From: a virus
IMG/VR virus record: IMGVR_UViG_3300042904_000368
Coordinates: 1-64,000 of that record
Direction: 5' to 3' (one strand)
DNA: 64,000 bases
Below are positions 1-64,000 of this stretch, in pieces. Position numbers and translations under genes: made by a program. The first letter of the stretch is position 1; every line of letters begins with the position of its first letter. A model generated the notes under the pieces. It did not search any database. It saw only the letters and a list, made by a program, of their open reading frames with translations, and was not told where the DNA came from.

Positions 1-704
1 CGGGGCAGTCGGCACCGGCTCTCACCGTTGACCAGCACGATACCCTGTGGGTTGCCTACCACAACACGGCGGGATTGGGCGGGACCACCTTCCTGTTTCG
101 CAGCATGGACCTGGGGCAAACCTGGGAAGAGATTTACACCGCAACTGGGCGCACCTTCCCGCGACCCCTCGCCACTCCGGAGCGGTTTCTGCTCTGCACG
201 AACGTGAGCGGCCTGAGCTTCCTCTCCATTCAACGCTCCCTGGATAGGAGCGGGGCGGGACCATACGGGCCTACGCTCCATGATGTGTGGCTGGATACAC
301 AGGAGCGTCGAGCCGATTTGCGACAGGACCGGCGCGGCTGGCTGCATATCGTCTACGAAACAACTGCCGGGGAGATCGCCCACCGCTACTCCAAGGATTT
401 AGGCGATACCTGGACGGACCCTGCCGAAATTCTTGCCGCCTCCGGTTCCGACCCCGGCTATCACGTTGGGGCGGAGCGCGCGCTACTCACCTACTGGCAG
501 GGCGGCGAGTTGTTCGTGGCAACCACGGATGAAACCTATTCGGTCTTCTCCGAAGCCGTCGCTATCCCGCCTACCGCCTTTGTCGCGCAACAGCTTGGCG
601 TAGTCTGGGACCGGCGCAAGCATCCTTGGCTCGTGGGCACCGTGGATGAGGAGCCAGAAGTCGCGTGGGCTGCCAATCCTTACGTCGAGTGGGTGGAGGT
701 CTGA
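1..704 (+). CDS. C-terminal part of a tail protein with Asp-box (BNR) repeats
   Basis: The start lies outside the window; the frame is open from base 3. Two clear Asp-box motifs, SMDLGQTW (102-125) and SKDLGDTW (390-413), indicate a sialidase-like beta-propeller segment. In phages such propellers sit on tail tips or spikes and bind or cut surface glycans. Enzyme activity cannot be judged because the N-terminal half is missing. The gene is followed by three small same-strand genes that close the late module. A second propeller-like gene lies at 51876-54113. Confidence 0.75.
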   Translation, partial: GQSAPALTVDQHDTLWVAYHNTAGLGGTTFLFRSMDLGQTWEEIYTATGRTFPRPLATPERFLLCTNVSGLSFLSIQRSLDRSGAGPYGPTLHDVWLDTQERRADLRQDRRGWLHIVYETTAGEIAHRYSKDLGDTWTDPAEILAASGSDPGYHVGAERALLTYWQGGELFVATTDETYSVFSEAVAIPPTAFVAQQLGVVWDRRKHPWLVGTVDEEPEVAWAANPYVEWVEV

Positions 705-705
705 G

Positions 706-921
706 GTGAGCTACGAAAAGGAACGACTGCGACGCATCCTCGCATCCCGCATCTACAAGCACAGCCGTCGCGCGGGCGAGATACGCAGCGGCGAAGCGAA
801 CGCGCCAAGCGGAAAGAACCCCCGACCCGTGAGCGACATCACCGGGTACGGCTATCTGGGGTTCGCGATGACCGGGGGCGATGCGGGCGGGTTCAACACC
901 AACCCAGAGGGTGAAGTTTAA
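706..921 (+). CDS. Small basic late protein, unknown function
   Basis: A 71-residue protein starting at GTG, one base after the preceding stop codon; the stop TGAG-GTG junction itself supports tight coupling. The N-terminal half is strongly basic (RLRRILASRIYKHSRR), the C-terminal half is glycine and asparagine rich. Its TAA overlaps the ATG of the next gene by one base. It is probably a minor tail-module protein; no family recognised. Confidence 0.65.
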   Translation: MSYEKERLRRILASRIYKHSRRAGEIRSGEANAPSGKNPRPVSDITGYGYLGFAMTGGDAGGFNTNPEGEV

Positions 922-1529
922 TGCCTGGAACACTCCCCACTCAGCACGCAAATTCGTTCTCGGCAGCGTGGTCGATTGCGGCTGACAACCAATTCCGATC
1001 CACCCTGGAAACGAGCTTCCACGCCCTGCATGGCGCAGGCGTAGTGGCAGGTGGTGGCGTTGTGAAGACTGCCGCCTTTGCGGTAGAGGTCGCGGCAGAT
1101 ACGCAGGTTTTCACCGAGGGCGTATTAGTCACTCTTACTGCCGCCATCCCCCGCACCGGCATCGCTCCTTCGCAGACCAACTACCTGTGGGGCCTGGTGA
1201 CGCGAACGGCAAGGGATCGCGAGACTGCTACCGCTGTGGATACGTGGGCCTTGGCGTTGACCCACAACACGACCGGAACGGCTCCCACGGACCTCTCCGT
1301 GCCTCTGGCGGTCATTGTGGCGGACGGCGCAGGGATCACGTCGATAGAGGAGTATCCTGCCGGGAAGTTCCTGCGGGCGACGAACCTGCTGGCAGGAACG
1401 AGAGACACGGTGGCAGCGGGTGAAGCGGCAGTGGTGGAGGCCAGCCATCAGGCAAGCCTTCTGGAGTCGCTAACTGTTCGCGGGCTGCTAGTGGTCCGAG
1501 GCAAAATCTTTGTGCGAGGAGTGTCTTAA
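921..1529 (+). CDS. Putative tail appendage protein
   Basis: A 202-residue protein rich in Ala, Thr, Val and Gly with few charged residues, typical of beta-structured phage appendage proteins. The segment around residues 45-110 alternates hydrophobic and Thr residues. The start ATG overlaps the previous stop by one base and the next gene begins directly after its TAA. Function is inferred only from composition and from the place at the end of the tail module. Confidence 0.7.
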   Translation: MPGTLPTQHANSFSAAWSIAADNQFRSTLETSFHALHGAGVVAGGGVVKTAAFAVEVAADTQVFTEGVLVTLTAAIPRTGIAPSQTNYLWGLVTRTARDRETATAVDTWALALTHNTTGTAPTDLSVPLAVIVADGAGITSIEEYPAGKFLRATNLLAGTRDTVAAGEAAVVEASHQASLLESLTVRGLLVVRGKIFVRGVS

Positions 1530-1841
1530 ATGGCAGGCGGAGTGATTGACGTGGGGATCGTGAAGGGCGGCAAGCTCTCAAAATCTGTTGCTGGCTCCGC
1601 CGATGTAACTCTCGTGCAAGCGGAGTGGGAGAATCGGTATCAGGAGTATACCGGCATCCTTACCGGCAACATCGACGTGATCCTGCCCCTACAGGCGTGC
1701 CTGGAATGGATCGTGAGTAACCAGACTACGGGCGCGTTCACGCTCACGGTAAAGGGCGCGACGGGGACGGGCTATGTTGTCCCACAGGGAGACCGGAAAC
1801 TGGTAGTGTGTGATGGCACGGACTTCTTTACACTGGATTAG
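1530..1841 (+). CDS. Small tail-fibre-type protein
   Basis: A 103-residue protein beginning immediately after the preceding stop. The stretch from residue 28 to the end (hydrophobic strand pairs, then TTGAFTLTVKG and a Gly-rich turn) resembles the beta-structured decoration or fibre repeats found after phage tail genes, including the VxP-xG turn before a final strand. It is the last late gene; the next genes lie on the other strand, converging 11 bp downstream. No terminator is visible between them. Confidence 0.7.
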   Translation: MAGGVIDVGIVKGGKLSKSVAGSADVTLVQAEWENRYQEYTGILTGNIDVILPLQACLEWIVSNQTTGAFTLTVKGATGTGYVVPQGDRKLVVCDGTDFFTLD

Positions 1842-1852
1842 GTGGTGGGCGG

Positions 1853-2203
1853 CTATGCAGGCGTTAGGAGCGTTGGCGCAGCGACCACCTCCAACAGCGG
1901 GCACCAGCTACGCTCCACCTTCCAGCGTTCGGCCCCTAACGCCCCGCATACTTCGCAGATGTGGTGCCCGATGAGAAAGTCTTCAGTAGCGACAACATCC
2001 GGGTAGCCTGCTTCGAACGACGCAATATCCCCTTTATCGCTTGGCGACAGTGACTCCCCTCGCCAGCAATGATCGCCCGTGGGCGTGGAGCATTCACCGA
2101 TTTTCAGCCCGTAGGACTGGATGATGTCGCGCGAGTTGTCTTCTATTGGGGTGCTATATGCCCATCTATCCTCGCTCCCTCTCCGCCCACTGCACGCAGC
2201 CAA
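1853..2203 (-). CDS. Small Cys-containing hypothetical protein
   Basis: An open frame of 116 codons from a TTG start; the true start is uncertain because no ribosome-binding site fits it well, and the first 12 residues look unlike coding sequence. The C-terminal part holds a CEVCG pair and nearby Cys and His (HHICEVC, WCPL), compatible with metal binding. It is the last gene of the leftward accessory array and converges on the late module. Confidence 0.45.
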   Translation of the reverse strand: MAACSGRRGSEDRWAYSTPIEDNSRDIIQSYGLKIGECSTPTGDHCWRGESLSPSDKGDIASFEAGYPDVVATEDFLIGHHICEVCGALGAERWKVERSWCPLLEVVAAPTLLTPA

Positions 2204-2221
2204 AGGAAGCGGCCGTGACCA

Positions 2222-2401
2222 CTAGTTGCCCAGGCGGTGCAGCTTCTTCCGCAGTTCTGCCAGGACCGGGTTGTCTTCCTTGAGTCCCTGCGCTTCCGCT
2301 TTCCGCAGCACGTTTAGCAGAAACTCGCGCTGCCGCGTGCGGCCTTCGGCATCGGAAGCAATCCAGGTATCGGGCCTCTCCAGTGGTGTTTCAGCTTCCA
2401 T
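2222..2401 (-). CDS. Small charged hypothetical protein
   Basis: A 59-residue acidic and basic alpha-helical protein, ending LRKKLHRLGN. The start ATG lies inside the end of the upstream gene (11-bp overlap), so translation is probably coupled. The helix from about residue 25 (REFLLNVLRKAEAQG) is amphipathic. No family recognised. Confidence 0.7.
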   Translation of the reverse strand: MEAETPLERPDTWIASDAEGRTRQREFLLNVLRKAEAQGLKEDNPVLAELRKKLHRLGN

Positions 2402-3263
2402 ACTCGCCCTCCGTGACCGGCTTATATCCCTCGCAGCCGCACCGCCACTCATCCCCATCCACACTACGCAGATAGGCTGTACAGGCTCCGGTATTATCTT
2501 CGTGGTCGCCGACACTGTGATCGCAGGCGCATCTGGGAACCACGTCCACCCAAGGCTCCTCGTTCGCTCGTAGTCGCTCCGCCGCGTAACGGAGAACGGA
2601 GAAAAAGTCGGTGGACACGTTTGGGATCGCCGTCTTGCAACGCACCGCCCACCGCTCCAAAAGTGCGGCGCACCGCTCCCTTTCCTCTGCCCGCACTTGC
2701 TCCAAGAGACCCGCCAAATGCCCCTCGACGGGCGCATTTGCGTGTGCGTCTATCGCGTCTTGCAGTTCGCTATCGGCCTTGCGGTCGCGTTCTGTCGGAA
2801 TGGCTGTTGCCACTTTCCACGCTGCGTGTTGCTCGATGGCTGCTGCCTCTAGCCTTCTCAACGTCTCTTTCGTCATCGCTCCCCCGTTTCTCTCCACCCC
2901 CGCCTCACCCGCCGCGAGCAAAGAGCCACCTTCTTTACCATCCCCATCCCGCTCTTTCAGATACGCGAACAGTGCCCGCAGGAAGTCGCTGCCTAGCCCC
3001 GCTTCCTCACCGGGGTGAGCGTGGATTATGCCCCTGAAGGCGAAGTATAGATCGGCGCCTTCAGGCCGGATGACGCAAGCGGCGGCGGCATCTACCACAG
3101 CGGACAAAACCCCCTCTGCCTGGCGGGCGCGACGGCTGGAGGTGATGAACGCCTTGGCCTCTTGATCGGAGAGCGCGTGCCTGAGTGCGCGTTCTGCCAG
3201 TGCCTCAAACTCGGCATCGGAGAGGCGTTCGGGTGGGGCGTCGATGGTGGTGGTCTGGGTCAT
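2391..3263 (-). CDS. Phage accessory protein with C-terminal Cys/His knuckle
   Basis: A 290-residue protein; ATG at 3263 follows AGAGGAA at good spacing. The N-terminal 130 residues are helical and acidic. The middle (residues 150-235) is a long charged helix with RAEERERC, like many phage early proteins. The C-terminus carries the pattern CxCDHxxxDHxxxxGxC...CxC, a likely zinc knuckle. An internal ATG at 2876 follows GGGGGAG in the same frame, so a second shorter product or a fusion of two ancestral genes is possible. The start overlaps the previous gene by four bases. Confidence 0.8.
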   Translation of the reverse strand: MTQTTTIDAPPERLSDAEFEALAERALRHALSDQEAKAFITSSRRARQAEGVLSAVVDAAAACVIRPEGADLYFAFRGIIHAHPGEEAGLGSDFLRALFAYLKERDGDGKEGGSLLAAGEAGVERNGGAMTKETLRRLEAAAIEQHAAWKVATAIPTERDRKADSELQDAIDAHANAPVEGHLAGLLEQVRAEERERCAALLERWAVRCKTAIPNVSTDFFSVLRYAAERLRANEEPWVDVVPRCACDHSVGDHEDNTGACTAYLRSVDGDEWRCGCEGYKPVTEGEYGS

Positions 3264-3535
3264 TCCGGTTCCTCTGGGCAATTCTCCCCATACAGATACC
3301 TTCCCGCGTGCGTCAGGGAATACCCCTCAACAGCGATTACCCCGAAGCGATCCTTTCCTAGCGTGAAGGTTTCCGCCTCGATCCACCCCTTGGCGACTAA
3401 TCGCTCTGCCAGCCGCTTCGGTAGTTTGGCGACCTGCTGCTTGCCAGTGACCGCCGAGCTGACTTCCTGCACAAACAGCGCACTCAGGGCGGCAAGCTCC
3501 GCCTTCCCAACGCGCGGCGCTACTTCAGCTTCCAT
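3260..3535 (-). CDS. Small hypothetical protein
   Basis: A 91-residue protein whose ATG at 3535 follows AAAGGAGCAGGAGC. It looks like a small winged-helix fold: helical first half (KAELAALSALFVQE), then a KLPKRLAERLVAKGW helix, then a short beta hairpin ending GRYLYGENC. This could bind DNA, but the match is only by general shape. It overlaps its neighbours on both sides by 4 and 11 bases. Confidence 0.75.
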   Translation of the reverse strand: MEAEVAPRVGKAELAALSALFVQEVSSAVTGKQQVAKLPKRLAERLVAKGWIEAETFTLGKDRFGVIAVEGYSLTHAGRYLYGENCPEEPE

Positions 3536-3905
3536 GCTCCTGCTCCTTTCTCTCGCCGCTCCCTGGCTGGGCGGGCGGGTCGCTGATGGTGGCTGGATAC
3601 ACGCCGCGAATGACGATCCTCTCCAGCATTTGCTGTGCGAAGACAGCCATTCTCTCGGCATCCAGTTCCTTCTGTTGGGGTGTGCGATGGTCGGGCGGAA
3701 TCTGGATAGGCATTGCGTAACGTCGCAAGGTGTAGGCTGGAGCGCCCTCTTCACTTGGCCCTAGAAGCTCTGCGGGCAATCTCATTTCGTGGGTGAGCCG
3801 CTCCAGTTCCGCCTCTCTTTCACGCATCATCCGCAAGAAGGGCAACTCCCTGGCAGACGGCGTGATTGCCCTGTAGATGAAATCCCTGATCTGATCCTCA
3901 TTCAT
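3525..3905 (-). CDS. Hypothetical accessory protein
   Basis: A 126-residue protein with a helical N-terminus (MNEDQIRDFIYRAITPSARE) and a charged helix ending around residue 45. ATG at 3905 overlaps the TGA of the upstream gene (ATGA), a sign of translational coupling. The C-terminal 20 residues are Pro, Gly and Glu rich and probably disordered. No family recognised. Confidence 0.75.
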   Translation of the reverse strand: MNEDQIRDFIYRAITPSARELPFLRMMREREAELERLTHEMRLPAELLGPSEEGAPAYTLRRYAMPIQIPPDHRTPQQKELDAERMAVFAQQMLERIVIRGVYPATISDPPAQPGSGERKEQEHGS

Positions 3906-4312
3906 GGCATAACCCCCACGGGGAATATCTCCCGCTCCGAGCAAACTGGCGTGCGTTCCTTGCCGTCCACGGTGAACCTCACGACCCCGGATTTTCCAAC
4001 TCCGCCGTGCTGCCAGCCGAGGAGTTCGGCGGGTCCGTCGTAATCCCCGAACGCGAACTGTGCCACAAGGCGGATCGGGATCGGTCGCTCTTTGCTAGTT
4101 CCTCTCCCCGCTTGATTGCGTTCTGAAGCATCCCCCGCAGGCTCGTGCGATCCAGGCCGGTTAACTCTGCCAGCCGCCCCTCGCTGACTTCCCCTGCGGC
4201 CCACGCGATCAGCAGGTCCGTCAACTCCCCCGGCGATAGTTCGGCTGGGATCATCGGTGGCAACATCGCTAACTTCCTTTCCACAGTGCGGACAGACCAT
4301 TTCTCGCTCCAC
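3902..4312 (-). CDS. Zinc-finger start plus C-terminal domain in one frame, interrupted by another frame
   Basis: This 136-codon frame begins with a convincing zinc-ribbon start (MEREMVCPHCGKEV) and ends with a convincing domain (about the last 60 residues, including FRTVDG-like strands). The middle, roughly 4250-4090, looks non-coding in this frame, while frame 3979-4266 looks coding there with high G/C at third positions. Either two genes overlap, or one gene was split by two frameshifts (real or from sequencing). The end overlaps the next ATG by four bases. Confidence 0.5.
   Translation of the reverse strand: MEREMVCPHCGKEVSDVATDDPSRTIAGGVDGPADRVGRRGSQRGAAGRVNRPGSHEPAGDASERNQAGRGTSKERPIPIRLVAQFAFGDYDGPAELLGWQHGGVGKSGVVRFTVDGKERTPVCSEREIFPVGVMP
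3979..4266 (-). CDS. Nested helical protein
   Basis: ATG at 4266 follows GGAAAGGAAG with 6-7 bases spacing, and this Shine-Dalgarno lies within the GKE codons of the overlapping zinc-finger frame. The 95-residue product has a well-formed helical core (DLLIAWAAGEVSEGRLAEL, then DRTSLRGMLQNAIKRGEEL) that reads like a small helix-turn-helix protein. The last 25 residues (Ser, Thr, Pro rich) look like read-through of the other frame. Good evidence that the middle of this region codes in this frame. Confidence 0.6.
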   Translation of the reverse strand: MLPPMIPAELSPGELTDLLIAWAAGEVSEGRLAELTGLDRTSLRGMLQNAIKRGEELAKSDRSRSALWHSSRSGITTDPPNSSAGSTAELENPGS

Positions 4313-4330
4313 TCTCTCGCTCCTGGCGCA

Positions 4331-4618
4331 CTAGGCCGCGTTGGTGGTGGCGGCGTCAACAGGTGCGAATACCGCTCGATACCAGGCGTTCGGATGGTTG
4401 GCGCCGATCCATTCGTACGCGACCCGGCCCAAACACATCGCCAGCGCCACCTCTATCTGTGGTGGGTAGCCGCTCATCGGATCGTTCCAGCGTTTGGTCC
4501 ACGGCTCGAACGCTGGGTGCGCCTTGGCTGCTTGCACGATGGATTTCGCATCCTCTTCCCAGACGCCCTGGCTGTAAATCCACTCCACAGCCCATTCCTC
4601 CACGGTTTGCTCTCTCAC
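4331..4618 (-). CDS. Hypothetical protein, Trp-rich
   Basis: A 95-residue protein starting at GTG 4618 behind GGGGGAGGAAATC. It contains many aromatic residues (EEWAVEWIYSQ, WTKRWND, YEWIGANH) and a KxxP-type central helix. The composition and codon use are clearly coding. It lies 18 bp upstream of the zinc-finger/nested gene pair. No family recognised. Confidence 0.8.
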   Translation of the reverse strand: MREQTVEEWAVEWIYSQGVWEEDAKSIVQAAKAHPAFEPWTKRWNDPMSGYPPQIEVALAMCLGRVAYEWIGANHPNAWYRAVFAPVDAATTNAA

Positions 4619-4660
4619 GATTTCCTCCCCCTCGCAGCGGTCCCGGCCCCCGCAGGCTGG

Positions 4661-4801
4661 TTACTTCGGCGTTGCGATCTTGGGCCAAATGCTCGGAATA
4701 GACTTCCGTGCCCCACAGCCGGGAGTCGTACATCTCCACACGCATTCCTTCCCGCCCTGCGAAACCATCTCCATTGAAGGATGAGTGCATCCGCCTGCCA
4801 T
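4661..4801 (-). CDS. Small zinc-ribbon-like protein
   Basis: A 46-residue protein starting at ATG 4801 behind AGAGGGAGGGATT, a strong ribosome-binding site. It has CTHP near the start, then CVWRCTTPGCG, giving four Cys with His that could hold one zinc ion. A longer alternative frame on the same strand (4356-4790) is rejected because its composition is Gly/Arg-rich shadow. Confidence 0.65.
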   Translation of the reverse strand: MAGGCTHPSMEMVSQGGKECVWRCTTPGCGARKSIPSIWPKIATPK

Positions 4802-4847
4802 AATCCCTCCCTCTCCCCTTTCTCCAGCGGCCCGGACTCGGCGGCGG

Positions 4848-4976
4848 CTAGGGCGTGGTGGCTGCGGCGTGTGGCTCAATCCAAAAGAATTCGAACACGC
4901 CCGCCGCCGCTTCCATGCGACCATGCTCCATATCTCGATCTACCGGACAGTCTTCTCTAGACGCACACTGCGTCAT
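4848..4976 (-). CDS. Very small hypothetical protein
   Basis: A 42-residue open frame from ATG 4976 to TAG 4848, starting with MTQCASREDCPVDRD and ending with an aromatic patch (VFEFFWIEPH). It fills a gap in an otherwise gapless operon and has coding-like third positions. The ribosome-binding site is weak, so coupling with the tiny upstream frame at 4989-5066 is likely if both are real. Confidence 0.5.
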   Translation of the reverse strand: MTQCASREDCPVDRDMEHGRMEAAAGVFEFFWIEPHAAATTP

Positions 4977-4988
4977 CGCTTCGTAAGT

Positions 4989-5066
4989 TCACGTCGCCAA
5001 GCACAGATCGCAAATGTACGGCCTGCGGTTGGCGTATTCGTCAGGATTTCGCGCTTCTACACTCAC
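4989..5066 (-). CDS. Possible 25-residue peptide
   Basis: GTG at 5066 follows GAGAAAGGGGCGG, a good ribosome-binding site, and opens a 25-codon frame ending with CDLCLAT, a CxxC pair. It sits between two clear genes of the leftward operon and stops 12 bp before the next ATG. Such short frames arise by chance, so the main support is the ribosome-binding site and the otherwise empty gap. Confidence 0.35.
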   Translation of the reverse strand: MSVEARNPDEYANRRPYICDLCLAT

Positions 5067-5102
5067 AACCCGCCCCTTTCTCCCCACGCGCTCCGAAGAC
5101 GG

Positions 5103-5315
5103 TTAATCGATTGGCAGCAGGCCGCGCTCCTCAAGTTCCTGGTTCGCTAAAATTTGCAGGTAGCGAAGATCGGATTCGGCTTGCTGTAAAGCCTCCGTAT
5201 CCAGGTCTTGCAGCCAGGATCGCAACCCGGTTTCTAGATCATCGCCGCCTGGCTCTAACACCACCGTGAGAACCGCTCCAACTAACTCCCGTGCCCGACT
5301 TGTCTCTTTAGTCAT
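5103..5315 (-). CDS. Small acidic helical protein
   Basis: A 70-residue protein; ATG 5315 follows GGAAAGGAAATTGG. The sequence is mostly one or two acidic amphipathic helices (LETGLRSWLQDLDTEALQQ, then YLQILANQELEE). Short acidic proteins in such accessory clusters are often anti-defence or regulatory factors, but nothing specific is seen here. Confidence 0.8.
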   Translation of the reverse strand: MTKETSRARELVGAVLTVVLEPGGDDLETGLRSWLQDLDTEALQQAESDLRYLQILANQELEERGLLPID

Positions 5316-5376
5316 TCCAATTTCCTTTCCAAAAACCCAATTCTCGCCGGTCCCCGGTGGGCGCGGGTCGGGTCGG

Positions 5377-6003
5377 TTAGGAAAGCCCTTGTGCTACAGC
5401 GTACTCTGAACCGTGACTTTGAGAGCAGAACGCAAAGCCTAAGCTCACTCGTTCTCGCTTCACGTACCGCCCGCACCTAAGGCAACGACCGGACCACTTC
5501 AGCGGCTTCGTGGACGCAACCAGGGCCTTGTCCGCTCGTAGGCTTTCCGGCGATACCCCCAACTCTTCCAGATCGTCTCCGTCCTTTTCCGCTGAACGCA
5601 GGATGAGGTACTTCACGAACAGCCCCAAGGGTAGCTCCAAGAATGCCTGTCGCCGCACGCCCAAGGCAGCTACGAACTCCACGAACTCTTCCATGATGTC
5701 GCTGGCGTTCACGAACGGATTGAACTCGTAGCGGCGGCATGGCTCGTAGATGCGGGTAGACTGAGCGTGGTGGGTAACTTTCCCGTCAGCATCAACTTCC
5801 AGGTATTCTCCGTTCCCCAGGTCGATCCGATATTCGCTGCCCCGCTTTGCCTCGAAACGACGCGGAAGCAGAGAATGGGAGCTACCGTCCGTATAATCCC
5901 AGGATGAAATCGACGTGGCGGCAGAGGAATTCAGCACCCAACTGCAAGTAGTAGCCGTGCCAGAAGTGCTCCAAGCGCTCAACCTGTATTGATAGCCCGT
6001 CAC
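5377..6003 (-). CDS. Hypothetical protein with C-terminal Cys cluster
   Basis: A 208-residue frame; GTG 6003 overlaps the stop of the upstream gene (GTGA) and follows GGGAGAA. The first 45 residues are Ser/Thr-rich and poorly coding-like, because another frame (5882-5974) looks coding there. From about residue 60 the protein is clear: short beta strands, then a helical part (IMEEFVEFVAALG), then CLRCGRYVKRER...FAFC, a likely zinc ribbon at the end. The true start may lie inside. Confidence 0.7.
   Translation of the reverse strand: MTGYQYRLSAWSTSGTATTCSWVLNSSAATSISSWDYTDGSSHSLLPRRFEAKRGSEYRIDLGNGEYLEVDADGKVTHHAQSTRIYEPCRRYEFNPFVNASDIMEEFVEFVAALGVRRQAFLELPLGLFVKYLILRSAEKDGDDLEELGVSPESLRADKALVASTKPLKWSGRCLRCGRYVKRERVSLGFAFCSQSHGSEYAVAQGLS
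5882..5974 (-). CDS. Possible 30-residue aromatic peptide overlapping the next gene
   Basis: A TTG-started frame (5974) of 30 codons, five bases after AGGTTGAG, coding for an aromatic and His-rich peptide (MEHFWHGYYLQLG, then CRHVDFILG). Third positions are markedly richer in G/C here than in the overlapping frame 5377-6003, which suggests that this frame is the coding one in this stretch. Confidence 0.4.
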   Translation of the reverse strand: MEHFWHGYYLQLGAEFLCRHVDFILGLYGR

Positions 6004-6323
6004 GCTGTTTCTCCCGTTGGGTTTAGCCACAGGTCGCGCAGGAACTCGGCGGCAGAACTGGTCTTCATTGCCAGGTCGTTGTGCTTCCAGACGTTGCGCT
6101 TATTCACCCGCACGGTGGAGTAAGAACTGTTCCAGCGCTCCTCAGTGATTACTCCCGCCACGATTACCCGGAAATGGATATGCCCACAGATCGGACACTC
6201 TACCTCGTGGTTGCCCTCGATATCGAAATCAATCCGAGCAAGGAAGTTCTTGCCGCAGTTGTGGCAGTGCATGTCCGTGCGGCACAGGCCCTTCCCGCTG
6301 TTCAGGTCCAAACTTTCACCCAT
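6000..6323 (-). CDS. Zinc-ribbon protein
   Basis: A 107-residue protein from ATG 6323 (CTGGAG eight bases upstream). Residues 17-60 contain HCHNCGKNF and ECPICGHIH, two CxxC pairs spaced as in a rubredoxin-type zinc ribbon. The rest carries a short strand region and a C-terminal amphipathic helix. The stop overlaps the next GTG by four bases. Role unknown; protein or nucleic-acid binding is likely from the fold. Confidence 0.8.
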   Translation of the reverse strand: MGESLDLNSGKGLCRTDMHCHNCGKNFLARIDFDIEGNHEVECPICGHIHFRVIVAGVITEERWNSSYSTVRVNKRNVWKHNDLAMKTSSAAEFLRDLWLNPTGETA

Positions 6324-6340
6324 TGAAGACTCCAGGGAAG

Positions 6341-6365
6341 ACAGGGGCGGTTCTCCCGCCCCTGT
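6341..6365 (-). terminator. Intergenic stem-loop
   Basis: A perfect 10-bp stem (6341-6350 with 6356-6365, core AGGGGCGG) around a 5-base loop in the 47-bp gap between two leftward genes. There is no T-run after it, so it could be a weak terminator, an mRNA-stabilising hairpin or a processing site. Confidence 0.4.
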
Positions 6366-6370
6366 GCGAA

Positions 6371-6850
6371 CTAAGCTCCCAACTTGGCGAGCATCCCTTC
6401 GAACCGATCTTTGGTCTTCATCAACTTGCGGAACTGGCGCGGCTTCAGCTTGGAGATATCCACAGCGGACGCCCGCAGATTCAGGGACTCTGCAACCTTC
6501 TGCGCGGCACTGATCTGTTGAAGCGCAGAGACGAACTTCGCGCCCGGTTTCGCCCCTTCTTTGATGACCCGATCCCAATCGAACGGGGTCTTGTCGTGCC
6601 AGGTCCACTTCTCGCCCGCTACTGCTTCGCCGGACGTCCAAGAAAAAGACTTCTTGAAATCGGCCTCTGGCATCGCGTGGCGGTATTCGGTTGGCTCTGC
6701 GCCGGTCGTCTCGAACATCGAGAACACGACCCGTTCGCCTTCCGTGCTTTCCACGAAGATCAAGCTGCCGTCTTCGTGTTCAGCCCAACACCCTGCCGCT
6801 AGCCGGTCGCGGTTGACGGGGTTAAACCCTGGAACATCCTCAGTCGCCAT
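6371..6850 (-). CDS. Hypothetical protein with basic helical C-terminus
   Basis: A 159-residue protein; ATG 6850 follows AAAGGACCGAGACA. Two parts are visible: a beta-rich N-terminal half (residues 1-75, with strands such as SLIFVES and RVVFSMFE) and a helical C-terminal half rich in Lys (SKLKPRQFRKLMKTKDRF). The layout is like small phage early proteins that bind a host partner or nucleic acid. No family recognised. Confidence 0.85.
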   Translation of the reverse strand: MATEDVPGFNPVNRDRLAAGCWAEHEDGSLIFVESTEGERVVFSMFETTGAEPTEYRHAMPEADFKKSFSWTSGEAVAGEKWTWHDKTPFDWDRVIKEGAKPGAKFVSALQQISAAQKVAESLNLRASAVDISKLKPRQFRKLMKTKDRFEGMLAKLGA

Positions 6851-6935
6851 TGTCTCGGTCCTTTCTGGGCTAATGCCCGTTTACAAAAAGCACACCCTCT
6901 CCCGGTTGGCCGCGCCTGGGCGCAGTGGTTGGTTG

Positions 6936-7397
6936 CTAGTCAGCGCGGTCTTCAACGTCCTGAAGTGCGGCTAGAGCGTCGGCCCAGAGGCCCGCGTGTT
7001 CAACTGGCCGCGTGGACGGCTGATACGCCTCACAGAGAGCCAGCAGAGCATCGCGTGGCGCAGACTCCACAGTGGGCTCCTCCGCTGCTAGGCCCATCGA
7101 CTGTGCTAGGACGCGGGCCTTTTCCAGCAATCTCTCTGCCCTCGCCAACTCCTCGGCTCTTTTGTCGCGAAGCTTCTTTTTCTGCTCTAGCCAATCGGAA
7201 ACCGCAGCATTCGGCGTGGTAAAGAACCCGTCGAAATGGGCCTCGTGCTTGTTAACCTGTGCCGCGCCTGCCGTTGCCCGACAGGCCTTGAAACGGTATT
7301 GCTTCGCGGTTTCCGTGGCCTGGATTTCGAGCAGGCGCGGCTCGTCGCTGCTGTAATCTGGACATCCAACTCGGTAAAGCGTCACTGTCTCTGCCAT
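6936..7397 (-). CDS. Hypothetical protein with coiled-coil
   Basis: A 153-residue protein from ATG 7397 (GAGGATTAG upstream). Residues 1-65 form a compact beta-type domain with one Cys; residues 75-110 are a strong charged coiled coil (EQKKKLRDKRAEELARAE). The C-terminal 40 residues are acidic. The 85 bp downstream, before the next ATG, hold no gene. Confidence 0.8.
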   Translation of the reverse strand: MAETVTLYRVGCPDYSSDEPRLLEIQATETAKQYRFKACRATAGAAQVNKHEAHFDGFFTTPNAAVSDWLEQKKKLRDKRAEELARAERLLEKARVLAQSMGLAAEEPTVESAPRDALLALCEAYQPSTRPVEHAGLWADALAALQDVEDRAD

Positions 7398-7467
7398 AAA
7401 ACTAATCCTCACTCTTCACCCCGCGCCGTGCGGGTGGTCGGGCCTAGAAAATCTTGCAAACGCAGGC

Positions 7468-8034
7468 TCATAGCGGCGGAGCCTCCCCGTTCGCCCTGTG
7501 CCTTCCACACCGCCACTCACCCGGCGCAATCTCCTCCGCCCCTTCGCTTCCGCACCACTGCCACACCGGACGGCCCGCTTCCCGAACCTGCTCCTGACAC
7601 CAACCCTTCCAGGCCAGCCAACGGCGCATATAGGTGTCGTGGTCTTCACCGGGTATCGATTGAAAGCGCGGTGGTAAGGGTGCTGCGGGTTCAGTGCTAA
7701 CCACCTGCGTCTTCGCTGCTTCCGCTACCCGGCACTCCTCTTCGAACCCTCGCAGGATCCGCTCGTTCTCCGCGATCTCCGCCTCTGTGAGGGGCACCAA
7801 CTCCCAGCCCAAGGGGCGCACGTGGTCTTCCGGGCCTAGCCAGCGCGAGGCCGGGTTCCACGGAAAAGCCGCCTTCTTAATCAGCACGCCATGCGAAACG
7901 GCTGCCGCATCGAACTCCACATAGACCATCCGGCGGGTATCAAAGTCTCGCGTATGGTAGACGGTGCCGGTGTAGGCTTGCCCCTCATAGCAGCCTTCCA
8001 CGCGGTCTCCGATTTGGATGGTCGTTTCGCGCAT
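7468..8034 (-). CDS. Hypothetical protein with SH3-like N-terminus
   Basis: A 188-residue protein; ATG 8034 follows GAGGGAGAAGTAG. The N-terminal 45 residues (IGDRVEGCYEGQAYTGTVY, then strands ending MVYVEFD) have the pattern of a small SH3/Tudor-like barrel. A helical middle with two Glu-rich helices follows. The C-terminus is Trp- and Cys-containing (WQWCGSEGAEE...WRCGRH), possibly metal-binding. Function unknown. Confidence 0.8.
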   Translation of the reverse strand: MRETTIQIGDRVEGCYEGQAYTGTVYHTRDFDTRRMVYVEFDAAAVSHGVLIKKAAFPWNPASRWLGPEDHVRPLGWELVPLTEAEIAENERILRGFEEECRVAEAAKTQVVSTEPAAPLPPRFQSIPGEDHDTYMRRWLAWKGWCQEQVREAGRPVWQWCGSEGAEEIAPGEWRCGRHRANGEAPPL

Positions 8035-8076
8035 CTACTTCTCCCTCACCACGGTTCAGGCTGCCCCTGGGTGGGG

Positions 8077-8340
8077 TCAAAACTCTTCCCTTACTCCGCA
8101 TTTCGAGCAAATACCAAGGACACGGTATGCCCAGCGTTTCCTGCTCCCGTCCCACACGTCCTCATTGGTGCGCCTGGTTAAAGGGCGATACTCCAGCCCC
8201 CGGCTTCCGCATTCGGAACAAGTGGCGTTTTTGCAGATCGCGCGATCATCCGCGATTTCAGCCTCGGTCATACCTGGCGGAGTAGAGGGGTGCCACCCCT
8301 CCGAATCGCCGAGAACTTCCGCGCAGGGATGATGGGTCAT
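8077..8340 (-). CDS. Zinc-ribbon protein
   Basis: An 87-residue protein with two CxxC pairs (CSECGSRG and CSKCGVREEF) separated by about 35 residues, the standard zinc-ribbon layout. The start codon overlaps the upstream stop (ATGA), showing coupling to the preceding gene. Confidence 0.75.
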   Translation of the reverse strand: MTHHPCAEVLGDSEGWHPSTPPGMTEAEIADDRAICKNATCSECGSRGLEYRPLTRRTNEDVWDGSRKRWAYRVLGICSKCGVREEF

Positions 8341-8621
8341 GCCGTTGCTCCGCCGTCAATAATCTGCTTCAGCAACCCCGCCCCGCCCCAGTGGCACTCG
8401 ACAGCGCATTCGATGGTGCGGATATGCTCGCAGATGTTGTCCATTCCCCCGGCTTTCCTGTCGCGCTCATCCGAGCAACCGCCACATTCGCAAGCGCGGC
8501 AGTTCTCTTCAGCGGAGATAATGCGGGTCACACCAAACACGCGCCCCTCACTATCGACCACTTCCCAGAAGGTGGGGGATAGCGGCCTGGCAGTCATTTC
8601 CTTGGGGGTAATCATCTCCAT
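8337..8621 (-). CDS. Cys-rich hypothetical protein
   Basis: A 94-residue protein whose N-terminus reads MEMITPKEM, with two closely spaced ATG candidates (8621 and 8615) behind GAGGAGCCGGAAGAG. The middle has a dense Cys cluster (CRACECGGCSDE), followed by CEH and ECHWGG, enough ligands for one or two zinc ions. No family recognised. Confidence 0.75.
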   Translation of the reverse strand: MEMITPKEMTARPLSPTFWEVVDSEGRVFGVTRIISAEENCRACECGGCSDERDRKAGGMDNICEHIRTIECAVECHWGGAGLLKQIIDGGATA

Positions 8622-8697
8622 CTCTTCCGGCTCCTCGTCGCTCTCTCGGCGGTGGGTCTGGTGGGGCAGTGGTGGTGGTTAACTGCCCCACCCGCGG

Positions 8698-9090
8698 CTA
8701 TTCGCGGCCTTCAAGCTTGCGAATATGCGCTCGTAGTCGCTCAACCTCGATCTCCCAGTTCTTGCGCTCGTGGAGAAACGTCTCCGCGCGAGGCTTCGCT
8801 TCGTCGGGGTGGAGCCCCCATTCTGCTGCTACGGCTCCCTCGGCGGGGTAGCTAACCGCGCCTTTGCGTTCACCGCCCGCCGCAGAGAGAACATCCCAAA
8901 CTTCGCCTTCAATGGTCCGCATCCGATGTCCCAGACACGCGTCTTGCGCCAGCGGCAGGTTCTCAGACGAACTGGCCCAGTACTCAGCGATGCGGTTGAG
9001 AACGTCGAACAGCCTAGGGGCGGTCTCTTCCAGGGCCGCGCCGGGAGTGAACAGGGGTTGTGTGGTCTTCTCGGTGGTGGTCGCTTGCAT
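8698..9090 (-). CDS. First gene of the leftward array, acidic coiled-coil protein
   Basis: A 130-residue protein from ATG 9090 (GAGGAGAGAGCG upstream), the gene closest to the leftward promoter at 9168-9196. The first 35 residues are Thr-rich and flexible; a helical middle (RLFDVLNRIAEYW) follows, and the last 30 residues (ERKNWEIEVERLRAHIRKL) form a coiled coil. A longer frame from 9156 is less likely because its start lacks a ribosome-binding site. Confidence 0.75.
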   Translation of the reverse strand: MQATTTEKTTQPLFTPGAALEETAPRLFDVLNRIAEYWASSSENLPLAQDACLGHRMRTIEGEVWDVLSAAGGERKGAVSYPAEGAVAAEWGLHPDEAKPRAETFLHERKNWEIEVERLRAHIRKLEGRE

Positions 9091-9167
9091 CGCTCTCTCC
9101 TCGGCGGTAGGGGTTGCCGCCCGTTGCGGTAAACTCTCGGCGGGGGTTCTCCCCAACTGACACCTTT

Positions 9168-9196
9168 ATTATGGCGAATCGCTGTATGCCTGTCAA
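9168..9196 (-). promoter_or_regulatory. Leftward sigma70-type promoter
   Basis: On the minus strand TTGACA (9191-9196) and CATAAT (9168-9173) are separated by exactly 17 bp: a perfect -35 and a one-mismatch -10. It lies 78 bp upstream of the first leftward gene. The left copy of the inverted repeat described for 9179-9232 covers its spacer. Confidence 0.75.
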
Positions 9197-9232
9197 GTAT
9201 TCAGGCTAATATTTCTTCGGATTATACAGCGA
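9179..9232. promoter_or_regulatory. Inverted repeat, candidate operator pair
   Basis: TCGCTGTAT (9179-9187) and its exact reverse complement ATACAGCGA (9224-9232) flank a 36-bp centre. One arm lies in the spacer of the leftward promoter and the other ends one base before the -35 of the rightward promoter. A ribbon-helix-helix protein is coded by the first rightward gene, which makes it the natural candidate to bind both arms and repress both arrays. Confidence 0.5.
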
Positions 9233-9233
9233 G

Positions 9234-9262
9234 TTGCCATACGTGGAATACCGTGCTACAGT
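9234..9262 (+). promoter_or_regulatory. Rightward sigma70-type promoter
   Basis: TTGCCA (9234-9239) and TACAGT (9257-9262) with a 17-bp spacer, just upstream of ATG 9279. The match is weaker than for the divergent leftward promoter, but the spacing is ideal and there is no other candidate in the short intergenic region. Confidence 0.55.
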
Positions 9263-9278
9263 AGGAACAGGGGCATAG

Positions 9279-9536
9279 ATGACGGAGAAACGACCAGCAG
9301 GCGGCAAGGGAAAGACCCGCGTAACGTTATGGCTAACTGACGCTACAGCGGCGAAGCTGAGACAGCGATCTGCCATAACGAACAAGACGCAGGTGCAGAT
9401 CGTGGAAGACGCGCTAGACGCTGCTTTCGCTGCCAGCAGGCTTGATGATTTGGAAACACGGCTGGCTCGACTGGAAGCCGAACGGCAACCGCCCCTAGAA
9501 GAGAGTGAGGATGAGCGAGACGACCTACACCCCTGA
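9279..9536 (+). CDS. Ribbon-helix-helix DNA-binding protein
   Basis: An 85-residue protein. After a flexible Lys/Gly-rich start, TRVTLWLTDATAAKL gives the beta strand and first helix, and ITNKTQVQIVEDALDAAF the second helix of an Arc/CopG/MetJ-type ribbon-helix-helix. The C-terminal part is an acidic coil. Such proteins act as dimers that insert the strand pair into the DNA major groove. Its own gene is first in the rightward array, so it likely autoregulates through the inverted repeat upstream. It could also be an antitoxin, but no toxin gene is beside it. Confidence 0.75.
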   Translation: MTEKRPAGGKGKTRVTLWLTDATAAKLRQRSAITNKTQVQIVEDALDAAFAASRLDDLETRLARLEAERQPPLEESEDERDDLHP

Positions 9537-10182
9537 AGAAACCCAAGCGATGGGCTTCAGCGAAGCGGATTTGGAAACGTTGCGGGACGCTGGACTGATC
9601 GAAGACCGGCTGGCGCAACCGTGGGAGCCGAAATCTCTGGATGATGTCGGCTGGCTGTTGGGGAGAATGCGGGCCTTGAAGCTGGAGCGGGAAACCGTGC
9701 TGGCGCAGGCGCAGAAGCGCGTAGAGCGTTCCGAGGCAGCAGAAGCCGCCCTCCTGGCCCGCTACGGCGAAACGGTGCGCTCTCTCGTGACTGAGAACCT
9801 GCCGCGCAAGAAGGACGGCTCTTACGCGAAGAAATCCCTGGACCTGCTAGACGGACGGATTGGGCTACGGGCAACCAGGGGCGCGACGGTGGTGAGGGAC
9901 GAAGGAGCGTTGTTGGAGTGGATAGGCGATACCTGGGGTACTGCCGATGAAGGCCCGGTCATTGACGCCCTCCGCGAGGCGATTTCAACGACCGTGCGAC
10001 TAACCGGGGACGCTGCGCTGAACCAGGTCTTTACCCACGGTGCAGAAGCCAAGATCGCCCTCACGCCTCTCCGAAAGCTCATGGAGTCGGGCGCACCTGA
10101 CCCGGAAACCGGAGAGGTGAAGCCGGTCGAACTCCCTGGCGTGGAAGTGCTGCCTGCTGAAGAGAAACTGTACTGGGAATGA
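9511..10182 (+). CDS. gam: Gam-like host-nuclease inhibitor
   Basis: A 223-residue protein. It begins with an acidic helix, then a long coiled coil (LERETVLAQAQKRVERSEAAEAAL) and the segment KKDGSYAKKSLDLLDGRIGLR, characteristic of the Mu Gam family, which binds double-stranded DNA ends and blocks RecBCD-type nucleases. An earlier GTG at 9505 is in frame, but ATG 9511 is nearer to the ribosome-binding site. The gene overlaps the preceding one by 26 bases. The C-terminal 60 residues are not covered by the family similarity I recognise. Confidence 0.75.
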   Translation: MSETTYTPEETQAMGFSEADLETLRDAGLIEDRLAQPWEPKSLDDVGWLLGRMRALKLERETVLAQAQKRVERSEAAEAALLARYGETVRSLVTENLPRKKDGSYAKKSLDLLDGRIGLRATRGATVVRDEGALLEWIGDTWGTADEGPVIDALREAISTTVRLTGDAALNQVFTHGAEAKIALTPLRKLMESGAPDPETGEVKPVELPGVEVLPAEEKLYWE

Positions 10183-10229
10183 CCCCGCCCCCGCTCCCCC
10201 AACCACCCGCTAGGAGAAAGTGAAGACTA

Positions 10230-10490
10230 ATGAAGACCGAATACGAGGAGTGGTGGGACGCGGACGGTATTCCGCATCGAGCCGAAGTGGTGAGTGACGG
10301 GAGCTATTTGTGCGAGCAATGCGAAGGCGACGTTCCCGCCACGACGGAGTGTCGCTGGTCGGACGGAGAAGAGTCCTGCGGCCTAACCTGGCTCTGCGAC
10401 GCCCACTACGAGGCGATGCGTGCGGAGCCACACCACAACCCGCAGGGCGGCTTTGCTGATGAATACGTGAACCTGGGAGCGGCCTTATGA
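10230..10490 (+). CDS. Cys/Trp-rich hypothetical protein
   Basis: An 86-residue protein from ATG 10230, with AGGAGAAAGTG upstream. It contains CEQCEGDV and a later CRW...CGLTWLCDAH, a pattern that could bind zinc with Cys4 or Cys3His. The gene is coupled to the next by a four-base overlap. Confidence 0.75.
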   Translation: MKTEYEEWWDADGIPHRAEVVSDGSYLCEQCEGDVPATTECRWSDGEESCGLTWLCDAHYEAMRAEPHHNPQGGFADEYVNLGAAL

Positions 10491-10744
10491 CCCTGAGAGA
10501 AGTCCGCTACAGCATCTCCAATCATCTGGAGGAGATCGCGACCTATTTCAAGCCCGGAATAAAACTCACCATCGTCTGTCGCCACCCAGGATTGCCTGAC
10601 GGCGGAGTGGTGATGACTGACGACGACCTGGGGCTTGCCATTGCCGAGATACGCAAGTTGCAGGTAGGTGGAATTACCACGCCACCAGACACCAACCCCG
10701 CTCCCCAGGCCGAGGCGGCGGAGAAAGAAGGAGTGGCAGCGTGA
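10487..10744 (+). CDS. Small hypothetical protein
   Basis: An 85-residue protein whose first 55 residues form an alternating helix-strand fold (TYFKPGIKLTIVCRH, MTDDDLGLAIAEI). The last 25 residues are Pro/Ala-rich and flexible. It overlaps both neighbours by four bases, as most genes here do. No family recognised. Confidence 0.75.
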   Translation: MTLREVRYSISNHLEEIATYFKPGIKLTIVCRHPGLPDGGVVMTDDDLGLAIAEIRKLQVGGITTPPDTNPAPQAEAAEKEGVAA

Positions 10745-11028
10745 GTGAGAAGCTGAAGCAGTTCGTGCGACAACCCCAGCGCATTGAAAGTTCATGGACC
10801 ACGCTCGGCATAACGCTGATGCGTATGGCGCTTTTCGTCCAGATCATCTCCTTCATTGCCCATCCAGGCCGGAAGGGTCTAGATCCTGCGCTTGTTCCGT
10901 GGGTGCTGTGGCTGATGGGGCTGGGTGCGGTCTGTGCGCTAATCGGCTGGCTCGCAGATCGCAGGCAAGCAAAGCAAAGCAAAGCAAAGCAAATCACCTC
11001 CCGCCCCGGCGGCGGAGAAAGCGGGTGA
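10741..11028 (+). CDS. Two-helix membrane protein
   Basis: A 95-residue protein from GTG 10741 with two hydrophobic segments (about residues 23-41, MRMALFVQIISFI, and 49-68, PWVLWLMGLGAVCALIG) and a charged tail. The tail (RRQAKQSKAKQ) comes from a run of AAAGC repeats in the DNA and could vary in length by slippage. A membrane-bound accessory protein, perhaps for superinfection exclusion, is a guess. Confidence 0.75.
   Translation: MSEKLKQFVRQPQRIESSWTTLGITLMRMALFVQIISFIAHPGRKGLDPALVPWVLWLMGLGAVCALIGWLADRRQAKQSKAKQITSRPGGGESG
10971..10990. repeat. Tandem AAAGC microsatellite
   Basis: Four perfect AAAGC copies (10971-10990), with a partial copy on either side, within the end of the membrane-protein gene. 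They code for the basic tail. Being 5-bp units, changes in copy number shift the reading frame. Confidence 0.8.
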
Positions 11029-11038
11029 GGCGTGATGG
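10999..11038. repeat. 40-bp GC-rich repeat, copy 1
   Basis: 39 of 40 bases are the same as at 13315-13354. The core (CCCGCCCCGGCGGCGG) can fold on itself. The repeat covers the end of one gene, and its last part (GGTGAGG, then GTGATGG) gives ribosome-binding site and start codon of the next gene. Confidence 0.8.
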
Positions 11039-11259
11039 GCGGGAAATTAATGTACGTAGCAGAAGATGGGAAGTCGCTTACTCTATCCGAAGCTTGCCGC
11101 CGACTGGGGGTTCCTGTGGACAAAGCCCCGTATGCCTTTGCGGAGCCGATCCTGCCTACCGCTGAAGAATTGATTATGGGCGGGATGCTCAATGAAGGCG
11201 AGCCGCGGATGACACCCGCAATTCGAAACCGTCACTATCGGCTCATGGAGGTTGGATGA
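11035..11259 (+). CDS. Hypothetical protein
   Basis: A 74-residue protein; ATG 11035 lies seven bases after GGTGAGG. Short strands, then a helix (SEACRRLGVPV) of helix-turn-helix length, then flexible segments. Two in-frame alternatives exist (GTG 11032, ATG 11050). It overlaps the next gene by the bases GA. Confidence 0.7.
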   Translation: MGGKLMYVAEDGKSLTLSEACRRLGVPVDKAPYAFAEPILPTAEELIMGGMLNEGEPRMTPAIRNRHYRLMEVG

Positions 11260-11471
11260 TGGCCAAGACCCTGATCGTCATCGAGAAAGCAGTCCGCGAA
11301 GCCGGGAAGAAGTTGCCGTTCACTTCACGGAAAAGCCAAAACGAAATCCTTCAATACGCGGCTGATGATCTGGCCGATGCCTACCGCATTGGCGCGGAAG
11401 AGGCGCAGCGCGAGATCGTGGAACGCCTGCGGGAGTTGGCGGAAAAGGAAAAGGCAACCGCTAATGGGTGA
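11259..11471 (+). CDS. Small helical protein
   Basis: A 70-residue basic and acidic helical protein. ATG 11259 was preferred over ATG 11256 because GGAGG then lies seven bases upstream. The C-terminal 35 residues (EEAQREIVERLRELAEKEK) are one long amphipathic helix, so a dimer or coiled-coil partner is likely. Confidence 0.7.
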   Translation: MAKTLIVIEKAVREAGKKLPFTSRKSQNEILQYAADDLADAYRIGAEEAQREIVERLRELAEKEKATANG

Positions 11472-11742
11472 CATCGAAACGACGCTGGAAATCAACGACT
11501 ACGGCAACGATCCAGACGCCAAGGACCTGGCAGGCGCGGATCGACTGGATCAGGTGTTGGTGGAATTCAAGGTCAAAAACAACCACAACGGCACCGTAGC
11601 GGGCGGAATGCTCTGGTTGCGGGAGATCAACGAAGCGCTGCGTGAACACGGTTTCGAGGTGGTGCCCATCGAAATCCCGCCCGCTGAAGAACAACTCGAA
11701 GGTTTTAACTGCCGCGCTGGGTTCGCGGGGATGGGGGATTAG
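11464..11742 (+). CDS. Acidic hypothetical protein
   Basis: A 92-residue protein with an overlap of eight bases with the preceding gene. Its sequence is acidic with paired short strands and a single helix (LREINEALREHGF). No family recognised; an anti-restriction or inhibitor protein would fit its size and charge, but that is a guess. Confidence 0.75.
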   Translation: MGDIETTLEINDYGNDPDAKDLAGADRLDQVLVEFKVKNNHNGTVAGGMLWLREINEALREHGFEVVPIEIPPAEEQLEGFNCRAGFAGMGD

Positions 11743-11745
11743 GCA

Positions 11746-11976
11746 GTGGATACTGCGAAGTGGCTATTTCTAGCAGGGCTGGCGTGCGTGCTGGTGTTTA
11801 CCCTGATCGGAATAACTATCCGGCCATTCTCGAACGTCACGGGCGTATCAGTCGCCGTTAAGAAATCCATAGATGCAACGCTCTTGGGCGGGATCATCCT
11901 GGCAGGACTCGGCCTCTCGCTGTGGGCGATGGCTGCGTGGATATGGGTGGCAACTCGCCTGTTTGGCTGGAGATAG
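11746..11976 (+). CDS. Two-helix membrane protein
   Basis: A 76-residue protein from GTG 11746 with two hydrophobic helices (residues 6-26, FLAGLACVLVFTLIGI, and 47-70, GGIILAGLGLSLWAMA) joined by a short polar loop. The gene is followed two bases later by another membrane protein gene, which suggests a paired membrane complex. Confidence 0.7.
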   Translation: MDTAKWLFLAGLACVLVFTLIGITIRPFSNVTGVSVAVKKSIDATLLGGIILAGLGLSLWAMAAWIWVATRLFGWR

Positions 11977-11978
11977 CA

Positions 11979-12134
11979 ATGAATATCTGGGAAGGTGTCG
12001 CGCTTCTCGCGGTCGCCAGCCTTACATCCTTCACCCTCTATCTACTCTGGGCGCGGCGGATGAGCCGAACGATCCTGCACGCTCTCGACAACCTGCCCGA
12101 TCAAATCATCATTGCGGAGATTGAATACCAATGA
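11979..12134 (+). CDS. Single-pass membrane protein
   Basis: A 51-residue protein from ATG 11979; the first 25 residues are hydrophobic (EGVALLAVASLTSFTLYLL) and are followed by positive residues (ARRMSR), giving a membrane helix with the tail inside. The start lies directly after the preceding stop. The next gene overlaps it by four bases. Confidence 0.65.
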   Translation: MNIWEGVALLAVASLTSFTLYLLWARRMSRTILHALDNLPDQIIIAEIEYQ

Positions 12135-12427
12135 CACAACAAACGGAAATCTACCCGACCCGCACTAAGCGCGTGCGTCGTTTCCAGGTCGGCAGTAATT
12201 ATCTTTCTCGGTTCTTCACCGCCTGCCATCAAGGGGAGCGGCTACGGATCGTCGGTTGGCCGGATGATGCCTGGGTATCGGGCCTGCAGGTCGATGTCTG
12301 CACAAACTCTCTTGTGCTATACGTCGAAAGCGACACGTTTGAACCCATCGCGGAAGGTGAGCTGATCCCCTCGCATCCGATGCAAATGTCCATTATTCAC
12401 GGAGAGGATTGGGACAACGAGCGATGA
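12131..12427 (+). CDS. Hypothetical protein
   Basis: A 98-residue protein with a basic N-terminus (RTKRVRRFQVGSNYL) and then an alternating strand pattern. The region around residues 35-75 could be a small beta barrel. Its last codon overlaps the next start by four bases. No family recognised. Confidence 0.75.
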   Translation: MTQQTEIYPTRTKRVRRFQVGSNYLSRFFTACHQGERLRIVGWPDDAWVSGLQVDVCTNSLVLYVESDTFEPIAEGELIPSHPMQMSIIHGEDWDNER

Positions 12428-12780
12428 ATCCCAACGTTGCGCGCTGCCCTCTTTGCCGAGGAGAAGGCAGCGACTCCACTAGCACGCCTACGAACCCGGT
12501 TAAGTGCCGACACTGCCACGGGAAGGGGCATGTAGAAGAGCTTCCCAAGGAAGAACGCCTCACTCCACCTGTACCGCGCCAACCCGACACATCCCCTGAA
12601 CGCCTGGCAGAAATCCAGGCCGCGCAAGCGATGGTCAGTCCGCACGCCCTCCACCAAACCACCTTCGCTATCATACAAGACCTGCTGGCGATGATTGAAG
12701 AACTAGAACACTTCCAATACAAGGGAAAGCAATCCAATGGACACAGCGACCGAAGCCCAGATTATCTCGACCGCCCCTAG
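12424..12780 (+). CDS. DnaJ-type zinc-knuckle protein
   Basis: A 118-residue protein whose first 40 residues contain CPLCRGEG and CRHCHGKG. These are two CxxCxGxG repeats, the unit of the DnaJ cysteine-rich domain, enough for a single zinc site. The rest is a helical tail. A J-domain is absent, so this is not a full DnaJ; small stand-alone zinc proteins of this type are common in phages. The gene overlaps the next by 44 bases. Confidence 0.75.
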   Translation: MNPNVARCPLCRGEGSDSTSTPTNPVKCRHCHGKGHVEELPKEERLTPPVPRQPDTSPERLAEIQAAQAMVSPHALHQTTFAIIQDLLAMIEELEHFQYKGKQSNGHSDRSPDYLDRP

Positions 12781-13351
12781 CCTGCGCCCCTTGGAACGCC
12801 TAGAGCAGGCGGTATGCGGCTACAACCACCTTTACACCGAGTCCGCCGCACTCCATCAGAAACTCTTCCCGGAATACAACGAATACGCGGGCGGGCCAAA
12901 CTGGAAAGAGTATCTACCCGATGACGCGGACCCTGCGGATGTGAAGCGGTATGAAGAAATCGAGGAAGTCGTAGACCTGGCTAATGAGGAGTTCTTCGCC
13001 GCAGTTTCCGCTTACACTGCCGCACCAGAGAGCGAGAAGGTAGCAGCGCGGTTAGCAGAGGCTGTACGCACTTGTCCTAGCGTGCGAAATGTGGTTCTGC
13101 AAAATCAGTGGTACCGGAGATGCCTGGAAGACGCGCAGGCCACTCTCACGGAATTACAGCCATCGGTAATCGGGCAATCGCGGACAGAAGCCGTGCAGTT
13201 CCTTCGTCGCTGGACGGCACACCACCGAGAGCGAGGGGAAGCGGAATTTGCACGCGAGCTGCTCCCGGCCATTGATCTACTCTGCGAAGGCCGAGAGCCC
13301 ACCACGGCTCCCACTCCCGCCCCGGCGGCGGAGAAAGCGGGTGAGGGGTGA
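12737..13351 (+). CDS. Helical accessory protein
   Basis: A 204-residue protein that is almost all helix, with acidic segments (EIEEVVDLANEEFF) and a basic segment (FLRRWTAHHRERGE). ATG 12737 lies inside the end of the preceding gene. The C-terminal Pro/Ala-rich end is encoded by the 40-bp repeat shared with 10999-11038, which also supplies the next start. Confidence 0.75.
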   Translation: MDTATEAQIISTAPSLRPLERLEQAVCGYNHLYTESAALHQKLFPEYNEYAGGPNWKEYLPDDADPADVKRYEEIEEVVDLANEEFFAAVSAYTAAPESEKVAARLAEAVRTCPSVRNVVLQNQWYRRCLEDAQATLTELQPSVIGQSRTEAVQFLRRWTAHHRERGEAEFARELLPAIDLLCEGREPTTAPTPAPAAEKAGEG

Positions 13352-13354
13352 TGG
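13315..13354. repeat. 40-bp GC-rich repeat, copy 2
   Basis: One base differs from copy 1 at 10999-11038. It again covers the end of one gene and the ribosome-binding site and start of the next, but it is read in another frame in the upstream gene, so the similarity is of DNA, not of protein. Confidence 0.8.
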
Positions 13355-13638
13355 CACAGTGGAAGAAGGGTTGCTGCGGCGTTTGCCGCGCTTACGAAGA
13401 GATGGAGCAAAGCCGGGTGGATCGCTTCAATGCCGAGAACCCCATCGGCACACCCGTTCGTTATTGGCCTGGCGAGCGGCGCGGGGAAGGTGTCCTGTCG
13501 CAGACGCGAAGCCAGGCGGCTATTCAAAGCGATCACGGTAGCGTGTGGGTGGAAGGAATGGCCGGGAGTGTCGCGCTCACCCACGTTGAGGTTTTGCCCC
13601 GCCAGGCCGGGGAGTTGCCGGAAGGGGAGGATAGGTGA
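13351..13638 (+). CDS. Small Cys-containing hypothetical protein
   Basis: A 95-residue protein; the start ATG 13351 comes from repeat copy 2. It has CCGVCRAYEEM at the start, then a beta-type middle with PVRYWPGERRGEG, suggesting a small barrel such as SH3-like KOW folds. It ends with a four-base overlap with the next gene. No family recognised. Confidence 0.7.
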   Translation: MAQWKKGCCGVCRAYEEMEQSRVDRFNAENPIGTPVRYWPGERRGEGVLSQTRSQAAIQSDHGSVWVEGMAGSVALTHVEVLPRQAGELPEGEDR

Positions 13639-13922
13639 ACCACCGTGACTTTCTGGGAGTGGTTGTGGCGTCCTTACGCAAGCGGACGCGGGAGAAAGAA
13701 GTTGAAGGTGCTGTTACCGCCGCTGTGGCTGATGGCAACGCGGGTTTCAGCGAAATCCTCAGCCACATTCACTACAACTTCTCTTGGGGCGTAGAAAGCC
13801 CGGAGGTGTGGGCGGCTTTAGAACGACTGGAATTGCGCGGCGTGCTGCAACGAGTGAAGGGCAACCGAGGCAAAACCAAAGTGCAAACGTGGGTGCTTTT
13901 CGACTGGACCGCCGCCCCCTAG
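13635..13922 (+). CDS. Possible winged-helix protein
   Basis: A 95-residue protein from GTG 13635. The order helix (residues 8-32), helix (SEILSHIHYNF), helix (SPEVWAALERLELRG) and a strand pair at the end (VLQRVKG...QTWVLFD) matches a small winged helix-turn-helix of the kind that binds DNA. The call rests on this pattern alone. Confidence 0.7.
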   Translation: MNHRDFLGVVVASLRKRTREKEVEGAVTAAVADGNAGFSEILSHIHYNFSWGVESPEVWAALERLELRGVLQRVKGNRGKTKVQTWVLFDWTAAP

Positions 13923-13969
13923 CCCGACCAGCCCTGACCGCCCGCCGAAAGAAGAGGAAGGAGATACCA

Positions 13970-14272
13970 ATGGCCCTGATGATCCGCGTAACGATGCCGG
14001 ACAAGAGCGTATGGCAGGTTCCGGCGAGCGTAGTGAGCGAGGATGCCATCGCCTACTACAGCAAGCAAGACGACTTCACCGAAGAGGAAGCAGCGGATTG
14101 GCGCAAGGATACGGGCGAAATTCTCGACTGGGGCAAAAACAACATGAACTGGGAAGATGTTGCCGCCCACGCTACCCGCTTGCCAACTAAGCCCCCTGCC
14201 GCTCCCGATTACCAGGAAGGCTGGGTGAACGGGAAGTGGAAGTTCGTGATGGTCGAGGATGAGGCAACCTAA
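13970..14272 (+). CDS. Hypothetical protein
   Basis: A 100-residue protein. ATG 13970 follows AGGAAGGAGATACCA, a very strong ribosome-binding site. The N-terminal 25 residues form two strands (IRVTMPDKSVWQVPASVV), followed by an acidic helix. Its last base is the first base of the next gene's ATG. The earlier part of the same open frame is a shadow. Confidence 0.8.
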   Translation: MALMIRVTMPDKSVWQVPASVVSEDAIAYYSKQDDFTEEEAADWRKDTGEILDWGKNNMNWEDVAAHATRLPTKPPAAPDYQEGWVNGKWKFVMVEDEAT

Positions 14273-15105
14273 TGACAAGCGAAGCAGAACCAACCACCCC
14301 CGCCAGCGCGACCGAGCCGGGAGCGTGCCCTTCTTGTGGTGGCGAACGGCACTATGAGGAGCCGGAAGGCGGCGGAGTAGATACCGTGTGCTCCACCTGC
14401 GGGCGGCGTGGAGCCGGTGACGATCTGAAAGAGTATGTGGTAAGTCCCGCTGCCGAGCCGGGGGAGCCGGAGTGGTTGGTAGCGATGCGGGACCGAGCGA
14501 AGGAACGCCGGTTTGCCCTTGACGACCTGCCGCACCTCACCACGCTCCTGAATGAACACGCCTCCGCCCGCTCTCAGGTGGCGCGGCTGGAAGCAGAGTT
14601 GGGGGAGCAAGGGAGAGCGTTGGCAAGCGTGTGCCTACCCGGCGAGTCCCGCGTAGATTGCATCATTCGCCTCATCCGGGAGCGCGACGAAACGCAAAGG
14701 GAGTGGGAAATTCTGCGAGGCTGGCAGGAGTGTGTTCGTGCCGCCCTGGAAGGCGAAGAGGATGGCGCAGACGCCAACATTTTCGAGACAATCCGCCGCA
14801 TCGTTCGAGAGCGAGACATTGCTCATTCGCACATCCGCGCTGCCACCCAACCCCAGTCCGAACCCGCCGAGACGTGCAGCGAGTGCGAACGGCTGTATGG
14901 ACTAATGCGTGACTTTGCCAGCGCAGGCCGCGCCCTCGCTGATGCCAAGTATGCGGCAGGTCGTGCGAATGCTGAGTTGAGGGACGCAGAGGCGGCTAGC
15001 GGGCGTGTGGTGACGGCACTCTACGCTGAAGCGGCCCTACATCCGGCAACCGCCACCAACCAGCCGCCAGCCGGGGCGGAGCAGGCGGAGGTGAAAGATG
15101 TTTAA
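14272..15105 (+). CDS. Zinc-ribbon plus coiled-coil protein
   Basis: A 277-residue protein. Residues 18-45 hold CPSCGGERHYEE and CSTCGRRG, a classic zinc ribbon. From residue 90 to 235 it is a charged coiled coil, with repeated IRERDETQ and IVRERDIAH blocks and a further CSECERLYG pair in the middle. The layout resembles phage proteins annotated as Lar-like with a long tail. The C-terminus is Ala/Pro rich. It overlaps the next gene by eight bases. Confidence 0.8.
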   Translation: MTSEAEPTTPASATEPGACPSCGGERHYEEPEGGGVDTVCSTCGRRGAGDDLKEYVVSPAAEPGEPEWLVAMRDRAKERRFALDDLPHLTTLLNEHASARSQVARLEAELGEQGRALASVCLPGESRVDCIIRLIRERDETQREWEILRGWQECVRAALEGEEDGADANIFETIRRIVRERDIAHSHIRAATQPQSEPAETCSECERLYGLMRDFASAGRALADAKYAAGRANAELRDAEAASGRVVTALYAEAALHPATATNQPPAGAEQAEVKDV

Positions 15106-15400
15106 GACCACTTTACCGTGCGGCTGTGGGGTGAAGGTGTACGTAAGCGGTGACGTGCTTTCGGATCGGGAAACGTATTGCGAAGAGGGGCAGGTGCTTT
15201 GGGATGCCTGGCGTGCCGTGGGCGAGAACCCCCCTCAAGACCCCGCACAGATTGAAGAGTGGCGACATCGTAACGCGGCGGCATTCAACGCCTACTGCCA
15301 GCATTACGAGCAGCACATCGGCAAGATCATCCAGCACGCCACCCAACCGACCCCGCCGCCCGCTGCTGGGCAGGAGAGGGAGCTTGCTGATGACGCTTGA
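15098..15400 (+). CDS. Small Cys-containing hypothetical protein
   Basis: A 100-residue protein that starts with PCGCGVKVYV and has one CEEG pair. Two helical stretches follow. A zinc site would need the Cys and a His in the second helix (HYEQHIG). The gene overlaps both neighbours by 8-11 bases. Confidence 0.75.
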   Translation: MFKTTLPCGCGVKVYVSGDVLSDRETYCEEGQVLWDAWRAVGENPPQDPAQIEEWRHRNAAAFNAYCQHYEQHIGKIIQHATQPTPPPAAGQERELADDA

Positions 15401-15692
15401 GTATGAGCCGGTGGAGTTGGACTGGCAGCGAGTAGCCTTCGTGCGCGAAATGGCGCGGGTGCGAGGCGGCACTCAGATCCGCGCCGAAATCTGGTCACCC
15501 ACGGCATCACCTGATATTCACGCTTTTGGCGGTGAACTGGAAGTGTGGGGAGAGGGGTCGGGTTTGGCTCGAAAAACCTTTGTCGGCGGGAGTCTAGAGG
15601 ATGTGCGAGGGGCTATCCACGACGCCTGCGGCCAACTTCTTGCCGCCCTTTCCCTGGAGCGGCCTGGGGAGAGGGGGCCGGGGAATGGCTAG
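15390..15692 (+). CDS. Hypothetical protein
   Basis: A 100-residue protein from ATG 15390, overlapping the previous gene by 11 bases, with CAGGAGAGGGAG upstream. A basic helix (WQRVAFVREMARVR) is followed by strands and another helix. It is read here because third positions and composition are coding-like, unlike the larger open frame 15150-15692. Confidence 0.7.
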   Translation: MTLEYEPVELDWQRVAFVREMARVRGGTQIRAEIWSPTASPDIHAFGGELEVWGEGSGLARKTFVGGSLEDVRGAIHDACGQLLAALSLERPGERGPGNG

Positions 15693-15897
15693 GGATACTC
15701 GCCGTTGCGTGCGGTGCGACACGGAAGTTGCCGTGGATGAGATGGAAGAGGGCTACAGCGAAGGCTACTTGGGCGGACGCTGGCATTGCGCGGACACCGC
15801 CACCTGCGACGCGAGGTATCAGCATCGCCACTTTCCGCGTCGTCCTCCACGCCCTGTTTTGCCATCCACACAGGAGATGACCCCCGATGCTCACTGA
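15685..15897 (+). CDS. Small Cys/His-rich protein
   Basis: A 70-residue protein from ATG 15685 with CVRCDTEVAV early and CADTATC later, then a His-Arg-rich end (YQHRHFPRRPPRP). This gives the ligands for one zinc ion. The start lies inside the preceding gene and the end inside the next. Confidence 0.65.
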   Translation: MARDTRRCVRCDTEVAVDEMEEGYSEGYLGGRWHCADTATCDARYQHRHFPRRPPRPVLPSTQEMTPDAH

Positions 15898-16381
15898 ACC
15901 AACCACAGCCGCCAACCCGGCCCCCGCCAGCGAGGGAAAGGAGAAGCTAGAGCAGGCGGTGGGGATTTTGAACCGGGAGCGGCACAGAGGGCGCTGTAAT
16001 TGGGGTGTTAACGTCTCGAAAACGGGTCGGGTCAGAGCTACCGCCGCAGCGGACGGATCGAACGGGAAGACGACCCTTGCCATTGACTTCTTCGAAGATG
16101 CAGATCAGGCTATCGCCATTGCCGAGAAGCTAGACCCCTCTTTCCGCATGGATGCTACCTTGCCTTCACTGGAGTGGGAGCTATACGATGACGGCTTCAT
16201 CATCCGTGTTCCAGAAGAAAGGTTCATTGTCCGCGCCTGGTGCCGAAGGAAACGGGATGAGTGGGAAGGGTCGCTCGCCTTGGGCGTCTACACGCTCTAC
16301 CGCCACCGAGGCACGGACATAGAAACTGTCAAAGCCCTAACCACCCGGCGGCTGGGGCTGCTGCTGGCGGCGCTGGGGTGA
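15887..16381 (+). CDS. Hypothetical protein, paralogue of a late-region gene
   Basis: A 164-residue protein. The core around residues 20-35 (EQAVGILNRERHRG) and FFEDADQAIAIAEKLDP match, in order and spacing, the 62-residue protein at 54938-55126 (DEAVAILNREKHR, then EFEAIAIARQYEP). The segments between them (Trp, Cys-rich) differ. This is therefore a phage-internal gene family of unknown role, with one copy in the early array and one among tail genes. Confidence 0.75.
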   Translation: MLTEPTTAANPAPASEGKEKLEQAVGILNRERHRGRCNWGVNVSKTGRVRATAAADGSNGKTTLAIDFFEDADQAIAIAEKLDPSFRMDATLPSLEWELYDDGFIIRVPEERFIVRAWCRRKRDEWEGSLALGVYTLYRHRGTDIETVKALTTRRLGLLLAALG

Positions 16382-16387
16382 TTTTTG

Positions 16388-16777
16388 ATGAGCGAGCCTG
16401 TGGTAATAACCCCTGAAGAAGCACGGCGGTTGGCGCAATCCTGTCAGCGATGCGGTGGCAGTCGCAAGGTGTGGGATTTATACACCGACCCGAAGAATCC
16501 CGTACAAGTCGAATGCCTTGTGTGTCGCGATGCCTGGACTATTGCAGAGGGGAAGGGCATGGTAGCCAAAAGCGGCGTCTGGTCGCAGGAGAGGCCCGCT
16601 TCTGCGGGCTGGTACTGGTTCTCGGAGCAGGGCTACCTGCCGCCCAAGGTTGTTAATCTGTTTCAGCATCCGACGTTGGGGCTGTTTTGCGTCCACTTCA
16701 GCTATCCGGACCATGCCGTTTTACTGACACGTTGCGCCGGCCTGTGGCAGCGTATCGAGGAACCAACCCAACCATGA
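16388..16777 (+). CDS. Zinc-ribbon protein
   Basis: A 129-residue protein from ATG 16388. The N-terminal 50 residues contain CQRCGGSRKVW and CLVCRDAW, a zinc ribbon. The C-terminal 60 residues (YWFSEQGYLPPKVVNLF, then strands) are a separate beta domain. The start overlaps nothing; TTG 16385 is an in-frame alternative. It ends with a four-base overlap with the next gene. Confidence 0.75.
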   Translation: MSEPVVITPEEARRLAQSCQRCGGSRKVWDLYTDPKNPVQVECLVCRDAWTIAEGKGMVAKSGVWSQERPASAGWYWFSEQGYLPPKVVNLFQHPTLGLFCVHFSYPDHAVLLTRCAGLWQRIEEPTQP

Positions 16778-16977
16778 CCCAGGCCCAAGCCCTCGCCTAC
16801 CTCTCCCGGCTCCTGGCCCGCCTGCCGCAGGTGCTGGCTCACGTGGGCGAAAACCCAGGCCGGAAGGGGAGTTTTCGCCTGCTCTGGGACAAGCCGCCAA
16901 CGGTTGCGGAAGCGCGGATCGCCCATGAAGTACTGCTGGAGTGCGTGAATGAGAACAACCGAACGGGGCGGGCCTGA
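16774..16977 (+). CDS. Small helical protein
   Basis: A 67-residue protein, coupled by ATGA to the preceding gene. It consists of two amphipathic helices (ALAYLSRLLARLPQVLAHVG; VAEARIAHEVLLECVNEN), so a helical-hairpin dimer is plausible. The next gene starts inside it. No family recognised. Confidence 0.7.
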   Translation: MTQAQALAYLSRLLARLPQVLAHVGENPGRKGSFRLLWDKPPTVAEARIAHEVLLECVNENNRTGRA

Positions 16978-17326
16978 TAGCCCTACCAAACCCTACCGCC
17001 TCTGGCAAATCTCCCCCGATCCCGAACGACCCTGGTGGGCCTGGCGTGTGGTGGGGCGTACTCGCCACGAAGCCCTGGGCGTGGTGGCGGGATATGGAGA
17101 TGGCGTGGTGTGGGCAGACCATCGAAGCAACGGAACGCGCTACTCCCTGGCACACCCCGCCATTATCAAGCCGATCCCATCCACCGAACGCGTGGGCCAG
17201 TGGAGCGACGATGAGGGCGAGGAAGACCCAGACAGCGAGACCGGCCGCACCCTCTGGCTAACGGCGAGAGAGTGGGTGTCGCGGTGTCGGGAACGCGGCG
17301 AAAACCATGTGACCGCGCCGGGCTGA
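16949..17326 (+). CDS. Hypothetical protein
   Basis: A 125-residue protein with a Trp-rich beta domain (residues 15-75; RPWWAWRVVGRTRHEA, GVVWADH) and an acidic linker followed by a C-terminal helix. The overlap with the previous gene is 29 bases. No family recognised. Confidence 0.7.
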   Translation: MRTTERGGPDSPTKPYRLWQISPDPERPWWAWRVVGRTRHEALGVVAGYGDGVVWADHRSNGTRYSLAHPAIIKPIPSTERVGQWSDDEGEEDPDSETGRTLWLTAREWVSRCRERGENHVTAPG

Positions 17327-17336
17327 GGAGCGAATG

Positions 17337-17543
17337 ATGTTTAACCAGATCCCCTCTCCCCGACTGGCCCTCTGGCGGCTCTGGTGGTGGCTGGTGGGAA
17401 AGAAACCGCCCTGGTGCGTGACGCCGGAAGAACGGGCGGTGATTGTGACGCCCGACCGGCTACACCCAGCTATCCAGCGATTTGCCGCGAGTGAGCGCAC
17501 TGGGCGCAATCCTAACCACCACTCACCAGCACCCCCTGCCTAG
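17337..17543 (+). CDS. Small basic protein, Trp-rich start
   Basis: A 68-residue protein with WRLWWWLVGKKPPWC near the start, an aromatic segment of unusual density that could lie at a membrane surface. ATG 17337 was preferred over ATG 17334 because GAGGAG is then at a normal distance. The C-terminal 20 residues are flexible. No family recognised. Confidence 0.6.
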   Translation: MFNQIPSPRLALWRLWWWLVGKKPPWCVTPEERAVIVTPDRLHPAIQRFAASERTGRNPNHHSPAPPA

Positions 17544-17594
17544 CCTGCGGGAGAGGGCCGTGAGCGCCAGCAGCCACGCTTGCCTATACAACCA

Positions 17595-17972
17595 ATGCAT
17601 CCACAGAAACCACCCCCCTACCCCGACGAAGGCCCCGATGGAGAATCAAGGCCCCAACCCGCCGCTCTCCCCGACCCCTCGCTAGAACAAGCCGAGGTCG
17701 CAATCCGCCAGTTCGCGCGGGACATGATGCTGGGCAGGGAGTTGACCGTAGAGAGGGCGGAGGCCCTAGATTCCCGCTCCCTCTTCGCCTACCGCCTGCA
17801 ATTCCTGGCTCACTTCTGCGTGGTCGGCATTCCTGGATTGCCGTTGTGGGCGTTGCGCGAGAGCCAGGGGTCGGACCTGGACCCCTGGGATTATCCACCC
17901 CTTACGGTTGACGGGGAAACGATGAGCTGGTTTCTCGCCACCGCCCGCACGAGGATGCTGCTGGCGGGGTGA
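17595..17972 (+). CDS. Last gene of the rightward accessory array
   Basis: A 125-residue protein; the Pro-rich N-terminus precedes a helical domain (LEQAEVAIRQFARDM, RAEALDSRSLFAYRLQF) and an acidic end. A TTG at 17580 would extend it by five residues. The next gene is on the other strand and ends 36 bp away. Confidence 0.65.
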   Translation: MHPQKPPPYPDEGPDGESRPQPAALPDPSLEQAEVAIRQFARDMMLGRELTVERAEALDSRSLFAYRLQFLAHFCVVGIPGLPLWALRESQGSDLDPWDYPPLTVDGETMSWFLATARTRMLLAG

Positions 17973-18007
17973 GGGTGGTTAACGTGTCGGCTCTGCCCGC
18001 CGCCCGC

Positions 18008-18364
18008 CTACAGCCCCGGCATCCCATTCCCGCCGAGGAGTTGGCGTTTCCGTAGCAACCATTCGCCGGTCGTGAGGGGTTGGCGGCGCTTACCGGTGCC
18101 TGCGTCGAAGGGTCCGTCCCAGGAATCCGGTGGCGTTAGCTCGCCGGGCACCCAATCGACCTCTCCCTCTGGCTCTGGGTGGTGCAGCCGCTCCTCTACG
18201 AGGTTGTTGACGGCTCCCTCTTTCCGAAAGAACTCCCAGGTCAGGGATTCGCCATCCCGGAAAAGGCCTGAGCGGTACCAGCGGGAGCCATCTGAGCCGG
18301 TGGCGAAGCGGGGAGCGGAGAGCGCAGGCTGTGGCTGGTGGTCGAAGGCTTCTTGGCGGGTCAT
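18008..18364 (-). CDS. Hypothetical protein
   Basis: A 118-residue protein on the minus strand, converging with the rightward array. ATG 18364 starts a frame with a beta-type middle (GSRWYRSGLFRDGESLTW) and a C-terminal basic helix (GEWLLRKRQLLGG). The composition is coding-like. No family recognised. It is the only minus-strand gene between the two accessory arrays and the integrase region. Confidence 0.65.
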   Translation of the reverse strand: MTRQEAFDHQPQPALSAPRFATGSDGSRWYRSGLFRDGESLTWEFFRKEGAVNNLVEERLHHPEPEGEVDWVPGELTPPDSWDGPFDAGTGKRRQPLTTGEWLLRKRQLLGGNGMPGL

Positions 18365-18919
18365 GGTAGGGGATACGGTTGGTGAGGCTTGCCCGCGCAG
18401 GCCAATCGCTGGCCTTGGTGCTTGGGTCGCAGGCGGGGTAGGGTGATGGATGCGATAAGGGGCCTGTTATCGACGTACTGATAACAGGCCCCTTATTTGA
18501 ACCTCGGACGGGTAGGCGTCCGATGGTCCCCGCGTTTTGCTTTGCCGCGATACCACACCTCTTCGCAGAGGCTATGACTCACTTCGCTCCTACCAGCCGG
18601 GGGAGCTGTGGTTAACCCCGCATTTGGGGTGTTTCCCGGTCCCTCAAAAAGTTGGTCAAGGGCGGCCTCCTTTCGTTGGGCGTCGAACGGAAATCCCGAA
18701 CGGCGAGTTATTCAACGGAGAAAGCGTCCAGTGGTTACTCTGTCTTCTGGAAAAACTCGTCATCCTCGCAGGCTGGGCGTAAGGACGGGATGCAGGGCAG
18801 ATTGAGGGGATTTAAGGACTGGGGAAGGATTTACGGCCAACATGTCAAAAAACTGCCCCGCGTGCTGATAATATAGAAACCCGGCAAACTTGCCGGTACT
18901 TGCGCGAAGGAAAACACCT
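18365..18919. other. Long intergenic region without a convincing gene
   Basis: About 550 bp. It holds a perfect 17-bp stem (18455-18496), a 7-bp stem TCGGACG/CGTCCGA (18504-18523), a CCGGG...CCCGG stem with an inner ACCCC/GGGGT pair (about 18595-18645) and a CCGGCAA/TTGCCGG palindrome (18881-18896). A frame at 18537-18782 is open but has no good ribosome-binding site. The hairpins suggest a non-coding RNA or a cis-acting DNA element rather than a protein gene. Confidence 0.55.
18455..18496. terminator. Perfect 17-bp inverted repeat, probable bidirectional terminator
   Basis: ATAAGGGGCCTGTTATC (18455-18471) pairs exactly with 18480-18496 around an 8-base loop. A/T steps flank the stem on both sides, and it stands between converging and diverging genes. 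The stem is longer than most terminators, so a protein-binding palindrome is an alternative. Confidence 0.55.
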
Positions 18920-19186
18920 GTGGGAAACCAAAGGTATAGCGATTTCCTCTACGCGCGGCCCACGTTCTGGGAAGGCGTCGGACGCGCGATGGATATCGGC
19001 GGCACGATGTCGCAGTACAACCAGTCTCCAAATGGCGAGGTTGCTGATCGCATCGCCCTTGCAGCCGACTGGCAGGCGGTCGGGCAGGATATGTGGCAAG
19101 TGATGTCAGATTTTGCCGCTGAGAACGGGCTACCGCAACCGGAGGCGTTCCAGAATGGCGAGGCGTCCGAAACCGCAGGAAAATAA
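18920..19186 (+). CDS. Hypothetical protein
   Basis: An 88-residue protein from GTG 18920 with AAGGAAAACACCT upstream. Aromatic and Gly-rich first half, then helices (VADRIALAADWQAVGQDMWQ). It overlaps the start of the DUF2335 gene by 32 bases, so the two are coexpressed. A palindrome at 18881-18896 lies just upstream and may control them. Confidence 0.65.
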   Translation: MGNQRYSDFLYARPTFWEGVGRAMDIGGTMSQYNQSPNGEVADRIALAADWQAVGQDMWQVMSDFAAENGLPQPEAFQNGEASETAGK

Positions 19187-19676
19187 CGAGCCGGAACCGG
19201 CGCCGCCCGGTCCTCTCGCGCCTGCCAGCGGGAACATCTCCCGCCAAAGAGTAAACCCGCCCGCTCCACAGCAGAGCCAGATTTCCGTGGAGCGGTGGGA
19301 GTACCAAAGCCCGCTCCCACCACCGAATATCATGGCGGCCTACGAGCATCTCCTGCCTGGTGCTACTGAACGCCTTCTTGCTCGCGTCGAGAAACAATCC
19401 GAGCATCGGATGCATCTTGAAAAGACGCACCTAGAAGGCGACGTGTGGGCGAGAAAAGCTGGCGTCTTTGCCGCCACGATCCTTTGCGCCCTCGCCATCA
19501 TCGGCTCCGTCGTAGTCTCCTACATCGGCAAGCAGTGGCAACCGTTAGGCTTTGGCGGTCTAGCTCTGCTTATTCCGGCTTTCCTTCACGTCTGGAGCCG
19601 CAAAGACCAGCGAGCAGAACGCGAAGACAAAACCGAGACCATGCGGCAGATTGCCGAGGGCGAGCTACGACGCTAA
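19155..19676 (+). CDS. DUF2335-type membrane protein
   Basis: A 173-residue protein. After a flexible Pro-rich start come PLPPPNIMAAYEHLLPGA and TERLLARVEKQSEHRMHLEK, the pattern of the DUF2335 family, and two adjacent membrane helices (residues 103-122 and 128-146), then a charged tail. Members occur in many phages and bacteria and are of unknown function. Its location beside the immunity region, transcribed on its own, fits a protein expressed in the lysogen. Confidence 0.75.
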   Translation: MARRPKPQENNEPEPAPPGPLAPASGNISRQRVNPPAPQQSQISVERWEYQSPLPPPNIMAAYEHLLPGATERLLARVEKQSEHRMHLEKTHLEGDVWARKAGVFAATILCALAIIGSVVVSYIGKQWQPLGFGGLALLIPAFLHVWSRKDQRAEREDKTETMRQIAEGELRR

Positions 19677-19714
19677 CTAACTCGCCCGCCGCGTCGGTGG
19701 CTGGGGGTGGGTCG

Positions 19715-19939
19715 CTAGTCGTACCGTAGCCCACCGCTCCAGCAGAGGCAGCCCTCCGTCCGACAGTGGACATAGAGCCGCCTGCCGCTCTGGCTGACGT
19801 GGTAGTGAGCCTCTCCGCCACACTGGGCGCAGGGAATGACGCCCTCGGCTCCTGGCTCCCCTCCGCTGCGCTCCTTCGCCTCGCGGTGCATCTCGCGCGC
19901 CTTGTCGATGGTCGCCCGGTCTTCTACGTTCGCAGTCAT
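19715..19939 (-). CDS. Lar-like zinc-ribbon protein
   Basis: A 74-residue protein with CAQCGGEAHYHV and, after a basic strand, CRTEGCLCW. This spacing is like the restriction-alleviation Lar family (CPxCGG... C..C). The N-terminal 30 residues are a charged helix. If it is Lar-like, it would moderate a type I restriction enzyme; that is an inference from the motif. It overlaps the next upstream gene by four bases. Confidence 0.65.
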   Translation of the reverse strand: MTANVEDRATIDKAREMHREAKERSGGEPGAEGVIPCAQCGGEAHYHVSQSGRRLYVHCRTEGCLCWSGGLRYD

Positions 19940-20427
19940 CCCTCACCTGCTTTCACGCTGGCCGCATCCTTCCCAAGATACCCAGCGTTGTCCAGGTCCA
20001 GTATCAGGGCTTGCGCGTCCCGGCCCGCCTTAATCTGCGCGAACAAGGCGTCGCGCATCAGGCGGTTCCCCTCTCGCAGCCGTCTGTTCTCTGTTTGCAG
20101 TTCCGCCAGTTGCGACTCTCGCGCCTCGACCCGCTTTTGAACCTCGGCATCTTCCAGGCCTGCCAGGCGGGCAGCTATCACGATTTCGCCCAGCAGGTCA
20201 CTGAACCCCGCCAACCGCATCGCCTCGGTGATGTTCTCATTCAAGCCAAGGGCAAACTGCGCCACCTGCTCAACGCTGGGTTTCCCGCCCTGAGTCCAGG
20301 TCAAGACGGTAACGTGGTCAATGCCGGTGCGGACACGTTGGCCACGGAAGCTCAAACCATGTCTCTGAAGGACTTCCTTGACCCACTCCCCGAAAGGGTT
20401 CGGCCTGATCGGCGCTAGCTCTCCCAT
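19936..20427 (-). CDS. Regulator-like protein with coiled coil
   Basis: A 163-residue protein; ATG 20427 follows AAAGGCGGTGGGGC. Residues 8-70 are arranged like an XRE-type helix-turn-helix with inserted strand (EWVKEVLQRHGLS, then VTVLTWTQGGKPSVEQVAQF). The rest is a coiled coil (ARESQLAELQTENRRLREG). It could be a second phage regulator. Start chosen over an earlier ATG at 20511 that lacks a ribosome-binding site. Confidence 0.65.
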   Translation of the reverse strand: MGELAPIRPNPFGEWVKEVLQRHGLSFRGQRVRTGIDHVTVLTWTQGGKPSVEQVAQFALGLNENITEAMRLAGFSDLLGEIVIAARLAGLEDAEVQKRVEARESQLAELQTENRRLREGNRLMRDALFAQIKAGRDAQALILDLDNAGYLGKDAASVKAGEG

Positions 20428-20482
20428 GCCCCACCGCCTTTCTGAACACAGAATTGTCTCTTCTGCCTGCACGTGACGGCGC

Positions 20483-20725
20483 TCATTTTGATATCCACTC
20501 GGTGCAGCCAAACGTGGAAAGCGTCACAAGCACCGCCACCTTTCCAGCATCGACCACGAGAGCCGCTTGCCTGCCGTTTATTGGCAGACCGCTCTGCGCT
20601 TCGGTCTGCGGCGGGTAATCAACCGCGACTGCGAAGAGGACGCACGGCCCATGATCCCGCGACGGATACGGCACCCAGAACTGACAAGTCGCGCAACGCC
20701 CTGTTTGTTTCTCGTCTCCAGCCAT
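20483..20725 (-). CDS. Small Cys-rich protein
   Basis: An 80-residue protein with CATCQFWV, HGPCVLF and a late FGCTEW. The four Cys match a small zinc-binding phage family with the CxxCxxWxP start. The gene start overlaps the C-terminal region of the frameshifted excisionase-like sequence upstream. Confidence 0.7.
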   Translation of the reverse strand: MAGDEKQTGRCATCQFWVPYPSRDHGPCVLFAVAVDYPPQTEAQSGLPINGRQAALVVDAGKVAVLVTLSTFGCTEWISK

Positions 20726-20865
20726 TCAGCAACCTCGACGGGGAAGATAACGTTCCGCCCGCCCGCTCTCGGCAGTTCCTTTGCGTCTCACCCAAGAACA
20801 TTCTATTTTTGCCTAGCAGAGAGCCGCAGGGCTTGGCTGCACCAGCACGCCAATCGCGCCAACAC
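20701..20865 (-). pseudogene. Frameshifted excisionase-like sequence
   Basis: Between the integrase and the 20725 gene. Reading CGC AAA, then skipping one G at about 20779, gives SWVRRK-ELPRAGGRNVIF followed by PVEVAEWLETRNKQ. That is the pattern of the DNA-binding winged-helix domain of excisionases. Further upstream the frames change again near a run of five A (about 20806-20810), where RLSARQK joins IECSW. No intact frame covers all parts, so this is either a broken gene or sequencing error at two short homopolymers. Confidence 0.35.
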
Positions 20866-20928
20866 CCCGCTTGCGACCCTCTACCCCCAGCCAGGAAACA
20901 CTTCATAGGACCTGGGCTGGGAAAGAAA

Positions 20929-22014
20929 TCAGTTGCCGGTCCCTTTCCGCCTGCGCGGGGAGCGGAAGGGTGGGCGGCGCTTCGCTGGCTTCTGGTCGTC
21001 TCTGGGCTTCTGCTTCCCCTTCCGCTCCCCAGACAGCCGCTCCCCCATCTCGTCCATGGCCCGTTCCATCGCGCCGTAATCGGTGTGAACGTATTTCCAG
21101 GTGGTCGCGATGTTAGCGTGGCCGAGGATCTGCCGCACCGTCTCCGGGTCTACGCCCATCCGCAAAAGAAACGTCGCGCAGCCGTGGCGCAGGGCGTGCG
21201 GGCGGATGTGTTCAGCGGACAGGCCCGCCGCTTCCACCACTTGCGCCAGCGCGGAGTAGAGGGCGTAGTCCCCCATCGAATGACAGGCCCGGTCAATCAT
21301 CAGCGCGGGGGTTTCGCGCTTGAACCGCTTGCACCGGGCGTCACGGATTTTGATCCACGCCTCGAACTTCTCGCGGCAGAAGGCTGGCACAGGAATGGTT
21401 CGGGTTTCATTCCCCTTAGAGGCGCGGATGCGGAGGTGCGCCCCCTTGGCGGTGCGGATGTAATCCGCCTTCCGCAGGGTGATGATGTCCTTGCGTCGCA
21501 AGCCCAGCGCCAGGCCCAGAGTAATCACCATCTCGGCCCGCCAGCGCAGATAGTTGCGGTATTCGGCGTTATCCACACCGGCCCCGACCTTCGCCGCCGC
21601 CCTCACCAGCTTTAGGGCCTGCTCGCCGTTGACCCAGGAAACCCGCTCCTTGTCGAGGCGCGGCTGGTTTACTTCCTTGATCGGCGGCAGGTCGCGGTAG
21701 CCGTGCGACGAAGCGTACAGCCAGAACGACGCGAGAGCCGCGAAGTGCAGCCGAATCGTGCGCGGGCGGCACCCTTCCCCTTCACGCCCCATCCTCTCTA
21801 GTTGGAGGTAGTCTTTGTAATCTTGCAGTAGGCGCAGGTTCAGCGGCTTTTCTCCGCGCCAGATGACAAATGAGTTGATACGTTGCCGGTAGGCGGCAAT
21901 GGTTAGCGGAGAGCGGTCCAGCGAGTGCAAATGGGCCAGATACGCTGGCATCAATTCTTTCATTCGTTGCTCCGTCATCTTTGAGGAAGGGTCGAGGTGC
22001 TCTTGTTCTTCCAT
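20929..22014 (-). CDS. int: Tyrosine integrase
   Basis: A 361-residue site-specific recombinase. N-terminal core-binding domain at about residues 20-105 (YLAHLHSLDRSPLTIAAY), catalytic domain at 130-315. Active-site residues: Arg173 or 174 (GLRRKD), Lys200 (RASKGNETR), His273-Arg276 (HALRHG), His299 (ILGHAN) and the nucleophile Tyr308 (WKYVHT). The C-terminal 40 residues are basic and may be flexible. It catalyses integration of the phage into the host chromosome and, with an excisionase, its exit. It lies beside the repressor, as usual in temperate phages. Confidence 0.95.
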   Translation of the reverse strand: MEEQEHLDPSSKMTEQRMKELMPAYLAHLHSLDRSPLTIAAYRQRINSFVIWRGEKPLNLRLLQDYKDYLQLERMGREGEGCRPRTIRLHFAALASFWLYASSHGYRDLPPIKEVNQPRLDKERVSWVNGEQALKLVRAAAKVGAGVDNAEYRNYLRWRAEMVITLGLALGLRRKDIITLRKADYIRTAKGAHLRIRASKGNETRTIPVPAFCREKFEAWIKIRDARCKRFKRETPALMIDRACHSMGDYALYSALAQVVEAAGLSAEHIRPHALRHGCATFLLRMGVDPETVRQILGHANIATTWKYVHTDYGAMERAMDEMGERLSGERKGKQKPRDDQKPAKRRPPFRSPRRRKGTGN

Positions 22015-22033
22015 AAGATACGGGTCTTTTCAA

Positions 22034-22219
22034 TCATCCAAAGAGAGGAGCTTCATCTTCTTCTACTCGCACAGATACTAGGTTTTTTCCTAGCCGTCCT
22101 GGCTTCCCATCGCTCGATAACGGCGCGTTCTTGAGCACGTGGCCTGCCGGAAGATCAACGTGAATCGTTGGCTGCTGGGAAACAACAGCCGTTTTTCCGA
22201 GTTTCCTCGGATGATCCAT
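22034..22219 (-). CDS. Small hypothetical protein
   Basis: A 61-residue protein ending 20 bp upstream of the integrase gene and starting at ATG 22219 with a weak GAAAG ribosome-binding site. It has TIHVDLPAGHVLKNAPL in the middle and a short acidic end. Base composition is less GC-rich than that of the neighbours. Probably cotranscribed with the integrase. Confidence 0.5.
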   Translation of the reverse strand: MDHPRKLGKTAVVSQQPTIHVDLPAGHVLKNAPLSSDGKPGRLGKNLVSVRVEEDEAPLFG

Positions 22220-22289
22220 TCATCTTTCGGTGGTTTCTGTGGGGAATGCCGTTCTTCGGAGGCCCCGACCTGGGCCTGCGCCAGATAGG

Positions 22290-22598
22290 TTACACCTGGG
22301 CGGCGACTGGCCTCGCGCCAACCGACCAGGCGTGCATCACACCCACGTAAGCAAACTCCTTTGCTCCGAGGTGTAGCAGCTCGTCAGCGAGGAGCTTTCG
22401 TTCTTCCTGGTCGTTCTCCAGTGCCTTGACCAGTTCCACGATATGCTCCGCGTAGGGCACCGCCCCACGCATCATATTCCTTACCGTCTGATGTGAAATC
22501 GCGCCGTCGCTCATCCGCTGAACGTCATTCGGTCCTAGTTGACGTTCCCGGAGAAGCCCGGTCACTCTCTCCCCGAAGCGGTCGTTATAGACTGCCAT
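22290..22598 (-). CDS. Putative lysogeny repressor
   Basis: A 102-residue protein; ATG 22598 lies behind a near-perfect AAGGAGGTGGCCG. Residues 5-75 are helical (FGERVTGLLRERQLG, SDGAISHQTVRNMMRG, AEHIVELVKALEN), the layout of an XRE/CI-type helix-turn-helix in which SHQTVRNMMRG would be the recognition helix. No peptidase domain follows, so it is shorter than lambda CI. It is transcribed divergently from the Cro-like gene, with the palindromic operator between them. A small C-terminal region with Trp is left unassigned. Confidence 0.75.
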   Translation of the reverse strand: MAVYNDRFGERVTGLLRERQLGPNDVQRMSDGAISHQTVRNMMRGAVPYAEHIVELVKALENDQEERKLLADELLHLGAKEFAYVGVMHAWSVGARPVAAQV

Positions 22599-22641
22599 CG
22601 GCCACCTCCTTGCTTGCATGCTAGCACACTAGCACACTGAT

Positions 22642-22656
22642 AACAACAATGTTGTT
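22642..22656. promoter_or_regulatory. Palindromic operator
   Basis: AACAACAATGTTGTT, a perfect 7-bp inverted repeat around one base, starting eight bases downstream of the -10 of the repressor promoter (22665-22693). Related half sites TTGTTG occur at 22725, 22772 and ACAACA at 22751, around the Cro-like gene's promoter. The set is what one expects of a repressor/Cro operator region. Confidence 0.6.
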
Positions 22657-22664
22657 GCCGCGTA

Positions 22665-22693
22665 TCTATATCCCCTCTCATCGCAGAAGTAAA
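22665..22693 (-). promoter_or_regulatory. Promoter of the repressor gene
   Basis: On the minus strand TTTACT (22688-22693) and TATAGA (22665-22670), spaced by 17 bp. Moderate match to sigma70 consensus. Transcription would start next to the palindromic operator, so bound repressor could limit its own synthesis. Confidence 0.5.
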
Positions 22694-22726
22694 CGACCGT
22701 ATAAGGCGGAACCGTAAAAAATCTTG

Positions 22727-22755
22727 TTGACGCCTCTCCCGATCTTCGATACAAC
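22727..22755 (+). promoter_or_regulatory. Promoter of the Cro-like gene (early rightward)
   Basis: TTGACG (22727-22732) and TACAAC (22750-22755) with 17 bp between. The -35 abuts one TTGTTG half site and the -10 overlaps ACAACA, which would allow direct repression. It would drive the Cro-like gene and the downstream early genes. Confidence 0.5.
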
Positions 22756-22793
22756 AGAGGTGTAAACATTCTTGTTGCTTATGCGGAGGACGG

Positions 22794-23009
22794 ATGAACC
22801 ACGAAGCACTGATCGAAGCGGGGGAGCGAGGGCGTGTCCGCAAGGGCGACCTGGCGAACCGTCTGAGCGTGGATCGCGTCACCCTCTGGAAGTACGAGAA
22901 CAGGCCGCAGACTGCTCCTGAAGGCTTTTGGGAGCGATACGCGGCGGCAGTAGATGCCCTGACGGCAGAACAGCGCGAAGCGGCACGGGCCGCCCTCGCA
23001 ACCGCCTAA
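22794..23009 (+). CDS. Cro-like DNA-binding protein
   Basis: A 71-residue protein behind GGAGGACGG, divergent to the repressor. Residues 17-40 (RKGDLANRLSVDRVTLWKYEN) form a clear helix-turn-helix, with SVDRVTLWKYEN as recognition helix. Small size and position fit a Cro-type anti-repressor that favours the lytic path. The helix after it (GFWERYAAAVDALTAEQREA) may mediate dimerisation. Confidence 0.75.
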   Translation: MNHEALIEAGERGRVRKGDLANRLSVDRVTLWKYENRPQTAPEGFWERYAAAVDALTAEQREAARAALATA

Positions 23010-23077
23010 ACGCAAAGAAGCCCCCACCGGCCAGGGCGAGGGCTTCAGCAAGATCACGAGATGGAGTAAGCATCCCA

Positions 23078-23692
23078 ATGACTACCCAGAGTTTACCACA
23101 ACCACCAGCAGACAGTCTCCCCTACGCCCCCACCAACACCCCGGCCCTGCGGCTGACGGAGAGCGACGCGGAATATACGACGCAGCCCCGACCCGCCGCC
23201 ATTCCGCACTACGGGAAATCGTTCCTCACGCCCCTTCAGGCGGCGGAACACGCGGAGTTTGTCGTGCAGTGCGTGCGGTTCCATCCCTGCCCAGACTGCG
23301 ACGGCGGCAAGCACACGCTCAGCCGCTGCCGCCGCTGCCAGGGCCGCGCGTTCTACCTGCCTACCGCCGTAGCCCGCAAGTGGGGCCTAGAGGCCTTCCT
23401 GCTAACCACTGAAGCAGAGCGCATTCGCCAGGCGGAGGAGATCGAAGGCTTCTTCCTCGCCGGAACATGGTCCACGCCAGAAGTTCCCGAAGCGGATGTG
23501 CTGGCAGTAGCCGCCGAGGTGACGGAGCGGGCCACCTACGAGGAAGACCCCAACTCCTACCCCGCCCTGAAAGCGGCAGGACGTCTCGAAAGATACCCCC
23601 ACATCATCCCCACCTCCGACGCCACCCACGACGAGCGCGAGATTGAGGCCACCGAGCAGGCGTGGGCGCGGGAAGCGGGAGGGGTGGCATGA
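23078..23692 (+). CDS. Protein with DnaJ-type zinc knuckle
   Basis: A 204-residue protein. Residues 66-90 read CPDCDGGKHTL and CRRCQGRAFYL, two CxxCxG units that form one zinc site. It is surrounded by a flexible Pro-rich start and an acidic C-terminal half. It starts 68 bp after the Cro-like gene and overlaps the methyltransferase gene by four bases, hinting at a shared role or at least shared transcription. Confidence 0.75.
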   Translation: MTTQSLPQPPADSLPYAPTNTPALRLTESDAEYTTQPRPAAIPHYGKSFLTPLQAAEHAEFVVQCVRFHPCPDCDGGKHTLSRCRRCQGRAFYLPTAVARKWGLEAFLLTTEAERIRQAEEIEGFFLAGTWSTPEVPEADVLAVAAEVTERATYEEDPNSYPALKAAGRLERYPHIIPTSDATHDEREIEATEQAWAREAGGVA

Positions 23693-24519
23693 AAATCCCC
23701 TCTCCCGTTCTGGATGTCCTCCGCCACTCCACCGTGACGGATACCGTTCTCCTGCTCCCGCCGCAACAACTAGACCGGAAACTGTACGAGCAGGTCAACA
23801 AGGCCCTGGCCGCGATGGGCGGCAAGTGGAGCCGTTCAGCGAAGGGGCATACCTTCGAGTTCGACCCCGGCGACGTGCTGGCGGAAGTAGTAGCGACCGG
23901 GGAAGTGCTGGACTGGAAGAAGCAGGCGCAGTTCTTCGAGACGCCTGCGGAAGTGGCTGGAAGCTTGGTTCTTCAGGCTGACCTGGCCGGAGCGAAGGAC
24001 CTTCGCATTCTGGAGCCTTCAGCGGGGCGCGGAGCAATTGCCGCCCGCATAGTCTCCGCGATGGACCCTTCCTGCACGCTGCATCTGCTGGAAAAGGAAG
24101 ACCGGAACCGGGAAGCCCTGCACCAGTGGGCGGCAAAGCAGCGTGGCGTGGATATCGCCTTCGTGAACCCGCCAGGACACGACTTCCTGCAACTCGCGGG
24201 CAACACCCCTTACGACCGGATCATCGCCAATCCGCCTTTCAGCAGGCGGCAAGATGCCAGGCACGTTCTGCACATGTGGGAATGCCTGGCTCCCGGTGGC
24301 GTGCTGGCTTCCGCGATGTCGCCCGGTGTGGAGTTCCGTCAGGAGCGCGAATACCACGCCGTTCGCGGCTTGATCGACGGCTACGGGACTTGGGAACGGC
24401 TGCCTGCCGGGTCGTTTAAGGCCAGTGGCACGGAAGTCAGCACCGGCATCGTGCGCCTTGCCAAGCCCATCACCCACGACGCGCTGGGAGCGGAGCGGGA
24501 TTGCGGGGTGCAGGGATGA
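23689..24519 (+). CDS. DNA adenine-type methyltransferase
   Basis: A 276-residue SAM-dependent methyltransferase. Motif I is EPSAGRGAIA (around residue 107) and motif IV is IANPPFS (around residue 180), typical of N6-adenine or N4-cytosine enzymes; NPPF favours adenine. The order of motifs is the usual alpha/gamma one. The N-terminal 85 residues hold a separate strand-rich domain. No restriction enzyme is beside it, so it probably modifies phage DNA to avoid host nucleases. Confidence 0.8.
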   Translation: MKIPSPVLDVLRHSTVTDTVLLLPPQQLDRKLYEQVNKALAAMGGKWSRSAKGHTFEFDPGDVLAEVVATGEVLDWKKQAQFFETPAEVAGSLVLQADLAGAKDLRILEPSAGRGAIAARIVSAMDPSCTLHLLEKEDRNREALHQWAAKQRGVDIAFVNPPGHDFLQLAGNTPYDRIIANPPFSRRQDARHVLHMWECLAPGGVLASAMSPGVEFRQEREYHAVRGLIDGYGTWERLPAGSFKASGTEVSTGIVRLAKPITHDALGAERDCGVQG

Positions 24520-24818
24520 AAATTGAAGATTGCCGCCCCGAAGTACAGGCGTTCGCCATTCTCATCGAGCAACGCCTACGCGCCACACGCACCAACCAGA
24601 CCGCTGAACCTCACGTGCTGTTCGAGCGGCTAGAAACGGCGGTTTGGGACTTGCAGCCCCACGCCACGCTGCGGCCGCGTGGATACATCAACCCATCCGT
24701 AATCGCGGATCGGGCCGGGGATGCAGGCCGTAGGTTGCTCCTTCTCGCGAAAGAATGTGGGGCACTTCCAGCAGCCAGCAACCCCACCCCAGAAAGCGGG
24801 GTGCAGGATGGCGCTTAA
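24516..24818 (+). CDS. Hypothetical protein
   Basis: A 100-residue protein, coupled to the methyltransferase by ATGA. It is basic and helical (IEQRLRATRTNQTAE, IADRAGDAGRRLLLLAKE). No family recognised. It overlaps the next gene by 11 bases. Confidence 0.75.
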   Translation: MKIEDCRPEVQAFAILIEQRLRATRTNQTAEPHVLFERLETAVWDLQPHATLRPRGYINPSVIADRAGDAGRRLLLLAKECGALPAASNPTPESGVQDGA

Positions 24819-25269
24819 CGAGAACGCTGAACTTCAGGCCGCCTTGGACAGTCTCGGCGTAGCGACGGATGCCGCGCTGCAACTCGTGACCGATGATGGC
24901 GGGTTAGCAGCGGACGAGAAGGAGCGACTGCGGGATGTGCTGCTGCCACACGCCACTTCGCAGCCCACCGTGACGCCGGAGCAGGTGGCGCGGATTAAGG
25001 AGGTGGTGCTGCACTCCCGCTTCCGCGCGCTCTCCGCCAAGGACCTTACCGCTCTCGCCGCCTTCGTGGCGGATTGGGAGCGCAGGGGGGAGGCGCGGGA
25101 CCTGCTTGCTGATTATCGTGTGAGTCACCAGACGGCGGCACGAATCGGCTACTTCGAGCTAGAGGACTGCGGCTGCGAGTTGTGCGAGCGAGCCGATTCT
25201 CTTCTTCGCGCCGCCACCCTTCATCCCGCCCTCACCGGCCCGGAGAGCCAGGGGGTGCGGGAGCCATGA
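24808..25269 (+). CDS. Helical protein with CGCELC motif
   Basis: A 153-residue protein from ATG 24808. Most is acidic helix with short turns; near the C-terminus is CGCELCERAD, a CxCxxC pattern that may bind zinc or iron-sulphur. The middle helix (VARIKEVVLHSRFRALS) is amphipathic. It overlaps the next gene by four bases. No family recognised. Confidence 0.75.
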   Translation: MALNENAELQAALDSLGVATDAALQLVTDDGGLAADEKERLRDVLLPHATSQPTVTPEQVARIKEVVLHSRFRALSAKDLTALAAFVADWERRGEARDLLADYRVSHQTAARIGYFELEDCGCELCERADSLLRAATLHPALTGPESQGVREP

Positions 25270-25595
25270 GCGCGATACTTGCACCCCTGCGCGGCAAGAC
25301 GGGCAAGCCGAGCACGGGCCTAACCGTTGAAGACCCGATCACCCCGGAGAACAAGCGCACCGTCGCGCTGGACCGCGCTTTCCGCACGCTACACGCTCCA
25401 GCGCCCGACGAGTACTGCTTGCTACTCTGCCGCACACCCCTGGAATTGATTGGCCTGGAAGAACTATCTGGCCTGTTCCTGGGCCTGTCCAAACTCGCAG
25501 CAATGGGCCGCGTGGTGCGGGAAACAACGCTCTGGCAGCTTGCTGTTCGGCAATTGGATGACGTGATTTCTTCCACGGAAGGAGCCTTGGCATGA
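25266..25595 (+). CDS. Hypothetical protein
   Basis: A 109-residue protein, coupled by ATGA. The N-terminal 30 residues are basic and flexible; the rest is helical with LLLCRTPLELIGLEEL and ETTLWQLAVRQLDDVI. It overlaps the small membrane protein gene that follows. No family recognised. Confidence 0.7.
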   Translation: MSAILAPLRGKTGKPSTGLTVEDPITPENKRTVALDRAFRTLHAPAPDEYCLLLCRTPLELIGLEELSGLFLGLSKLAAMGRVVRETTLWQLAVRQLDDVISSTEGALA

Positions 25596-25729
25596 AAACG
25601 ATGAGCCGCTTGGCTGAACGCCTGCTCGACTTCGCCGAAACCCGAATGCCTATCCCGACCGTGGCGGGCTGGGTGCTGATCGTAAGCGCGACGTGCTGCA
25701 TCGCGGCCTATTGGATGGGCATCCGCTGA
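25592..25729 (+). CDS. Small single-pass membrane protein
   Basis: A 45-residue open frame from ATG 25592 (overlapping the previous stop) to TGA 25729. A basic, Arg-rich amphipathic start is followed by a hydrophobic helix (TVAGWVLIVSATCCIAAYW). The stop overlaps the next ATG by one base, so the frame is part of the operon. Its length is below the usual calling limit. Confidence 0.65.
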   Translation: MKTMSRLAERLLDFAETRMPIPTVAGWVLIVSATCCIAAYWMGIR

Positions 25730-26088
25730 TGAAACTGCTTGCAATTATCGGCTTCACCCTGGCTCTCTGCGTTCCCGCTATGGCGGCGCGGAAACGGCAA
25801 ATGGTGGTCACGATTTACTGTCTTTCCTGCGCCCGGTGCGGCACCACTGGCGTTACTGCTAGCGGGTCGAGAAAGTGCGGGGTTGCGGTATCTCGTTCTA
25901 GCAAGATACCGCTCGGATCCTGGCTGTTCATTGACGGGTATGGCGTGCGGCGGGCGAATGACTACCTGCCAAAAGGAACCGCCGCCAATCGGCTTGATAT
26001 CTGCCACAGCGGATGGCGGGCGCACGAGCGCGGCGTGAAATTCGGAAAACAAAAACGCTGGGTGCGAGTGGAGAAGGCCGGGAAGTAA
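25729..26088 (+). CDS. Secreted 3D-domain-like protein
   Basis: A 119-residue protein with a signal peptide (MKLLAIIGFTLALCVPAMA, cut before ARKR). The mature part has TIYCLSCARCG, IPLGSWLFIDGYG and LDICHSGW, resembling the 3D/RlpA-like double-psi barrel with an Asp in the expected last position. Such proteins act on peptidoglycan or modify the cell envelope of the host. The match is partial; the first Asp of the classic triplet is not obvious. Confidence 0.6.
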   Translation: MKLLAIIGFTLALCVPAMAARKRQMVVTIYCLSCARCGTTGVTASGSRKCGVAVSRSSKIPLGSWLFIDGYGVRRANDYLPKGTAANRLDICHSGWRAHERGVKFGKQKRWVRVEKAGK

Positions 26089-26186
26089 TGAAGCTAGACC
26101 TACTCACACAAATCGCGGATGCGCTCTGGAACGTGCTGATTACTCTCGCCGTAGCCGGTCGCATTGGCGATGGAGATTACCGCTAA
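26088..26186 (+). CDS. Tiny hydrophobic peptide
   Basis: A 32-residue frame (ATG 26088, TAA 26186) whose sequence LTQIADALWNVLITLAVAG is a moderately hydrophobic helix. Both start and stop overlap the neighbours by one base, matching the dense packing of the operon. Presence of a real peptide is likely but not certain. Confidence 0.5.
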   Translation: MKLDLLTQIADALWNVLITLAVAGRIGDGDYR

Positions 26187-26431
26187 TGGCTGACTTCACG
26201 GCGGTTCGTTCCCACATAGCCCGCAAGAAACATCGCTGTAATTGGTGCGGACAGTTGGTGGTCCCTGGCGAGAATTACGCCCGCTACCGGAGCTTTGAAG
26301 ACGGAGAAGCCTACACCGTAAAAATGCATTCGGAGTGTCACGACGCAAGCGGGGAATTGCCAGCGGGAGATAGCTACTGTCCGCACGAGATGAAGCGCGG
26401 AAGCATTGAAGACCCGCACGCCAACCCTTAA
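26186..26431 (+). CDS. Zinc-binding protein
   Basis: An 81-residue protein with CNWCGQLVV, then HSECHDA and a late YCPHEM. The layout Cys-Cys...His-Cys-His resembles small phage treble-clef fingers, which bind nucleic acid. Mostly beta in between (YARYRSFEDGEAYTVKMH). It is the last gene before the tRNA-like element. Confidence 0.7.
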   Translation: MADFTAVRSHIARKKHRCNWCGQLVVPGENYARYRSFEDGEAYTVKMHSECHDASGELPAGDSYCPHEMKRGSIEDPHANP

Positions 26432-26474
26432 CCCAACCCCGGCCCGCTGCCGCCGGGTGGGGCGGGAGAGAGAA

Positions 26475-26514
26475 GGACGATTGGTATTACCGAGGTTCGA
26501 TTCCTCGGCGTCCA
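26475..26514 (+). other. tRNA-like 40-nt element (T-arm plus acceptor stem)
   Basis: GGACG (26475-26479) pairs with CGTCC (26509-26513), and CGAGG/CCTCG enclose the T-loop TTCGATT (26496-26502); A26514 would be the discriminator. The D-loop-like TTGGTA is present but there is no anticodon arm. It is either a truncated tRNA gene or an attachment-site copy of the 3' end of a host tRNA gene, as used by many tyrosine integrases. Confidence 0.45.
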
Positions 26515-26515
26515 T

Positions 26516-26532
26516 TCCCGCAATTAGCGGGA
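26516..26532 (+). other. Short hairpin after the tRNA-like element
   Basis: TCCCGC (26516-26521) pairs with GCGGGA (26527-26532) around a 5-base loop. There is no T-run, so it may be part of a folded RNA or attachment site rather than a terminator. Confidence 0.4.
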
Positions 26533-26580
26533 GTTACCAGAGCCAGCGAGTAAACTCGGCGGCTACGGAGATGAAACGAA

Positions 26581-27084
26581 ATGGCGGCAGGATTTGGGGC
26601 AAACTTCGCGCTCCCCGCAGGGGATTACGTTGCGCAAATCGTGGACGTGACCACGGTGGAATTCGACAGCCGGAAGAATCCCGGAAAGAAAGACGTGAAG
26701 TGGAAGTGGATCATCGACGTGAAGGCACGCGGCTCGCAAGAGTGGCAGCGGTCGGACATCCTCACTGGGCAACGGTTCCTGCCGAAAGAGCAGATCAAAA
26801 GCCCGCAGTTCATCCCCGCTCTGCACCATCTTTCAAAGGCGTTGGGAGTGCCTGTACCCACTACGGCTGCGCAAGCAATGGCGTGGGATGAACAGGACCA
26901 GATCGGGAAGCAGTTTCGGATGCGCATCACCCTCAACGAAGACACCGAGCAGTTGGAGACACAGTATCTGCCGATGCCAAGCGCACAGGCTACGGCCGTT
27001 GCCGAGAGCGCCGCTGCTCCGCCCCCACCGCCAGTTTCTGCGCCCGCAGCAGTCGCGGGTGATGATGACCTCTGGAAAGAATAG
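26581..27084 (+). CDS. Single-stranded-DNA-binding-like replication protein
   Basis: A 167-residue protein. Residues 10-75 form strands typical of an OB fold (GDYVAQIVDVTTVEF, KWKWIIDVKARG), then a helix and further strands. The C-terminus is Pro/Ala-rich and ends GDDDLWKE, an acidic tip like those of ssDNA-binding proteins that recruit partners. It lies directly before the PrimPol gene. The family is not certain; DUF669-type proteins are the nearest I can name. Confidence 0.6.
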   Translation: MAAGFGANFALPAGDYVAQIVDVTTVEFDSRKNPGKKDVKWKWIIDVKARGSQEWQRSDILTGQRFLPKEQIKSPQFIPALHHLSKALGVPVPTTAAQAMAWDEQDQIGKQFRMRITLNEDTEQLETQYLPMPSAQATAVAESAAAPPPPPVSAPAAVAGDDDLWKE

Positions 27085-27092
27085 CGGCTTCC

Positions 27093-27117
27093 GGGGAGGT
27101 GGAAAAACCACCTCCCC
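27093..27117 (+). terminator. Strong hairpin between the ssDNA-binding and PrimPol genes
   Basis: GGGGAGGTGG (27093-27102) pairs exactly with CCACCTCCCC (27108-27117) around AAAAA. Only ATTTACC follows, so it is a poor terminator. It ends 20 bp before the PrimPol start and could also reduce or time translation of that gene, which has no visible ribosome-binding site. Confidence 0.5.
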
Positions 27118-27137
27118 ATTTACCCCCATACCTACCA

Positions 27138-29051
27138 ATGCCTTCTCTTACCCCTAACCTGGAAATCATACGGCGCACTCTGGAGCTAACAATGGCTCCG
27201 GGCGACGTGGCGGAACTACGGATTATCGGCACCCACCAGGGAACGGTGGCGGGATATTTCACGGACTGGAATAGTCTGGCAAAGGCAGCGGAACTTTGGG
27301 CGGATAAAGCTCCGGCCGTTTATTACACGCCTAACCCGGTACTTCCAGACCTTCTGGCGCGTGCGAACAACCGAGTGAAAGAACGGGTACGGGCTACGGC
27401 TAAAGACGAAGAGATTCAGCGGCGAGCCTGGCTTTTGGCTGATTTTGATCCAGCACGCCCAGCCGATATTTCCTCTTCGAACGTAGAGCATGAGGCAGCA
27501 ATCGCCACCGCTTGGGAGTGCGCTAAGTATCTGGTGAGCCTGGGGCTACCACAACCGTTAGTCGGCGACTCTGGAAACGGGGCGCATGTAATGTTGCGGG
27601 TTGACCTGCCGAATGATGCGGACGCCACGCGGCTCCATCAGGCCTTTCTTATCCACCTATCCGAGCGGTTCCAAACCGATCAAATCTTGGTTGACCAGGC
27701 CACCCACAACGCTGCCCGTATTTGGAAACTGTACGGAACCCTGGCCCGTAAAGGCGATTCGATTCCGGCGCGCCCGCATCGCCTCGCTCGTATCTTGCAA
27801 GAGCCGGATACACGAGTTTCCGAGACCGCACAACTCCTTTCCCTCTTCCCGTCCAAACCACTCCCCAAGCCCACCACAGCTCCAAGAAGTGCCCTCAACG
27901 GACACGCCGACCCTTCCACCCCTACTGGTGATTATTCAACGCTGGATGTGGTCGGTTGGTTCCGGTCAAAAGGCGCTTACGGCCGGGAATTAGACCCAGG
28001 CCAACATGCGGTTGACTGCCCCTGGATCGGTGAACACTCGCAGACGAACGACGCGACTCATTCCGATACGGTGGTCTACGAAGCGCAAGGCGGGGCGTGG
28101 CCGCAGTTCAATTGCCTTCACTCCCACTGCACCGGCCGGAAGATCGCGGACGTGATTGCGCTCTGGGGGGACGCTGGTAAGTTTTGCGGGAGCGAGTGGA
28201 AGGGCGGTGAGAGTTGGGATGTAGTCGCGCTGCGTGGCGAGAGGCCAAAGCCAGCCACCACCCCGCCCGCGCTCACCGATCTTCACCAGCGAGCAGAAGA
28301 TCTGGACGAGCAAACCCACACCCTTCTCGCGCAGTCTCGTCGCCCGAACCTGAGCGATATTCAGCCGCTCCGCATCGTCCTTACCGATCCGCCCACCTAC
28401 TACCCGACGATTAACGGCTATGAATTGGAGCTCTCCGCCCTCGACTTTCTGGAATGGCGACGGTTCAAAACCGCCTGCGTGAACCGGATGCAGTTCATGC
28501 CGATCCTGCCCGAAGTCCCACGCGGGCGCGGACAGGAAAAGCTTGCCCCGCAGCAGGTGTGGGACCAGTTCATTTCGGTTGCGCTGTCTCACTGCACTCT
28601 GGAAGACGCGCCTTCCGATGCCGGGGCAGAGGGTGCTGCCTGGGAGAGCGTGCGCGCCTTCATCCACCGCGAGAACCGAGGCCGAACGGAAGCGGTGGAT
28701 GTCGAGCGCGGACAACTCGCTACGATCAACGGCGCTTATCACTTCCGGGGACGACAACTCCGCAACTGGCTGGCACTCAACAGCCCTACTTCCCTGAAAG
28801 AACACGAGCTTTGGAAAGTGGTTCGCAAGCATGGCGGAACTCAGGCCGTCCTGAAGCCTTCTCGCAGCACCACCGTTCGCTGCTGGCGTATCCCGGAAGA
28901 AGCCTTGATTGAGACAGAAACGGTTACGCGGTTACATCCGGTTACGTCTGGAAGTGACCGCACATTTGAGCACGAAAAAGGGGCAGGTTACGCGGTTACG
29001 CCTCTTCCCTCACATGCGCCCGCGCGCGTAGATGCAGGCGTAACCGCGTAG
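27138..29051 (+). CDS. Archaeo-eukaryotic-type primase (PrimPol)
   Basis: A 637-residue protein. The N-terminal domain shows the AEP motifs: LADFDPARP (metal-binding acids), GDSGNGAHVMLR (the SxH motif) and NAARIWKLYGTLARKGD (third motif). This family makes primers and can polymerise. Later, CPWIGEHSQ, CLHSHC and a Cys-bearing segment suggest a zinc site, followed by a helical C-terminal region that may bind DNA; a helicase domain is not present, but an SF1 helicase follows. An upstream GTG at 27099 is in frame. The last 43 codons lie in the palindrome described for 28925-29114. Confidence 0.8.
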   Translation: MPSLTPNLEIIRRTLELTMAPGDVAELRIIGTHQGTVAGYFTDWNSLAKAAELWADKAPAVYYTPNPVLPDLLARANNRVKERVRATAKDEEIQRRAWLLADFDPARPADISSSNVEHEAAIATAWECAKYLVSLGLPQPLVGDSGNGAHVMLRVDLPNDADATRLHQAFLIHLSERFQTDQILVDQATHNAARIWKLYGTLARKGDSIPARPHRLARILQEPDTRVSETAQLLSLFPSKPLPKPTTAPRSALNGHADPSTPTGDYSTLDVVGWFRSKGAYGRELDPGQHAVDCPWIGEHSQTNDATHSDTVVYEAQGGAWPQFNCLHSHCTGRKIADVIALWGDAGKFCGSEWKGGESWDVVALRGERPKPATTPPALTDLHQRAEDLDEQTHTLLAQSRRPNLSDIQPLRIVLTDPPTYYPTINGYELELSALDFLEWRRFKTACVNRMQFMPILPEVPRGRGQEKLAPQQVWDQFISVALSHCTLEDAPSDAGAEGAAWESVRAFIHRENRGRTEAVDVERGQLATINGAYHFRGRQLRNWLALNSPTSLKEHELWKVVRKHGGTQAVLKPSRSTTVRCWRIPEEALIETETVTRLHPVTSGSDRTFEHEKGAGYAVTPLPSHAPARVDAGVTA

Positions 29052-29114
29052 ACGGGCGTGTATACGTGCGTAATTGTGCGGTCAGTCTCAAACGTAACCA
29101 GGTGTAACCGCGTA
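28925..29114. other. 190-bp three-part palindrome, candidate replication origin
   Basis: Three nested inverted pairs share exactly the same centre (29019.5): outer TACGCGGTTACA (28925-28936 with 29103-29114, 12/12), middle 35 bp (28940-28974 with 29065-29099, 28/35), inner TACGCGGTTACGCCT (28989-29003 with 29036-29050, 15/15). The unit GGTTAC/GTAACC occurs eight times. It overlaps the PrimPol end and stops 17 bp before the helicase start, a typical place for a replication origin. Binding by the PrimPol is inferred. Confidence 0.6.
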
Positions 29115-29130
29115 GACGAGGAGCAAACGA

Positions 29131-30744
29131 ATGGTATTCGACCAGGTTCTATACGGGCCACCAGGGACCGGCAAAACGAGAAGCGGTATCGAGTGGGTGG
29201 CGCAGCAGGTAGAAGAAGGCTGCGACCCCTACCGGATCGGCTACGTGTCGTTTACGAACGGGGCCTGCAATGAGGCCCGCGACCGACTTTCGGAACGACT
29301 GGGATACGCGCCGGAGATGTTCGACTTCTGCCGCACGCTTCATTCGTGTGCGAAGCGTGCGATGAGTATCGGCGGCGAGGAATGGAACCAGTCGGTGCGG
29401 CTGAAGAAGTTTGGCGAGGAGTTCGGTTATGACCTGATTCCGAGCAAGCGGCCGGGTGGTGACGATGATCTTGAGGATCAGCAGGCGAGCGCCGGTCAGG
29501 ATGGCCCGCTACTCGGTATCTGGGACTACGGCCGGAACCGCTTGCTGCGGACGCCAGAGGCGGCGTTTGCCGCCTGGGAAGAGGCGAACCCCGATAGCGC
29601 CCCGCGTATCGACTACCCGCGTTATCTCGACCTGGTTGCGGATTGGGAACGCGACAAGAAAATCAATGGCCGCCACGACTTCACCGACCTGCTGCTGAAC
29701 GTGGTGGACTCGGAAACGTGGCTGCCGGTGTCGGCCGTGGTGATTGACGAAGCGCAGGACCTCTCTCCGGCGCAGTGGGCGGTAGCGAAGAAGCTCTTTG
29801 TCGGGGCGGAGCGGTCAGCGTGCTTCGGTGATGACGACCAGGCGATCTTCTCATTCCAGGGCGCAGACCCATCCCTGTTCAATTCGTTAGCTACTAAAGA
29901 GCGGGTATTGCTGCGGCAAAGCTACCGGCTACCACAGGCGGTTTGTGATTTAGCTCTGCGCATCATCGGGCAAAACCGGAACCGGGTCGCAAAGGAAATC
30001 CTTCCCCTCGATACGGTTGGTTCCGTACGACACATCAACCGCCTGGAAGAATGCGATTTCGGCAATGGGGAAAGCTGGCTGATACTTGTCCGCAATTGGC
30101 GTTTTGTTGCCGAGATTATCTCCTGGTTGGAAAGCGAGGGCTTCCCGTACCTCGTTCCTGGCGGGAAGTATTACAGCCCGTGGGATGAGAAGGGGCCGTT
30201 CCGAGCGGCGAAGTCCGTTCTCGACCTCTCCGAGAACCGCGAGATTTTTCTAACCGATCTGGCCGTGCTGGTTGGGAAGACACGAGCGGAAGTCTCCGGC
30301 AAGCCCGGTGCCTGGAAATATGGCTCCAAAGGGAAGCTGGAGAAGCTGGCAGTTGCGGACCCTGGCGGGCGGATTGGGTTGCGGGAACTGGTACAAGTCG
30401 GATTGACCGAAACCGGCCTCACCCAGATCCTCAACAATGACCTGACCATGCTGGCCGGAGTGAGCGGCCGGGACCGTGACGCGTTCACGAACGCTTTGCG
30501 GATTCGCGCTTTCGGGAAACCGCCGCAAATCCGGGTGACGACTGTTCACCAAGCCAAAGGCGGTGAAGCAGATAACGTCGTGCTCCTTCAGGCTTGCACT
30601 CGTGCCCCCTACCGCAACCTGCAAGACCCCAACCGTTGCGAAGAAGAGGTGCGATTGATGTACGTGGGTGCTACACGCGCCAGGATCAATCTCTACCCGC
30701 TGCAAGGCTGGAGCGGGATGCCTTGGGAACTACGGCAGTTTTAG
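29131..30744 (+). CDS. Superfamily 1 helicase (UvrD/Rep type)
   Basis: A 537-residue helicase. Walker A GPPGTGKT at residue 9, then DEAQD (about 206), FGDDDQAIFSFQGA (about 232), VTTVHQAKGGEADNV (about 470) and EEEVRLMYVGATRA (about 505) are motifs I, II, III, V and VI of the UvrD/PcrA family. It would unwind DNA at the phage fork, moving 3' to 5' like family members. The N-terminus starts directly with the ATPase core; no nuclease domain is seen. It follows the PrimPol and the palindrome. Confidence 0.9.
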   Translation: MVFDQVLYGPPGTGKTRSGIEWVAQQVEEGCDPYRIGYVSFTNGACNEARDRLSERLGYAPEMFDFCRTLHSCAKRAMSIGGEEWNQSVRLKKFGEEFGYDLIPSKRPGGDDDLEDQQASAGQDGPLLGIWDYGRNRLLRTPEAAFAAWEEANPDSAPRIDYPRYLDLVADWERDKKINGRHDFTDLLLNVVDSETWLPVSAVVIDEAQDLSPAQWAVAKKLFVGAERSACFGDDDQAIFSFQGADPSLFNSLATKERVLLRQSYRLPQAVCDLALRIIGQNRNRVAKEILPLDTVGSVRHINRLEECDFGNGESWLILVRNWRFVAEIISWLESEGFPYLVPGGKYYSPWDEKGPFRAAKSVLDLSENREIFLTDLAVLVGKTRAEVSGKPGAWKYGSKGKLEKLAVADPGGRIGLRELVQVGLTETGLTQILNNDLTMLAGVSGRDRDAFTNALRIRAFGKPPQIRVTTVHQAKGGEADNVVLLQACTRAPYRNLQDPNRCEEEVRLMYVGATRARINLYPLQGWSGMPWELRQF

Positions 30745-30780
30745 ACGCTGTGAAGGGGCTAGAAATGGCGACCGCGACTT

Positions 30781-31200
30781 ATGGACAATCACGACCCGTT
30801 TGCTCACCTCCCAGCAGCCCAGCCGACATTGCTGGACTTACCGAAGAAGGACGCCAAAGGGCGGCCCGTATCTTCGGAGCCGCGCCCGCAAACAATCTCG
30901 GAAGCGAAGCTGTTGGCGATGATCTGGAAGGAGCCGAGGGGCGGGGAGTTTTACCGCCAGAAACTTCTCTGGATGCAGCGTTACCGGGACTCGGAGACCT
31001 ATTCGAAGGAGCAGATTCAGGAACGGCGGCTCCGGCTTTATCAGGACTCGCAGACGCTGAAAGCGTTACTCGCACGGCCCGCCGAGGAACTGGAAGCGGA
31101 AGGGTGGGACGCGGCGAAGTGGTGGGCGATGTTCCAGCGGTTACGGGGGTGGATGGGACACCTGGAGGGACTGGACTCGGCGTGCATGTCGAGGCGTTGA
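30781..31200 (+). CDS. Helical replication-region protein
   Basis: A 139-residue basic and helical protein (EFYRQKLLWMQRYRDSET, KEQIQERRLRLYQDSQTLKALL). The frame is clearly the coding one; an open frame in another register (30594-31180) is its shadow. The gene overlaps the RNase H gene by 19 bases. No ribosome-binding site is strong. Role unknown; coupling suggests replication. Confidence 0.75.
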   Translation: MDNHDPFAHLPAAQPTLLDLPKKDAKGRPVSSEPRPQTISEAKLLAMIWKEPRGGEFYRQKLLWMQRYRDSETYSKEQIQERRLRLYQDSQTLKALLARPAEELEAEGWDAAKWWAMFQRLRGWMGHLEGLDSACMSRR

Positions 31201-31901
31201 GGTTTGAGTATTTGGCGTGGTGGGTGCGGGCAACCTTCACGGCGGAAGGCGTGGGGGATTTGGCTCCTGGGTTGGCGGAACCCGATCGGATTAAAGCCAG
31301 GGATCGCTTCCGTAGCTGGTTGGAGTTATGGAGACGACTGGCAGGAGCTAGCGCTGCGGAAGGGGCCGAGTTAGCGCGGGTGTTGGCAGAGCGGGGGGAG
31401 AAGTTCGCGAACTGGCTAGGGGTGAGTGAGCGGGGACTAGCCGAGTTGTTTTGTCTTGCGAATGGGACACTGCCGCCAGCGCCAAACCCGCATTTTCCGG
31501 AAGTTGCGATCTACGTAGACGGGTCTTCGCCAAATGACGGCACTCCCGGTCGGAACCGAGTTGGGTGCAGCGTGATTGCGGGCGGTCAAGAAGTCGAGTT
31601 TCATACCGCTGTTCCGGTTCCCGGTGCTTCGAACAACGAAGCGGAATATCAGGCAATCCTCTTCGGATTAGAACGAGCGAAAGAACTTGGCGCAAGCCGC
31701 CTATCCCTCTACTCCGATAGTCAGCTTTGCGTGAAGCAAGTGAACGGCGAATGGGCTTGTCGCGAACCGCATCTCATCCCGCTTTGCGATCAAGCGAAGC
31801 AGGAAATTGAGGAATTTGAATTCTGCCAGCTAGTTTGGATACCGCGAACGAAGAACCAGCGCGCTGATGCATTGGCATTCGGCGAGGAAGTAGGCGAATG
31901 A
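31182..31901 (+). CDS. RNase H-like protein
   Basis: A 239-residue protein. The C-terminal 140 residues form a type I RNase H fold: YVDGSS (first Asp), NNEAEYQAILFGLE (Glu), LYSDSQLCVKQVNG (Asp) and NQRADALA (last Asp). All four catalytic acids are present. Such enzymes remove RNA primers. The N-terminal 95 residues are helical and not recognised. The start is uncertain: GTG 31182 or TTG 31197, which overlaps the previous stop. Confidence 0.8.
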   Translation: MHVEALRFEYLAWWVRATFTAEGVGDLAPGLAEPDRIKARDRFRSWLELWRRLAGASAAEGAELARVLAERGEKFANWLGVSERGLAELFCLANGTLPPAPNPHFPEVAIYVDGSSPNDGTPGRNRVGCSVIAGGQEVEFHTAVPVPGASNNEAEYQAILFGLERAKELGASRLSLYSDSQLCVKQVNGEWACREPHLIPLCDQAKQEIEEFEFCQLVWIPRTKNQRADALAFGEEVGE

Positions 31902-32452
31902 TGGCGCAGGCGAGTGGAGCGGGAATGATACGTGCTCTGGAAACCCGCTGGGACGGGCATCGGTTTCGCAGCCGATTAGAGGCTCGCTGGGCGGTTTGTT
32001 TCAAAGCATTGGGCTTGGAATACGACTACGAACCGCAGGGATTTGAAATCGACGGGGAGTGCTACCTACCGGATTTCTATCTGCCGAAGAACGGCATTTA
32101 CGTGGAGATCAAGCCGCGTGGGTACCCGGTCAGCGACGATCACCCAGTCTTCGGCCTGGTGAAAGAAATCGGGCGGTATGGCGTGCTGATTTCTGGAAAC
32201 CCAGCCCTGGGCCAGCATCAGGTGACAGCTAGCACGGGAAGCACTTTCCTGCATCAAGCCGAGCTGGCCTGGGATGATGAGGGCAATCTTTGGTTTGATG
32301 AGGGCGCGTTTGGCAAGGCGTGGTGTACGGGGCTAGGGAGAGATGGGAACCGATCTACTACCCATCCGAAACTCTTCGCAGCTTTTCTATCCGCCACCCG
32401 TGCTCGGTTCGAGTTCGGCGAGAAGCCGAGGCTGTACGGAGGCGCGAAGTGA
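31898..32452 (+). CDS. PD-(D/E)XK nuclease-like protein
   Basis: A 184-residue protein. RSRLEARWAV supplies Glu, YLPDFYLP supplies Asp, and YVEIKPRG supplies the E-x-K, in the order of the PD-(D/E)XK fold seen in many small phage nucleases. The first 15 residues vary between two ATG codons (31898, 31901). It may cut branched or primer DNA in recombination. Placement between RNase H and the RuvC-like gene supports that. Confidence 0.75.
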   Translation: MMAQASGAGMIRALETRWDGHRFRSRLEARWAVCFKALGLEYDYEPQGFEIDGECYLPDFYLPKNGIYVEIKPRGYPVSDDHPVFGLVKEIGRYGVLISGNPALGQHQVTASTGSTFLHQAELAWDDEGNLWFDEGAFGKAWCTGLGRDGNRSTTHPKLFAAFLSATRARFEFGEKPRLYGGAK

Positions 32453-33039
32453 AAGTCCTCGCCCTCGACACCGCCACCAAAACCGGCTGGGCAGCTGGTG
32501 AAAAGCATGGGGTGAAGGAGTTCCCGCTCCGACGCGGTTCCTCTCCCGGCTGCCGCTTCTTGGAGTTCCGCCTGTGGCTGAAAGACCTGATCCAAACCAT
32601 TCGCCCTGATGTGGTGGTCTACGAGGTCGCCCATCAGCGCGGCGGCGCAGCTACGGAGCTGTGTGTCGGCTTCACAACCCGCGTGATGGAAGAAGCGGCA
32701 GCGGCGGGCCTGGAATACCGGGGCTGTCATTCCCGGATGCTCAAAGCGTTCGCGACCGGCAACGGAAACGCAGACAAGGGATTGATGATGGCGGCGGCCA
32801 GAGAGCGGTTTCCCGATGTTGCCCTGATTGACGACAACCACTCTGACGCGCTCCTCCTCCACGCCTGGGCCGAAGCGGGCTTTCCTGATGTAGTGGCCGA
32901 GCGCAAGGCCCAAGAGCAGGCCGCCATCGCCGCCAGGAAGCAGGAGCGAGCGAGCAAAGCCACCACCAAAGCCACCACACGCACCAAAACAAGCCGCTCC
33001 CAGCGGGCCGGGGAAGGGGTGGGCCGGGCGGATGGGTAG
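32449..33039 (+). CDS. RuvC-like Holliday-junction resolvase
   Basis: A 196-residue protein. ALDTATKTGWA (first Asp), VVVYEVAHQ (Glu), and HSDALLLHAW (Asp-rich end) are the RNase-H-fold acid positions of RuvC-type resolvases; a Lys-rich tail (KATTKATTRTKT) follows. It would cut four-way junctions before packaging. GTG 32449 overlaps the previous stop (GTGA) and follows GGAGG. Length fits phage resolvases plus the tail. Confidence 0.75.
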   Translation: MKVLALDTATKTGWAAGEKHGVKEFPLRRGSSPGCRFLEFRLWLKDLIQTIRPDVVVYEVAHQRGGAATELCVGFTTRVMEEAAAAGLEYRGCHSRMLKAFATGNGNADKGLMMAAARERFPDVALIDDNHSDALLLHAWAEAGFPDVVAERKAQEQAAIAARKQERASKATTKATTRTKTSRSQRAGEGVGRADG

Positions 33040-33874
33040 CGAATGGCTGGGCCACTTCCATCGCGGCGATTGCGTGGAAGTGATGCGCGGGCTTCCTGCG
33101 GAGTCGGTGGATTTGACGGTCACGTCGCCACCCTATGACAACGTGCGGACATACACGGGCGAGTACTCGTTCGATTATCCCGCAGTGGGTCGGGAGTTGT
33201 TGCGCGTCACCAAGGACGGCGGAGTGGCCTGTGTGGTCATTCAGGATGGGACGCAGGACTTCGCCAAGTCGCTCACCACAGCCAGGATGCAAGTCGCGTG
33301 GGTAGACGCTGGGTGGCGGTTGTTTGAATGTGTGATCTGGCGACGTTTCGGAGTGCCGGGAAATCACTGGGCTGGCCGATTCCGCGTTGACCATGAGTAC
33401 GTCTGCGTGTTCTTCAAGGGCGCAAAGCCTGCCCGCTTCGATAAGTCCGCGCTTCAGGTTCGCTCAATATCTGCAGGTCGGATGATGCATGGAAACCGGC
33501 GCAGACCAGACGGGACCGCTGAGTCGATGAAGCGCAATCTGGTCGCTGATCTGAAATGCCCCGGCACAGTCTGGGACATCAGTTCGCAGTTCAGGGGCGA
33601 CACCCTCAAAGCGGAACACCCGGCCGTCTTCCCCGAACGCCTTGCCGCCGATCTAATCCAGTGCTTTTCCCGCCCCGGTGACATCATCCTAGACCCCTAC
33701 TCGGGCAGTGGCACGACCTGCCTGGAAGCAGAGCGGCTAGGGCGGCGGTGGGCGGGAATCGACATCGGTGCAGAGTACGTCGCGCTCTCAGAGAGACGGC
33801 TGGAACGCCAACGGATGCAGCCCGCTTTGGCTCTCGATTTCGCCTCCGCACCCAGCGCGGGCGGGAGCCGGTGA
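33032..33874 (+). CDS. DNA methyltransferase, beta class
   Basis: A 280-residue protein with TSPPYDN (motif IV, residue about 31) first and DPYSGSGTT (motif I, residue about 210) last. This order is that of beta-class N4-cytosine or N6-adenine enzymes. The region between holds the target recognition part. No restriction partner lies near. Together with the enzyme at 23689 it suggests two layers of DNA protection or regulation. Confidence 0.85.
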   Translation: MGSEWLGHFHRGDCVEVMRGLPAESVDLTVTSPPYDNVRTYTGEYSFDYPAVGRELLRVTKDGGVACVVIQDGTQDFAKSLTTARMQVAWVDAGWRLFECVIWRRFGVPGNHWAGRFRVDHEYVCVFFKGAKPARFDKSALQVRSISAGRMMHGNRRRPDGTAESMKRNLVADLKCPGTVWDISSQFRGDTLKAEHPAVFPERLAADLIQCFSRPGDIILDPYSGSGTTCLEAERLGRRWAGIDIGAEYVALSERRLERQRMQPALALDFASAPSAGGSR

Positions 33875-33930
33875 GGAGCGCGGGCGACCGTATAGAGGGC
33901 AGATGGGCGGGGATTTTCAGGAGGTGCGAG

Positions 33931-34608
33931 GTGGCAAAGAGCGTGCGGGCAGAGTTTCAGATCGATCGACCAGACATCTCTGATGCGGAGTTGGGCAAGG
34001 CGTGGGGTATCGCCAAGCGGGTGCTCGCCCGGCACCTCCGACATGCGCCGTGGTGGATTGACCGCGAATCGCTGGAGGCGGCAGCGCGCGGAAGCTTCTG
34101 GCTAGCGGTGACCCGCTACGACCGGGCGCAGGCCGCGCAGCTTGCGTCCTACACCACCCGCGCCGTCCTGAACGGGTTGCAGGAAGAGGAGCGCGTGCAA
34201 AGCCCGTGGACGCGCCCACAGCAGGAGTTGGTGCGCGAGTATCGACGGGAGGGCCGAGAGCTAGAGCCGTGGATGCGTGACACCCTCTGGATCGACGCGC
34301 CGCTCCCTGCCGCTACAGGCTCCGGCAGCGTACTGCCTTCGGACGTGCAGGCCGCCACCACCGAAATCGACCGGGATGGGATGACCGAGGGGCTAGGCCG
34401 GGAAGCCCGGTGCGCCCTGGCGGCGCGGCTGTTAACCGCCGTGACTCCCCGCCACCGGGAGTTGCTAGTGCGCTACTTCTACGGCGAGCAGATCTTCCGT
34501 GACATCGGGAAGGCGATGGGCTTCAGCGAGTCGCGCGCGCACCAGCTCCGCAACCAGGCGTTCGCCACCATCCGCCAGGCGTTTCCGGGCGTGGAGGCGT
34601 TGCTGTGA
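33931..34608 (+). CDS. Phage RNA polymerase sigma factor
   Basis: A 225-residue sigma70-family protein, starting at GTG 33931 behind AGGAGGTGCGAG (better than the upstream GTG 33871). Region 2 is visible around residues 50-95 (ARGSFWLAVTRYDRAQ, ASYTTRAVLNGLQEE), region 4 around 165-220 (VTPRHRELLVRYFYG, FRDIGKAMGFSESRAHQ). Region 1.1 is absent, so it is a group 3/4 factor. It would direct host RNA polymerase to specific phage promoters, most likely those of the late genes. Confidence 0.8.
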   Translation: MAKSVRAEFQIDRPDISDAELGKAWGIAKRVLARHLRHAPWWIDRESLEAAARGSFWLAVTRYDRAQAAQLASYTTRAVLNGLQEEERVQSPWTRPQQELVREYRREGRELEPWMRDTLWIDAPLPAATGSGSVLPSDVQAATTEIDRDGMTEGLGREARCALAARLLTAVTPRHRELLVRYFYGEQIFRDIGKAMGFSESRAHQLRNQAFATIRQAFPGVEALL

Positions 34609-35039
34609 TGGCGGGAACTTACGCGTTGGATCGGAAGTACCGCCTGATTGCCCCCAAGGCATTACGAGAGGCAGGAGTGCTGATTGCCACGATGCTGCCG
34701 GACGGGGTGGTCGCCGTTCAGCCAAAGGCGGAGTTTGCCGCCATGCTGGCGACCGCGGCGGGAGGAGCGCTGCGCTACCTGGAAACGAGCGCAGTAGAGC
34801 TGGGGCCTTGTCAGGACTTCGGAGGCCGCCTGCGCCTTCCTGCGGCGATACGCGCCTATCTGGAGATCGTGCCGTTTGTGGAAGCGGTGTGGCTTGAGAC
34901 CGGGAAAGGCTGGCGGTTGATGCGTCGGGACCGCTGGGAGCTAGAGCGACGGCGGTGGGAGCCAGCAGCACGAACAGAGGGGTTTCCCCTGCCGCGAGCG
35001 ATTGAGGCAGCGCAGACGGTGCAGGCAACCAGTGGTTAA
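34605..35039 (+). CDS. MraZ-like transcription regulator
   Basis: A 144-residue protein containing two copies of the MraZ/AbrB-like swapped-hairpin unit, each with the DxxxR signature: LDRKYRLIAP near residue 10 and DFGGRLRLP near residue 73. GTG 34605 or ATG 34608 can start it; GGAGG lies seven bases before the GTG. MraZ binds repeated sites at the division operon of bacteria. Here, next to the sigma factor, it probably regulates phage late or host division genes. Confidence 0.7.
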   Translation: MMAGTYALDRKYRLIAPKALREAGVLIATMLPDGVVAVQPKAEFAAMLATAAGGALRYLETSAVELGPCQDFGGRLRLPAAIRAYLEIVPFVEAVWLETGKGWRLMRRDRWELERRRWEPAARTEGFPLPRAIEAAQTVQATSG

Positions 35040-35116
35040 CCCGCCTGCCGCGAGCGTGGGCGCAGTTGAGCCAATCATTAGCCGCCGGGGTGGCGAGGAA
35101 GGGGGTGGGTGGAGAG

Positions 35117-35569
35117 ATGGTGAGTAAGTGCGCGCGGTGCAAGAAATACAAAACATGCGGCGAGGAAATGCCAGCCAAAGGGAGTGATGAGTGCGTTTTT
35201 CTTTGCGCGGGGTGTCTGGTCATTCTGCGCGGAAAACTGGCCGTCAAAAACGGTGAGCCATTGCTGCCTATCGACCCGGCCAAGATCAAATGCCGCGAAG
35301 TCTACCGCCACAAAGGCGGCGGAATTTATGTCGTCGACGCGATAGCCGAACGAGTGGAGGAAGAGGGCGGCGAGCGGATCATTGTCTACCGGAATTTAGA
35401 AACGGGGAAGCAGTGGAGCCAATCGGTCGCGCGCTTCTGCGATCCGGGACGATTCGCCAAGTGTGAAGCCTGGAAACCCCGCCCTCCCAGGCGGCGCGGG
35501 GCGGGTGAGGCGGGAGGCAACGGGGCGGGATTCTGTTATCATTTGGAGGAGAACCAATGCGTGAATTAA
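35117..35569 (+). CDS. Zinc and DUF1653-like protein
   Basis: A 150-residue protein from ATG 35117 behind GGTGGAGAG. Cys-rich first third (CARCKKYKTCGEE, CVFLCAGC), a linker, then VYRHKGGGIYVVDAIAE and IIVYRNLETGKQWSQS. The second part follows the pattern of DUF1653 (YRHYKGN-Y...VVY...WVR). Function of both parts unknown. Confidence 0.65.
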   Translation: MVSKCARCKKYKTCGEEMPAKGSDECVFLCAGCLVILRGKLAVKNGEPLLPIDPAKIKCREVYRHKGGGIYVVDAIAERVEEEGGERIIVYRNLETGKQWSQSVARFCDPGRFAKCEAWKPRPPRRRGAGEAGGNGAGFCYHLEENQCVN

Positions 35570-35757
35570 CGAGGAACGAACGGCTAATCCTTGACCATCC
35601 AGAAGGCCGGGTGCCAGCGGAAAAGAGCCTGGACACGTCAGAGAAAATCGCCGCTTATGTGGCGCGAATGCGTCCCTTGAATGAAGCGCGAGTGAAGGCA
35701 GACCGAGCGGCGGAGGCGGCCTCCTGGCTACACGCTAGGGGGCTGTGGATCGGTTAG
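35557..35757 (+). CDS. Small charged helical protein
   Basis: A 66-residue basic and acidic helix-rich protein overlapping the previous gene by 13 bases. It has TSEKIAAYVARMRPLNEARVKADRA, a long amphipathic stretch. The ribosome-binding site TTTGGAGGAG precedes ATG 35557. No family recognised. Confidence 0.75.
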   Translation: MRELTRNERLILDHPEGRVPAEKSLDTSEKIAAYVARMRPLNEARVKADRAAEAASWLHARGLWIG

Positions 35758-35785
35758 CGGCTGGTGGCGGAAAGGGAGTGCTGAT

Positions 35786-36244
35786 ATGTTGGCGCAAGAT
35801 ACTGAGTCACGACTGGCGCGGGCAAGCGTTCATTTCGGTTGGGGATTTTCCAAGGGCGTGATTGCCCGCCGAATGATCCTCGACGGCGTGGACGCGCAGA
35901 CCGTGGCGCGAGAAATCCATCGCCAACCGGATTACATCGACAAGGTACGCCGGGAGGCCAGCAACGAATTGCGAATGCTGGCAGAGATGGAAGCGCAAGA
36001 CCTTCCCGAAGTAATCTCCGCGCCACTAGAAGACCGCCAGGCACAAACGGACGGGGAACACGCCACCCTGCTTTATGACGTTCGCAAGAGCCAGCGCACT
36101 GGTAAATCAAGCAGCGGCCCGCAGCCGCTAGAAGGCGACCGGGACACGGTTTCCGCCAAGGTGGAAACGCGGGATTTGTGCCTGGAAGCTGTCCGCTATA
36201 TGCGCCTTAAAAAAGAAGCGCGAGAATTATTGCCTACTGGTTGA
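35786..36244 (+). CDS. Possible helix-turn-helix protein
   Basis: A 152-residue protein. Residues 18-60 (GWGFSKGVIARRMILDGVDA, VAREIHRQPDYIDKVRREA) look like a helix-turn-helix in which RQPDYIDKVRR would recognise DNA. The rest is acidic and flexible, with a basic helix at the end (AVRYMRLKKEARE). It is the last early gene, directly before a terminator, a good place for a late-gene regulator; that is inference. Confidence 0.65.
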   Translation: MLAQDTESRLARASVHFGWGFSKGVIARRMILDGVDAQTVAREIHRQPDYIDKVRREASNELRMLAEMEAQDLPEVISAPLEDRQAQTDGEHATLLYDVRKSQRTGKSSSGPQPLEGDRDTVSAKVETRDLCLEAVRYMRLKKEARELLPTG

Positions 36245-36277
36245 CGCCACCGAGGGTAAAAAGGATAGAATACAGCG

Positions 36278-36308
36278 GGAGCCAGTGTCTTTGATGTTGG
36301 CTCCTTTT
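36278..36308 (+). terminator. Rho-independent terminator of the early operon
   Basis: GGAGCCA (36278-36284) pairs with TGGCTCC (36298-36304) and is followed by TTTT. The loop of 13 bases is rather long but the stem is GC-rich. It ends the early region 34 bp after the last stop codon and precedes the tRNA. Confidence 0.7.
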
Positions 36309-36348
36309 CGATTCTCGTAGTGCGGCGACGGCTGATCCCCGTCCCGCC

Positions 36349-36420
36349 AGCACGATAGCTCAGTGGCAGAGTGACCGCTTGTTAAGCGGGAGGTCGGGGG
36401 TTCGAGTCCCCTTCGTGCAT
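36349..36420 (+). tRNA. tRNA-Asn (anticodon GTT)
   Basis: Acceptor stem pairs GCACGA with TCGTGC; D-arm GCTC...GAGT with loop AGTGGCA; anticodon arm CCGC-TTGTTAA-GCGG with anticodon GTT (Asn); T-arm GGGGG-TTCGAGT-CCCCT. All arms are present and normal in size. CCA is not encoded. It stands between terminators in a gap of over 600 bp between early and late genes. Phage tRNAs may help translate late genes rich in the matching codon (AAC/AAT). Confidence 0.85.
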
Positions 36421-36745
36421 TAGCAGGGGATAAGGCTTAACGCTGCATAGCGGGAGCGCTCCTTGTCAAACTCCCACTGCTAGCGAAATGCACGGTGAAG
36501 GCTCACCGTGGGCGCGGGCTGCTACGAACCAGCCTCACGCGCTTTCAATATTCGGGCTGAGGGGCAACCCCGGACGGGAAGGCCAAACCTCGTTCGTAAA
36601 CAGCGGCCTGGCAGCCGTTAGCTTTTTAAATGACTGGCAAATCTCCCTGGTTCACAGTCAGCCTGCGGGGCTTAACATCCCAAGGGTGAGAGCAGAGGGG
36701 CAGCCCGAATACTCCTAGGCCCGAAGCACTAACCCGCTTCGGGCC
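36421..36745 (+). ncRNA. Candidate structured non-coding RNA
   Basis: About 320 nt without any good reading frame. TATTCGGGCTG (36549-36559) pairs exactly with CAGCCCGAATA (36701-36711), closing a domain of about 160 nt that holds TGACTG/CAGTCA (36631-36636, 36655-36660) and AGCGGC/GCCGTT. Upstream, CACGGTGA/TCACCGTG (36491-36510) is a perfect hairpin. It ends in a terminator. Directly after a tRNA, it is like the large phage RNAs of the GOLLD type in position, although I see no shared sequence. Confidence 0.5.
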
Positions 36746-36748
36746 TTT
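36718..36748 (+). terminator. Rho-independent terminator after the structured RNA
   Basis: GGCCCGAAGC (36718-36727) pairs exactly with GCTTCGGGCC (36736-36745) around ACTAACCC, followed by TTT. The 10-bp stem and T-run make it the strongest terminator in this region. It separates the tRNA/RNA segment from the late operon. Confidence 0.75.
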
Positions 36749-36847
36749 CCCGTTTCTGGCCCACGAGCAAGACCAGCCCGAAGGGGAGCAGGTGTGCAAC
36801 CACCCACTCCCCCGTTACTGCCGACTCAGCAAGGAGCCAGCAGCACT

Positions 36848-36916
36848 ATGAGATACGGCCAACGCAGGCCCGCGTGCAACCTCCCGCTAGGTAATGTTCC
36901 GAAGGGCATATGCTGA
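36848..36916 (+). CDS. Possible 22-residue leader peptide
   Basis: ATG 36848, 12 bases after AAGGAGC, opens a 22-codon frame (start MRYGQRRPACN) whose TGA overlaps the start of the next gene. Such leaders can couple or time translation. The spacing from the ribosome-binding site is long, so the evidence is weak. Confidence 0.25.
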   Translation: MRYGQRRPACNLPLGNVPKGIC

Positions 36917-37341
36917 CGTGGCGGAACCGCTTTCGCATTCTCGCGGATTTCGGCACCCCGGAGGTGATCGAGTTCAAGGCGGGTGTTTCGGCGCTGAGCT
37001 GGGGCCTGTGGCTGCTCCTGCCAGGCGATATGTTCGCGCTGTACCCGCCGTTCTTCTTGGCGATGTCCAAGATCGCGCCCGAATGGGCGTGGGGCGCAGG
37101 GGTGGCAGCGACCGGCCTCGCGCAGATTTTCCTGTCCGCAACCCCGAATTGGGCCTGGCGTCGTTTTGCAGCGCTCCATGCCTGTGCGATGTGGGCCTTC
37201 CTGACCACGCTGTATCTCCTCGGCGAGTGGCGTGCGCCGGGGGTTGCTCTGGCCCTCACCCTCTCCGTGGCGAATGCCTGGGTGTTTTACCGCTTGAGGC
37301 GTTTCCATGCTGATGGTGAGGAAACGAGCCATGTCCAATGA
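36910..37341 (+). CDS. Multi-pass membrane protein, holin candidate
   Basis: A 143-residue protein with about four hydrophobic segments (around residues 27-45, 50-70, 78-98 and 100-125; for example GLWLLLPGDMFALYPPFF). It is the first gene of the late operon and starts just after GAAGGGCAT. Position before an endolysin fits a holin or envelope protein, but no holin family is recognised. Confidence 0.65.
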   Translation: MLTWRNRFRILADFGTPEVIEFKAGVSALSWGLWLLLPGDMFALYPPFFLAMSKIAPEWAWGAGVAATGLAQIFLSATPNWAWRRFAALHACAMWAFLTTLYLLGEWRAPGVALALTLSVANAWVFYRLRRFHADGEETSHVQ

Positions 37342-37741
37342 ATGGCTCAAGGAATACGCGCCCTGGGTTGCGGCTGTGGTCGCTCCTGTCACTGTCTGGC
37401 TAGGGACCCGCAAGAAGGTTGCTACCGACGCCGATATTTCACTACGCACCGATCTGCGCGAGACGGAGAAGTATCTCCGCCAGCAGCTTCGGGAAGTGGA
37501 GGCGGATAACAAGACGCTGCGAACCGAGAACCTGGAACTGAAGAACGCGAACATGACCCTGCGGGCGGAGTTTGAGGACCACAAGCGAGACACGGCGCGG
37601 GAGATCGGACAACTCAAAGACCAGCTTCAAGCCGCCCTTTCCGCAATGGATCGAGACCGCCGTAGCGGAGCGCACACTCAAGACGATCTAACCGCCCTTA
37701 CTGAGCGGGTGCGGGTTGGCGAAGAACACGACGCCCTATGA
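37331..37741 (+). CDS. Membrane-anchored coiled-coil protein
   Basis: A 136-residue protein with an N-terminal hydrophobic segment (WVAAVVAPVTVWLG) and a long coiled coil (residues 40-110; RETEKYLRQQLREVEADNKTL). This layout is like Rz-type inner spanins or holin-like accessory proteins of phages. It overlaps both neighbours by four to eleven bases. Confidence 0.65.
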   Translation: MSNEWLKEYAPWVAAVVAPVTVWLGTRKKVATDADISLRTDLRETEKYLRQQLREVEADNKTLRTENLELKNANMTLRAEFEDHKRDTAREIGQLKDQLQAALSAMDRDRRSGAHTQDDLTALTERVRVGEEHDAL

Positions 37742-37962
37742 AACGTCCCGTGTTGGGCTTCCTTCTGCTCTGGCTGCTCGTAGCGGTGGCGGGAGTGGCT
37801 TGGAGTGGTCGTGTGCCGTTGGTAAGTGCCTGGGCCGCCGTCAAGCAGAAGGCGCCCCCAGCTATCAGCAATGCGAGTGGCAACTGGCCCGCCCGAAGCG
37901 GCAATGCCTGCGGGTGTTCAAGGTCATCCCGCAGGAAAGATTTTGCTGGCAGCATCGAGTGA
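37738..37962 (+). CDS. Small protein with signal-like N-terminus
   Basis: A 74-residue protein whose first 22 residues (RPVLGFLLLWLLVAVAGVAW) are a membrane or signal segment. The rest is Ala, Ser and Arg rich and not clearly coding. A second frame at 37800-37976 is nested in it. In many phages two spanin genes are arranged like this, with one coded inside the other, but no lipobox is visible here. Confidence 0.45.
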   Translation: MKRPVLGFLLLWLLVAVAGVAWSGRVPLVSAWAAVKQKAPPAISNASGNWPARSGNACGCSRSSRRKDFAGSIE

Positions 37963-37976
37963 GACGGAGCAAGTGA
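37800..37976 (+). CDS. Nested Cys-containing frame
   Basis: TTG 37800, four bases after GGGAG, opens a 58-codon frame in a different register from 37738-37962. Its product (CAVGKCLGRRQAEG, then QQCEWQLARPKRQC and FCWQHR) has four or five spaced Cys and good third-position composition. It is either a nested protein or, if the signal segment upstream belongs to it by a frameshift, a secreted Cys-rich protein. Confidence 0.45.
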   Translation: MEWSCAVGKCLGRRQAEGAPSYQQCEWQLARPKRQCLRVFKVIPQERFCWQHRVRRSK

Positions 37977-37977
37977 G

Positions 37978-38136
37978 ATGCTAGACCTCATTATTCTAAT
38001 TCTCGTGCTGGCCTGGCTTGGTGGGTGGCTAGGATTTGGCGGCTTTGGTATGGGTGGACTGATCCACCTGCTAATTGTGATTGCGGTGGTCGTGCTGGCT
38101 TACCGCATCGTCACTGGCAAGCGCGGTCCGCTGTGA
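37978..38136 (+). CDS. Small membrane protein (DUF5670-like)
   Basis: A 52-residue protein from ATG 37978 with two hydrophobic segments: LDLIILILVLAWLGGW and GLIHLLIVIAVVVLA, with a Gly-rich turn (LGFGGFGMGGL) between. The pattern W(I/L)G-x-GG-x-IHLLLVIA is that of the small DUF5670/lmo0937 family. The gene is short and overlaps the next by four bases. Confidence 0.65.
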   Translation: MLDLIILILVLAWLGGWLGFGGFGMGGLIHLLIVIAVVVLAYRIVTGKRGPL

Positions 38137-38516
38137 GCGACCTCCTTCTAGCCCAGATCGTGACGATGGTGGGCACGCTGGGAACCGCCCTCATTACCGG
38201 CCTGGTTGCAATCCAGGTTGTGAAGCTGAACATCAAGGCAGCCCAGGCGAACGCCAAGGTGGATGTCGTCGCGGAGAAGACCGAAGAGGTTCGAACTACC
38301 CTCGCTCACACCCAGGGCATCAATGCCGAGAGGCTGGACAGCATTCACAAGCTCGTTAACAGCCACATGCGCGAACAGCTTCGGATTAACGCGGACGCAC
38401 TAGCCGACCTGGCAGCAGCAACCGGAACCGTGACCGACGAAGCACGCGCGACGGCTTCAAAGAAGCTGCTTAATGACCACGACGCGGCGCAGAAAGCTTC
38501 GGAAGAAGCGTCGTGA
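38133..38516 (+). CDS. Membrane protein with coiled-coil tail, holin-like
   Basis: A 127-residue protein from GTG 38133 (GTGA overlap). The first hydrophobic segment (IVTMVGTLGTALITGLVAIQVV, about residues 8-30) is followed by a long amphipathic helix rich in Ala, Glu and Lys. Phage holin-associated proteins have this shape. It belongs to the run of membrane genes before the endolysin. Confidence 0.6.
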   Translation: MSDLLLAQIVTMVGTLGTALITGLVAIQVVKLNIKAAQANAKVDVVAEKTEEVRTTLAHTQGINAERLDSIHKLVNSHMREQLRINADALADLAAATGTVTDEARATASKKLLNDHDAAQKASEEAS

Positions 38517-38620
38517 TCGACCCCAACGCGGCCCTCTGCGCCCTTCTACTCGCCGCCTTGGGCCTGGGCCTGGTGATTGCTGTTTGCGTGGTGGCGGATG
38601 CGAGGCGGAGACGGAAATGA
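38513..38620 (+). CDS. Very small membrane protein
   Basis: A 35-residue frame (GTG 38513 overlapping the previous stop; TGA 38620) consisting of a single hydrophobic helix (LLLAALGLGLVIAVCVV) followed by RRRRK. The basic end implies an N-out, C-in insertion. The overlaps on both sides show that the frame is part of the operon. Confidence 0.55.
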   Translation: MIDPNAALCALLLAALGLGLVIAVCVVADARRRRK

Positions 38621-39063
38621 GTGACCAGAACACCGCGCCGCCGATTACGGACACGCCGCCTAGTCAGCAGAAGGTTAGCTGGGCGGCTGCCGTTTCTTTC
38701 GGCCTAGGCCTGCTCGCTATCGCCCCGGAAGCGGCCCAACATCTTCTCCCTTTCGTCGCCGAGAAGGATCGCCCGCGTGTTCTCGCGTTCGCGGCCCTTT
38801 GCAGCCTGCTGGCGGGGCAGTTGCTCAACCGGAAGGCTACGAGTAACCTGGCAGGCTACACGCTGCCCCTTGCGCCTCGGATGGCGCAGGCGGAGCGCAA
38901 AGCCGTGGCTGCGGAAGTCAAAGCGGAGCAAGTGGCCGAGAACCTGGCGCAGAAGGAAAGTGGGCTCACCGCTGACCTCATCGCGAGGGGAACGGGAAAC
39001 GCACCGCCGCCTTCAACCCCCGGCCCTGGCTTGGGAACGCAGTTGAGAGAGATTGACGGATGA
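38617..39063 (+). CDS. Putative holin-like membrane protein
   Basis: A 148-residue protein from ATG 38617. Residues 20-75 hold two hydrophobic segments (WAAAVSFGLGLLAIAPEAA, LAFAALCSLLAGQLL); the second half is a charged coiled coil followed by a Pro-rich end. The layout resembles class II holins with an extended tail. It directly precedes the endolysin gene. Confidence 0.6.
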   Translation: MSDQNTAPPITDTPPSQQKVSWAAAVSFGLGLLAIAPEAAQHLLPFVAEKDRPRVLAFAALCSLLAGQLLNRKATSNLAGYTLPLAPRMAQAERKAVAAEVKAEQVAENLAQKESGLTADLIARGTGNAPPPSTPGPGLGTQLREIDG

Positions 39064-39836
39064 GCAGCATTGGCAGATATACGGGCCGCGCGACCGGGGG
39101 AAACCCCGGTTTTCCTTTGCTTGTCCGCAATGGCCGTATCCCGCAAAGCTTGCTCCGTCGCCTGGAAACGCAACCGCAGATGCCTGAAGGCGAGCGGTGG
39201 CTGTTCAGCGATGCTGCTATCGGCCTGGATGCCATGGTGCGGGCGGCTGCTCTCGATGGCGTAACGATTGAACTATTGGAAGCCTACCGCACCTATGCCC
39301 GGCAGGTCTACTTCTGGAACCTCTATCAATCCGGCAAGGGGAACCTCGCAGCGCAGCCTGGCACCTCGAACCATGGGTGGGCCGTGGCGATTGACGTCAA
39401 ACGGAAGAACAACCCGAAGGCTTTGCCATGGATGCGCCTCCACGCCGACGAATACGGCTGGGACCTTCCCGACCAGTTAGGCAAGAAAGAGCCATGGCAT
39501 TGGCAGTGGATACGCGGCTTCAAGCTAGAGGCTGCACTACCCAAGCCCAAGCCAACCCCGGTCTACATCCATGGCGAGTTGGTCCCCGGCGCGTTCCATT
39601 CCAAGAAGGGCGACTCCAACATCCTCTTCCTGCGCCCGGTGGTCGAAGAGTTGGGCTGGGATGTGCTGACGGCTGAAGGGGCGACTGTTCACCTGGAGCA
39701 CGACGACACAGAGCGGAAGTTGACCCTGGAACTGCACAAAGCTGCCGATGGACGTGCTATCTCCCCTGCCCGCGACCTCTGCGCCAAGTTAGGCGTGGAG
39801 TGCGAGTGGCGGGATGGAGCAGTGAGGATCGGTTGA
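39060..39836 (+). CDS. Endolysin, M15-type peptidase
   Basis: A 258-residue protein. Residues 60-160 form a VanY/L-Ala-D-Glu-type M15 peptidase: AYRTYARQVYFWNLY, then PGTSNHGWAVAIDV with zinc-binding His and Asp, and PWHWQWIRG with the last zinc ligand. The C-terminal 80 residues contain two repeats of a stalk-like copper-amine-oxidase-N type domain (VYIHGELVPGAFHSKKG; RAISPARDLCAKLGVE), probably for cell-wall binding. It cuts peptide bridges of the peptidoglycan at the end of infection. Confidence 0.85.
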   Translation: MSSIGRYTGRATGGNPGFPLLVRNGRIPQSLLRRLETQPQMPEGERWLFSDAAIGLDAMVRAAALDGVTIELLEAYRTYARQVYFWNLYQSGKGNLAAQPGTSNHGWAVAIDVKRKNNPKALPWMRLHADEYGWDLPDQLGKKEPWHWQWIRGFKLEAALPKPKPTPVYIHGELVPGAFHSKKGDSNILFLRPVVEELGWDVLTAEGATVHLEHDDTERKLTLELHKAADGRAISPARDLCAKLGVECEWRDGAVRIG

Positions 39837-40072
39837 TGAGCAAAGAGTGGCGCGAGGGGCTGTCCCTCCTCCTGGTGTTCGGCTGCATCCTCTTCCTGCT
39901 GCCCTTCCTCTGCGTGGCCTTACCGTGGGTCGCAGTATGGGCGGCCAGGGAAGGAATGCTGGCTCAAGCATTCATCTTGGGGTTGGCCTCTCTCTGGTTT
40001 TGGTATGCCACCGCGCGCCTGGCTCTGATGCTGAAGGACGCGCTGACCCAGAAGGCGATTGACCGCGCCTAA
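39836..40072 (+). CDS. Two-helix membrane protein, holin candidate
   Basis: A 78-residue protein with two hydrophobic segments (LSLLLVFGCILFLLPFLC and LAQAFILGLASLWFWYA), a short loop between and a basic end. Start ATG 39836 shares one base with the endolysin stop. Size and topology fit a class II holin, and position after the endolysin is common; activity is not shown by sequence alone. Confidence 0.65.
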   Translation: MSKEWREGLSLLLVFGCILFLLPFLCVALPWVAVWAAREGMLAQAFILGLASLWFWYATARLALMLKDALTQKAIDRA

Positions 40073-40128
40073 CCGCGACATCCTGGCGGGAGCGGGGTTG
40101 GGGCGGGTGGTGTTGGTGAGAGAAGATC

Positions 40129-40758
40129 ATGGATCTGAAGAGACCCCTTCCGCCCGCAGACCTGTCGAGCGAACTGCGTTACCCAGAGGGTTTTGATCCT
40201 GCGCCCGATGTCGAGGAGTGGCTGCGAAAGAGCTTCATCGAAGACGGTGGGCCGCTACACAACCCAGACCACTCCCATCTTTCCCTTGCCAGCATCGGCA
40301 TCCTGTGGACGAACGCACCGAACTCCAAGCAGATGCGGGGAGTAGCGGGAACGGCAGAGCAGCCGTCAATTCAGGGCGGAAAGTGGTTGCGCGCGCGGAT
40401 GGAGTTGCAGCTAGCCGAATGGTTCGGTGACGTGCCCGACTTCCTGATTACGCTCGACGCGGTATACGCCGCGCAGGTGCCAGATGCGACCTTCTGCGCC
40501 CTGGTTGAACACGAGCTTTACCACTGCGCCCAGCGATTAGATGAGTTCGGAAGTCCCCGGTTCACCAGGGAAGGCAAGCCGGTTCTAGCTATTCGCGGCC
40601 ACGATGCGGAAGAGTTTGTGGGCGTGGTGCGACGGTATGGCGTCGGAGCCGCAGCAGGCGGAGTGGCGGAGTTGGTGAAGGCGGCGAATGAAGTTCCCTC
40701 GGTGGCTCGCGCAGCTATCTCCCTGGCTTGCGGGACGTGTGCCCGGGTGGTGGTTTAG
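40129..40758 (+). CDS. Putative metallopeptidase
   Basis: A 209-residue protein. HELYHCAQ (residues about 128-135) gives an HExxH zinc-binding motif, followed by the later HDAEEFVGV, which could supply a third ligand. This matches small phage metallopeptidases found next to terminase genes. GAGAGAAGATC precedes ATG 40129. It may process a head protein or the host, but this is unknown. Confidence 0.65.
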   Translation: MDLKRPLPPADLSSELRYPEGFDPAPDVEEWLRKSFIEDGGPLHNPDHSHLSLASIGILWTNAPNSKQMRGVAGTAEQPSIQGGKWLRARMELQLAEWFGDVPDFLITLDAVYAAQVPDATFCALVEHELYHCAQRLDEFGSPRFTREGKPVLAIRGHDAEEFVGVVRRYGVGAAAGGVAELVKAANEVPSVARAAISLACGTCARVVV

Positions 40759-40775
40759 GTTTACCTTGGTTTACG

Positions 40776-41306
40776 ATGGCACAGCTAACTGACGCGCAGA
40801 AAACCTTCGTTGTGGTGCGTCTGGCGTGCTTTGACCAGCCTTCCGAAGTGGTGGAGGCGGTAAACCAAGATTTCGGTGTTCAGTTACCGCGCCAGCAGGT
40901 GATGAAATACGATCCGACCACCAAGTCAGGCGAGAACCTTTCCGCTGAACTGAAAGAGCTTTTCCACTCCACCCGCGAACGCTTCCTGTCCAACGTGCAG
41001 GAAATCCCCATCGCCAACCAGGCGTACCGGCTGCGAGAGTTGCAGAAGCTCTACCAGACGGCACCCAAGGCCAACGCGCACCTGCGAGCCAACCTGCTTG
41101 AACAGGCCGCTAAAGAATCGGGCGGCGCGTTTACCAATAAGGTGCAAGTCTTTCAGCAGTTGGCGCGGGACGTAGAAAAGTTGTCGGATGCAGACCTACT
41201 CGCCCGGATTGTCGGAGGCGGAGCTCCTCCAGCGGTTCTACCGGGCGGAAGCCCTACGCCGGGGCTGGTCGTTGCCAACGGTAACGGTAAGCACTCGGGC
41301 CAGTGA
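40776..41306 (+). CDS. Terminase small subunit (DUF2280-like)
   Basis: A 176-residue protein. LTDAQKTFVVVRLACF and FGVQLPRQQVMKYDP follow the DUF2280 pattern, which includes phage small terminases with an N-terminal helix-turn-helix. The C-terminal third is helical and then Gly/Pro-rich. It recognises packaging sites with the large subunit, whose gene starts inside it (119-bp overlap). Confidence 0.75.
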   Translation: MAQLTDAQKTFVVVRLACFDQPSEVVEAVNQDFGVQLPRQQVMKYDPTTKSGENLSAELKELFHSTRERFLSNVQEIPIANQAYRLRELQKLYQTAPKANAHLRANLLEQAAKESGGAFTNKVQVFQQLARDVEKLSDADLLARIVGGGAPPAVLPGGSPTPGLVVANGNGKHSGQ

Positions 41307-42849
41307 GCCGAGTCACGAACGCGCCAAGCAAAAAGCCCTCCGTTCTTTTGCTCACTTCCTCAAGCATCACGTTCACATCGCGGACGGCGGCGGCACGAAA
41401 ATGGAGCCGTGGTCTTGGCAGGTGGACCTGGCGGCCCGTCTCCCTGGCATTCAGCGGCTCGTAATCCTGAAGGGTCGCCAGCTTGGCGTTTCCTGGCTGG
41501 TCGCTGCTTATGCAGTGTGGAAGGCGCTACGGGATCGCGGTTCACTGATCTTGCTGGTGTCCCAGACGGAAGACGATGCCATAGAGCTTCTGGGGAAGGC
41601 GCAATGCGTCTATGACCATCTGCCAGCCTTCCTGAAGCGACCGGATGAAATCTCAAAGGTTCGGAGCCTCGCGTTCAAGGAGCATCGTTCGGCAATCGTC
41701 GCCCTTCCATCCACGCGGAGAGCCGGTCGTGGTCGCACCGCGCGGTTGGTAATTGCCGACGAGCACGCGCTGCATCAGTGGGCGGAAGCGAACTTCGCGG
41801 CTCTGTCCCCCACGGTAGATGCGCCGGGCGGGCAGTTCATCTCTGTTTCTACCGCTGACGGCATCGGGAACACCTTCGCGGATTTGTGGGCCAAAGGCAC
41901 GGAAAAGACCGGCGTCGTTTTGCCGAGGCGTGAGGGCAACACCTGGCGCGTGCGGCGAGAGTTGCGGAAGGTAAACCCGCCGCAAGATGGGTGGGTGCCA
42001 CTGTTCCTGCCCTATGACGTGCGGCCTGGTCGGGATGCTGGCTGGTGGGAACGCAAGCGCGAGGCGAACCCTCGCCCCAAGCTGCACTTCCAAGAGTATC
42101 CCCGCGATGCCGAGGAAGCCTTCGTTCAAACGGGGCGACCGGTGTTCGATAAGGACTACCTGGAGAAGCACAAACTTTGCTTTGAGGAGCCGCTGTCAAA
42201 AGCTGAGTGGCCGGAAGAGTTCGCTCGCTGGAAGCCCGCGGAACTGAAGGTCTTCGCCTTGCCCGACCCCTCTCATCGCTACGTAGCAGGTGCGGACGTG
42301 GCTGAGGGGCTGGAACATGGGGACTATTCCGCCTTGACCATCCTCGATACTGACGACCCCTCTGGCACCCCCGCCGAGGTGTTGACCCTGCACGGCCACT
42401 GGCCTGCGGATGTGTTCGCCGAGATGGTGAAGACGGTTTCGGATGTTTACCCCGGCACTTATGGCATCGAGCGCAACAACCACGGTTTAGCGGTGCTGGT
42501 GACGGTGAAGCGGCTGCGAATGAAGGGTGTCTATACCGAGCGGCCTGTTTTGAATAAGGCAGGGCAAGAGATCGAGCCGGGGCGGCCCGGATGGTTGACT
42601 ACTGCCACGACGAAACCCCTGCTCATTGACGATCTGGAAGAAGCTCTGCGGAACTTCAAAATCCGCCTCCGCGATGCAAGCAACCTCACAGAACTGACCT
42701 TCTACCAAACGCTCGCCAACGGCTCCACCTCGGCTCCAGCCGGTCGTTGGGATGATCGCGTGATGGCCTTGGGGATTGCCTGCCAGATGATTAAACGAGC
42801 CAGGAAAGCCCCGCAGTTCTTCGGGTCTTGGGGAAGGGGTGGCGCGTGA
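41188..42849 (+). CDS. Terminase large subunit
   Basis: A 553-residue protein. The Walker-A-type loop LKGRQLGVSWL (about residue 97) and Walker-B-type LVIADEHAL (about residue 190) give the ATPase; AGADVAEGLEHGDYSAL, YGIERNNHGL and DDRVMALGIA supply the acids of the RNase-H-like nuclease. It drives DNA into the prohead and cuts at completion. The start inside the small subunit gene is long; the first 40 residues are coding-like, so the overlap appears real. Confidence 0.9.
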   Translation: MQTYSPGLSEAELLQRFYRAEALRRGWSLPTVTVSTRASEPSHERAKQKALRSFAHFLKHHVHIADGGGTKMEPWSWQVDLAARLPGIQRLVILKGRQLGVSWLVAAYAVWKALRDRGSLILLVSQTEDDAIELLGKAQCVYDHLPAFLKRPDEISKVRSLAFKEHRSAIVALPSTRRAGRGRTARLVIADEHALHQWAEANFAALSPTVDAPGGQFISVSTADGIGNTFADLWAKGTEKTGVVLPRREGNTWRVRRELRKVNPPQDGWVPLFLPYDVRPGRDAGWWERKREANPRPKLHFQEYPRDAEEAFVQTGRPVFDKDYLEKHKLCFEEPLSKAEWPEEFARWKPAELKVFALPDPSHRYVAGADVAEGLEHGDYSALTILDTDDPSGTPAEVLTLHGHWPADVFAEMVKTVSDVYPGTYGIERNNHGLAVLVTVKRLRMKGVYTERPVLNKAGQEIEPGRPGWLTTATTKPLLIDDLEEALRNFKIRLRDASNLTELTFYQTLANGSTSAPAGRWDDRVMALGIACQMIKRARKAPQFFGSWGRGGA

Positions 42850-44321
42850 GTTTGGCAGGCGTTCTGGAATGGGCAGGGTTGCGCAGGAGACCAGCGGAGG
42901 CCGTGCGCGCGCCTGCAACGAACCCTCGCACCACCGTCACCACCCAGGCACGCCCCACCTACACCACGCGCCTCACTGGTAACGCGGTCCTGCCGCGCGA
43001 AACCAGCTTCACGCTCCTTCGTCAGTTCCATCGCTCTGTCCCGGTAATGGGGCGGGCGATTGACATTCTGGCCGGGTTCGTTGGGTATCCAAGTATCAAG
43101 TCGGAGAATGAGCAGCTAAAAGCCGAGACGGATGCCTGGATGCGGACGGTGAGCTTTGGGAATGTCGGGACGGGGTTAGGCCCGTGGGTGAAAGATCATT
43201 TAGGGCAGGCGCTGCTCTACGGCTACGGCGTCGGCGAGATGGTGCCGACTTCTGGGCGGAACGACGTGGAGCGGCTGTGGTCGTACCTCTCGCCCCCTTT
43301 CGCGTTTAAGACGGACGCCGAGGGCGCGTTCCAGATCGTGCAGAGCCAGGGCATGGCGCGAGAAGTCGCCCTGGACCCGGTAACGAGTCTGCTCACGGTC
43401 CCCTTCTCTGAAGGCTGCAACCCCAACGGCCAATCCCTCTTCTTTTCGTCCCTCACTTTCTGTCAGGCATGGATGGACATCGCTCACGCCTACCGCGCCA
43501 TGTGGAAGCGCAGCGGCATCCCCACCTACCACATCAACTGGCAACCGCCGCAAACACTCGATGATCCGGACGGCGTGATTGCCGGCAGCATTGCCGCCGC
43601 GATGGCCGAGAGTTGGAACAAAGCGATCAAATCTCAGGTGGTTGACGGGGTGGCGGAGGACTTCTTCTCGGTAGGCCCCGCGACGGTAACGGTGATCGGA
43701 GCCGATGGGGCGATCATCGACATCACGATTAGCAAAAGGGCTGTGGTGGAGGAGATCGTGGCCGCTACTGGCATTCCCGCTTGGATGTTGGGCTACTCGT
43801 GGTCAACCACGGAAAGACTATCCACTCAGCAGGCGGATATGTTACTCGCGACCGTAGACAACCTGCGGCGGGCAGTATCCCCCGCAATTGAGAAGATTTT
43901 GCGCACCCGCAACCTGCTCGCGTTGCGTGACGGGGAGTGGGAGCTGGACTGGCCGGATGTGAACCTGCAAGACCGCCTTCAGACCGCGAACGCAGACCTG
44001 GCGGATGCCAGAGCGGATGAAACGCGGGAAAAGGTAGCGTTCAAGTTGTGGCAGACCGGCGTGTATGACCAAGGGTTATATGCTGAAGCGGTGACGGGTT
44101 CGCCCGAAGTGAAGACTACGATGCTAGAGCCGCCCGCAGTGGCCGTAGCGGGGTCGCAGGATGCGCCTGGTGGCGAGGATGACCCAGAGGACGGCGAGGA
44201 GAACGTGGGCGCTAACAGCCTTTCCGAGCAACTGAAGTGGGAACTTACTCTTCCCCCTCTGCGCGAGATGCTGCCGGAGTATGAGGGGCGCTTTGTTGCT
44301 GGGTGTAACGGGAAGCACTGA
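42846..44321 (+). CDS. Portal protein
   Basis: A 491-residue protein from GTG 42846 (GTGA overlap with terminase). The core of helices and strands (PVMGRAIDILAGFVG, LYGYGVGEMVPTSGRND, IPAWMLGYSWSTTERLS) is that of siphovirus-type portals, and the ADMLLATVDNLRRAV helix is typical. It forms the dodecameric ring through which DNA enters. The C-terminus is acidic. Identification rests on fold-like motifs and on position between terminase and head genes. Confidence 0.85.
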   Translation: MSLAGVLEWAGLRRRPAEAVRAPATNPRTTVTTQARPTYTTRLTGNAVLPRETSFTLLRQFHRSVPVMGRAIDILAGFVGYPSIKSENEQLKAETDAWMRTVSFGNVGTGLGPWVKDHLGQALLYGYGVGEMVPTSGRNDVERLWSYLSPPFAFKTDAEGAFQIVQSQGMAREVALDPVTSLLTVPFSEGCNPNGQSLFFSSLTFCQAWMDIAHAYRAMWKRSGIPTYHINWQPPQTLDDPDGVIAGSIAAAMAESWNKAIKSQVVDGVAEDFFSVGPATVTVIGADGAIIDITISKRAVVEEIVAATGIPAWMLGYSWSTTERLSTQQADMLLATVDNLRRAVSPAIEKILRTRNLLALRDGEWELDWPDVNLQDRLQTANADLADARADETREKVAFKLWQTGVYDQGLYAEAVTGSPEVKTTMLEPPAVAVAGSQDAPGGEDDPEDGEENVGANSLSEQLKWELTLPPLREMLPEYEGRFVAGCNGKH

Positions 44322-44521
44322 TGGTAAAAACTTCCACTTATGAACTGAACGGTTACCGTGTCTTTCGGCAGGAATACACGGGGCCTTGGGAGCCTCGGCC
44401 TTACTTTGGCTTGACCAGGGAAGAATTCGAGCGGACCATATCAGCCATTGCCGAAGCAGCTAAAGAGCCGGAATTTCGAGACACTGATGCCTCCGACTCG
44501 CCTCAAACTCGGCGCAGATGA
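44321..44521 (+). CDS. Small hypothetical protein
   Basis: A 66-residue protein starting at the last base of the portal gene. It has a basic-aromatic start (ELNGYRVFRQEYTG) and a charged helix. The final residues overlap the next gene and look like a shadow. No family recognised. Confidence 0.7.
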   Translation: MVKTSTYELNGYRVFRQEYTGPWEPRPYFGLTREEFERTISAIAEAAKEPEFRDTDASDSPQTRRR

Positions 44522-45293
44522 CCCCGCCAGCCTTTTCCCCGCGGAAGCACCGCAGTACCAATCACTTTCCCGCGCGGTAGGTACTGCTTGGGCGGCGGCA
44601 AGGCAAGCGTGGTTTGAATTACGCGAGGATTGGTTTGAGATTGCTAACCTCGCGGACCCTGCCAAGCGAGAGTCAGCCCCGCTCACCGCTTCCCAAAAAC
44701 GTGCTTTGGATACCGCAACCAGCCGCTTCCTGCAACAGATGGCCGGTGAAAACCGCACCCTGGCGGGGTTCGTTAATCAAAACGATGAGGACGGCGTTAT
44801 CCAGCAATCCCTCTATCTGGCGAACCGCGTCGGCCACGGGCGGGCGGTGGATGAGACGGGGCATATCCCGCGCAATCCGGCTTTGAGCGAAGCTCAGAGG
44901 GAACGCCTGGCGCGAGAGTCGTTTCAGCGGTTGAGCAAAGACGGGCGGTTGCGGTTTGAGGGTAGATTGGAAGCGATCCAGTCCAGACTCCTAGAAGGCT
45001 TCCGCACAGGGGAGAACCCGCTTTCGATTGCCCGCGCACTCTCCCGTTCTCTGGACCTGGAAGCGAGCAGAACCCGCACCCTCGTTCGTACCGAGATGGG
45101 GATAGCGGCTATTGGCGGGCAACTCGATCTGTATCGGGAAGCGGGGATTAGCCGAGTGGAGATCATCGGTGATACGGGGACGGACGCGCTCTGCACGGGG
45201 CATATCGGGAAGATTTACCTGTTGGGGCAGGTGGATAGTATCCCGCCTTACCATCCGAATTGTTTCTGCGATACCAGCCCTGTCTCCGAATAG
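44487..45293 (+). CDS. Mu gpF-like head morphogenesis protein
   Basis: A 268-residue protein. The C-terminus (IIGDTGTDALCTGHIG, then PPYHPNCFC) is the hallmark of the phage Mu gpF / SPP1 gp7 family of head proteins that attach to the portal. The rest is helical (EEAxRQAWFELRED-like segments). ATG 44487 is used; TTG 44448 is possible. A terminator follows at 45323. Confidence 0.8.
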   Translation: MPPTRLKLGADDPASLFPAEAPQYQSLSRAVGTAWAAARQAWFELREDWFEIANLADPAKRESAPLTASQKRALDTATSRFLQQMAGENRTLAGFVNQNDEDGVIQQSLYLANRVGHGRAVDETGHIPRNPALSEAQRERLARESFQRLSKDGRLRFEGRLEAIQSRLLEGFRTGENPLSIARALSRSLDLEASRTRTLVRTEMGIAAIGGQLDLYREAGISRVEIIGDTGTDALCTGHIGKIYLLGQVDSIPPYHPNCFCDTSPVSE

Positions 45294-45322
45294 CCCGCAC
45301 CTGCAAAAGTAAAGCACTCCCA

Positions 45323-45346
45323 CCCGCCAATTAGGGCGGGCTTTTT
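45323..45346 (+). terminator. Rho-independent terminator
   Basis: CCCGCC (45323-45328) pairs with GGCGGG (45335-45340), followed by CTTTTT. The gap between the gpF-like gene and the next gene is its only room. It suggests that gene dosage drops before the next small genes, or that a promoter lies just after. Confidence 0.65.
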
Positions 45347-45362
45347 AATGCCTAGAAGCCTG

Positions 45363-45584
45363 ATGAACCCTAACCACCCGATAAAGCACAAGGCCGTCCG
45401 TATCGTGAGCAACGGCGAGTTGCGGGGCACGCGCATCTATCTGCCCAACGGCACGGAAATCTCTGACTTGGTGAACGGGGTGAAGTGGGAGTTGGGCCGG
45501 GACGGCATCGCAACTGCTTCCCTTCAATTAGTCGCTGCCACGTTGGAAGCGACTCCCTGGCCCGGAGAGGCAGAGAAGCAATGA
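45363..45584 (+). CDS. Small phage structural-region protein
   Basis: A 73-residue protein from ATG 45363 (ATG 45348 lies within the terminator). It has HPIKHKAVRIVSNGELRG, TRIYLPNGTEISD and VKWELGRDG, in the style of small phage proteins with a beta-fold (the DGVDVT-type family near head genes). Function unknown. Confidence 0.7.
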   Translation: MNPNHPIKHKAVRIVSNGELRGTRIYLPNGTEISDLVNGVKWELGRDGIATASLQLVAATLEATPWPGEAEKQ

Positions 45585-45730
45585 CCACCACACCTTCCTC
45601 CACCGTTGTTCTCACCTGCCCCTGCGGACAGACCACCCTTGCGCCAGCAGGCCAGAAGAAATACGTGTGCGCTCACTGTGGGCGGAAGATCGTTGCAGAG
45701 AGCCGCGAAGCCGTGAAGGGGCAGAAGTGA
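45581..45730 (+). CDS. Com-like zinc-ribbon protein
   Basis: A 49-residue protein with CPCGQTTLAPAGQ and CAHCGRKIV, a zinc ribbon of the size of Mu Com, which binds mRNA. The start overlaps the previous stop (ATGA). There is no mom-like gene here, so the Com match is only by form. Confidence 0.65.
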   Translation: MTTTPSSTVVLTCPCGQTTLAPAGQKKYVCAHCGRKIVAESREAVKGQK

Positions 45731-46218
45731 TGGGCTGGATCGGAAGTCGGGAACCAGTTGCAGGACCACCGCCGACGCAACCCGCTTCCATTTGGAATGT
45801 AGCTATTCCGGTATCTGCAATGGGCCGAAACGTAATCCCGCCACCACCTCCAGCGCGAACTCCAGAGCCTTACGCGGCATGGGCACGACGAGAGGCGGAG
45901 TGTGAGATTGAGGCACTGCTGGCAGGTGAAGACTACACGCCGCCCACCCCCACCGAGGAAGACCGTATTCCGACGTATCGCGGCGGGATGATTGGCGGCT
46001 TTGCCCGTTCAGCTTCCCGTCCTGATCCATTTGAAGACACCCAGCCTGACGGCGGGTGTCAGCCGTTCCGGCCAATGATACGTTCGGATCGCGCCGAGGA
46101 ACTGAATTGCGAGTGGGATGCCAAGGCCCAGGAGTGGGTTTGCGACGATCCAGCAATTATTCGACCTGGCAAGCCCAATCCCGCCGACCGACCACAGCAG
46201 CCCGGAGGGTGGAGTTAA
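45730..46218 (+). CDS. Hypothetical structural-region protein
   Basis: A 162-residue protein with a Pro-rich first half (VIPPPPPARTPEP) and an acidic second half (DRAEELNCEWDAKAQEWVC). It appears mostly disordered. ATG 45730 shares one base with the previous stop. Position among head genes suggests a minor capsid or linker protein. Confidence 0.6.
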   Translation: MGWIGSREPVAGPPPTQPASIWNVAIPVSAMGRNVIPPPPPARTPEPYAAWARREAECEIEALLAGEDYTPPTPTEEDRIPTYRGGMIGGFARSASRPDPFEDTQPDGGCQPFRPMIRSDRAEELNCEWDAKAQEWVCDDPAIIRPGKPNPADRPQQPGGWS

Positions 46219-46222
46219 CCTG

Positions 46223-47659
46223 ATGCATATCCGAGTGCGAGAGTTTGGCGGCATTCGCGCCGTAGCGGTGGCGGAGACGGGGCCGGGCGACCTGGCGCTG
46301 ATTAACAACGCCTACGCCCTGACGCCCCTGGAAGCCGCTGACATCCACGTACGACAAGCCAGAGTGGCGCACAACCAGCACGACCGCACGCTAGAGCGGT
46401 TCCCCAAGGCGATGCTGGAGCGGTTCGCAGAGACGCTCCCTGGCAAGTCTCTCCTCCCCGGCCATGACAAATCCGCCCTCCCTCTGGGCCGTTGGTTTCG
46501 CGCTGATACTCGCACGCGCACCGAAGACTTCCCGGTGCTGCAAACCGCCAAGAGCGAGGGAGCCGAGATCGTCCCCGGTTTCTCGACCAAAGCCCAGCGC
46601 GTGACGTGGCTGGAAGCAGCGTTCTACTTTGCCGCCGACCAATCCACCGAGGGGACGCGAAAGAATATCGACAGCGGCGTCTATCAGGACGTCTCCATCG
46701 GCTTCAAATATGACGATCTGGACTGCGACGTTTGCCGTAAGTCCTACCTGCGCTCGGATTGTCCCCACTTCATCGGGCAACGGCTGGAAGACAAGGCCGT
46801 TCTGGTCACTGCGACCTATTCCGGCGATCCCAAAGCCTACGAGGCGCAGGAAACATCCATCGTCTACCTGGGGGCGCAACAGCAGGCCGAACTGGTGAAG
46901 CAGTTACGCACCGGCACGCTGGACCCGCAGGCGCTCTCGCAAACGGCCTGGGGCACCGATCTGGTGCAGCTCAAGGGCTATGAGGCTCTGGCTCGCGTCT
47001 ACGGCCATCAGCAGAAGGCGTGGGCGTTCCCCGGCCTGAAGGGGGTTGCTGTCGGTACCCCCGCCCAACTTCCCGGCGCTCTTGCGCTGGAACCGCCCCC
47101 TGCCATTGCAGAGGGTAGCGAAGAGGTGCAAACCTCGGACAACGCCCAGGACCCGCCCGTTGGCGACCCTGGCAAGGCTGCGATAGAGGCAAATGCCGAA
47201 GTCGCCAACGGAGTAAATGACATGGCCCTCTTGGAAGAGGCCCGCAAGCGGCTCGGCCTGGCAGATGACGCCGATGAGGCGAAGGTGCTAACCGAAATCG
47301 AGGAAGCCGTCAAGGCGTTCAAGCTGAAGACGGACGCTGAAAAATCCCTCGTTGACGCGGAGAAGGCACTGAGCGAAGCCCGCCCGCTGGCAGAGATTGG
47401 CAAGAAGGCGCTTAAGGGTCTGCTGGATGAGTTCAAGGCCAACCGCGCTCGCCTTGAAAAGTCCGCAACCGAAACTGCGCTCATGGCCGAGATGCTGGAA
47501 GACAAGGGCGACTACGAGAAGCTGAAGACCCTGGTAGATGAAACGTTTACCGAGGTCTGCAAACGCTTCCCCACCGAGCCGAAGGGCCGGGTGCTGGATG
47601 AAGAGGCGCGAACCGCGCGGCCTTCACGCCAACTTCCCCCGCAAGCGTTCCGCGCCTAA
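46223..47659 (+). CDS. Prohead protease with scaffold domain
   Basis: A 478-residue protein. The N-terminal half contains LLPGHDKSALPLGRWF, VYQDVSIGFKYDD and strand patterns of head maturation proteases; a Cys/His cluster (CDVCRKSYLRSDCPH) is an unusual insert that may bind zinc. From about residue 330 it becomes a coiled-coil scaffold (ALLEEARKRLGLADDADE to the end). ATG 47222 inside it can give the scaffold alone. It would guide capsid assembly and then cleave it. Catalytic residues are not certain. Confidence 0.75.
   Translation: MHIRVREFGGIRAVAVAETGPGDLALINNAYALTPLEAADIHVRQARVAHNQHDRTLERFPKAMLERFAETLPGKSLLPGHDKSALPLGRWFRADTRTRTEDFPVLQTAKSEGAEIVPGFSTKAQRVTWLEAAFYFAADQSTEGTRKNIDSGVYQDVSIGFKYDDLDCDVCRKSYLRSDCPHFIGQRLEDKAVLVTATYSGDPKAYEAQETSIVYLGAQQQAELVKQLRTGTLDPQALSQTAWGTDLVQLKGYEALARVYGHQQKAWAFPGLKGVAVGTPAQLPGALALEPPPAIAEGSEEVQTSDNAQDPPVGDPGKAAIEANAEVANGVNDMALLEEARKRLGLADDADEAKVLTEIEEAVKAFKLKTDAEKSLVDAEKALSEARPLAEIGKKALKGLLDEFKANRARLEKSATETALMAEMLEDKGDYEKLKTLVDETFTEVCKRFPTEPKGRVLDEEARTARPSRQLPPQAFRA
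47222..47659 (+). CDS. Nested scaffold protein, internal start
   Basis: In-frame ATG 47222, eight bases after GGAG (in ACGGAGTAAATGAC), would produce the last 145 residues of the protease gene: an acidic helical scaffold. This is the arrangement of lambda C/Nu3 and Mu I/Z, in which the scaffold is made separately and in excess. Confidence 0.5.
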   Translation: MALLEEARKRLGLADDADEAKVLTEIEEAVKAFKLKTDAEKSLVDAEKALSEARPLAEIGKKALKGLLDEFKANRARLEKSATETALMAEMLEDKGDYEKLKTLVDETFTEVCKRFPTEPKGRVLDEEARTARPSRQLPPQAFRA

Positions 47660-47686
47660 AACACAGGCACACAACCATCCCTTTTC

Positions 47687-47712
47687 AAGCAGCCTTTGCG
47701 GGCTGCTTTTTT
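47687..47712 (+). terminator. Rho-independent terminator
   Basis: AAGCAGCC (47687-47694) pairs with GGCTGCTT (47701-47708) and leads into TTTT. It follows the protease gene by 28 bp and precedes the highly expressed capsid genes. A promoter for these genes is not evident. Confidence 0.75.
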
Positions 47713-47732
47713 GATTCTCGGAGATCCCTTTC

Positions 47733-48164
47733 ATGGCGAACCCACGCAACATCGTCGCCTATGACGGTATCCGCAACCCGGCAGATACCGTGACCTACAA
47801 GACGGATGGCTCCACCATCGTCTACAGCGAGACCGCCGAAAACGGCTCCGCACAGGTCGGCCTGGCAGTCACCCTTTCCGCAGCGGATACGGTGGGGCTG
47901 GTCGGGGACGGGGAATTCGTCCTCGGCAAGTTGATCCTGGTCGAAGCCGACAACAAAGCCACGGTTCAGGTTGGCGGCTACATGACCCTGCCTGCTGGCA
48001 CGGCTGCCACCCTCACGCGGGGCAAGGCCATCGTTGGCGACCTGCTGGTTGCTGAAGAGGGCTACATCCGCGAAGTCGCCACCGGCACAGCGGCAGAACT
48101 CGGCGTATGCCGAGGCTTCATTCAGAACGCGGCAGACACGACCGCCGTTATCGTGCGCCTGTAA
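47733..48164 (+). CDS. Capsid decoration-type protein
   Basis: A 143-residue beta-rich protein (GSTIVYSETAENG, FVLGKLILVEADNKATVQVGG, AATLTRGKAIVGDLLV) similar in layout to head decoration proteins such as DUF2190 members. It is the gene before the major capsid gene, as usual for those proteins. It may stabilise the expanded capsid. Confidence 0.65.
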   Translation: MANPRNIVAYDGIRNPADTVTYKTDGSTIVYSETAENGSAQVGLAVTLSAADTVGLVGDGEFVLGKLILVEADNKATVQVGGYMTLPAGTAATLTRGKAIVGDLLVAEEGYIREVATGTAAELGVCRGFIQNAADTTAVIVRL

Positions 48165-48183
48165 GGGGCGGGAGACAACGAAC

Positions 48184-49401
48184 ATGGATCGACAGCGACT
48201 CGCCCCGCAAGAGATGTACAAGGCGCTCAATCCGGGGCTGTATGAAGAAGCACGCCGCAAAGGGATGACCTTCTCGGACTTCCTCTCCCATGAAACGGTG
48301 GACGGGGATGGTCGGGACGGGATGGACGCCTACCAGCGGCTCCTGCAAGAAGCAGAGATCATCACGCGCACTCATCCACAGGGGCATTACAAGTCCTCGC
48401 GGGTGGAGGCGTTTGCAAAAGACGTTTCATCTCGCACGTTGTTCCCGGAATGGGTTCGGCGCACCGTGGCGGGGGTCTCCTTCCGGGAGTCGAAGGCGGC
48501 ACAGAATGGCGCGGGGGAGAAGTTCATCTTCCTCTCCGATGACGTAACGGCTGGCTCCGTCCTCCGCCCCTTCGCCGATGACCTGATGATGCGGATGTCC
48601 GACCGCACCGAGCCCGCCATCCCCCTGACGGAGGTAGTGGCGGCTACGCGGTTTGTGGACGGGAACAAGGCCCGCTCCTGGTATCTGAACCGGGACGCTT
48701 CTCAGGCTCGCCGCAAGCGAGTGACGGAAGCGGCGGAAATCCCGCCTGCCAAACTGACCACGAAGCAGCACGACATCGACCTGTACAAGTACGGCATCCG
48801 GCTCGATGTCTCATATGAGACGGCCCGCCGTTTGGCGCTGGACCAGTTCGCCCGGTTCCTGGAACTGGAAGCGATCCAGGCCGAAGTCGATAAGGTGGCG
48901 GCGGCCCTCGATGTGATGGTGAACGGCGACGGAAACACCAGCACGGCAGCCACGAGTTACAACCTCACGACCCTGGACCCGAACACGACGGCGAACAACC
49001 TGACTGTTTCGGCCTGGCTCGCCTTCAAGGCGAAGTTCGCGAACCCCTACCAACTCACGCACGTTCTGGGCACTGAAGCGGTGATCCTGCAACTGCTGCT
49101 GCTGAACGTGGGCAGCGGCAACGTGCAACTGAGCCAGCGGCCCGACCTCGGCGGTTTCACTCCGATCAACCAGACGTTTGCAGACGGTGTGCGGTGGGGC
49201 ATCTCCGCCGACGCTCCCGCCAGCAAAATCGTCGGTTACGACCGGGCGTGGGGTATCGGTCGCGTCGTGGAGACGGCCAGCGAAATCCAGGAGATGGATC
49301 GCTGGATCACTAACCAAACGCTCATTCTCACCGCGACGGAGAACGAGGGCTTCGAGGTGCTGGACCCCAACGGCCTCAAAATCCTGAACTTGGCCGCCTA
49401 G
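48184..49401 (+). CDS. Major capsid protein
   Basis: A 405-residue protein, ATG 48184 behind GGGCGGGAG. Segments with HK97-like features include an N-terminal helical arm (LAPQEMYKALNPGLYEEA), the P-domain-like helix LDQFARFLELEAIQAEVDK, and the C-terminal strands (GVRWGISADAPA, IVGYDRAWGIGRVVE). Its size, its position after the protease/scaffold and a decoration gene, and absence of any other candidate support the call. It builds the icosahedral shell. Confidence 0.8.
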   Translation: MDRQRLAPQEMYKALNPGLYEEARRKGMTFSDFLSHETVDGDGRDGMDAYQRLLQEAEIITRTHPQGHYKSSRVEAFAKDVSSRTLFPEWVRRTVAGVSFRESKAAQNGAGEKFIFLSDDVTAGSVLRPFADDLMMRMSDRTEPAIPLTEVVAATRFVDGNKARSWYLNRDASQARRKRVTEAAEIPPAKLTTKQHDIDLYKYGIRLDVSYETARRLALDQFARFLELEAIQAEVDKVAAALDVMVNGDGNTSTAATSYNLTTLDPNTTANNLTVSAWLAFKAKFANPYQLTHVLGTEAVILQLLLLNVGSGNVQLSQRPDLGGFTPINQTFADGVRWGISADAPASKIVGYDRAWGIGRVVETASEIQEMDRWITNQTLILTATENEGFEVLDPNGLKILNLAA

Positions 49402-49413
49402 GAGGCTGAAACA

Positions 49414-49929
49414 ATGGCTGATACGGGCTTTGACAGCCTGAGTCTGGGCGGGGTGCCGGTAACGGCCTCCGCCGCAGACCTGAACAAACTCGCGGCAATT
49501 ACCGGCTATCCGGTAGAGGCGCACGAGGTGACGTTCACCGAGACGGTGGGTGCGGGTGTTTTCACCGGTTCGGTGGCGGTTCCGGCAGGCGCGACCATTC
49601 TCGACATCATCGTTAATGGAGTCGCGCTCTGGAATAGCGAAACTTCGGCGACGATGATCGTCGGCGACGTGGCGAATGACGATGGTTACTTCACCGCTGT
49701 TGATCTGAAGGCGACCGACCTGCTGGCGGGGGAGTCTCTCTCGTTCGCACTGGCAGGCGGGAAGGCGGGTGCGTACATCGCCAACTCCCAGGTGTCGCCG
49801 CGCTACTCGGCAACGGCTCGCGTTGTTTCCGGCATCATCACCAAAGTGGGTTCGACTGGCACCGCTGGTCGCACTCGGATGGTCGTGGTGTTCGCTCTTC
49901 CCACTGCTGCGGCAGCAACGAAGGTATAG
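49414..49929 (+). CDS. Head decoration-like protein
   Basis: A 171-residue beta-rich protein with many Ala, Gly, Thr and Val residues (TETVGAGVFTGSVAVPAG, TILDIIVNGVALW). Placed right after the capsid gene and behind AGGAGGCTG. It may decorate the capsid surface. No close family named. Confidence 0.7.
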   Translation: MADTGFDSLSLGGVPVTASAADLNKLAAITGYPVEAHEVTFTETVGAGVFTGSVAVPAGATILDIIVNGVALWNSETSATMIVGDVANDDGYFTAVDLKATDLLAGESLSFALAGGKAGAYIANSQVSPRYSATARVVSGIITKVGSTGTAGRTRMVVVFALPTAAAATKV

Positions 49930-49939
49930 GGAAATCAGC

Positions 49940-50164
49940 ATGGCTGAAAATACGATCCAGGTCCGCAGCAAACTGAAATCCGCCGCCGATGGCGGCCACC
50001 CGACCGCTCTCTGGGAGGTGGACCCGGCGCACCCTGGCGGGGAGGCGTTCATTGCGGGGCCTGGCTCCGTCGAGGTCGCCGAAACGGCGGGCGTGATGGG
50101 CGCTCTCCGAGACGACAAGATCGAACGTGTGCGGAGCGAGAAGTCCGCAGGCGGTAGCAAGTAG
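49940..50164 (+). CDS. Small head-region protein
   Basis: A 74-residue protein with a basic start (IQVRSKLKSAADGGH) and an acidic, Gly-rich middle. It is the final gene of the capsid block, before a strong terminator. No family recognised. Confidence 0.7.
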   Translation: MAENTIQVRSKLKSAADGGHPTALWEVDPAHPGGEAFIAGPGSVEVAETAGVMGALRDDKIERVRSEKSAGGSK

Positions 50165-50183
50165 CGGGTTCGTACCGCTGATT

Positions 50184-50217
50184 AGGGAGCGTGGATAGCC
50201 CACGCTCCCTTTCTTTT
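50184..50217 (+). terminator. Rho-independent terminator after the capsid block
   Basis: AGGGAGCGTGG (50184-50194) pairs exactly with CCACGCTCCCT (50200-50210), followed by TTCTTTTT. It is one of the strongest terminators in the window and separates the capsid genes from the adhesin block. Confidence 0.85.
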
Positions 50218-50230
50218 TGAGGGGTGAGGC

Positions 50231-50809
50231 ATGGCGAACGAGCACGACGGAAAAGGAAATCTGCGGGTAACGCTACGAGACGCGTCTAACAATCCGTTGG
50301 GCGGAACCGTCCCCCTCACCGTCAAATCATCCCGCGCCCACCCTACAGTTTCCTTCACGCGCCCTGCTGACATCCTCGCCTATGCGGCCAAGGATGCGGT
50401 CGCGAACGCGACGAGCGGGGCAGCAGCGATGGAGTTCACCGGCGCTGCGCTGGCAACCGGTGGCGGTGGCGTCATCGCGCGGGCGGTCCTGCAAACGGGC
50501 GACACGACCAACGCCCCCCGCCTGCGCCTGCACCTCTACAGCGCCCCGCCCACCGTCATCAGCGGGGATAATACGGCCTTTGTGATTGAGGCGGATGACC
50601 GGGCGCTCTACGTGGGCTTCATCGACTTTGGCCCGCCGCAACTGGAGGGGACCAACTCCGAGCGAGCGATTTCGCAGGTGACGCTGGCACTGGACTTCTT
50701 CTGCGCGGCTACCTCGCTCTTTGGCCGCCTGGAGACGCTGGACCTCGTTACCACTACGGTCAGTGAGGCGGAGTATCTGATCCGGCTGTTCCTGACGGAG
50801 CGGTACTAG
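50231..50809 (+). CDS. Structural protein of the adhesin block
   Basis: A 192-residue protein (GTVPLTVKSSRAHPTVSF, AALATGGGGVIARAVLQTG, ALYVGFIDFGPPQLEG) with a beta-sandwich look and an N-terminal helical region. No family recognised. It starts the group of four adjacent surface-protein genes. Confidence 0.7.
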   Translation: MANEHDGKGNLRVTLRDASNNPLGGTVPLTVKSSRAHPTVSFTRPADILAYAAKDAVANATSGAAAMEFTGAALATGGGGVIARAVLQTGDTTNAPRLRLHLYSAPPTVISGDNTAFVIEADDRALYVGFIDFGPPQLEGTNSERAISQVTLALDFFCAATSLFGRLETLDLVTTTVSEAEYLIRLFLTERY

Positions 50810-50810
50810 C

Positions 50811-51563
50811 ATGGGAGCGAGGGGCCGCCTCTTGCGACTGGGCATTCAGCCCGCGCAGGCTGGGCTGCGTTATTGGGAGTGGCCTGCGTACGCGCGAGAA
50901 ACAGCAGACGGGACCGGGGAGAGTAGCTGGACAGACATCGGACCGGAAGCGGTGCCGCTTATCCAGGGGACGGTTTCACTGCGCCCGCTGATGCAGCGGG
51001 GGGCCAACGGCATCAACGGCTGGCCCGCGCTGCTCTCCGATGCCACGGACGACTTGCTGCGGGACAACGCCACGACTCTCTCCGCGCCCTTTACCGGGGC
51101 GGATAGACCCTGCACTTGGTTGATCGTCGCGCAACTCGCCACCGCTGGCTCGCAGGGCGTCTTCATGAGTTTTGGTCGCGCGGCGTCGTCCAACCCGTCT
51201 TTCCGCCTGGGGCTGTCCAGCACCGACAACCTGCGCATCACCCGTTCCGATGACACAGCCGCGCAGAAGTCGGTCACCTCCCCGCTGGTTGTGGCCGTTG
51301 GCGTGCCGTTCGTGGCGCTCTGCCGCTTTTCCGGCACGGAAGGTGACATCTGGGTGAACGGCGTGCAGGTGGCGAGGGGAGACCTGGACGTTGGTACGGC
51401 CACCTTCGATCTCTTCTCCACCTTTGCCCGACGTGGCCCAACGACCGGCAACCGCCTCCCCGGCAAGATCGCCCATTTGACGCAGTTCGTCGGCACCCCG
51501 GATGACTACCAGGCCCGCCTGCTCTCACGCGGGGCCATGAACCTCTACCGCATCCCTGGCTAA
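50811..51563 (+). CDS. Concanavalin-A/LamG-like lectin protein
   Basis: A 250-residue protein. Between residues 80 and 235 it shows the strands of a laminin-G/ConA jelly roll: CTWLIVAQLATAGSQGVFMS, TDNLRITRSDDT, VALCRFSGTEGDIWVNG. A domain of this kind binds sugars. Placed in a block of surface genes, it may help the phage bind to host glycans. Confidence 0.7.
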   Translation: MGARGRLLRLGIQPAQAGLRYWEWPAYARETADGTGESSWTDIGPEAVPLIQGTVSLRPLMQRGANGINGWPALLSDATDDLLRDNATTLSAPFTGADRPCTWLIVAQLATAGSQGVFMSFGRAASSNPSFRLGLSSTDNLRITRSDDTAAQKSVTSPLVVAVGVPFVALCRFSGTEGDIWVNGVQVARGDLDVGTATFDLFSTFARRGPTTGNRLPGKIAHLTQFVGTPDDYQARLLSRGAMNLYRIPG

Positions 51564-51567
51564 CACC

Positions 51568-51876
51568 ATGCACCATCCCATTGTTTTCGTGCCTGCTGCC
51601 GACAAAGACGCTGCCAACACGGCCCTCCACGACCTCTTGGGCGAAGGCTGGGAAGGGACGTTTGGGGAAGCGCAGGCATCGCCGACGGGGACGGAGCCGG
51701 CTACCGAGTACTATGCCGGGTTTCCCGTAGACGACGAGGGGCTAGTGGCGGTGCAGGAGTTGTGGGAAACCGAGTTCCCTGCTGGTGCTGTGTATGACGC
51801 CTTGCCGGGCCAGACCCTCCCCGCCCTACTAGCCGCTCTTTCCGCACGCGGCCTGCTGCGGGTGGAGCCGCTCTGA
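51568..51876 (+). CDS. Small adhesin-block protein
   Basis: A 102-residue acidic protein (TATEYYAGFPVDDEGL, ELWETEFPAGAVYDALPG). It lies between two lectin-like genes and overlaps the large one by one base. It may be a linker or assembly factor for them. Confidence 0.65.
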   Translation: MHHPIVFVPAADKDAANTALHDLLGEGWEGTFGEAQASPTGTEPATEYYAGFPVDDEGLVAVQELWETEFPAGAVYDALPGQTLPALLAALSARGLLRVEPL

Positions 51877-54113
51877 TGCCCTCTCACGAGTTTCCCGTCA
51901 CCCTGAGCCTTGGTGCTGCCTATGCAGGCTTGCCGGTCAACCAGGTGCGGATGCGGTTTAAAAACATCGAGGGGCGGGTGGTGGTACTGCCGACTTCCAA
52001 CGGTATCTCCCCCGACACCGACTCCCCCGGCAATTACCCAGCGCGGATTACGCTACCGCTGGGGGCGTCAGGCTTTATTCAGGGGTCGCCAGACGGTGTT
52101 CAGTGGGAGTCTTTCGAAGCGCTTGACCCGCAGTACGTCCAGAAGATTGCTGCGGCCTTGCTGGGGTTGTCGGCGAGCGGGGAAGAAGAACCCCTACCCC
52201 CTGTTTACGAGGAGTTCGGGTTCACCACGCCCCTCTACACCAACGATGTTGGCACCGTGGAAGCTCTTGATACCGAGGGGGTAGCGTATCAGCCGGGCCG
52301 CTATGGCTACACCGTGGCGACTCAGCCAACGGCGGGGGCGCGTCATACGTTGCTGGAAGCGGGGCTAAACGGCCAACCGTGCCTCCTCAACGACGGCAAC
52401 GACTACCAGATTCTTGACGCACTCGCTCGCCTGTTCACGCTGGATCACCCCTGGACCGCAGGCGGCGAGGAATATTTCCCCGCTATCGGCTCGAACAACA
52501 TCATCGGCGCGTCCAACGAGACCCCCATCGTCATCACCACCAACTCCCCCCACGGGCGCGAGACTGGCTTCCTGGTGACGATTGCAGGGGTGCTAGGCAA
52601 CCTCGCCGCCAATGTCACCAACTGGCCGGTGACCAGGATTGATGAGTTCAGTTTTTCTCTCGACGGACGGTCAGGGACGGGGACGTATACCAGTGGCGGG
52701 TCGGTGACGCGTTCGGCCCAGACCGTTATCCACCTGGGGAATAGCGCGGACTCGTTAAAGTTCCGCAACTTCGCGTTCGCGGGCGGTTCTACCGGGCGGC
52801 CCACGCTTACCTGCCGCAACGGGGTAACGGGGGGCGTAGTGGCGATCCGCGGGCAGTATATGCTGCCGGTCCAATATAAGTTTTCGTGGGCGGTGGCGTT
52901 TGATGGTGAGCGGGCGAACATCTGGATCAACGCCGCGCCGTTCGGTTGGACCCCGGCAACGGGCGCGGAAAGTATCGCCGTCAACCGCGTGACCTGGGAT
53001 GGGCTGCGGGCATCCACTACCGCCACGCAGCAACCCTTGCCAGGCCACAAGCGGGGTCGCAGGTGGATCCTGGCAGACCGCGCGTGGACGGAAGCAGAGG
53101 TGTCGGCGTTCTTTCGCCAGGAAGAAATCCGTGCCCCTTACAACCTCCCAGTTTTCGATCTCTATCAGCGTGTCGGCGACAGCGACCCGTTCCAAGCCTG
53201 GCCAGGGCTTACCCACTACAACGGGCAGTGGGTGCTGGCGTATTTGGGGGGTACTGGGCATGCTTCGTTCGATCACGTCATCCGCATTCTCACGAGCGAA
53301 GACGGCATCGCCTGGACGTTGGTTGCCACGCTTTCCACCGGTGACCCCACTCCCCTTGATCCTCTCTACGCTTATCGCGACGTGCGGTTTGAAGTGCTCG
53401 CAGATGGTCGCCTCGGCCTCTATGGCGTCCGCGTAGACCGCACCGACCCGGAAAACCTGCTGCGCTACACCTGGCTGTGGATTTCCCCAGATGGCACCAC
53501 TTGGGATGAAACCCCCAACTCAGGTCAGGCCCTCGGTGAAGCGAACTGGTGGATATGGGGCGTAAGGAGATTTGGGGATACGACGTGGGGCGTTGGGTAT
53601 CGGACGCAAGGCGAGGGGGACCGCCTGAAGCTCTATAGGAGCGAGGACGGGATTGAGTTCACCTACCATACGACCATTACGAACAACGAAGCGGCCAGCG
53701 AGAGCGATCTGGCGATGGGCGAGGATGGGACGATGTACGTCCTTACTCGCTGCGATGCATTGCAACAGCACATTTGGTCAAAGTCGGTTGCGCCCTACAC
53801 CACTTGGGACGTGTCTGTCCTCCCCTATTCCGCCGAGGCTCCCTCTCTCCTGTGGGTAGAAGACGTGCTCCATGCTGGCTTCCGTGGTGCGCCGGGCAAT
53901 CGCACGCAGTTCGGGACGGTGGAGTTAGCGACTGGCGTGATCACCCCCTATGCCGAAGCCCCGCAGGACGGCGACGGGGCGTACATCAAGCTGGTGGCCT
54001 GGCCGGACAGCAGCCCCGACATCGGCTTTGCCTACTACTCCACCCACCAGCCGATAGGTGCAGCGAAATCATGCGTGTTCTTTGGACGATTGAGGCCACC
54101 TGATGCCGAATAA
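51876..54113 (+). CDS. Large adhesin with FCCH-like, LamG-like and propeller-like parts
   Basis: A 745-residue protein. Order: N-terminal 100 residues, beta strands; residues 205-300 with NSPHGRETGFLVTIAG and VTRIDEFSFSLDGRSG, the pattern of an FCCH-like domain of phage tail proteins; residues 300-420, LamG-like (WAVAFDGERANIWIN); then from about residue 430, propeller blades with Asp-box-like SEDGIAWTL, SPDGTTWDE and SEDGIEFTY. It probably reads host surface sugars; a catalytic pocket is not shown. The gene overlaps the next by 11 bases. Confidence 0.75.
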   Translation: MPSHEFPVTLSLGAAYAGLPVNQVRMRFKNIEGRVVVLPTSNGISPDTDSPGNYPARITLPLGASGFIQGSPDGVQWESFEALDPQYVQKIAAALLGLSASGEEEPLPPVYEEFGFTTPLYTNDVGTVEALDTEGVAYQPGRYGYTVATQPTAGARHTLLEAGLNGQPCLLNDGNDYQILDALARLFTLDHPWTAGGEEYFPAIGSNNIIGASNETPIVITTNSPHGRETGFLVTIAGVLGNLAANVTNWPVTRIDEFSFSLDGRSGTGTYTSGGSVTRSAQTVIHLGNSADSLKFRNFAFAGGSTGRPTLTCRNGVTGGVVAIRGQYMLPVQYKFSWAVAFDGERANIWINAAPFGWTPATGAESIAVNRVTWDGLRASTTATQQPLPGHKRGRRWILADRAWTEAEVSAFFRQEEIRAPYNLPVFDLYQRVGDSDPFQAWPGLTHYNGQWVLAYLGGTGHASFDHVIRILTSEDGIAWTLVATLSTGDPTPLDPLYAYRDVRFEVLADGRLGLYGVRVDRTDPENLLRYTWLWISPDGTTWDETPNSGQALGEANWWIWGVRRFGDTTWGVGYRTQGEGDRLKLYRSEDGIEFTYHTTITNNEAASESDLAMGEDGTMYVLTRCDALQQHIWSKSVAPYTTWDVSVLPYSAEAPSLLWVEDVLHAGFRGAPGNRTQFGTVELATGVITPYAEAPQDGDGAYIKLVAWPDSSPDIGFAYYSTHQPIGAAKSCVFFGRLRPPDAE

Positions 54114-54330
54114 AAGAAGGCGGTTCACCCCCGCCCACCTCTCGCCAGAAGAGTTGACAGCCACGGTGCGCGAGCCGATTGCCCGCGCAGAACAGCGGGT
54201 TGCGCTGGCGCGGGTGAATGAGATTGCGGCCAACGCGGAAGCAAGGGCGGCTAAGGCGCGGCGCGTAGAAGCGGAAGCGTTCCTCCAAGCCCTCGCTACC
54301 ACCTTCCCCGTCCCGGAGGTTAACCCGTGA
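54103..54330 (+). CDS. Small basic helical protein
   Basis: A 75-residue protein, Arg-rich at the start (PNKRRRFTPAHLSPEELT) and Ala-rich helical afterwards (ANAEARAAKARRVEAEAFLQAL). It overlaps both neighbours by 4-11 bases. A helper or chaperone for adhesins is conceivable; no family recognised. Confidence 0.65.
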   Translation: MPNKRRRFTPAHLSPEELTATVREPIARAEQRVALARVNEIAANAEARAAKARRVEAEAFLQALATTFPVPEVNP

Positions 54331-54932
54331 GCGGCTACGGTGGTGCGTTCGCCCCCGTACCTGCCGCTACCACGGTAGCGGATTTGGACGCAGGCTTTGC
54401 CTCGGTCGTCACGGATGACCCCTATACGCTGGGGAAGCGACTGAAGATCAAGGGGCCGCTGGCTCTGGCGCCGGGTACCGTCGCCTCTGCCATTCGCTAC
54501 GTGGAACACATCGGACACGGCAACGCTCAAAGCCTGCTCCGAGTGGATGCGCCAGAAATCGAAGACACAATCTTCCGCGTGCAGTTCTTCGCTGGGATGG
54601 GCTCCACCGGCCTGCTGGCGTCGAACAGCATCGACATCTACGACGGCGAAGGCCCTACCTCTGCCATCCGTCACCGTATCGAAGGAAAGGTCAAGGACCC
54701 GACTTATTTTTGCGCGGGCGGTCTGGGCCAATTCATCGTCGGTGCGGCAGGCACCCTCCACTCTTCAGCCATCGCAGGCGTGATCTCCACGGATCGCGGG
54801 TTCCTCCCGCCCAAGATGACCACCGCGCAACGGGACGCCATCGTCTCGCCCACTCCCGGCCTGCTGCTCTACAACACCGACACCGGCAAGCTCACCTATC
54901 GCAATAACGCGAGCGCGTGGGTAGAGGTTTAA
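54327..54932 (+). CDS. Tail-fibre-like protein
   Basis: A 201-residue protein from GTG 54327. The C-terminus (FLPPKMTTAQRDAIVSP, then LLLYNTDTGKLTYRN) is a very common end module of phage tail fibres and host-specificity proteins. The first half is beta-rich with an Asp-rich segment. It probably makes a short fibre. Confidence 0.75.
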   Translation: MSGYGGAFAPVPAATTVADLDAGFASVVTDDPYTLGKRLKIKGPLALAPGTVASAIRYVEHIGHGNAQSLLRVDAPEIEDTIFRVQFFAGMGSTGLLASNSIDIYDGEGPTSAIRHRIEGKVKDPTYFCAGGLGQFIVGAAGTLHSSAIAGVISTDRGFLPPKMTTAQRDAIVSPTPGLLLYNTDTGKLTYRNNASAWVEV

Positions 54933-54937
54933 AGGCT

Positions 54938-55126
54938 ATGAGCCTGGATGAAGCTGTTGCAATTTTGAACCGGGAAAAGCATCGTGCTTTCGATGACTGG
55001 CTAGTAGGTGAGAGGGCTAAAGGAGAACTTTGCATTTGGGGCTACGAAGACTGCTGCACTTTCTGGCTGACTGAATTTGAGGCCATCGCCATCGCTCGGC
55101 AGTATGAGCCTGAGAGGGCAGCCTAG
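54938..55126 (+). CDS. Small paralogue of the 15887 gene
   Basis: A 62-residue protein: DEAVAILNREKHRAFDDW, CIWGYEDCC and EFEAIAIARQYEP. The first and last blocks match the protein at 15887-16381, here without the linker and C-terminal half. Being in the tail module is unexpected for an accessory protein. No family recognised. Confidence 0.65.
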   Translation: MSLDEAVAILNREKHRAFDDWLVGERAKGELCIWGYEDCCTFWLTEFEAIAIARQYEPERAA

Positions 55127-55128
55127 CC

Positions 55129-55836
55129 ATGCCCACTTACCCGCTCGTCGCTGCTGTTGGCCTGGGGTCCCTCTACGTCGGCACCGAGGCGACGGTCTTC
55201 TATAAGGTCGTAGATGAGTTCGGGGAAGAGGTGATCGCCCCGACCAATGAGGGCGTCCAGGAGAGCGATGTTGCTGGGAATTACTTCGTTCTCGGCGGGA
55301 TTGAGGTAGAGAGCGACGCCAAAGGCCGGGTGCTGTGGAGCGCAGAGGAAGGAGTGGACGGGACCTGGATCAGGGAGGTTCCCTTCGATCTCGCCTACAT
55401 CCAGAGTCAGGTGCTAGCCGTCACGTCCTACGCCGTTTCCCAAAACCCGCTCGTGAATGGCGCGGCTCTCTCGCTTCGGAGGGGGGACACTGCCGTTTTC
55501 GAGTTTACCGGGCTGGGAGACTTGACGGCGCGCACCAAACTCTGGTTCGGGGTGAAGCGCAATCCGCAGGAAGATGCGGACGGGGAGTCCTTGGTGTTGA
55601 TTGAAGAAACCAGCGGTCTTCTTTATCTGAACGGAGCAGCGGGGACGGCCAATCAAGGCGAGATAGACGTGGCGGGAGTGGGAGTGGCGGATGTTGAGCT
55701 AGCAGCGGCGGCTACTGCCGCACTCCCCGTCGGACGGTTTACCTATGAAATCCAGATGCTTACTGCCGAGGGGGTTTCCACCCTCACCGCCGGTTACTTC
55801 CGCGTTTCCCCCGATGTCGTGAGGGCGGTGGCTTAA
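55129..55836 (+). CDS. Hypothetical tail or neck protein
   Basis: A 235-residue beta-rich protein (GSLYVGTEATVFYKVVDEFG, AVFEFTGLGDLTARTKLWFG, RFTYEIQMLTAEG) in the order of an Ig-like double domain. Positioned between the adhesin block and the connector genes. No family recognised. Confidence 0.7.
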   Translation: MPTYPLVAAVGLGSLYVGTEATVFYKVVDEFGEEVIAPTNEGVQESDVAGNYFVLGGIEVESDAKGRVLWSAEEGVDGTWIREVPFDLAYIQSQVLAVTSYAVSQNPLVNGAALSLRRGDTAVFEFTGLGDLTARTKLWFGVKRNPQEDADGESLVLIEETSGLLYLNGAAGTANQGEIDVAGVGVADVELAAAATAALPVGRFTYEIQMLTAEGVSTLTAGYFRVSPDVVRAVA

Positions 55837-56388
55837 ATGGCAGCACAGACGACCCCGTTCGCTTCAGTGGAAGAATTGCAGGCAGAGTTCGGCCTGATTG
55901 GCCTCGCGTTTGCCTGGGATACGGATGAGGAGCGACTGGTGCAGGCTTTAGCGGCCAAGCTTACCGAAGCGATGGACGAGGTGAGGATTTTCCACACAGG
56001 CATTGAGGGGCTGTACGTGGATGCGGCGGGCACGCGCACGCCGGCGCAGGGGCGGATATTGGCCCGCGTGGAGAAGCTGCTAGCAGCGGCGGAAATCCTG
56101 CGCCGTCCGCAGGTGATGCGGCTCACCGGCACTCACGAGCCGCTGATGATGGAAGAGAGCGGCGAGTTTTCCGATCTGATCGAGAGCTACCTGGCGACGG
56201 CCAAGGAACTATTGGGCAACCTCTCCGAGAGCGTGACGCCAGGGACGACGGGCGGCGCGGTATTTGCGCGGCCAGCTTTTTTGGCGAGTACTTTTGTAGT
56301 CAGCGCTGCCGACCGGACACCGGCGGAACGCAATCTCCTTACGAACGAATTGGATAATGTCTCCGCCTGGGACACCGCGAACGGATAA
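55837..56388 (+). CDS. Head-tail connector (gp6-like)
   Basis: A 183-residue helical protein (FASVEELQAEFGLIG, LAAKLTEAMDEVRIF, VEKLLAAAEILRRPQVM) with the shape of HK97 gp6 / SPP1 gp15 adaptor proteins, which plug the portal. Starts directly after the previous stop. The identification is based on helix order and on location. Confidence 0.6.
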   Translation: MAAQTTPFASVEELQAEFGLIGLAFAWDTDEERLVQALAAKLTEAMDEVRIFHTGIEGLYVDAAGTRTPAQGRILARVEKLLAAAEILRRPQVMRLTGTHEPLMMEESGEFSDLIESYLATAKELLGNLSESVTPGTTGGAVFARPAFLASTFVVSAADRTPAERNLLTNELDNVSAWDTANG

Positions 56389-56398
56389 AAGTTACCCC

Positions 56399-56893
56399 AT
56401 GCCCACCACCCGCCTCTCGTCCAACGCTGCCGTGATTGCGCGGCGAATGCGCCAGCGTGCGACTGATGCGGAACGCGAGCTGAACGGAGCCGCCAGGGTG
56501 CTTGGCCCAGAGTTGGCAGCGGAAGCGAAGAAGCTGCTCCAATCCGAGATTTACAACGTCCCCATTCCGCTGAAGAAGACGGCGGATAGAAGCTTGTCCA
56601 AGAACGCAGCCATCCGCAAGCGAACCACCAAAGGCGCGGCGGGTCAGTGGCAGCGGACGGGCAACCTGAAACGCTCCGAGGGTTGGCGAGTCGAGGGAGC
56701 CACTCTTTACCTCACCAACAACGCGGAATATGCCGCCGCTCGCTACACCTTGGGGACTTCCAAATCTTCGCGCAAAATCCGCACCCCCACCGTGCGCTCC
56801 GTGCAGTGGCAGGAGCAGGCGATTACGGCCAAGCGGGCACGGATTTTGGAAGTCAGACGCCAGGCGGTTTTGCGGGCACTGAGGGCGGTTTGA
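56399..56893 (+). CDS. HK97 gp10-like neck/tail-completion protein
   Basis: A 164-residue basic protein with a helix at the start (AVIARRMRQRATDAEREL), then RTGNLKRSEGWRVEG, TLYLTNNAEYAAARYTLG and a Lys/Arg-rich end. The middle segment matches the HK97 gp10 family (tail completion). It would seal the head-tail joint or the end of the tail tube. Confidence 0.7.
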   Translation: MPTTRLSSNAAVIARRMRQRATDAERELNGAARVLGPELAAEAKKLLQSEIYNVPIPLKKTADRSLSKNAAIRKRTTKGAAGQWQRTGNLKRSEGWRVEGATLYLTNNAEYAAARYTLGTSKSSRKIRTPTVRSVQWQEQAITAKRARILEVRRQAVLRALRAV

Positions 56894-57183
56894 TGCCTAC
56901 ACCCTTTCGCATCCGGGCAGAAGGTCCGGGTATTCCCACCCTCCTCGATCTCGAAAAACTGGAAGCCGACCGGCACCTGATTGAGGGTTGGCACTACGGG
57001 AAGCGGCTGGAGGAGATGGAAGGCCAGCATTACGGCGCGGCCTACATGTTCCACGCGATAGACCAGCACGCTTTATGGGGGCTGACTTACGCGGAGCGCG
57101 GCGACTGGCTGCGCGCGAAATACGGGCTGGATACCGAGGGGGCTGTGATTTCCACAGCCCCCTCTTCTGATTCTAGGGGGTAA
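56893..57183 (+). CDS. Small neck/tail protein
   Basis: A 96-residue protein with a beta-type first half (PFRIRAEGPGIPTLLDLEK) and aromatic helices (IEGWHYGKRLEEMEG, YMFHAIDQHALWGL). Its 3' end contains a strong hairpin at 57136-57172. Probably a neck or tail-terminator protein by position. Confidence 0.65.
   Translation: MPTPFRIRAEGPGIPTLLDLEKLEADRHLIEGWHYGKRLEEMEGQHYGAAYMFHAIDQHALWGLTYAERGDWLRAKYGLDTEGAVISTAPSSDSRG
57136..57172 (+). terminator. Terminator hairpin inside the end of a gene
   Basis: GAGGGGGCTGTG (57136-57147) pairs exactly with CACAGCCCCCTC (57153-57164), with TTCTGATTCT after it. The stem lies in the last 16 codons of the preceding gene, so transcription could end before or shortly after its stop codon. 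It may also only protect the mRNA. Confidence 0.55.
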
Positions 57184-57188
57184 GGGCT

Positions 57189-57590
57189 ATGCCGGTAATG
57201 ACTGGTAAGGATGGAGCGGTCTCCATCAACGGCGGTGCGCTTGTTGGGAAAGTGACCGATTGGAAAGCCAACTACACGTCAAAGAATGTTGAGAACGACG
57301 GGGCCGGGGATGCGGTAGTCACGCGGACCCACCTGCGCAAAGACTGGACCGTCACGATTGAGTTCTACGTGCTGGACCAGGCGAGCCGCATCCTGGGGGC
57401 CGCGCTTGTGGGAACTTCCGCCACCTTCGCTCTGAAGGACAAGGTAAGCGACAGCAACCCTAGTGTTTCCGGTACCGGACTCTACGAAACCTGGGATCGC
57501 GACCACCCGGCCAGCGACAATGCCAAAGTCTCCATCACAGTGAAGTGCGACGGCACCGACTTGACTATTGACGAAACCCCGGCCAGCTAA
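57189..57590 (+). CDS. Major tail tube protein
   Basis: A 133-residue protein with alternating strands (GAVSINGGALVGKVTDW, WTVTIEFYVLDQAS, AKVSITVKCDGTDL) in the layout of small siphovirus tail tube proteins. It precedes the tail-assembly chaperone and tape-measure genes, as expected. Confidence 0.7.
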   Translation: MPVMTGKDGAVSINGGALVGKVTDWKANYTSKNVENDGAGDAVVTRTHLRKDWTVTIEFYVLDQASRILGAALVGTSATFALKDKVSDSNPSVSGTGLYETWDRDHPASDNAKVSITVKCDGTDLTIDETPAS

Positions 57591-58339
57591 TGAGCAATAC
57601 CCTTACCCCTGAACAGAAAGCCGCTGAAATGGCGGAACTGCGGCAGGCGTGCGCCGAGAGCCGCACGCCTGACCCCGCGTCGTGGGGCGCGGCGTTGAAC
57701 AAAGTTCCGGTGTCTTTCCCGGATGGGTCGCAACAGGCAGCCGGAACCGACGAAAACGTGTTTTCCGCCTCGGACCTCACGCTAGACATGCTTCCGCCAG
57801 GCCGCGAGTATACGGTGCCGGGAACGAAGAAGAAACTCTTCATCTTCGGCGCGACGACCGAGGACACGGAACTAATGCTTTCGTGGTCACTCTCGGCGGA
57901 AAATCTAGCCGCTGATCCCACCGACCCAAACCGGGCGCGGCTGGCGCAGGCACGGATGATGCAAGACCTCAAGCTCTCGCAGGTTGCGTTGTGCTGCCGC
58001 AAGGGGCCGAAGCGGAGCGATGGGCGGGTGTTTGGGCGGCAGGACATCCCTGCCCTGCGCTCCCGCCTCGGCTCTGCGGTAGTCGAAGAAATCGTCCGCA
58101 TCTCCAACGAGATTTCCGGCAACGAGGAAGCCTTGGGAGGTTCCGTGCGCCGTTTTTTCGGGGCAATCCGACACTCCTTGCAGACCTCGCTTTCAGCGTG
58201 CGCTACCTGGGAAGGCTGCCCCGATGGCTTGCTCGCCAGTCAAACGCGCTTGCTATCGCTCGTCACGCGTGCGCTCTCGCGCGGGAGTGTGGATACTGGC
58301 CTGCTGAATGACCTGGGCGAGTGGGAGGCCGGAGGCTAA
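57590..58339 (+). CDS. Tail-assembly chaperone
   Basis: A 249-residue protein whose first 150 residues are acidic and flexible with helices (TLTPEQKAAEMAELRQ, TELMLSWSLSAENL). Gene order (tail tube, chaperone, tape measure) is diagnostic. A slippery heptamer at 58153-58159 could redirect some ribosomes into the -1 frame, producing an alternative C-terminus ending at 58311. Start and stop overlap the neighbours by one base each. The zero-frame C-terminal 60 residues (SLQTSLSACATW, LLSLVTRALSRG) are also coding-like. Confidence 0.7.
   Translation: MSNTLTPEQKAAEMAELRQACAESRTPDPASWGAALNKVPVSFPDGSQQAAGTDENVFSASDLTLDMLPPGREYTVPGTKKKLFIFGATTEDTELMLSWSLSAENLAADPTDPNRARLAQARMMQDLKLSQVALCCRKGPKRSDGRVFGRQDIPALRSRLGSAVVEEIVRISNEISGNEEALGGSVRRFFGAIRHSLQTSLSACATWEGCPDGLLASQTRLLSLVTRALSRGSVDTGLLNDLGEWEAGG
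58153..58159 (+). promoter_or_regulatory. Candidate -1 frameshift site, T_TTT_TTC
   Basis: The zero-frame codons CGT TTT TTC contain the slippery heptamer T TTT TTC. After a -1 shift the reading continues 51 codons (RGNPTLLADLAFSVRYLG and further helices) to TGA 58309-58311. Such shifts are conserved in tail-chaperone genes. Unlike the classic case, the shifted product is slightly shorter than the unshifted one. Confidence 0.45.
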
Positions 58340-59679
58340 TGGCTGTTGTTGAGGATGTGCTGGCTACGCGGCTGGATTTGCTGGGCGAAGGGCAATACAC
58401 GACCGGACTTGGCAGGGCTGCCGGTGCACTTCAAGCGTTCGGGATTACCGGCGCAACCGGCGCGGCAGGGCTGGCGTTTTTTGGGCGGGCCGCGCTGGCA
58501 GCCGGGGAAGACGTGGCGATCTTTGGACGCGCCGCCGCTAACTTCAAGGGAACCTTCCCTGCAGATGACATCGCCGCTTTCACCGGGGAACTGGAAGGAC
58601 TGACCGGCATCGCCGACGATTCCATTGCGGGGTTTCTGGGGCTACTGGGCACGTTCCAGCTAACAGGCGCGGCGGCGCGGCGGCTCGCGGAACCGATCCT
58701 GAATGCTGCCGAAGCCCTGAAGGCGCAGGGGGTTTCTACTGAGCAGTTGGCGGTGCAGATTGGGAAAGCCGCACAGACCGGGGATGCCAGTTCGCTACGA
58801 CGCGTCGGGATCATTATTGATGATGTGGGCTTTAAGAGCCTGGATACTGCGGGGCGCGTGGAAGCCCTCGCGAAGGCGCTGAACTCGCAGGGCGGAGCCA
58901 CAGCAGCGCGAGACGCCCTGAACACGCTACCGGGCGCGATAGCGGGCGCAACGACCGCAGTTGGTTCGCTCACCGAAGCTTTGGGAGCGCCGTTGATCGG
59001 GCCGTTGAAGATGACGGCTGATTTGGTGCGCGGGGCGGCGAATGCTTTCACGGGACTTCCGACACCCGTTCAAACCTGCATTACGCTGATCGGTGTTGGA
59101 CTGGCGGGCGCGATGGCGGTGTATTCCGCGCAGACTGCCTTTGCAGTAATGCAAACGGTTCGCCTCACTACCGCGCAACTGGCTAACGCCAACTCTGCCG
59201 GGAAGATGGCCGCTGCGAATACGGCGGCTGGCAACGCAGTAGCGGCGGGCGGGAAGGGCATTAGCGGGAAGGCGCGCGTTGTCGCAGCGGCGGCTACAGT
59301 AGCCGCCGACGTAGGGCTGGGTTTCATCCCTGATGACGCCTTTGGTAAGGGGGATGGCATCGGACGCGTGGCGCGAAACGTGGGCCTGGGTGTCGCGAAC
59401 GGGGCCGGGGTTGGCTACCAGTTTGGAGGCGTTCCTGGCGCGATAGGCGGCGGCTTACTGGGTGGAATTGGTGCGGCGGGAGCGGAGACGTGGCGCACCA
59501 CGAGCGAGTTTTTCGGGGGCGGCAAATCCCCAGAGAAGACCGAAGCCGAGAAGCAGACTGAGTTGCTAGCGAAGATTGCAGGCAACACTGACCCCAGCAA
59601 GTCACCTTTGTCATCTAGTGTAATGCCGGTTGCGCGGCAGATCGGTGCAGAAATGGCGCTGGCAAACACTCTTGCCTAG
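58339..59679 (+). CDS. Tape measure protein
   Basis: A 446-residue protein, rich in Ala and Gly and helical, with hydrophobic helices in the middle (TCITLIGVGLAGAMAVYSA) and at the end. It sets the tail length and helps inject DNA. If about 0.15 nm of tail per residue holds, the tail would be about 65-70 nm long. It starts one base before the end of the chaperone gene. Confidence 0.8.
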   Translation: MAVVEDVLATRLDLLGEGQYTTGLGRAAGALQAFGITGATGAAGLAFFGRAALAAGEDVAIFGRAAANFKGTFPADDIAAFTGELEGLTGIADDSIAGFLGLLGTFQLTGAAARRLAEPILNAAEALKAQGVSTEQLAVQIGKAAQTGDASSLRRVGIIIDDVGFKSLDTAGRVEALAKALNSQGGATAARDALNTLPGAIAGATTAVGSLTEALGAPLIGPLKMTADLVRGAANAFTGLPTPVQTCITLIGVGLAGAMAVYSAQTAFAVMQTVRLTTAQLANANSAGKMAAANTAAGNAVAAGGKGISGKARVVAAAATVAADVGLGFIPDDAFGKGDGIGRVARNVGLGVANGAGVGYQFGGVPGAIGGGLLGGIGAAGAETWRTTSEFFGGGKSPEKTEAEKQTELLAKIAGNTDPSKSPLSSSVMPVARQIGAEMALANTLA

Positions 59680-59738
59680 CCTAGAGAGGCGTATCCATTC
59701 CAGACGTTCAATGTTCATGGTTCAAGGAGAAACCGACC

Positions 59739-60335
59739 ATGAACGCCCCGATCCACGCCTGGGACTGCCCCTGCGGCACCCGCAACGCCCCGCAGTTGGC
59801 CGAGTGCCGTGCCTGTAAACGTCCGCAGAGGGATGGAAGGCCGGTGTATCCGCAGGCTGCCCCTCGCACCGCGCCTCATTCGATCCCGCAACCCGTTCCG
59901 GCGCAGGCAGCAGTGAGTGCGAGTCAATGGCGCAACCCGTTCCCTTCACATATTTGGGCCGGGATAGCCTTGGCTGGCTGCGTATTTCTGCTGATGCTGT
60001 TTAGCCAAGCAGAGCAGGCAAGGAATGCGCCGAAAGAAATAGCCGCGCGAAATGCCTTTGGAAACATGGTCGTTGAAGTGGCGAAGGAATCCCCTGGCGT
60101 GTTTGTGGGGATTTCGGCCATTGATAACGATCCAGTCATTGCCATTTCCGACAAGTGGTACAACACTCCGGGGTATGTCCGTTTGCGCTTGGTGGATCAA
60201 ATGGGCAAGGCGTGGCAGCGTTGCAGGCTGACACATGGCCTCAAAGCGAACGGTGACCTGTTCATCGTGGACGCGGAGAGTAAGCACGTCGCCTCGTACG
60301 GGCACCTATCAGGCGCGAAACTAAAGCAGGAGTAA
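59739..60335 (+). CDS. Zinc-ribbon and membrane-anchored protein
   Basis: A 198-residue protein: CPCGTRNAPQ and CRACKRPQRDG form an N-terminal zinc ribbon, followed by a Pro-rich linker, one hydrophobic helix (HIWAGIALAGCVFLLMLF) and a mixed C-terminal domain of about 100 residues. A gene of this composition between tail genes is unusual; it could act in the host membrane during late infection. No family recognised. Confidence 0.65.
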   Translation: MNAPIHAWDCPCGTRNAPQLAECRACKRPQRDGRPVYPQAAPRTAPHSIPQPVPAQAAVSASQWRNPFPSHIWAGIALAGCVFLLMLFSQAEQARNAPKEIAARNAFGNMVVEVAKESPGVFVGISAIDNDPVIAISDKWYNTPGYVRLRLVDQMGKAWQRCRLTHGLKANGDLFIVDAESKHVASYGHLSGAKLKQE

Positions 60336-60337
60336 CC

Positions 60338-62902
60338 GTGGGCCGCTATTTCGTTGAACTCGACCCCGAAGGCTTCTCTTGGGCCGCAGAACCCGGCGCA
60401 GCGTTCGAGTGGTCGGCAGTCACCTACATCGAAGCGCAGCGGAAGCGTGCCTCTCGCGTCCCGACAACGCCCCCTGAAAACTTCCTCACTATCCCTGGCA
60501 TCCCCTGGGTAATGTGCAAGCCCAAGCAACTCAACCCGCTCTGGTATCAGGCTGCGGGGATGGTCGATCATGTCCTGCGGGATGCGGGCGGGCTGTGGAC
60601 GTGGGCGGAGGAGTTGCTTACTTCGATCAAAACTTTCGATCCTGCCAAGAAACCAGGGCAAACGGGTTACCCTGATAACGAGTGGATCACCATCCCCACC
60701 GTCCCCGAAGACACCACCTCTCTCTTCAATCCCAACTGGACTGCCATCAGCAACGCGGCGGGGTTCGCCCTACCCGCTGATATGAAGGTTCTGGGGCAGG
60801 CGTCCGCGCCGCCAGCAGGCGGGTCGTATGTCAACACCACCCCGTTCATTCAGGTGAGGACGCCGCCCGGCCCAGACGATACGGTGGCGTTCGGTTTTGG
60901 GGAGTACTGCCTGATCTTCTCCGGCTCCGGCGTCACTCTCATCCAGGTTAGCGACTCACCGATTCCGCAGCAATACCGCCGCGTGGGCTCGTGGGGCTAC
61001 TCTGCGCCCACGCGGCAAATCTCTTTCGCGGGAACGCAGAGTTTTGAGCAAACCTTGCGGTCAGTCCTGATCGTCATTTCCCCTTCCGGGCATTTGGGCC
61101 TGATCTTTGGCGGCGGCAATGATGCTCAAGTCGTAGAGGCTTACCGCGTTGATCCCGACTCCGGCCCCGCCTTCATCGTCAACGAGCATTCGTGGTGGAT
61201 TGCAGCGGCAGAGGGCGCGGGGCCGATTACCTTTCAGGCGCAGGTGGTCGGTTACGAAGAGGCGGATGGAGTGTCCTTCCAGGAAGGGCCGGTTGCTTTC
61301 GACTTCGACCTGGGGCCGATCTACAAGCCCGCCATCGAACCCGCGATCTCGGCCTGGACTGCTATCCACACCCTTTCCCCTGGTGACCTGGAGACAGTGG
61401 TCACCACTACCACGTTCACGCAGGAGAACACGACCAACTCCGAGCGGATTTACCTGGAGTTGGAGAATGAGATCGGGGGAACGTGGGTCAGCGACGGCAC
61501 TCACCACGCGGGCCGCTGGTATCTCAAGCTGACCCCCAGTGCCAACAGCTACCATTCCCCCTGGATTAGGGATTGGATGGTGAAGTTCCCCGTCTACCTG
61601 ATCCCGCGCTTGGCGTTTCCTTTGATGCTGACGGATGGGGATTTCTCGTCGTTTGATGTCTCTACGTCCCTCTACGAAGCGGACGGGAAGCGGTTGAACG
61701 TGGACCTGTTCGACAGTGGCCTCGCGCTGCTCGCTGATGCGGGATTTGACACCCGCGAAGGCTATCCGGTCCTGATCTGGGAGGATACGGACGACGACGA
61801 AACTCCCGACACCATCCGTGCGGCAGGCTGGGTGCATAGGCCAGAGATTACGGAGCTAAAGGCCGAGACGGACGACGCCAACGCAATTAAGCAATACCGG
61901 CTCTCTGCCAAGGGGCTGCTGAGTAGGGCTGATTGCGGCTGGTTGATCCTGCCGCAGATGGTGGACCCGCTGGGCGGCGGGTATGTCGAGCACACGTATG
62001 CGGTCGGGCAGGCGATGCTGGCAGCGGGGATTGACGTTGTGGACCCGGCGCAATTCGTTGTGGCCACGGATACGATGGCAGGCACGGCGAGGAGCAGGTT
62101 GCGGGGCACCTGGGCCAACAAGCCCTACACGCTGCAACTCGACAGTAAGAACATCTACACGCCCAAGTATGATGAGAGCAAGTTGGCGTATGCCGAGCGG
62201 ATTGCGGGGCAGTGGGCGGGGTGGAGAATTTACGAGACGCTGGGGCCACGGGTTCGGTATCACCCCGACTTGATGTTCGAACTCAGCCTGGGCGGCATTT
62301 TCTACTACTACTCTGCGGAGCTTTATTCGAACTCCGCAGACGCCCTCGCCGCAGGCGCTCCTCGGCAGGTCTACCTCGCAGGCGCGACCCAGACCGTGCG
62401 CCCTGTAGAAGCGAACTCTATTCGCATGGAGCCGCCAAAAACCGCTCCGAAAGACGGGAGCGACGAGGAAGGCGAGCCGCTTTTTAACCCCGTGGTGATC
62501 CATGACCCTCTCGGCTGGAACTCTCCCACCTACGAGAATTTCGTGGGCGAACCTCGACCCAAGACACTCGCCCTAGAGATGGCTGACAGCTCAGAAGCCG
62601 CAGCGATCCTCGCCCAGGTCGCGCTGCTCACTATGGGGCAGCGGGGCGTAGACCGGCAGCTAGAAGTCTCCCTGGCACCCTGGGATATGGTCGCGGTCGG
62701 GCTGGTCGATGTGGGCTATGTGGTCAGGGTGCAAGGCATGGCTCCCACTGATCGGCTGATTACCCATATCGGGGTGAGACTGCTTCAGAGCGGCCCTACA
62801 TCCCAGCTACGCACTACCCTTACCGTTACCCGCCTGCCCGCTTTGGCTGTGGAAGCCGAGATTGGGATTTCTCCCTATCCAGGCCGGATCAACCCGCTTT
62901 AA
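60338..62902 (+). CDS. Large tail-tip or hub protein
   Basis: An 854-residue protein from GTG 60338. It is mostly beta-structured, with the fold-like repeats of distal tail or hub proteins (PRLAFPLMLTDGDFSSF, EDTDDDETPDTIRAAG, then VEHTYAVGQAMLAAGIDV). The region around residues 450-740 resembles siphovirus tail hubs; the first 450 residues may bind the tape measure or the host. Position after the tape measure supports the call. No enzyme motif seen. Confidence 0.7.
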   Translation: MGRYFVELDPEGFSWAAEPGAAFEWSAVTYIEAQRKRASRVPTTPPENFLTIPGIPWVMCKPKQLNPLWYQAAGMVDHVLRDAGGLWTWAEELLTSIKTFDPAKKPGQTGYPDNEWITIPTVPEDTTSLFNPNWTAISNAAGFALPADMKVLGQASAPPAGGSYVNTTPFIQVRTPPGPDDTVAFGFGEYCLIFSGSGVTLIQVSDSPIPQQYRRVGSWGYSAPTRQISFAGTQSFEQTLRSVLIVISPSGHLGLIFGGGNDAQVVEAYRVDPDSGPAFIVNEHSWWIAAAEGAGPITFQAQVVGYEEADGVSFQEGPVAFDFDLGPIYKPAIEPAISAWTAIHTLSPGDLETVVTTTTFTQENTTNSERIYLELENEIGGTWVSDGTHHAGRWYLKLTPSANSYHSPWIRDWMVKFPVYLIPRLAFPLMLTDGDFSSFDVSTSLYEADGKRLNVDLFDSGLALLADAGFDTREGYPVLIWEDTDDDETPDTIRAAGWVHRPEITELKAETDDANAIKQYRLSAKGLLSRADCGWLILPQMVDPLGGGYVEHTYAVGQAMLAAGIDVVDPAQFVVATDTMAGTARSRLRGTWANKPYTLQLDSKNIYTPKYDESKLAYAERIAGQWAGWRIYETLGPRVRYHPDLMFELSLGGIFYYYSAELYSNSADALAAGAPRQVYLAGATQTVRPVEANSIRMEPPKTAPKDGSDEEGEPLFNPVVIHDPLGWNSPTYENFVGEPRPKTLALEMADSSEAAAILAQVALLTMGQRGVDRQLEVSLAPWDMVAVGLVDVGYVVRVQGMAPTDRLITHIGVRLLQSGPTSQLRTTLTVTRLPALAVEAEIGISPYPGRINPL

Positions 62903-62922
62903 CCAAGCCAAGCCCTCTTTCC

Positions 62923-62952
62923 AGCCGCCCTTACCCGAGGCGGCTTTTTCTT
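62923..62952 (+). terminator. Rho-independent terminator
   Basis: AGCCGCC (62923-62929) pairs with GGCGGCT (62939-62945), then TTTTCTTT. The loop is 9 bases. It ends the main tail transcript. Confidence 0.75.
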
Positions 62953-62968
62953 TGACCTAGGAGGCCGA

Positions 62969-63547
62969 ATGTCCACGCCTGCGCCTGCATCCACTTCCAC
63001 CCGCCAAGGCCCGCCGCCTTACCGCGCACGTCCCGCGCATGAGATGACGGCAGGGACCACCCCCGCTACTCCCGCCACCGAGCCGCCTGTCCCGCCGCTC
63101 GCGCTGGTGGTGCGCGATATGGACCGCCTGGGGCGCATCGAGCAGGCGGCAGCGATCCTTTACCCCAACGGTGGTGACCTGGCCGTGGTGCGGCTGGCGT
63201 TGGCCGAGGCGGGCATCCCCGCGCCGCCTACTGAAGACGTGTTCGAGTTCATTCAGGGCATGGAGCGGTACGGCTACAAGCAGAAGCTAGGCGCGTTCGC
63301 TGAGCCGGTGCCTGGAAATCTCTATGTGATCCTGGGGCCGGATAAGGAGCCGGTGTCGGTAGGGATTGTCGCGAAGCTGGTGGGAGACAAGGGGACAGGG
63401 GGAATCATCCGCGACCGTTTCTACCGCGCCGCTACTGCCGACCGGGAGGTGCAGGCCGCGCAGGTTGACGGCTGGCTGCTCTCCCCGCAGGGGTGCGCGC
63501 CGTGCATGGATCGTAAGCGACCCCGTACCGCGCCGAAGGCGGGCTAG
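62969..63547 (+). CDS. Hypothetical tail-module protein
   Basis: A 192-residue protein with a flexible Pro/Thr-rich first third and a helical middle (RLGRIEQAAAILYPNGGDL). The C-terminal part has strands (NLYVILGPDKEPVSVGIV) and a CAPCM pair. AGGAGGCCG precedes ATG 62969. It may help adhesin or fibre assembly. No family recognised. Confidence 0.65.
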   Translation: MSTPAPASTSTRQGPPPYRARPAHEMTAGTTPATPATEPPVPPLALVVRDMDRLGRIEQAAAILYPNGGDLAVVRLALAEAGIPAPPTEDVFEFIQGMERYGYKQKLGAFAEPVPGNLYVILGPDKEPVSVGIVAKLVGDKGTGGIIRDRFYRAATADREVQAAQVDGWLLSPQGCAPCMDRKRPRTAPKAG

Positions 63548-63556
63548 GTTCCCACG

Positions 63557-64000
63557 ATGCCTGGTTCTGCTTGCGATCCGGTGGAGCCGGAAAGGGAAGA
63601 GTGTATCCAGAAGGCCGCCGCGTACGACCTTGTGGCCGCCTTCGCCTCTCCCGGGTTCTGGGTCGTCAACCCGGCGACGGGCACCTATTGCCCGCCTTAT
63701 AACTCGGTCAGCGGAGAGCTTTCCGGCTACGAAGAATACACCATCGAACTGGCGTGTCACCAGTACGACACCTTCGCTCGCCGGAAGTGCGTGCATCCTG
63801 ACTGGGAAAAGTCCATCGAAGTCTCTCCGCTCCCTGGGTGCAGTAAGGAGTGGGAATACCAGGGGATTGTTGATACTGGCGGGAGTACCGGCTTCCCAGA
63901 CTTTGAACCCTGCCAGGAAATCCAGTGGTGGGGGAACTGCGTTCGCAGCGACGGGGGTGTGCTAGGGTCGGGTGCCTGCCCGGTTGGGCACCTCTTCTTC
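63557..64000 (+). CDS. N-terminal part of a Cys-rich protein, cut by the window end
   Basis: ATG 63557 opens a frame that is still open at 64000 (148 codons). The protein has spaced Cys residues (SACDPVEPEREECIQK, LACHQYDTF, KCVHPDWE, FEPCQEIQWWGNC), a pattern of small extracellular disulphide or metal-binding domains. Its rest lies outside the window; it is not in frame with the gene at the window start if the ends were joined. Confidence 0.65.
   Translation, partial: MPGSACDPVEPEREECIQKAAAYDLVAAFASPGFWVVNPATGTYCPPYNSVSGELSGYEEYTIELACHQYDTFARRKCVHPDWEKSIEVSPLPGCSKEWEYQGIVDTGGSTGFPDFEPCQEIQWWGNCVRSDGGVLGSGACPVGHLFF

Follow-up and report, generated by a model that had tools for sequence, protein, structure and literature searches.

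A probable folded RNA between tRNA-Asn and the late genes of a phage, and its possible role as a late-operon leader

The late leader of phage lambda involves the 6S RNA, the terminator tR' and the antiterminator Q. Another structured phage RNA, Proteo-phage-1 (RF03044), reportedly takes its name from a 2017 survey by Weinberg and colleagues, and a full-text literature search for 'Proteo-phage-1' matched no paper. ROOL and GOLLD are often found near phage tRNA islands, have no known functions and, in the case of GOLLD, include many members of more than 800 nt, according to PMC12286853; an earlier structured-RNA survey is given in PMC2864571. HK022 putRNA is described in PMC9378689 as a nascent phage RNA that folds and, unaided, suppresses termination; it serves the early genes. 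IsrK of the Gifsy-1 prophage has a short form that ends at a terminator and a read-through form that is an mRNA; the action of IsrK lies in the translation of this mRNA, and AntQ, which is encoded upstream of IsrK, is raised indirectly (PMC4825925).

Here we describe positions 36421-36745 (the stretch) of the first 64,000 nucleotides (the window) of an IMG/VR virus record with a length of 64,803 bases and a G+C content of 61%. According to an original prediction, the DNA that separates tRNA-Asn from the late operon yields a structured non-coding transcript, and this claim is backed by folding, by the lack of a coding signal and by the lack of protein homologues (Table 1). The reading that we favor, with a probability of about 0.4, is that the late operon of the phage has this stretch as its 5' leader or attenuator. 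A late-operon leader with a terminator-like hairpin is the best-supported role, and the switch proposed with it is hypothesized from one sequence. It is favored over a GOLLD- or ROOL-like RNA because of the complementary arms around the 3' hairpin and because of its position.

Table 1. Features of the locus and of the predicted RNA (window coordinates)
Feature	Coordinates	Strand	Evidence
Sigma-like protein	33748-34608		
152-aa ORF, function unassigned, last gene 5' of tRNA	35786..36244	+	codon score 0.265
Terminator-like hairpin GGGAGCCA..TGGCTCC with TTTT tail, between 152-aa ORF and tRNA	36277..36305	+	terminator scan
tRNA-Asn (GTT), CCA not encoded	36349..36420	+	ARAGORN; Rfam RF00005 57.1 bits
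P1 domain; outer stem 36421-36426/36477-36482 starts at first base past tRNA	36421..36482	+	pair probabilities 0.79-0.94
P2, perfect 8-bp hairpin CACGGTGA-AGGC-TCACCGTG	36491..36510	+	pair probabilities 0.87-1.0
P3, hairpin in two parts (6 + 5 bp)	36511..36543	+	pair probabilities 0.76-1.0
Arm a (TATTCGGGCTG); possible partners b, c, e	36549..36559	+	complementarity, pair probabilities
Multibranched domain enclosed by a.b	36560..36700	+	MFE, pair probabilities
Arm b (CAGCCCGAATA), 11 bp with a	36701..36711	+	complementarity, pair probabilities
3' hairpin: arm c GGCCCGAAGC 36718-36727, arm d GCTTCGGGCC 36736-36745	36718..36745	+	pair probability 0.98-1.0
Arm e (CAGCCCGAA), second copy of b core, 28 nt past hairpin	36774..36782	+	complementarity, pair probabilities
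First late gene, 143 aa, phrog_8980 (unknown)	36910..37341	+	PHROG match, codon score
VanY-like peptidase, probable endolysin	39060..39836	+	PF02557 E 8.7e-14
Putative phage metallopeptidase	40129..40758	+	PF18894, phrog_513
DUF2280 protein, small-terminase position	40728..41306	+	PF10045 E 2.7e-36, phrog_546
Large terminase	41188..42849	+	homology matches

Locus, coding potential and relatives

The stretch lies in a gap of 666 nt (36244-36910) without a convincing protein gene that also holds tRNA-Asn(GTT), whose end at 36420, as called by ARAGORN, is immediately 5' of the stretch. On the 5' side are genes for a DNA methyltransferase and for a protein in which a Sigma70 region 4 domain was recognized. 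On the 3' side follow, in order, the 143-aa protein, the VanY-like peptidase, the metallopeptidase, the DUF2280 protein, the large terminase, and the portal, minor head and major head proteins. The locus is a junction at which an upstream block gives way to lysis, packaging and head genes. The 143-aa late protein shows a weak likeness to membrane proteins from Streptomyces phages, and the 152-aa ORF had no match in Pfam, no significant match in PHROG and no relative among viral contigs; a structure model of the latter as a candidate HTH regulator was uninformative (pLDDT 47), and the candidate was dropped. A promoter scan returned one promoter-like site versus 1.4 expected, and thus no convincing promoter. 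A shared promoter motif, GATTCTCG, was rejected, with two exact copies only and, for a longer motif with three mismatches allowed, five matches versus 4.98 expected.

The absence of a good reading frame from the stretch, as originally claimed, was borne out: the codon score of the 76-aa ORF at 36488-36718 is 0.044, and the ORF lacks a Shine-Dalgarno sequence. With 13 long ORFs within the window as the training set, the six frames of the stretch scored from -0.178 to 0.003, compared to 0.376-0.398 for four downstream late genes and 0.183-0.306 for five upstream neighbors; a low score (0.051) was also obtained for another short ORF (74 aa at 37738). The 76-aa ORF had no Pfam match at E <= 5, no PHROG match better than E 0.064 and no relative among viral contigs. 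A protein gene was rejected on the codon scores, and leader-peptide attenuation via the 76-aa ORF was rejected on account of the absent ribosome site and a codon score near zero. In all likelihood the stretch does not encode a protein, and it is probably a folded RNA.

In Infernal searches of Rfam, which had been proposed as a check, tRNA alone matched at the gathering score, and no other known family was found. Up to E 10 (36250-36900) nothing convincing appeared, with GOLLD, ROOL and Proteo-phage-1 unmatched, and riboswitch models, including T-box, gave only cobalamin on the opposite strand (E 9.6; 8.9 bits versus a cut-off of 31.5). When 651 nt were compared to phages by blastn at its 'distant' setting, all of the matches listed (20 of 159 records) fell on the tRNA, as did all of those listed for plasmids (20 of 74 records); a 340-nt query returned nine phage records at E 4 and no RNA homologue. 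Searches with the 152-aa, 143-aa, terminase and 76-aa ORFs singly found no related locus. Sets of relatives were then defined by alignment of the portal (80 kept of 96), the metallopeptidase (best 80 of 586) and the terminase (best 80 of 508; 15 loci; 37 genome loci). Among the matches listed, the closest terminases were 53-58% identical (contigs L257, L258 and L177/L259). No further window gene matched these contigs (19 genes tested), and when all ORFs of at least 60 aa were tested against them, the only other matches were ORFs overlapping the terminase; more distant contigs gave a minor-head match (L178) and a methyltransferase match (L181). The searched collections, from which records very near the window's own may be missing, yielded no close relative of the virus.

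Short-word local blastn gave no match in 175 loci or in 80 loci, and, in a set of 51 loci, three chance-level matches (29-42 nt; E 0.36-0.97). Single-sequence covariance models were built for 36548-36712 (R1) and 36421-36545 (R2) and scanned against 97 loci besides the window, a set exclusive of the portal set L014-L093, of L094-L096 and of L182 and up; R1 had no other match there and R2 had one weak match (L157, E 0.32). R1 gave one part-match (E 0.19) in 18 whole records and one match (E 0.0035 per genome) in 398 genomes, the latter overlapping long ORFs and taken as chance, and a DNA search of four genomes and of 398 Pseudomonadota-phylum genomes found no homologue. With no homologue in any collection searched, covariation speaks neither for nor against the RNA, and the terms "conserved" and "new class" are unsupported.

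Structured RNAs do occur at the same address in a minority of phages, as Proteo-phage-1 demonstrates. Among the 80 IMG/VR records whose metallopeptidases are nearest, its model exceeded the cut-off in six (0/40 and 6/40), and two further IMG/VR records reached E <= 0.001 below the cut-off; since 74 of the 80 lack it over the cut-off, it is not the rule there. Six of seven sources were detected by the model (L012, L150, L156, L161, L164 and L166). In phiAH14a, Proteo-phage-1 follows NinG and an unknown protein and lies directly 5' of a holin. Around Proteo-phage-1, about 300 nt of DNA are 78-89% conserved among L150 (5947-6330), L012 (4601-4902), L156 and L161; this conserved DNA outruns the 82-position Rfam model and reaches a terminator-like stem, and the RNA may extend further than the Rfam family that describes it.

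The regions that follow tRNAs in other metallopeptidase phages were considered as the same RNA as that of the window and rejected, each having local structure and no sequence match; a similarity between L008 and L155 looks protein-coding. Over 26 tRNAs (duplicates and the window counted), the z score of the post-tRNA fold ranged from -6.8 to 1.2. Strong local structure occurs directly 3' of tRNA-Met in three metallopeptidase phages (L131 3247-3571, L155 6911-7235 and L099 3646-3970), which match neither one another nor the window in sequence.

Folding of the stretch

The minimum free energy of 36421-36745 is -138.1 kcal/mol (z -3.57), which none of 100 shuffles equaled; a repeat shuffle run gave z -3.66. 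The stretch ranks third among 196 tiled 325-nt windows of the + strand, and one of the two windows of the same genome with lower z overlaps a repeat-rich ORF end. By part, z is -1.79 for P1, -3.31 for P2 plus P3, -2.25 for the multibranched domain and -4.25 for the 3' hairpin region. Without the 3' hairpin it is -2.41 (equaled by two of 100 shuffles), and the opposite strand and the 164 nt 3' of the hairpin have z -2.27 and -0.59. The structure signal is real but moderate, and this division of z places much of it in P2/P3 and the 3' hairpin.

Two of the stems originally named, the 11-bp helix 36549-36559/36701-36711 and the 8-bp stem 36491-36498/36503-36510, proved perfect. The third, of 6 bp (36631-36636/36655-36660), exists but has a pair probability of only ~0.2 in the RNA as bounded in that prediction. 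Hairpins predicted within the multibranched domain are GGG-GCAA-CCC (36561-36570), one of 8 bp (36571-36596) and one of 6 bp (36602-36619). A perfect helix of at least 11 bp was present in two of 60 shuffles.

Such a fold could belong to a free structured small RNA that is made together with tRNA-Asn, freed by tRNA 3' processing, ended by the 3' hairpin, and active in trans or in an RNA complex, a mode of action that others have suggested for phage RNAs linked to tRNAs. The P1 stem starting directly past the tRNA, the whole-RNA z of -3.6 and the hairpin at the 3' end are all consistent with this, and a late promoter of its own would fit into the 164 nt from the hairpin to the first late ORF; ROOL and GOLLD, moreover, are often near phage tRNA islands (PMC12286853). 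We nevertheless regard a free small RNA as unlikely, given that neither Rfam nor the collections searched yielded a match or homologue and that arm e, although complementary to such an RNA, would not be part of it.

The same figures bear on a plainer explanation, an ordinary G+C-rich trailer consisting of a tRNA 3' flank and an intrinsic terminator, with no further function and with helices due to chance. The z of only -2.41 without the terminator hairpin, the 11-bp perfect helices among the shuffles, the two windows of lower z, the variable folding after other phage tRNAs and the failure to find conservation all suit a trailer. The rank of third among 196 windows, the gap of 666 nt without a convincing protein gene and a cluster of interlocking arms that 4000 local shuffles did not reproduce (see below) argue against it, and we hold this explanation to be rather unlikely.

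The 3' hairpin and its complementary arms

The "strong terminator" claimed for the 3' end was confirmed in part. The stem is strong, with 10-11 perfect bp, but the U-tail (TTTCCCGTTT) is poor, the hairpin is not among the seven sites of the terminator scan, and its d'Aubenton-Carafa score is +3.0 or -9.3 depending on the choice of stem end. From its sequence, the hairpin is probably a terminator, moderate at best and weak-tailed. Elsewhere in the window, terminator-like hairpins at 47687-47708, 50184-50210, 57136-57164 and 62923-62945 lie just 5' of probable late-gene ribosome sites. Hairpins with a positive score by the same formula make up 11 rows at five places, including 39093, all on the + strand and none on the - strand; late transcription may have to pass terminators.

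A 7-base core, GCCCGAA/TTCGGGC, is present in 10 copies in the 64 kb, five of which lie within 36551-36783 as complementary arms. The copies start at 36551, 36703, 36719, 36738 and 36776, with irregular spacing, and the TTCGGGC orientation is found in the 64-kb window at arms a and d only. That complementary arms are grouped in this way about the 3' hairpin is a new observation, absent from the original prediction. Arm a can pair with c (36551-36557 with 36719-36725, plus an AGG/CCT block) and with e (9 bp); c.d comprises 10 bp and d.e 8 bp. The alternative helix a.c uses a terminator arm and, in silico, competes with both a.b and c.d.

The mixed five-copy cluster arose in 0 of 4000 local shuffles and, anywhere, in 3 of 200 whole-window shuffles. 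In real DNA, 34 mixed five-copy 7-mer clusters, some of them overlapping, were counted in 306 loci and 3.67 Mb (~1 per 108 kb), and because of this rate the chance of a cluster in a 489-nt stretch is nearer 0.5% than 1 in 4000. Three such clusters were inspected, two of which are, by our own reading, iteron-kind arrays of short inverted repeats. A DNA operator array, in which a phage regulator (the 152-aa protein or the sigma-like one at 33748-34608) would bind GCCCGAA half-sites and so govern late transcription, would account for five copies in both orientations and for the perfect 10-8-10 dyad with a weak U-tail formed by c and d, but the complementarity outruns the 7-base core (11, 9 and 10 bp), which suits RNA arms better, and the copies are irregularly spaced, making such an array improbable.

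Other repeat arrays were noted in passing. Six GGTTACG/CGTAACC cores in both orientations occupy 28921-29115, where ORF 27099-29051 ends and a gap leads on to the gene of a UvrD-like helicase; this array appears iteron-like and is a possible replication origin. GAGCCGG occurs five times in a single orientation within an ORF at 14314-14470. Iteron-like short repeats (GTAGTCA, AGTGCCA) in both orientations are also found at L126 7160-7440 and L119 6385-6640, at long-ORF ends upstream of the metallopeptidase.

Pairing of arm a was modeled for RNAs with different ends. For RNAs starting at 36421, a.b had a probability of 1.0 at 3' end 36712, a.c of 0.79 at 36730, and a.b and c.d of 1.0 each at 36746-36760. 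With further extension a.e reached 0.95 at 36785, 0.25 at 36800 (a.b 0.75), 1.0 at 36830 (a.b 0.00) and 0.76 at 36909. Starting at 36349, with the tRNA included, a.c was 0.13 at 36730, a.b 1.0 at 36746-36760 and a.e 0.99 at 36830. For RNAs from 36279, a.b was 0.88 at 36712 and a.c 0.05 at 36730, and a.b was 0.91 and 0.70 at 3' ends 36746-36760. For all 5' ends, c.d was 1.0 at 36746-36760 and a.e was 0.99-1.0 at 36830. In these models, the partner of a hinges strongly on the chosen RNA ends. Forced-helix energies at 36730 placed a.c ahead of a.b by 2.0 kcal/mol in the RNA from 36421 and behind it by 1.3 kcal/mol in that from 36349. At 36815, a.e plus c.d exceeded a.b plus c.d by 4.7 or 2.5 kcal/mol. 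At 36760, a.b plus c.d was ahead of a.c by ~15 kcal/mol, so the hairpin would be the default and antitermination would need an outside factor.

A proposed late-operon leader and its counterparts

In reading the stretch as a late-operon leader, we set beside its observed position, its non-coding state, its helices in silico and its excess of arms a model in which transcription, termination, switching and a regulator are inferred. Transcription would start 5' of tRNA-Asn, cross the folded leader and enter the hairpin, where most transcripts would end or stall short of the genes for lysis and packaging. Arm a would pair first with b, closing the multibranched domain and leaving c free for the terminator hairpin c.d, the predicted default (off) state. 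If a were kept off b, it could take c and block the terminator, and once the polymerase was past the hairpin, a could shift to e. Candidates for the signal behind the shift are a protein of the phage, an antitermination factor that acts on the RNA, or an RNA acting in trans. Excision of the tRNA from this one transcript would leave the terminated leader as a small RNA. The full version of this late switch, in which one strand is handed from b (sensor closed, terminator allowed) to c (antiterminator) and on to e (read-through), on the same transcript as tRNA-Asn and with the multibranched domain sensing an infection-cycle signal, is a long shot.

If the leader is real, a phage lineage to which our searches linked no close relative would show late control by an RNA switch, and an orphan RNA would be added at a site, immediately 5' of the lysis and packaging genes, used by some phages for structured RNAs, prompting a systematic look. 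If the structure is due to chance, nothing follows.

The likeness to GOLLD and ROOL drawn in the original prediction is that of a phage structured RNA near tRNA genes; adjacency to a phage tRNA is its sole basis, and neither Rfam model matches at E <= 10. The window RNA is, in addition, ~325 nt long, versus more than 800 nt for many GOLLD members. Proteo-phage-1 is closer in placement, being likewise a phage structured RNA between an upstream block and lysis, metallopeptidase and terminase genes. It can also lie near tRNAs (followed by tRNA-Gly in L164, preceded by tRNA-Val in L150) and has a terminator-like stem after it in aligned relatives, but it differs from the window RNA in size and sequence, with no model match up to E 10. 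Gifsy-1 IsrK resembles the proposed leader in its layout of terminator and read-through. HK022 putRNA offers a possible mode of action for the window RNA, although put serves early genes. In the window, no Q-like protein was recognized adjoining the RNA (Pfam, PHROG), and the proposed leader is larger than that of lambda and carries a tRNA; like the lambda late leader, however, it would be a terminator-ended leader between regulatory genes and a lysis and packaging operon.
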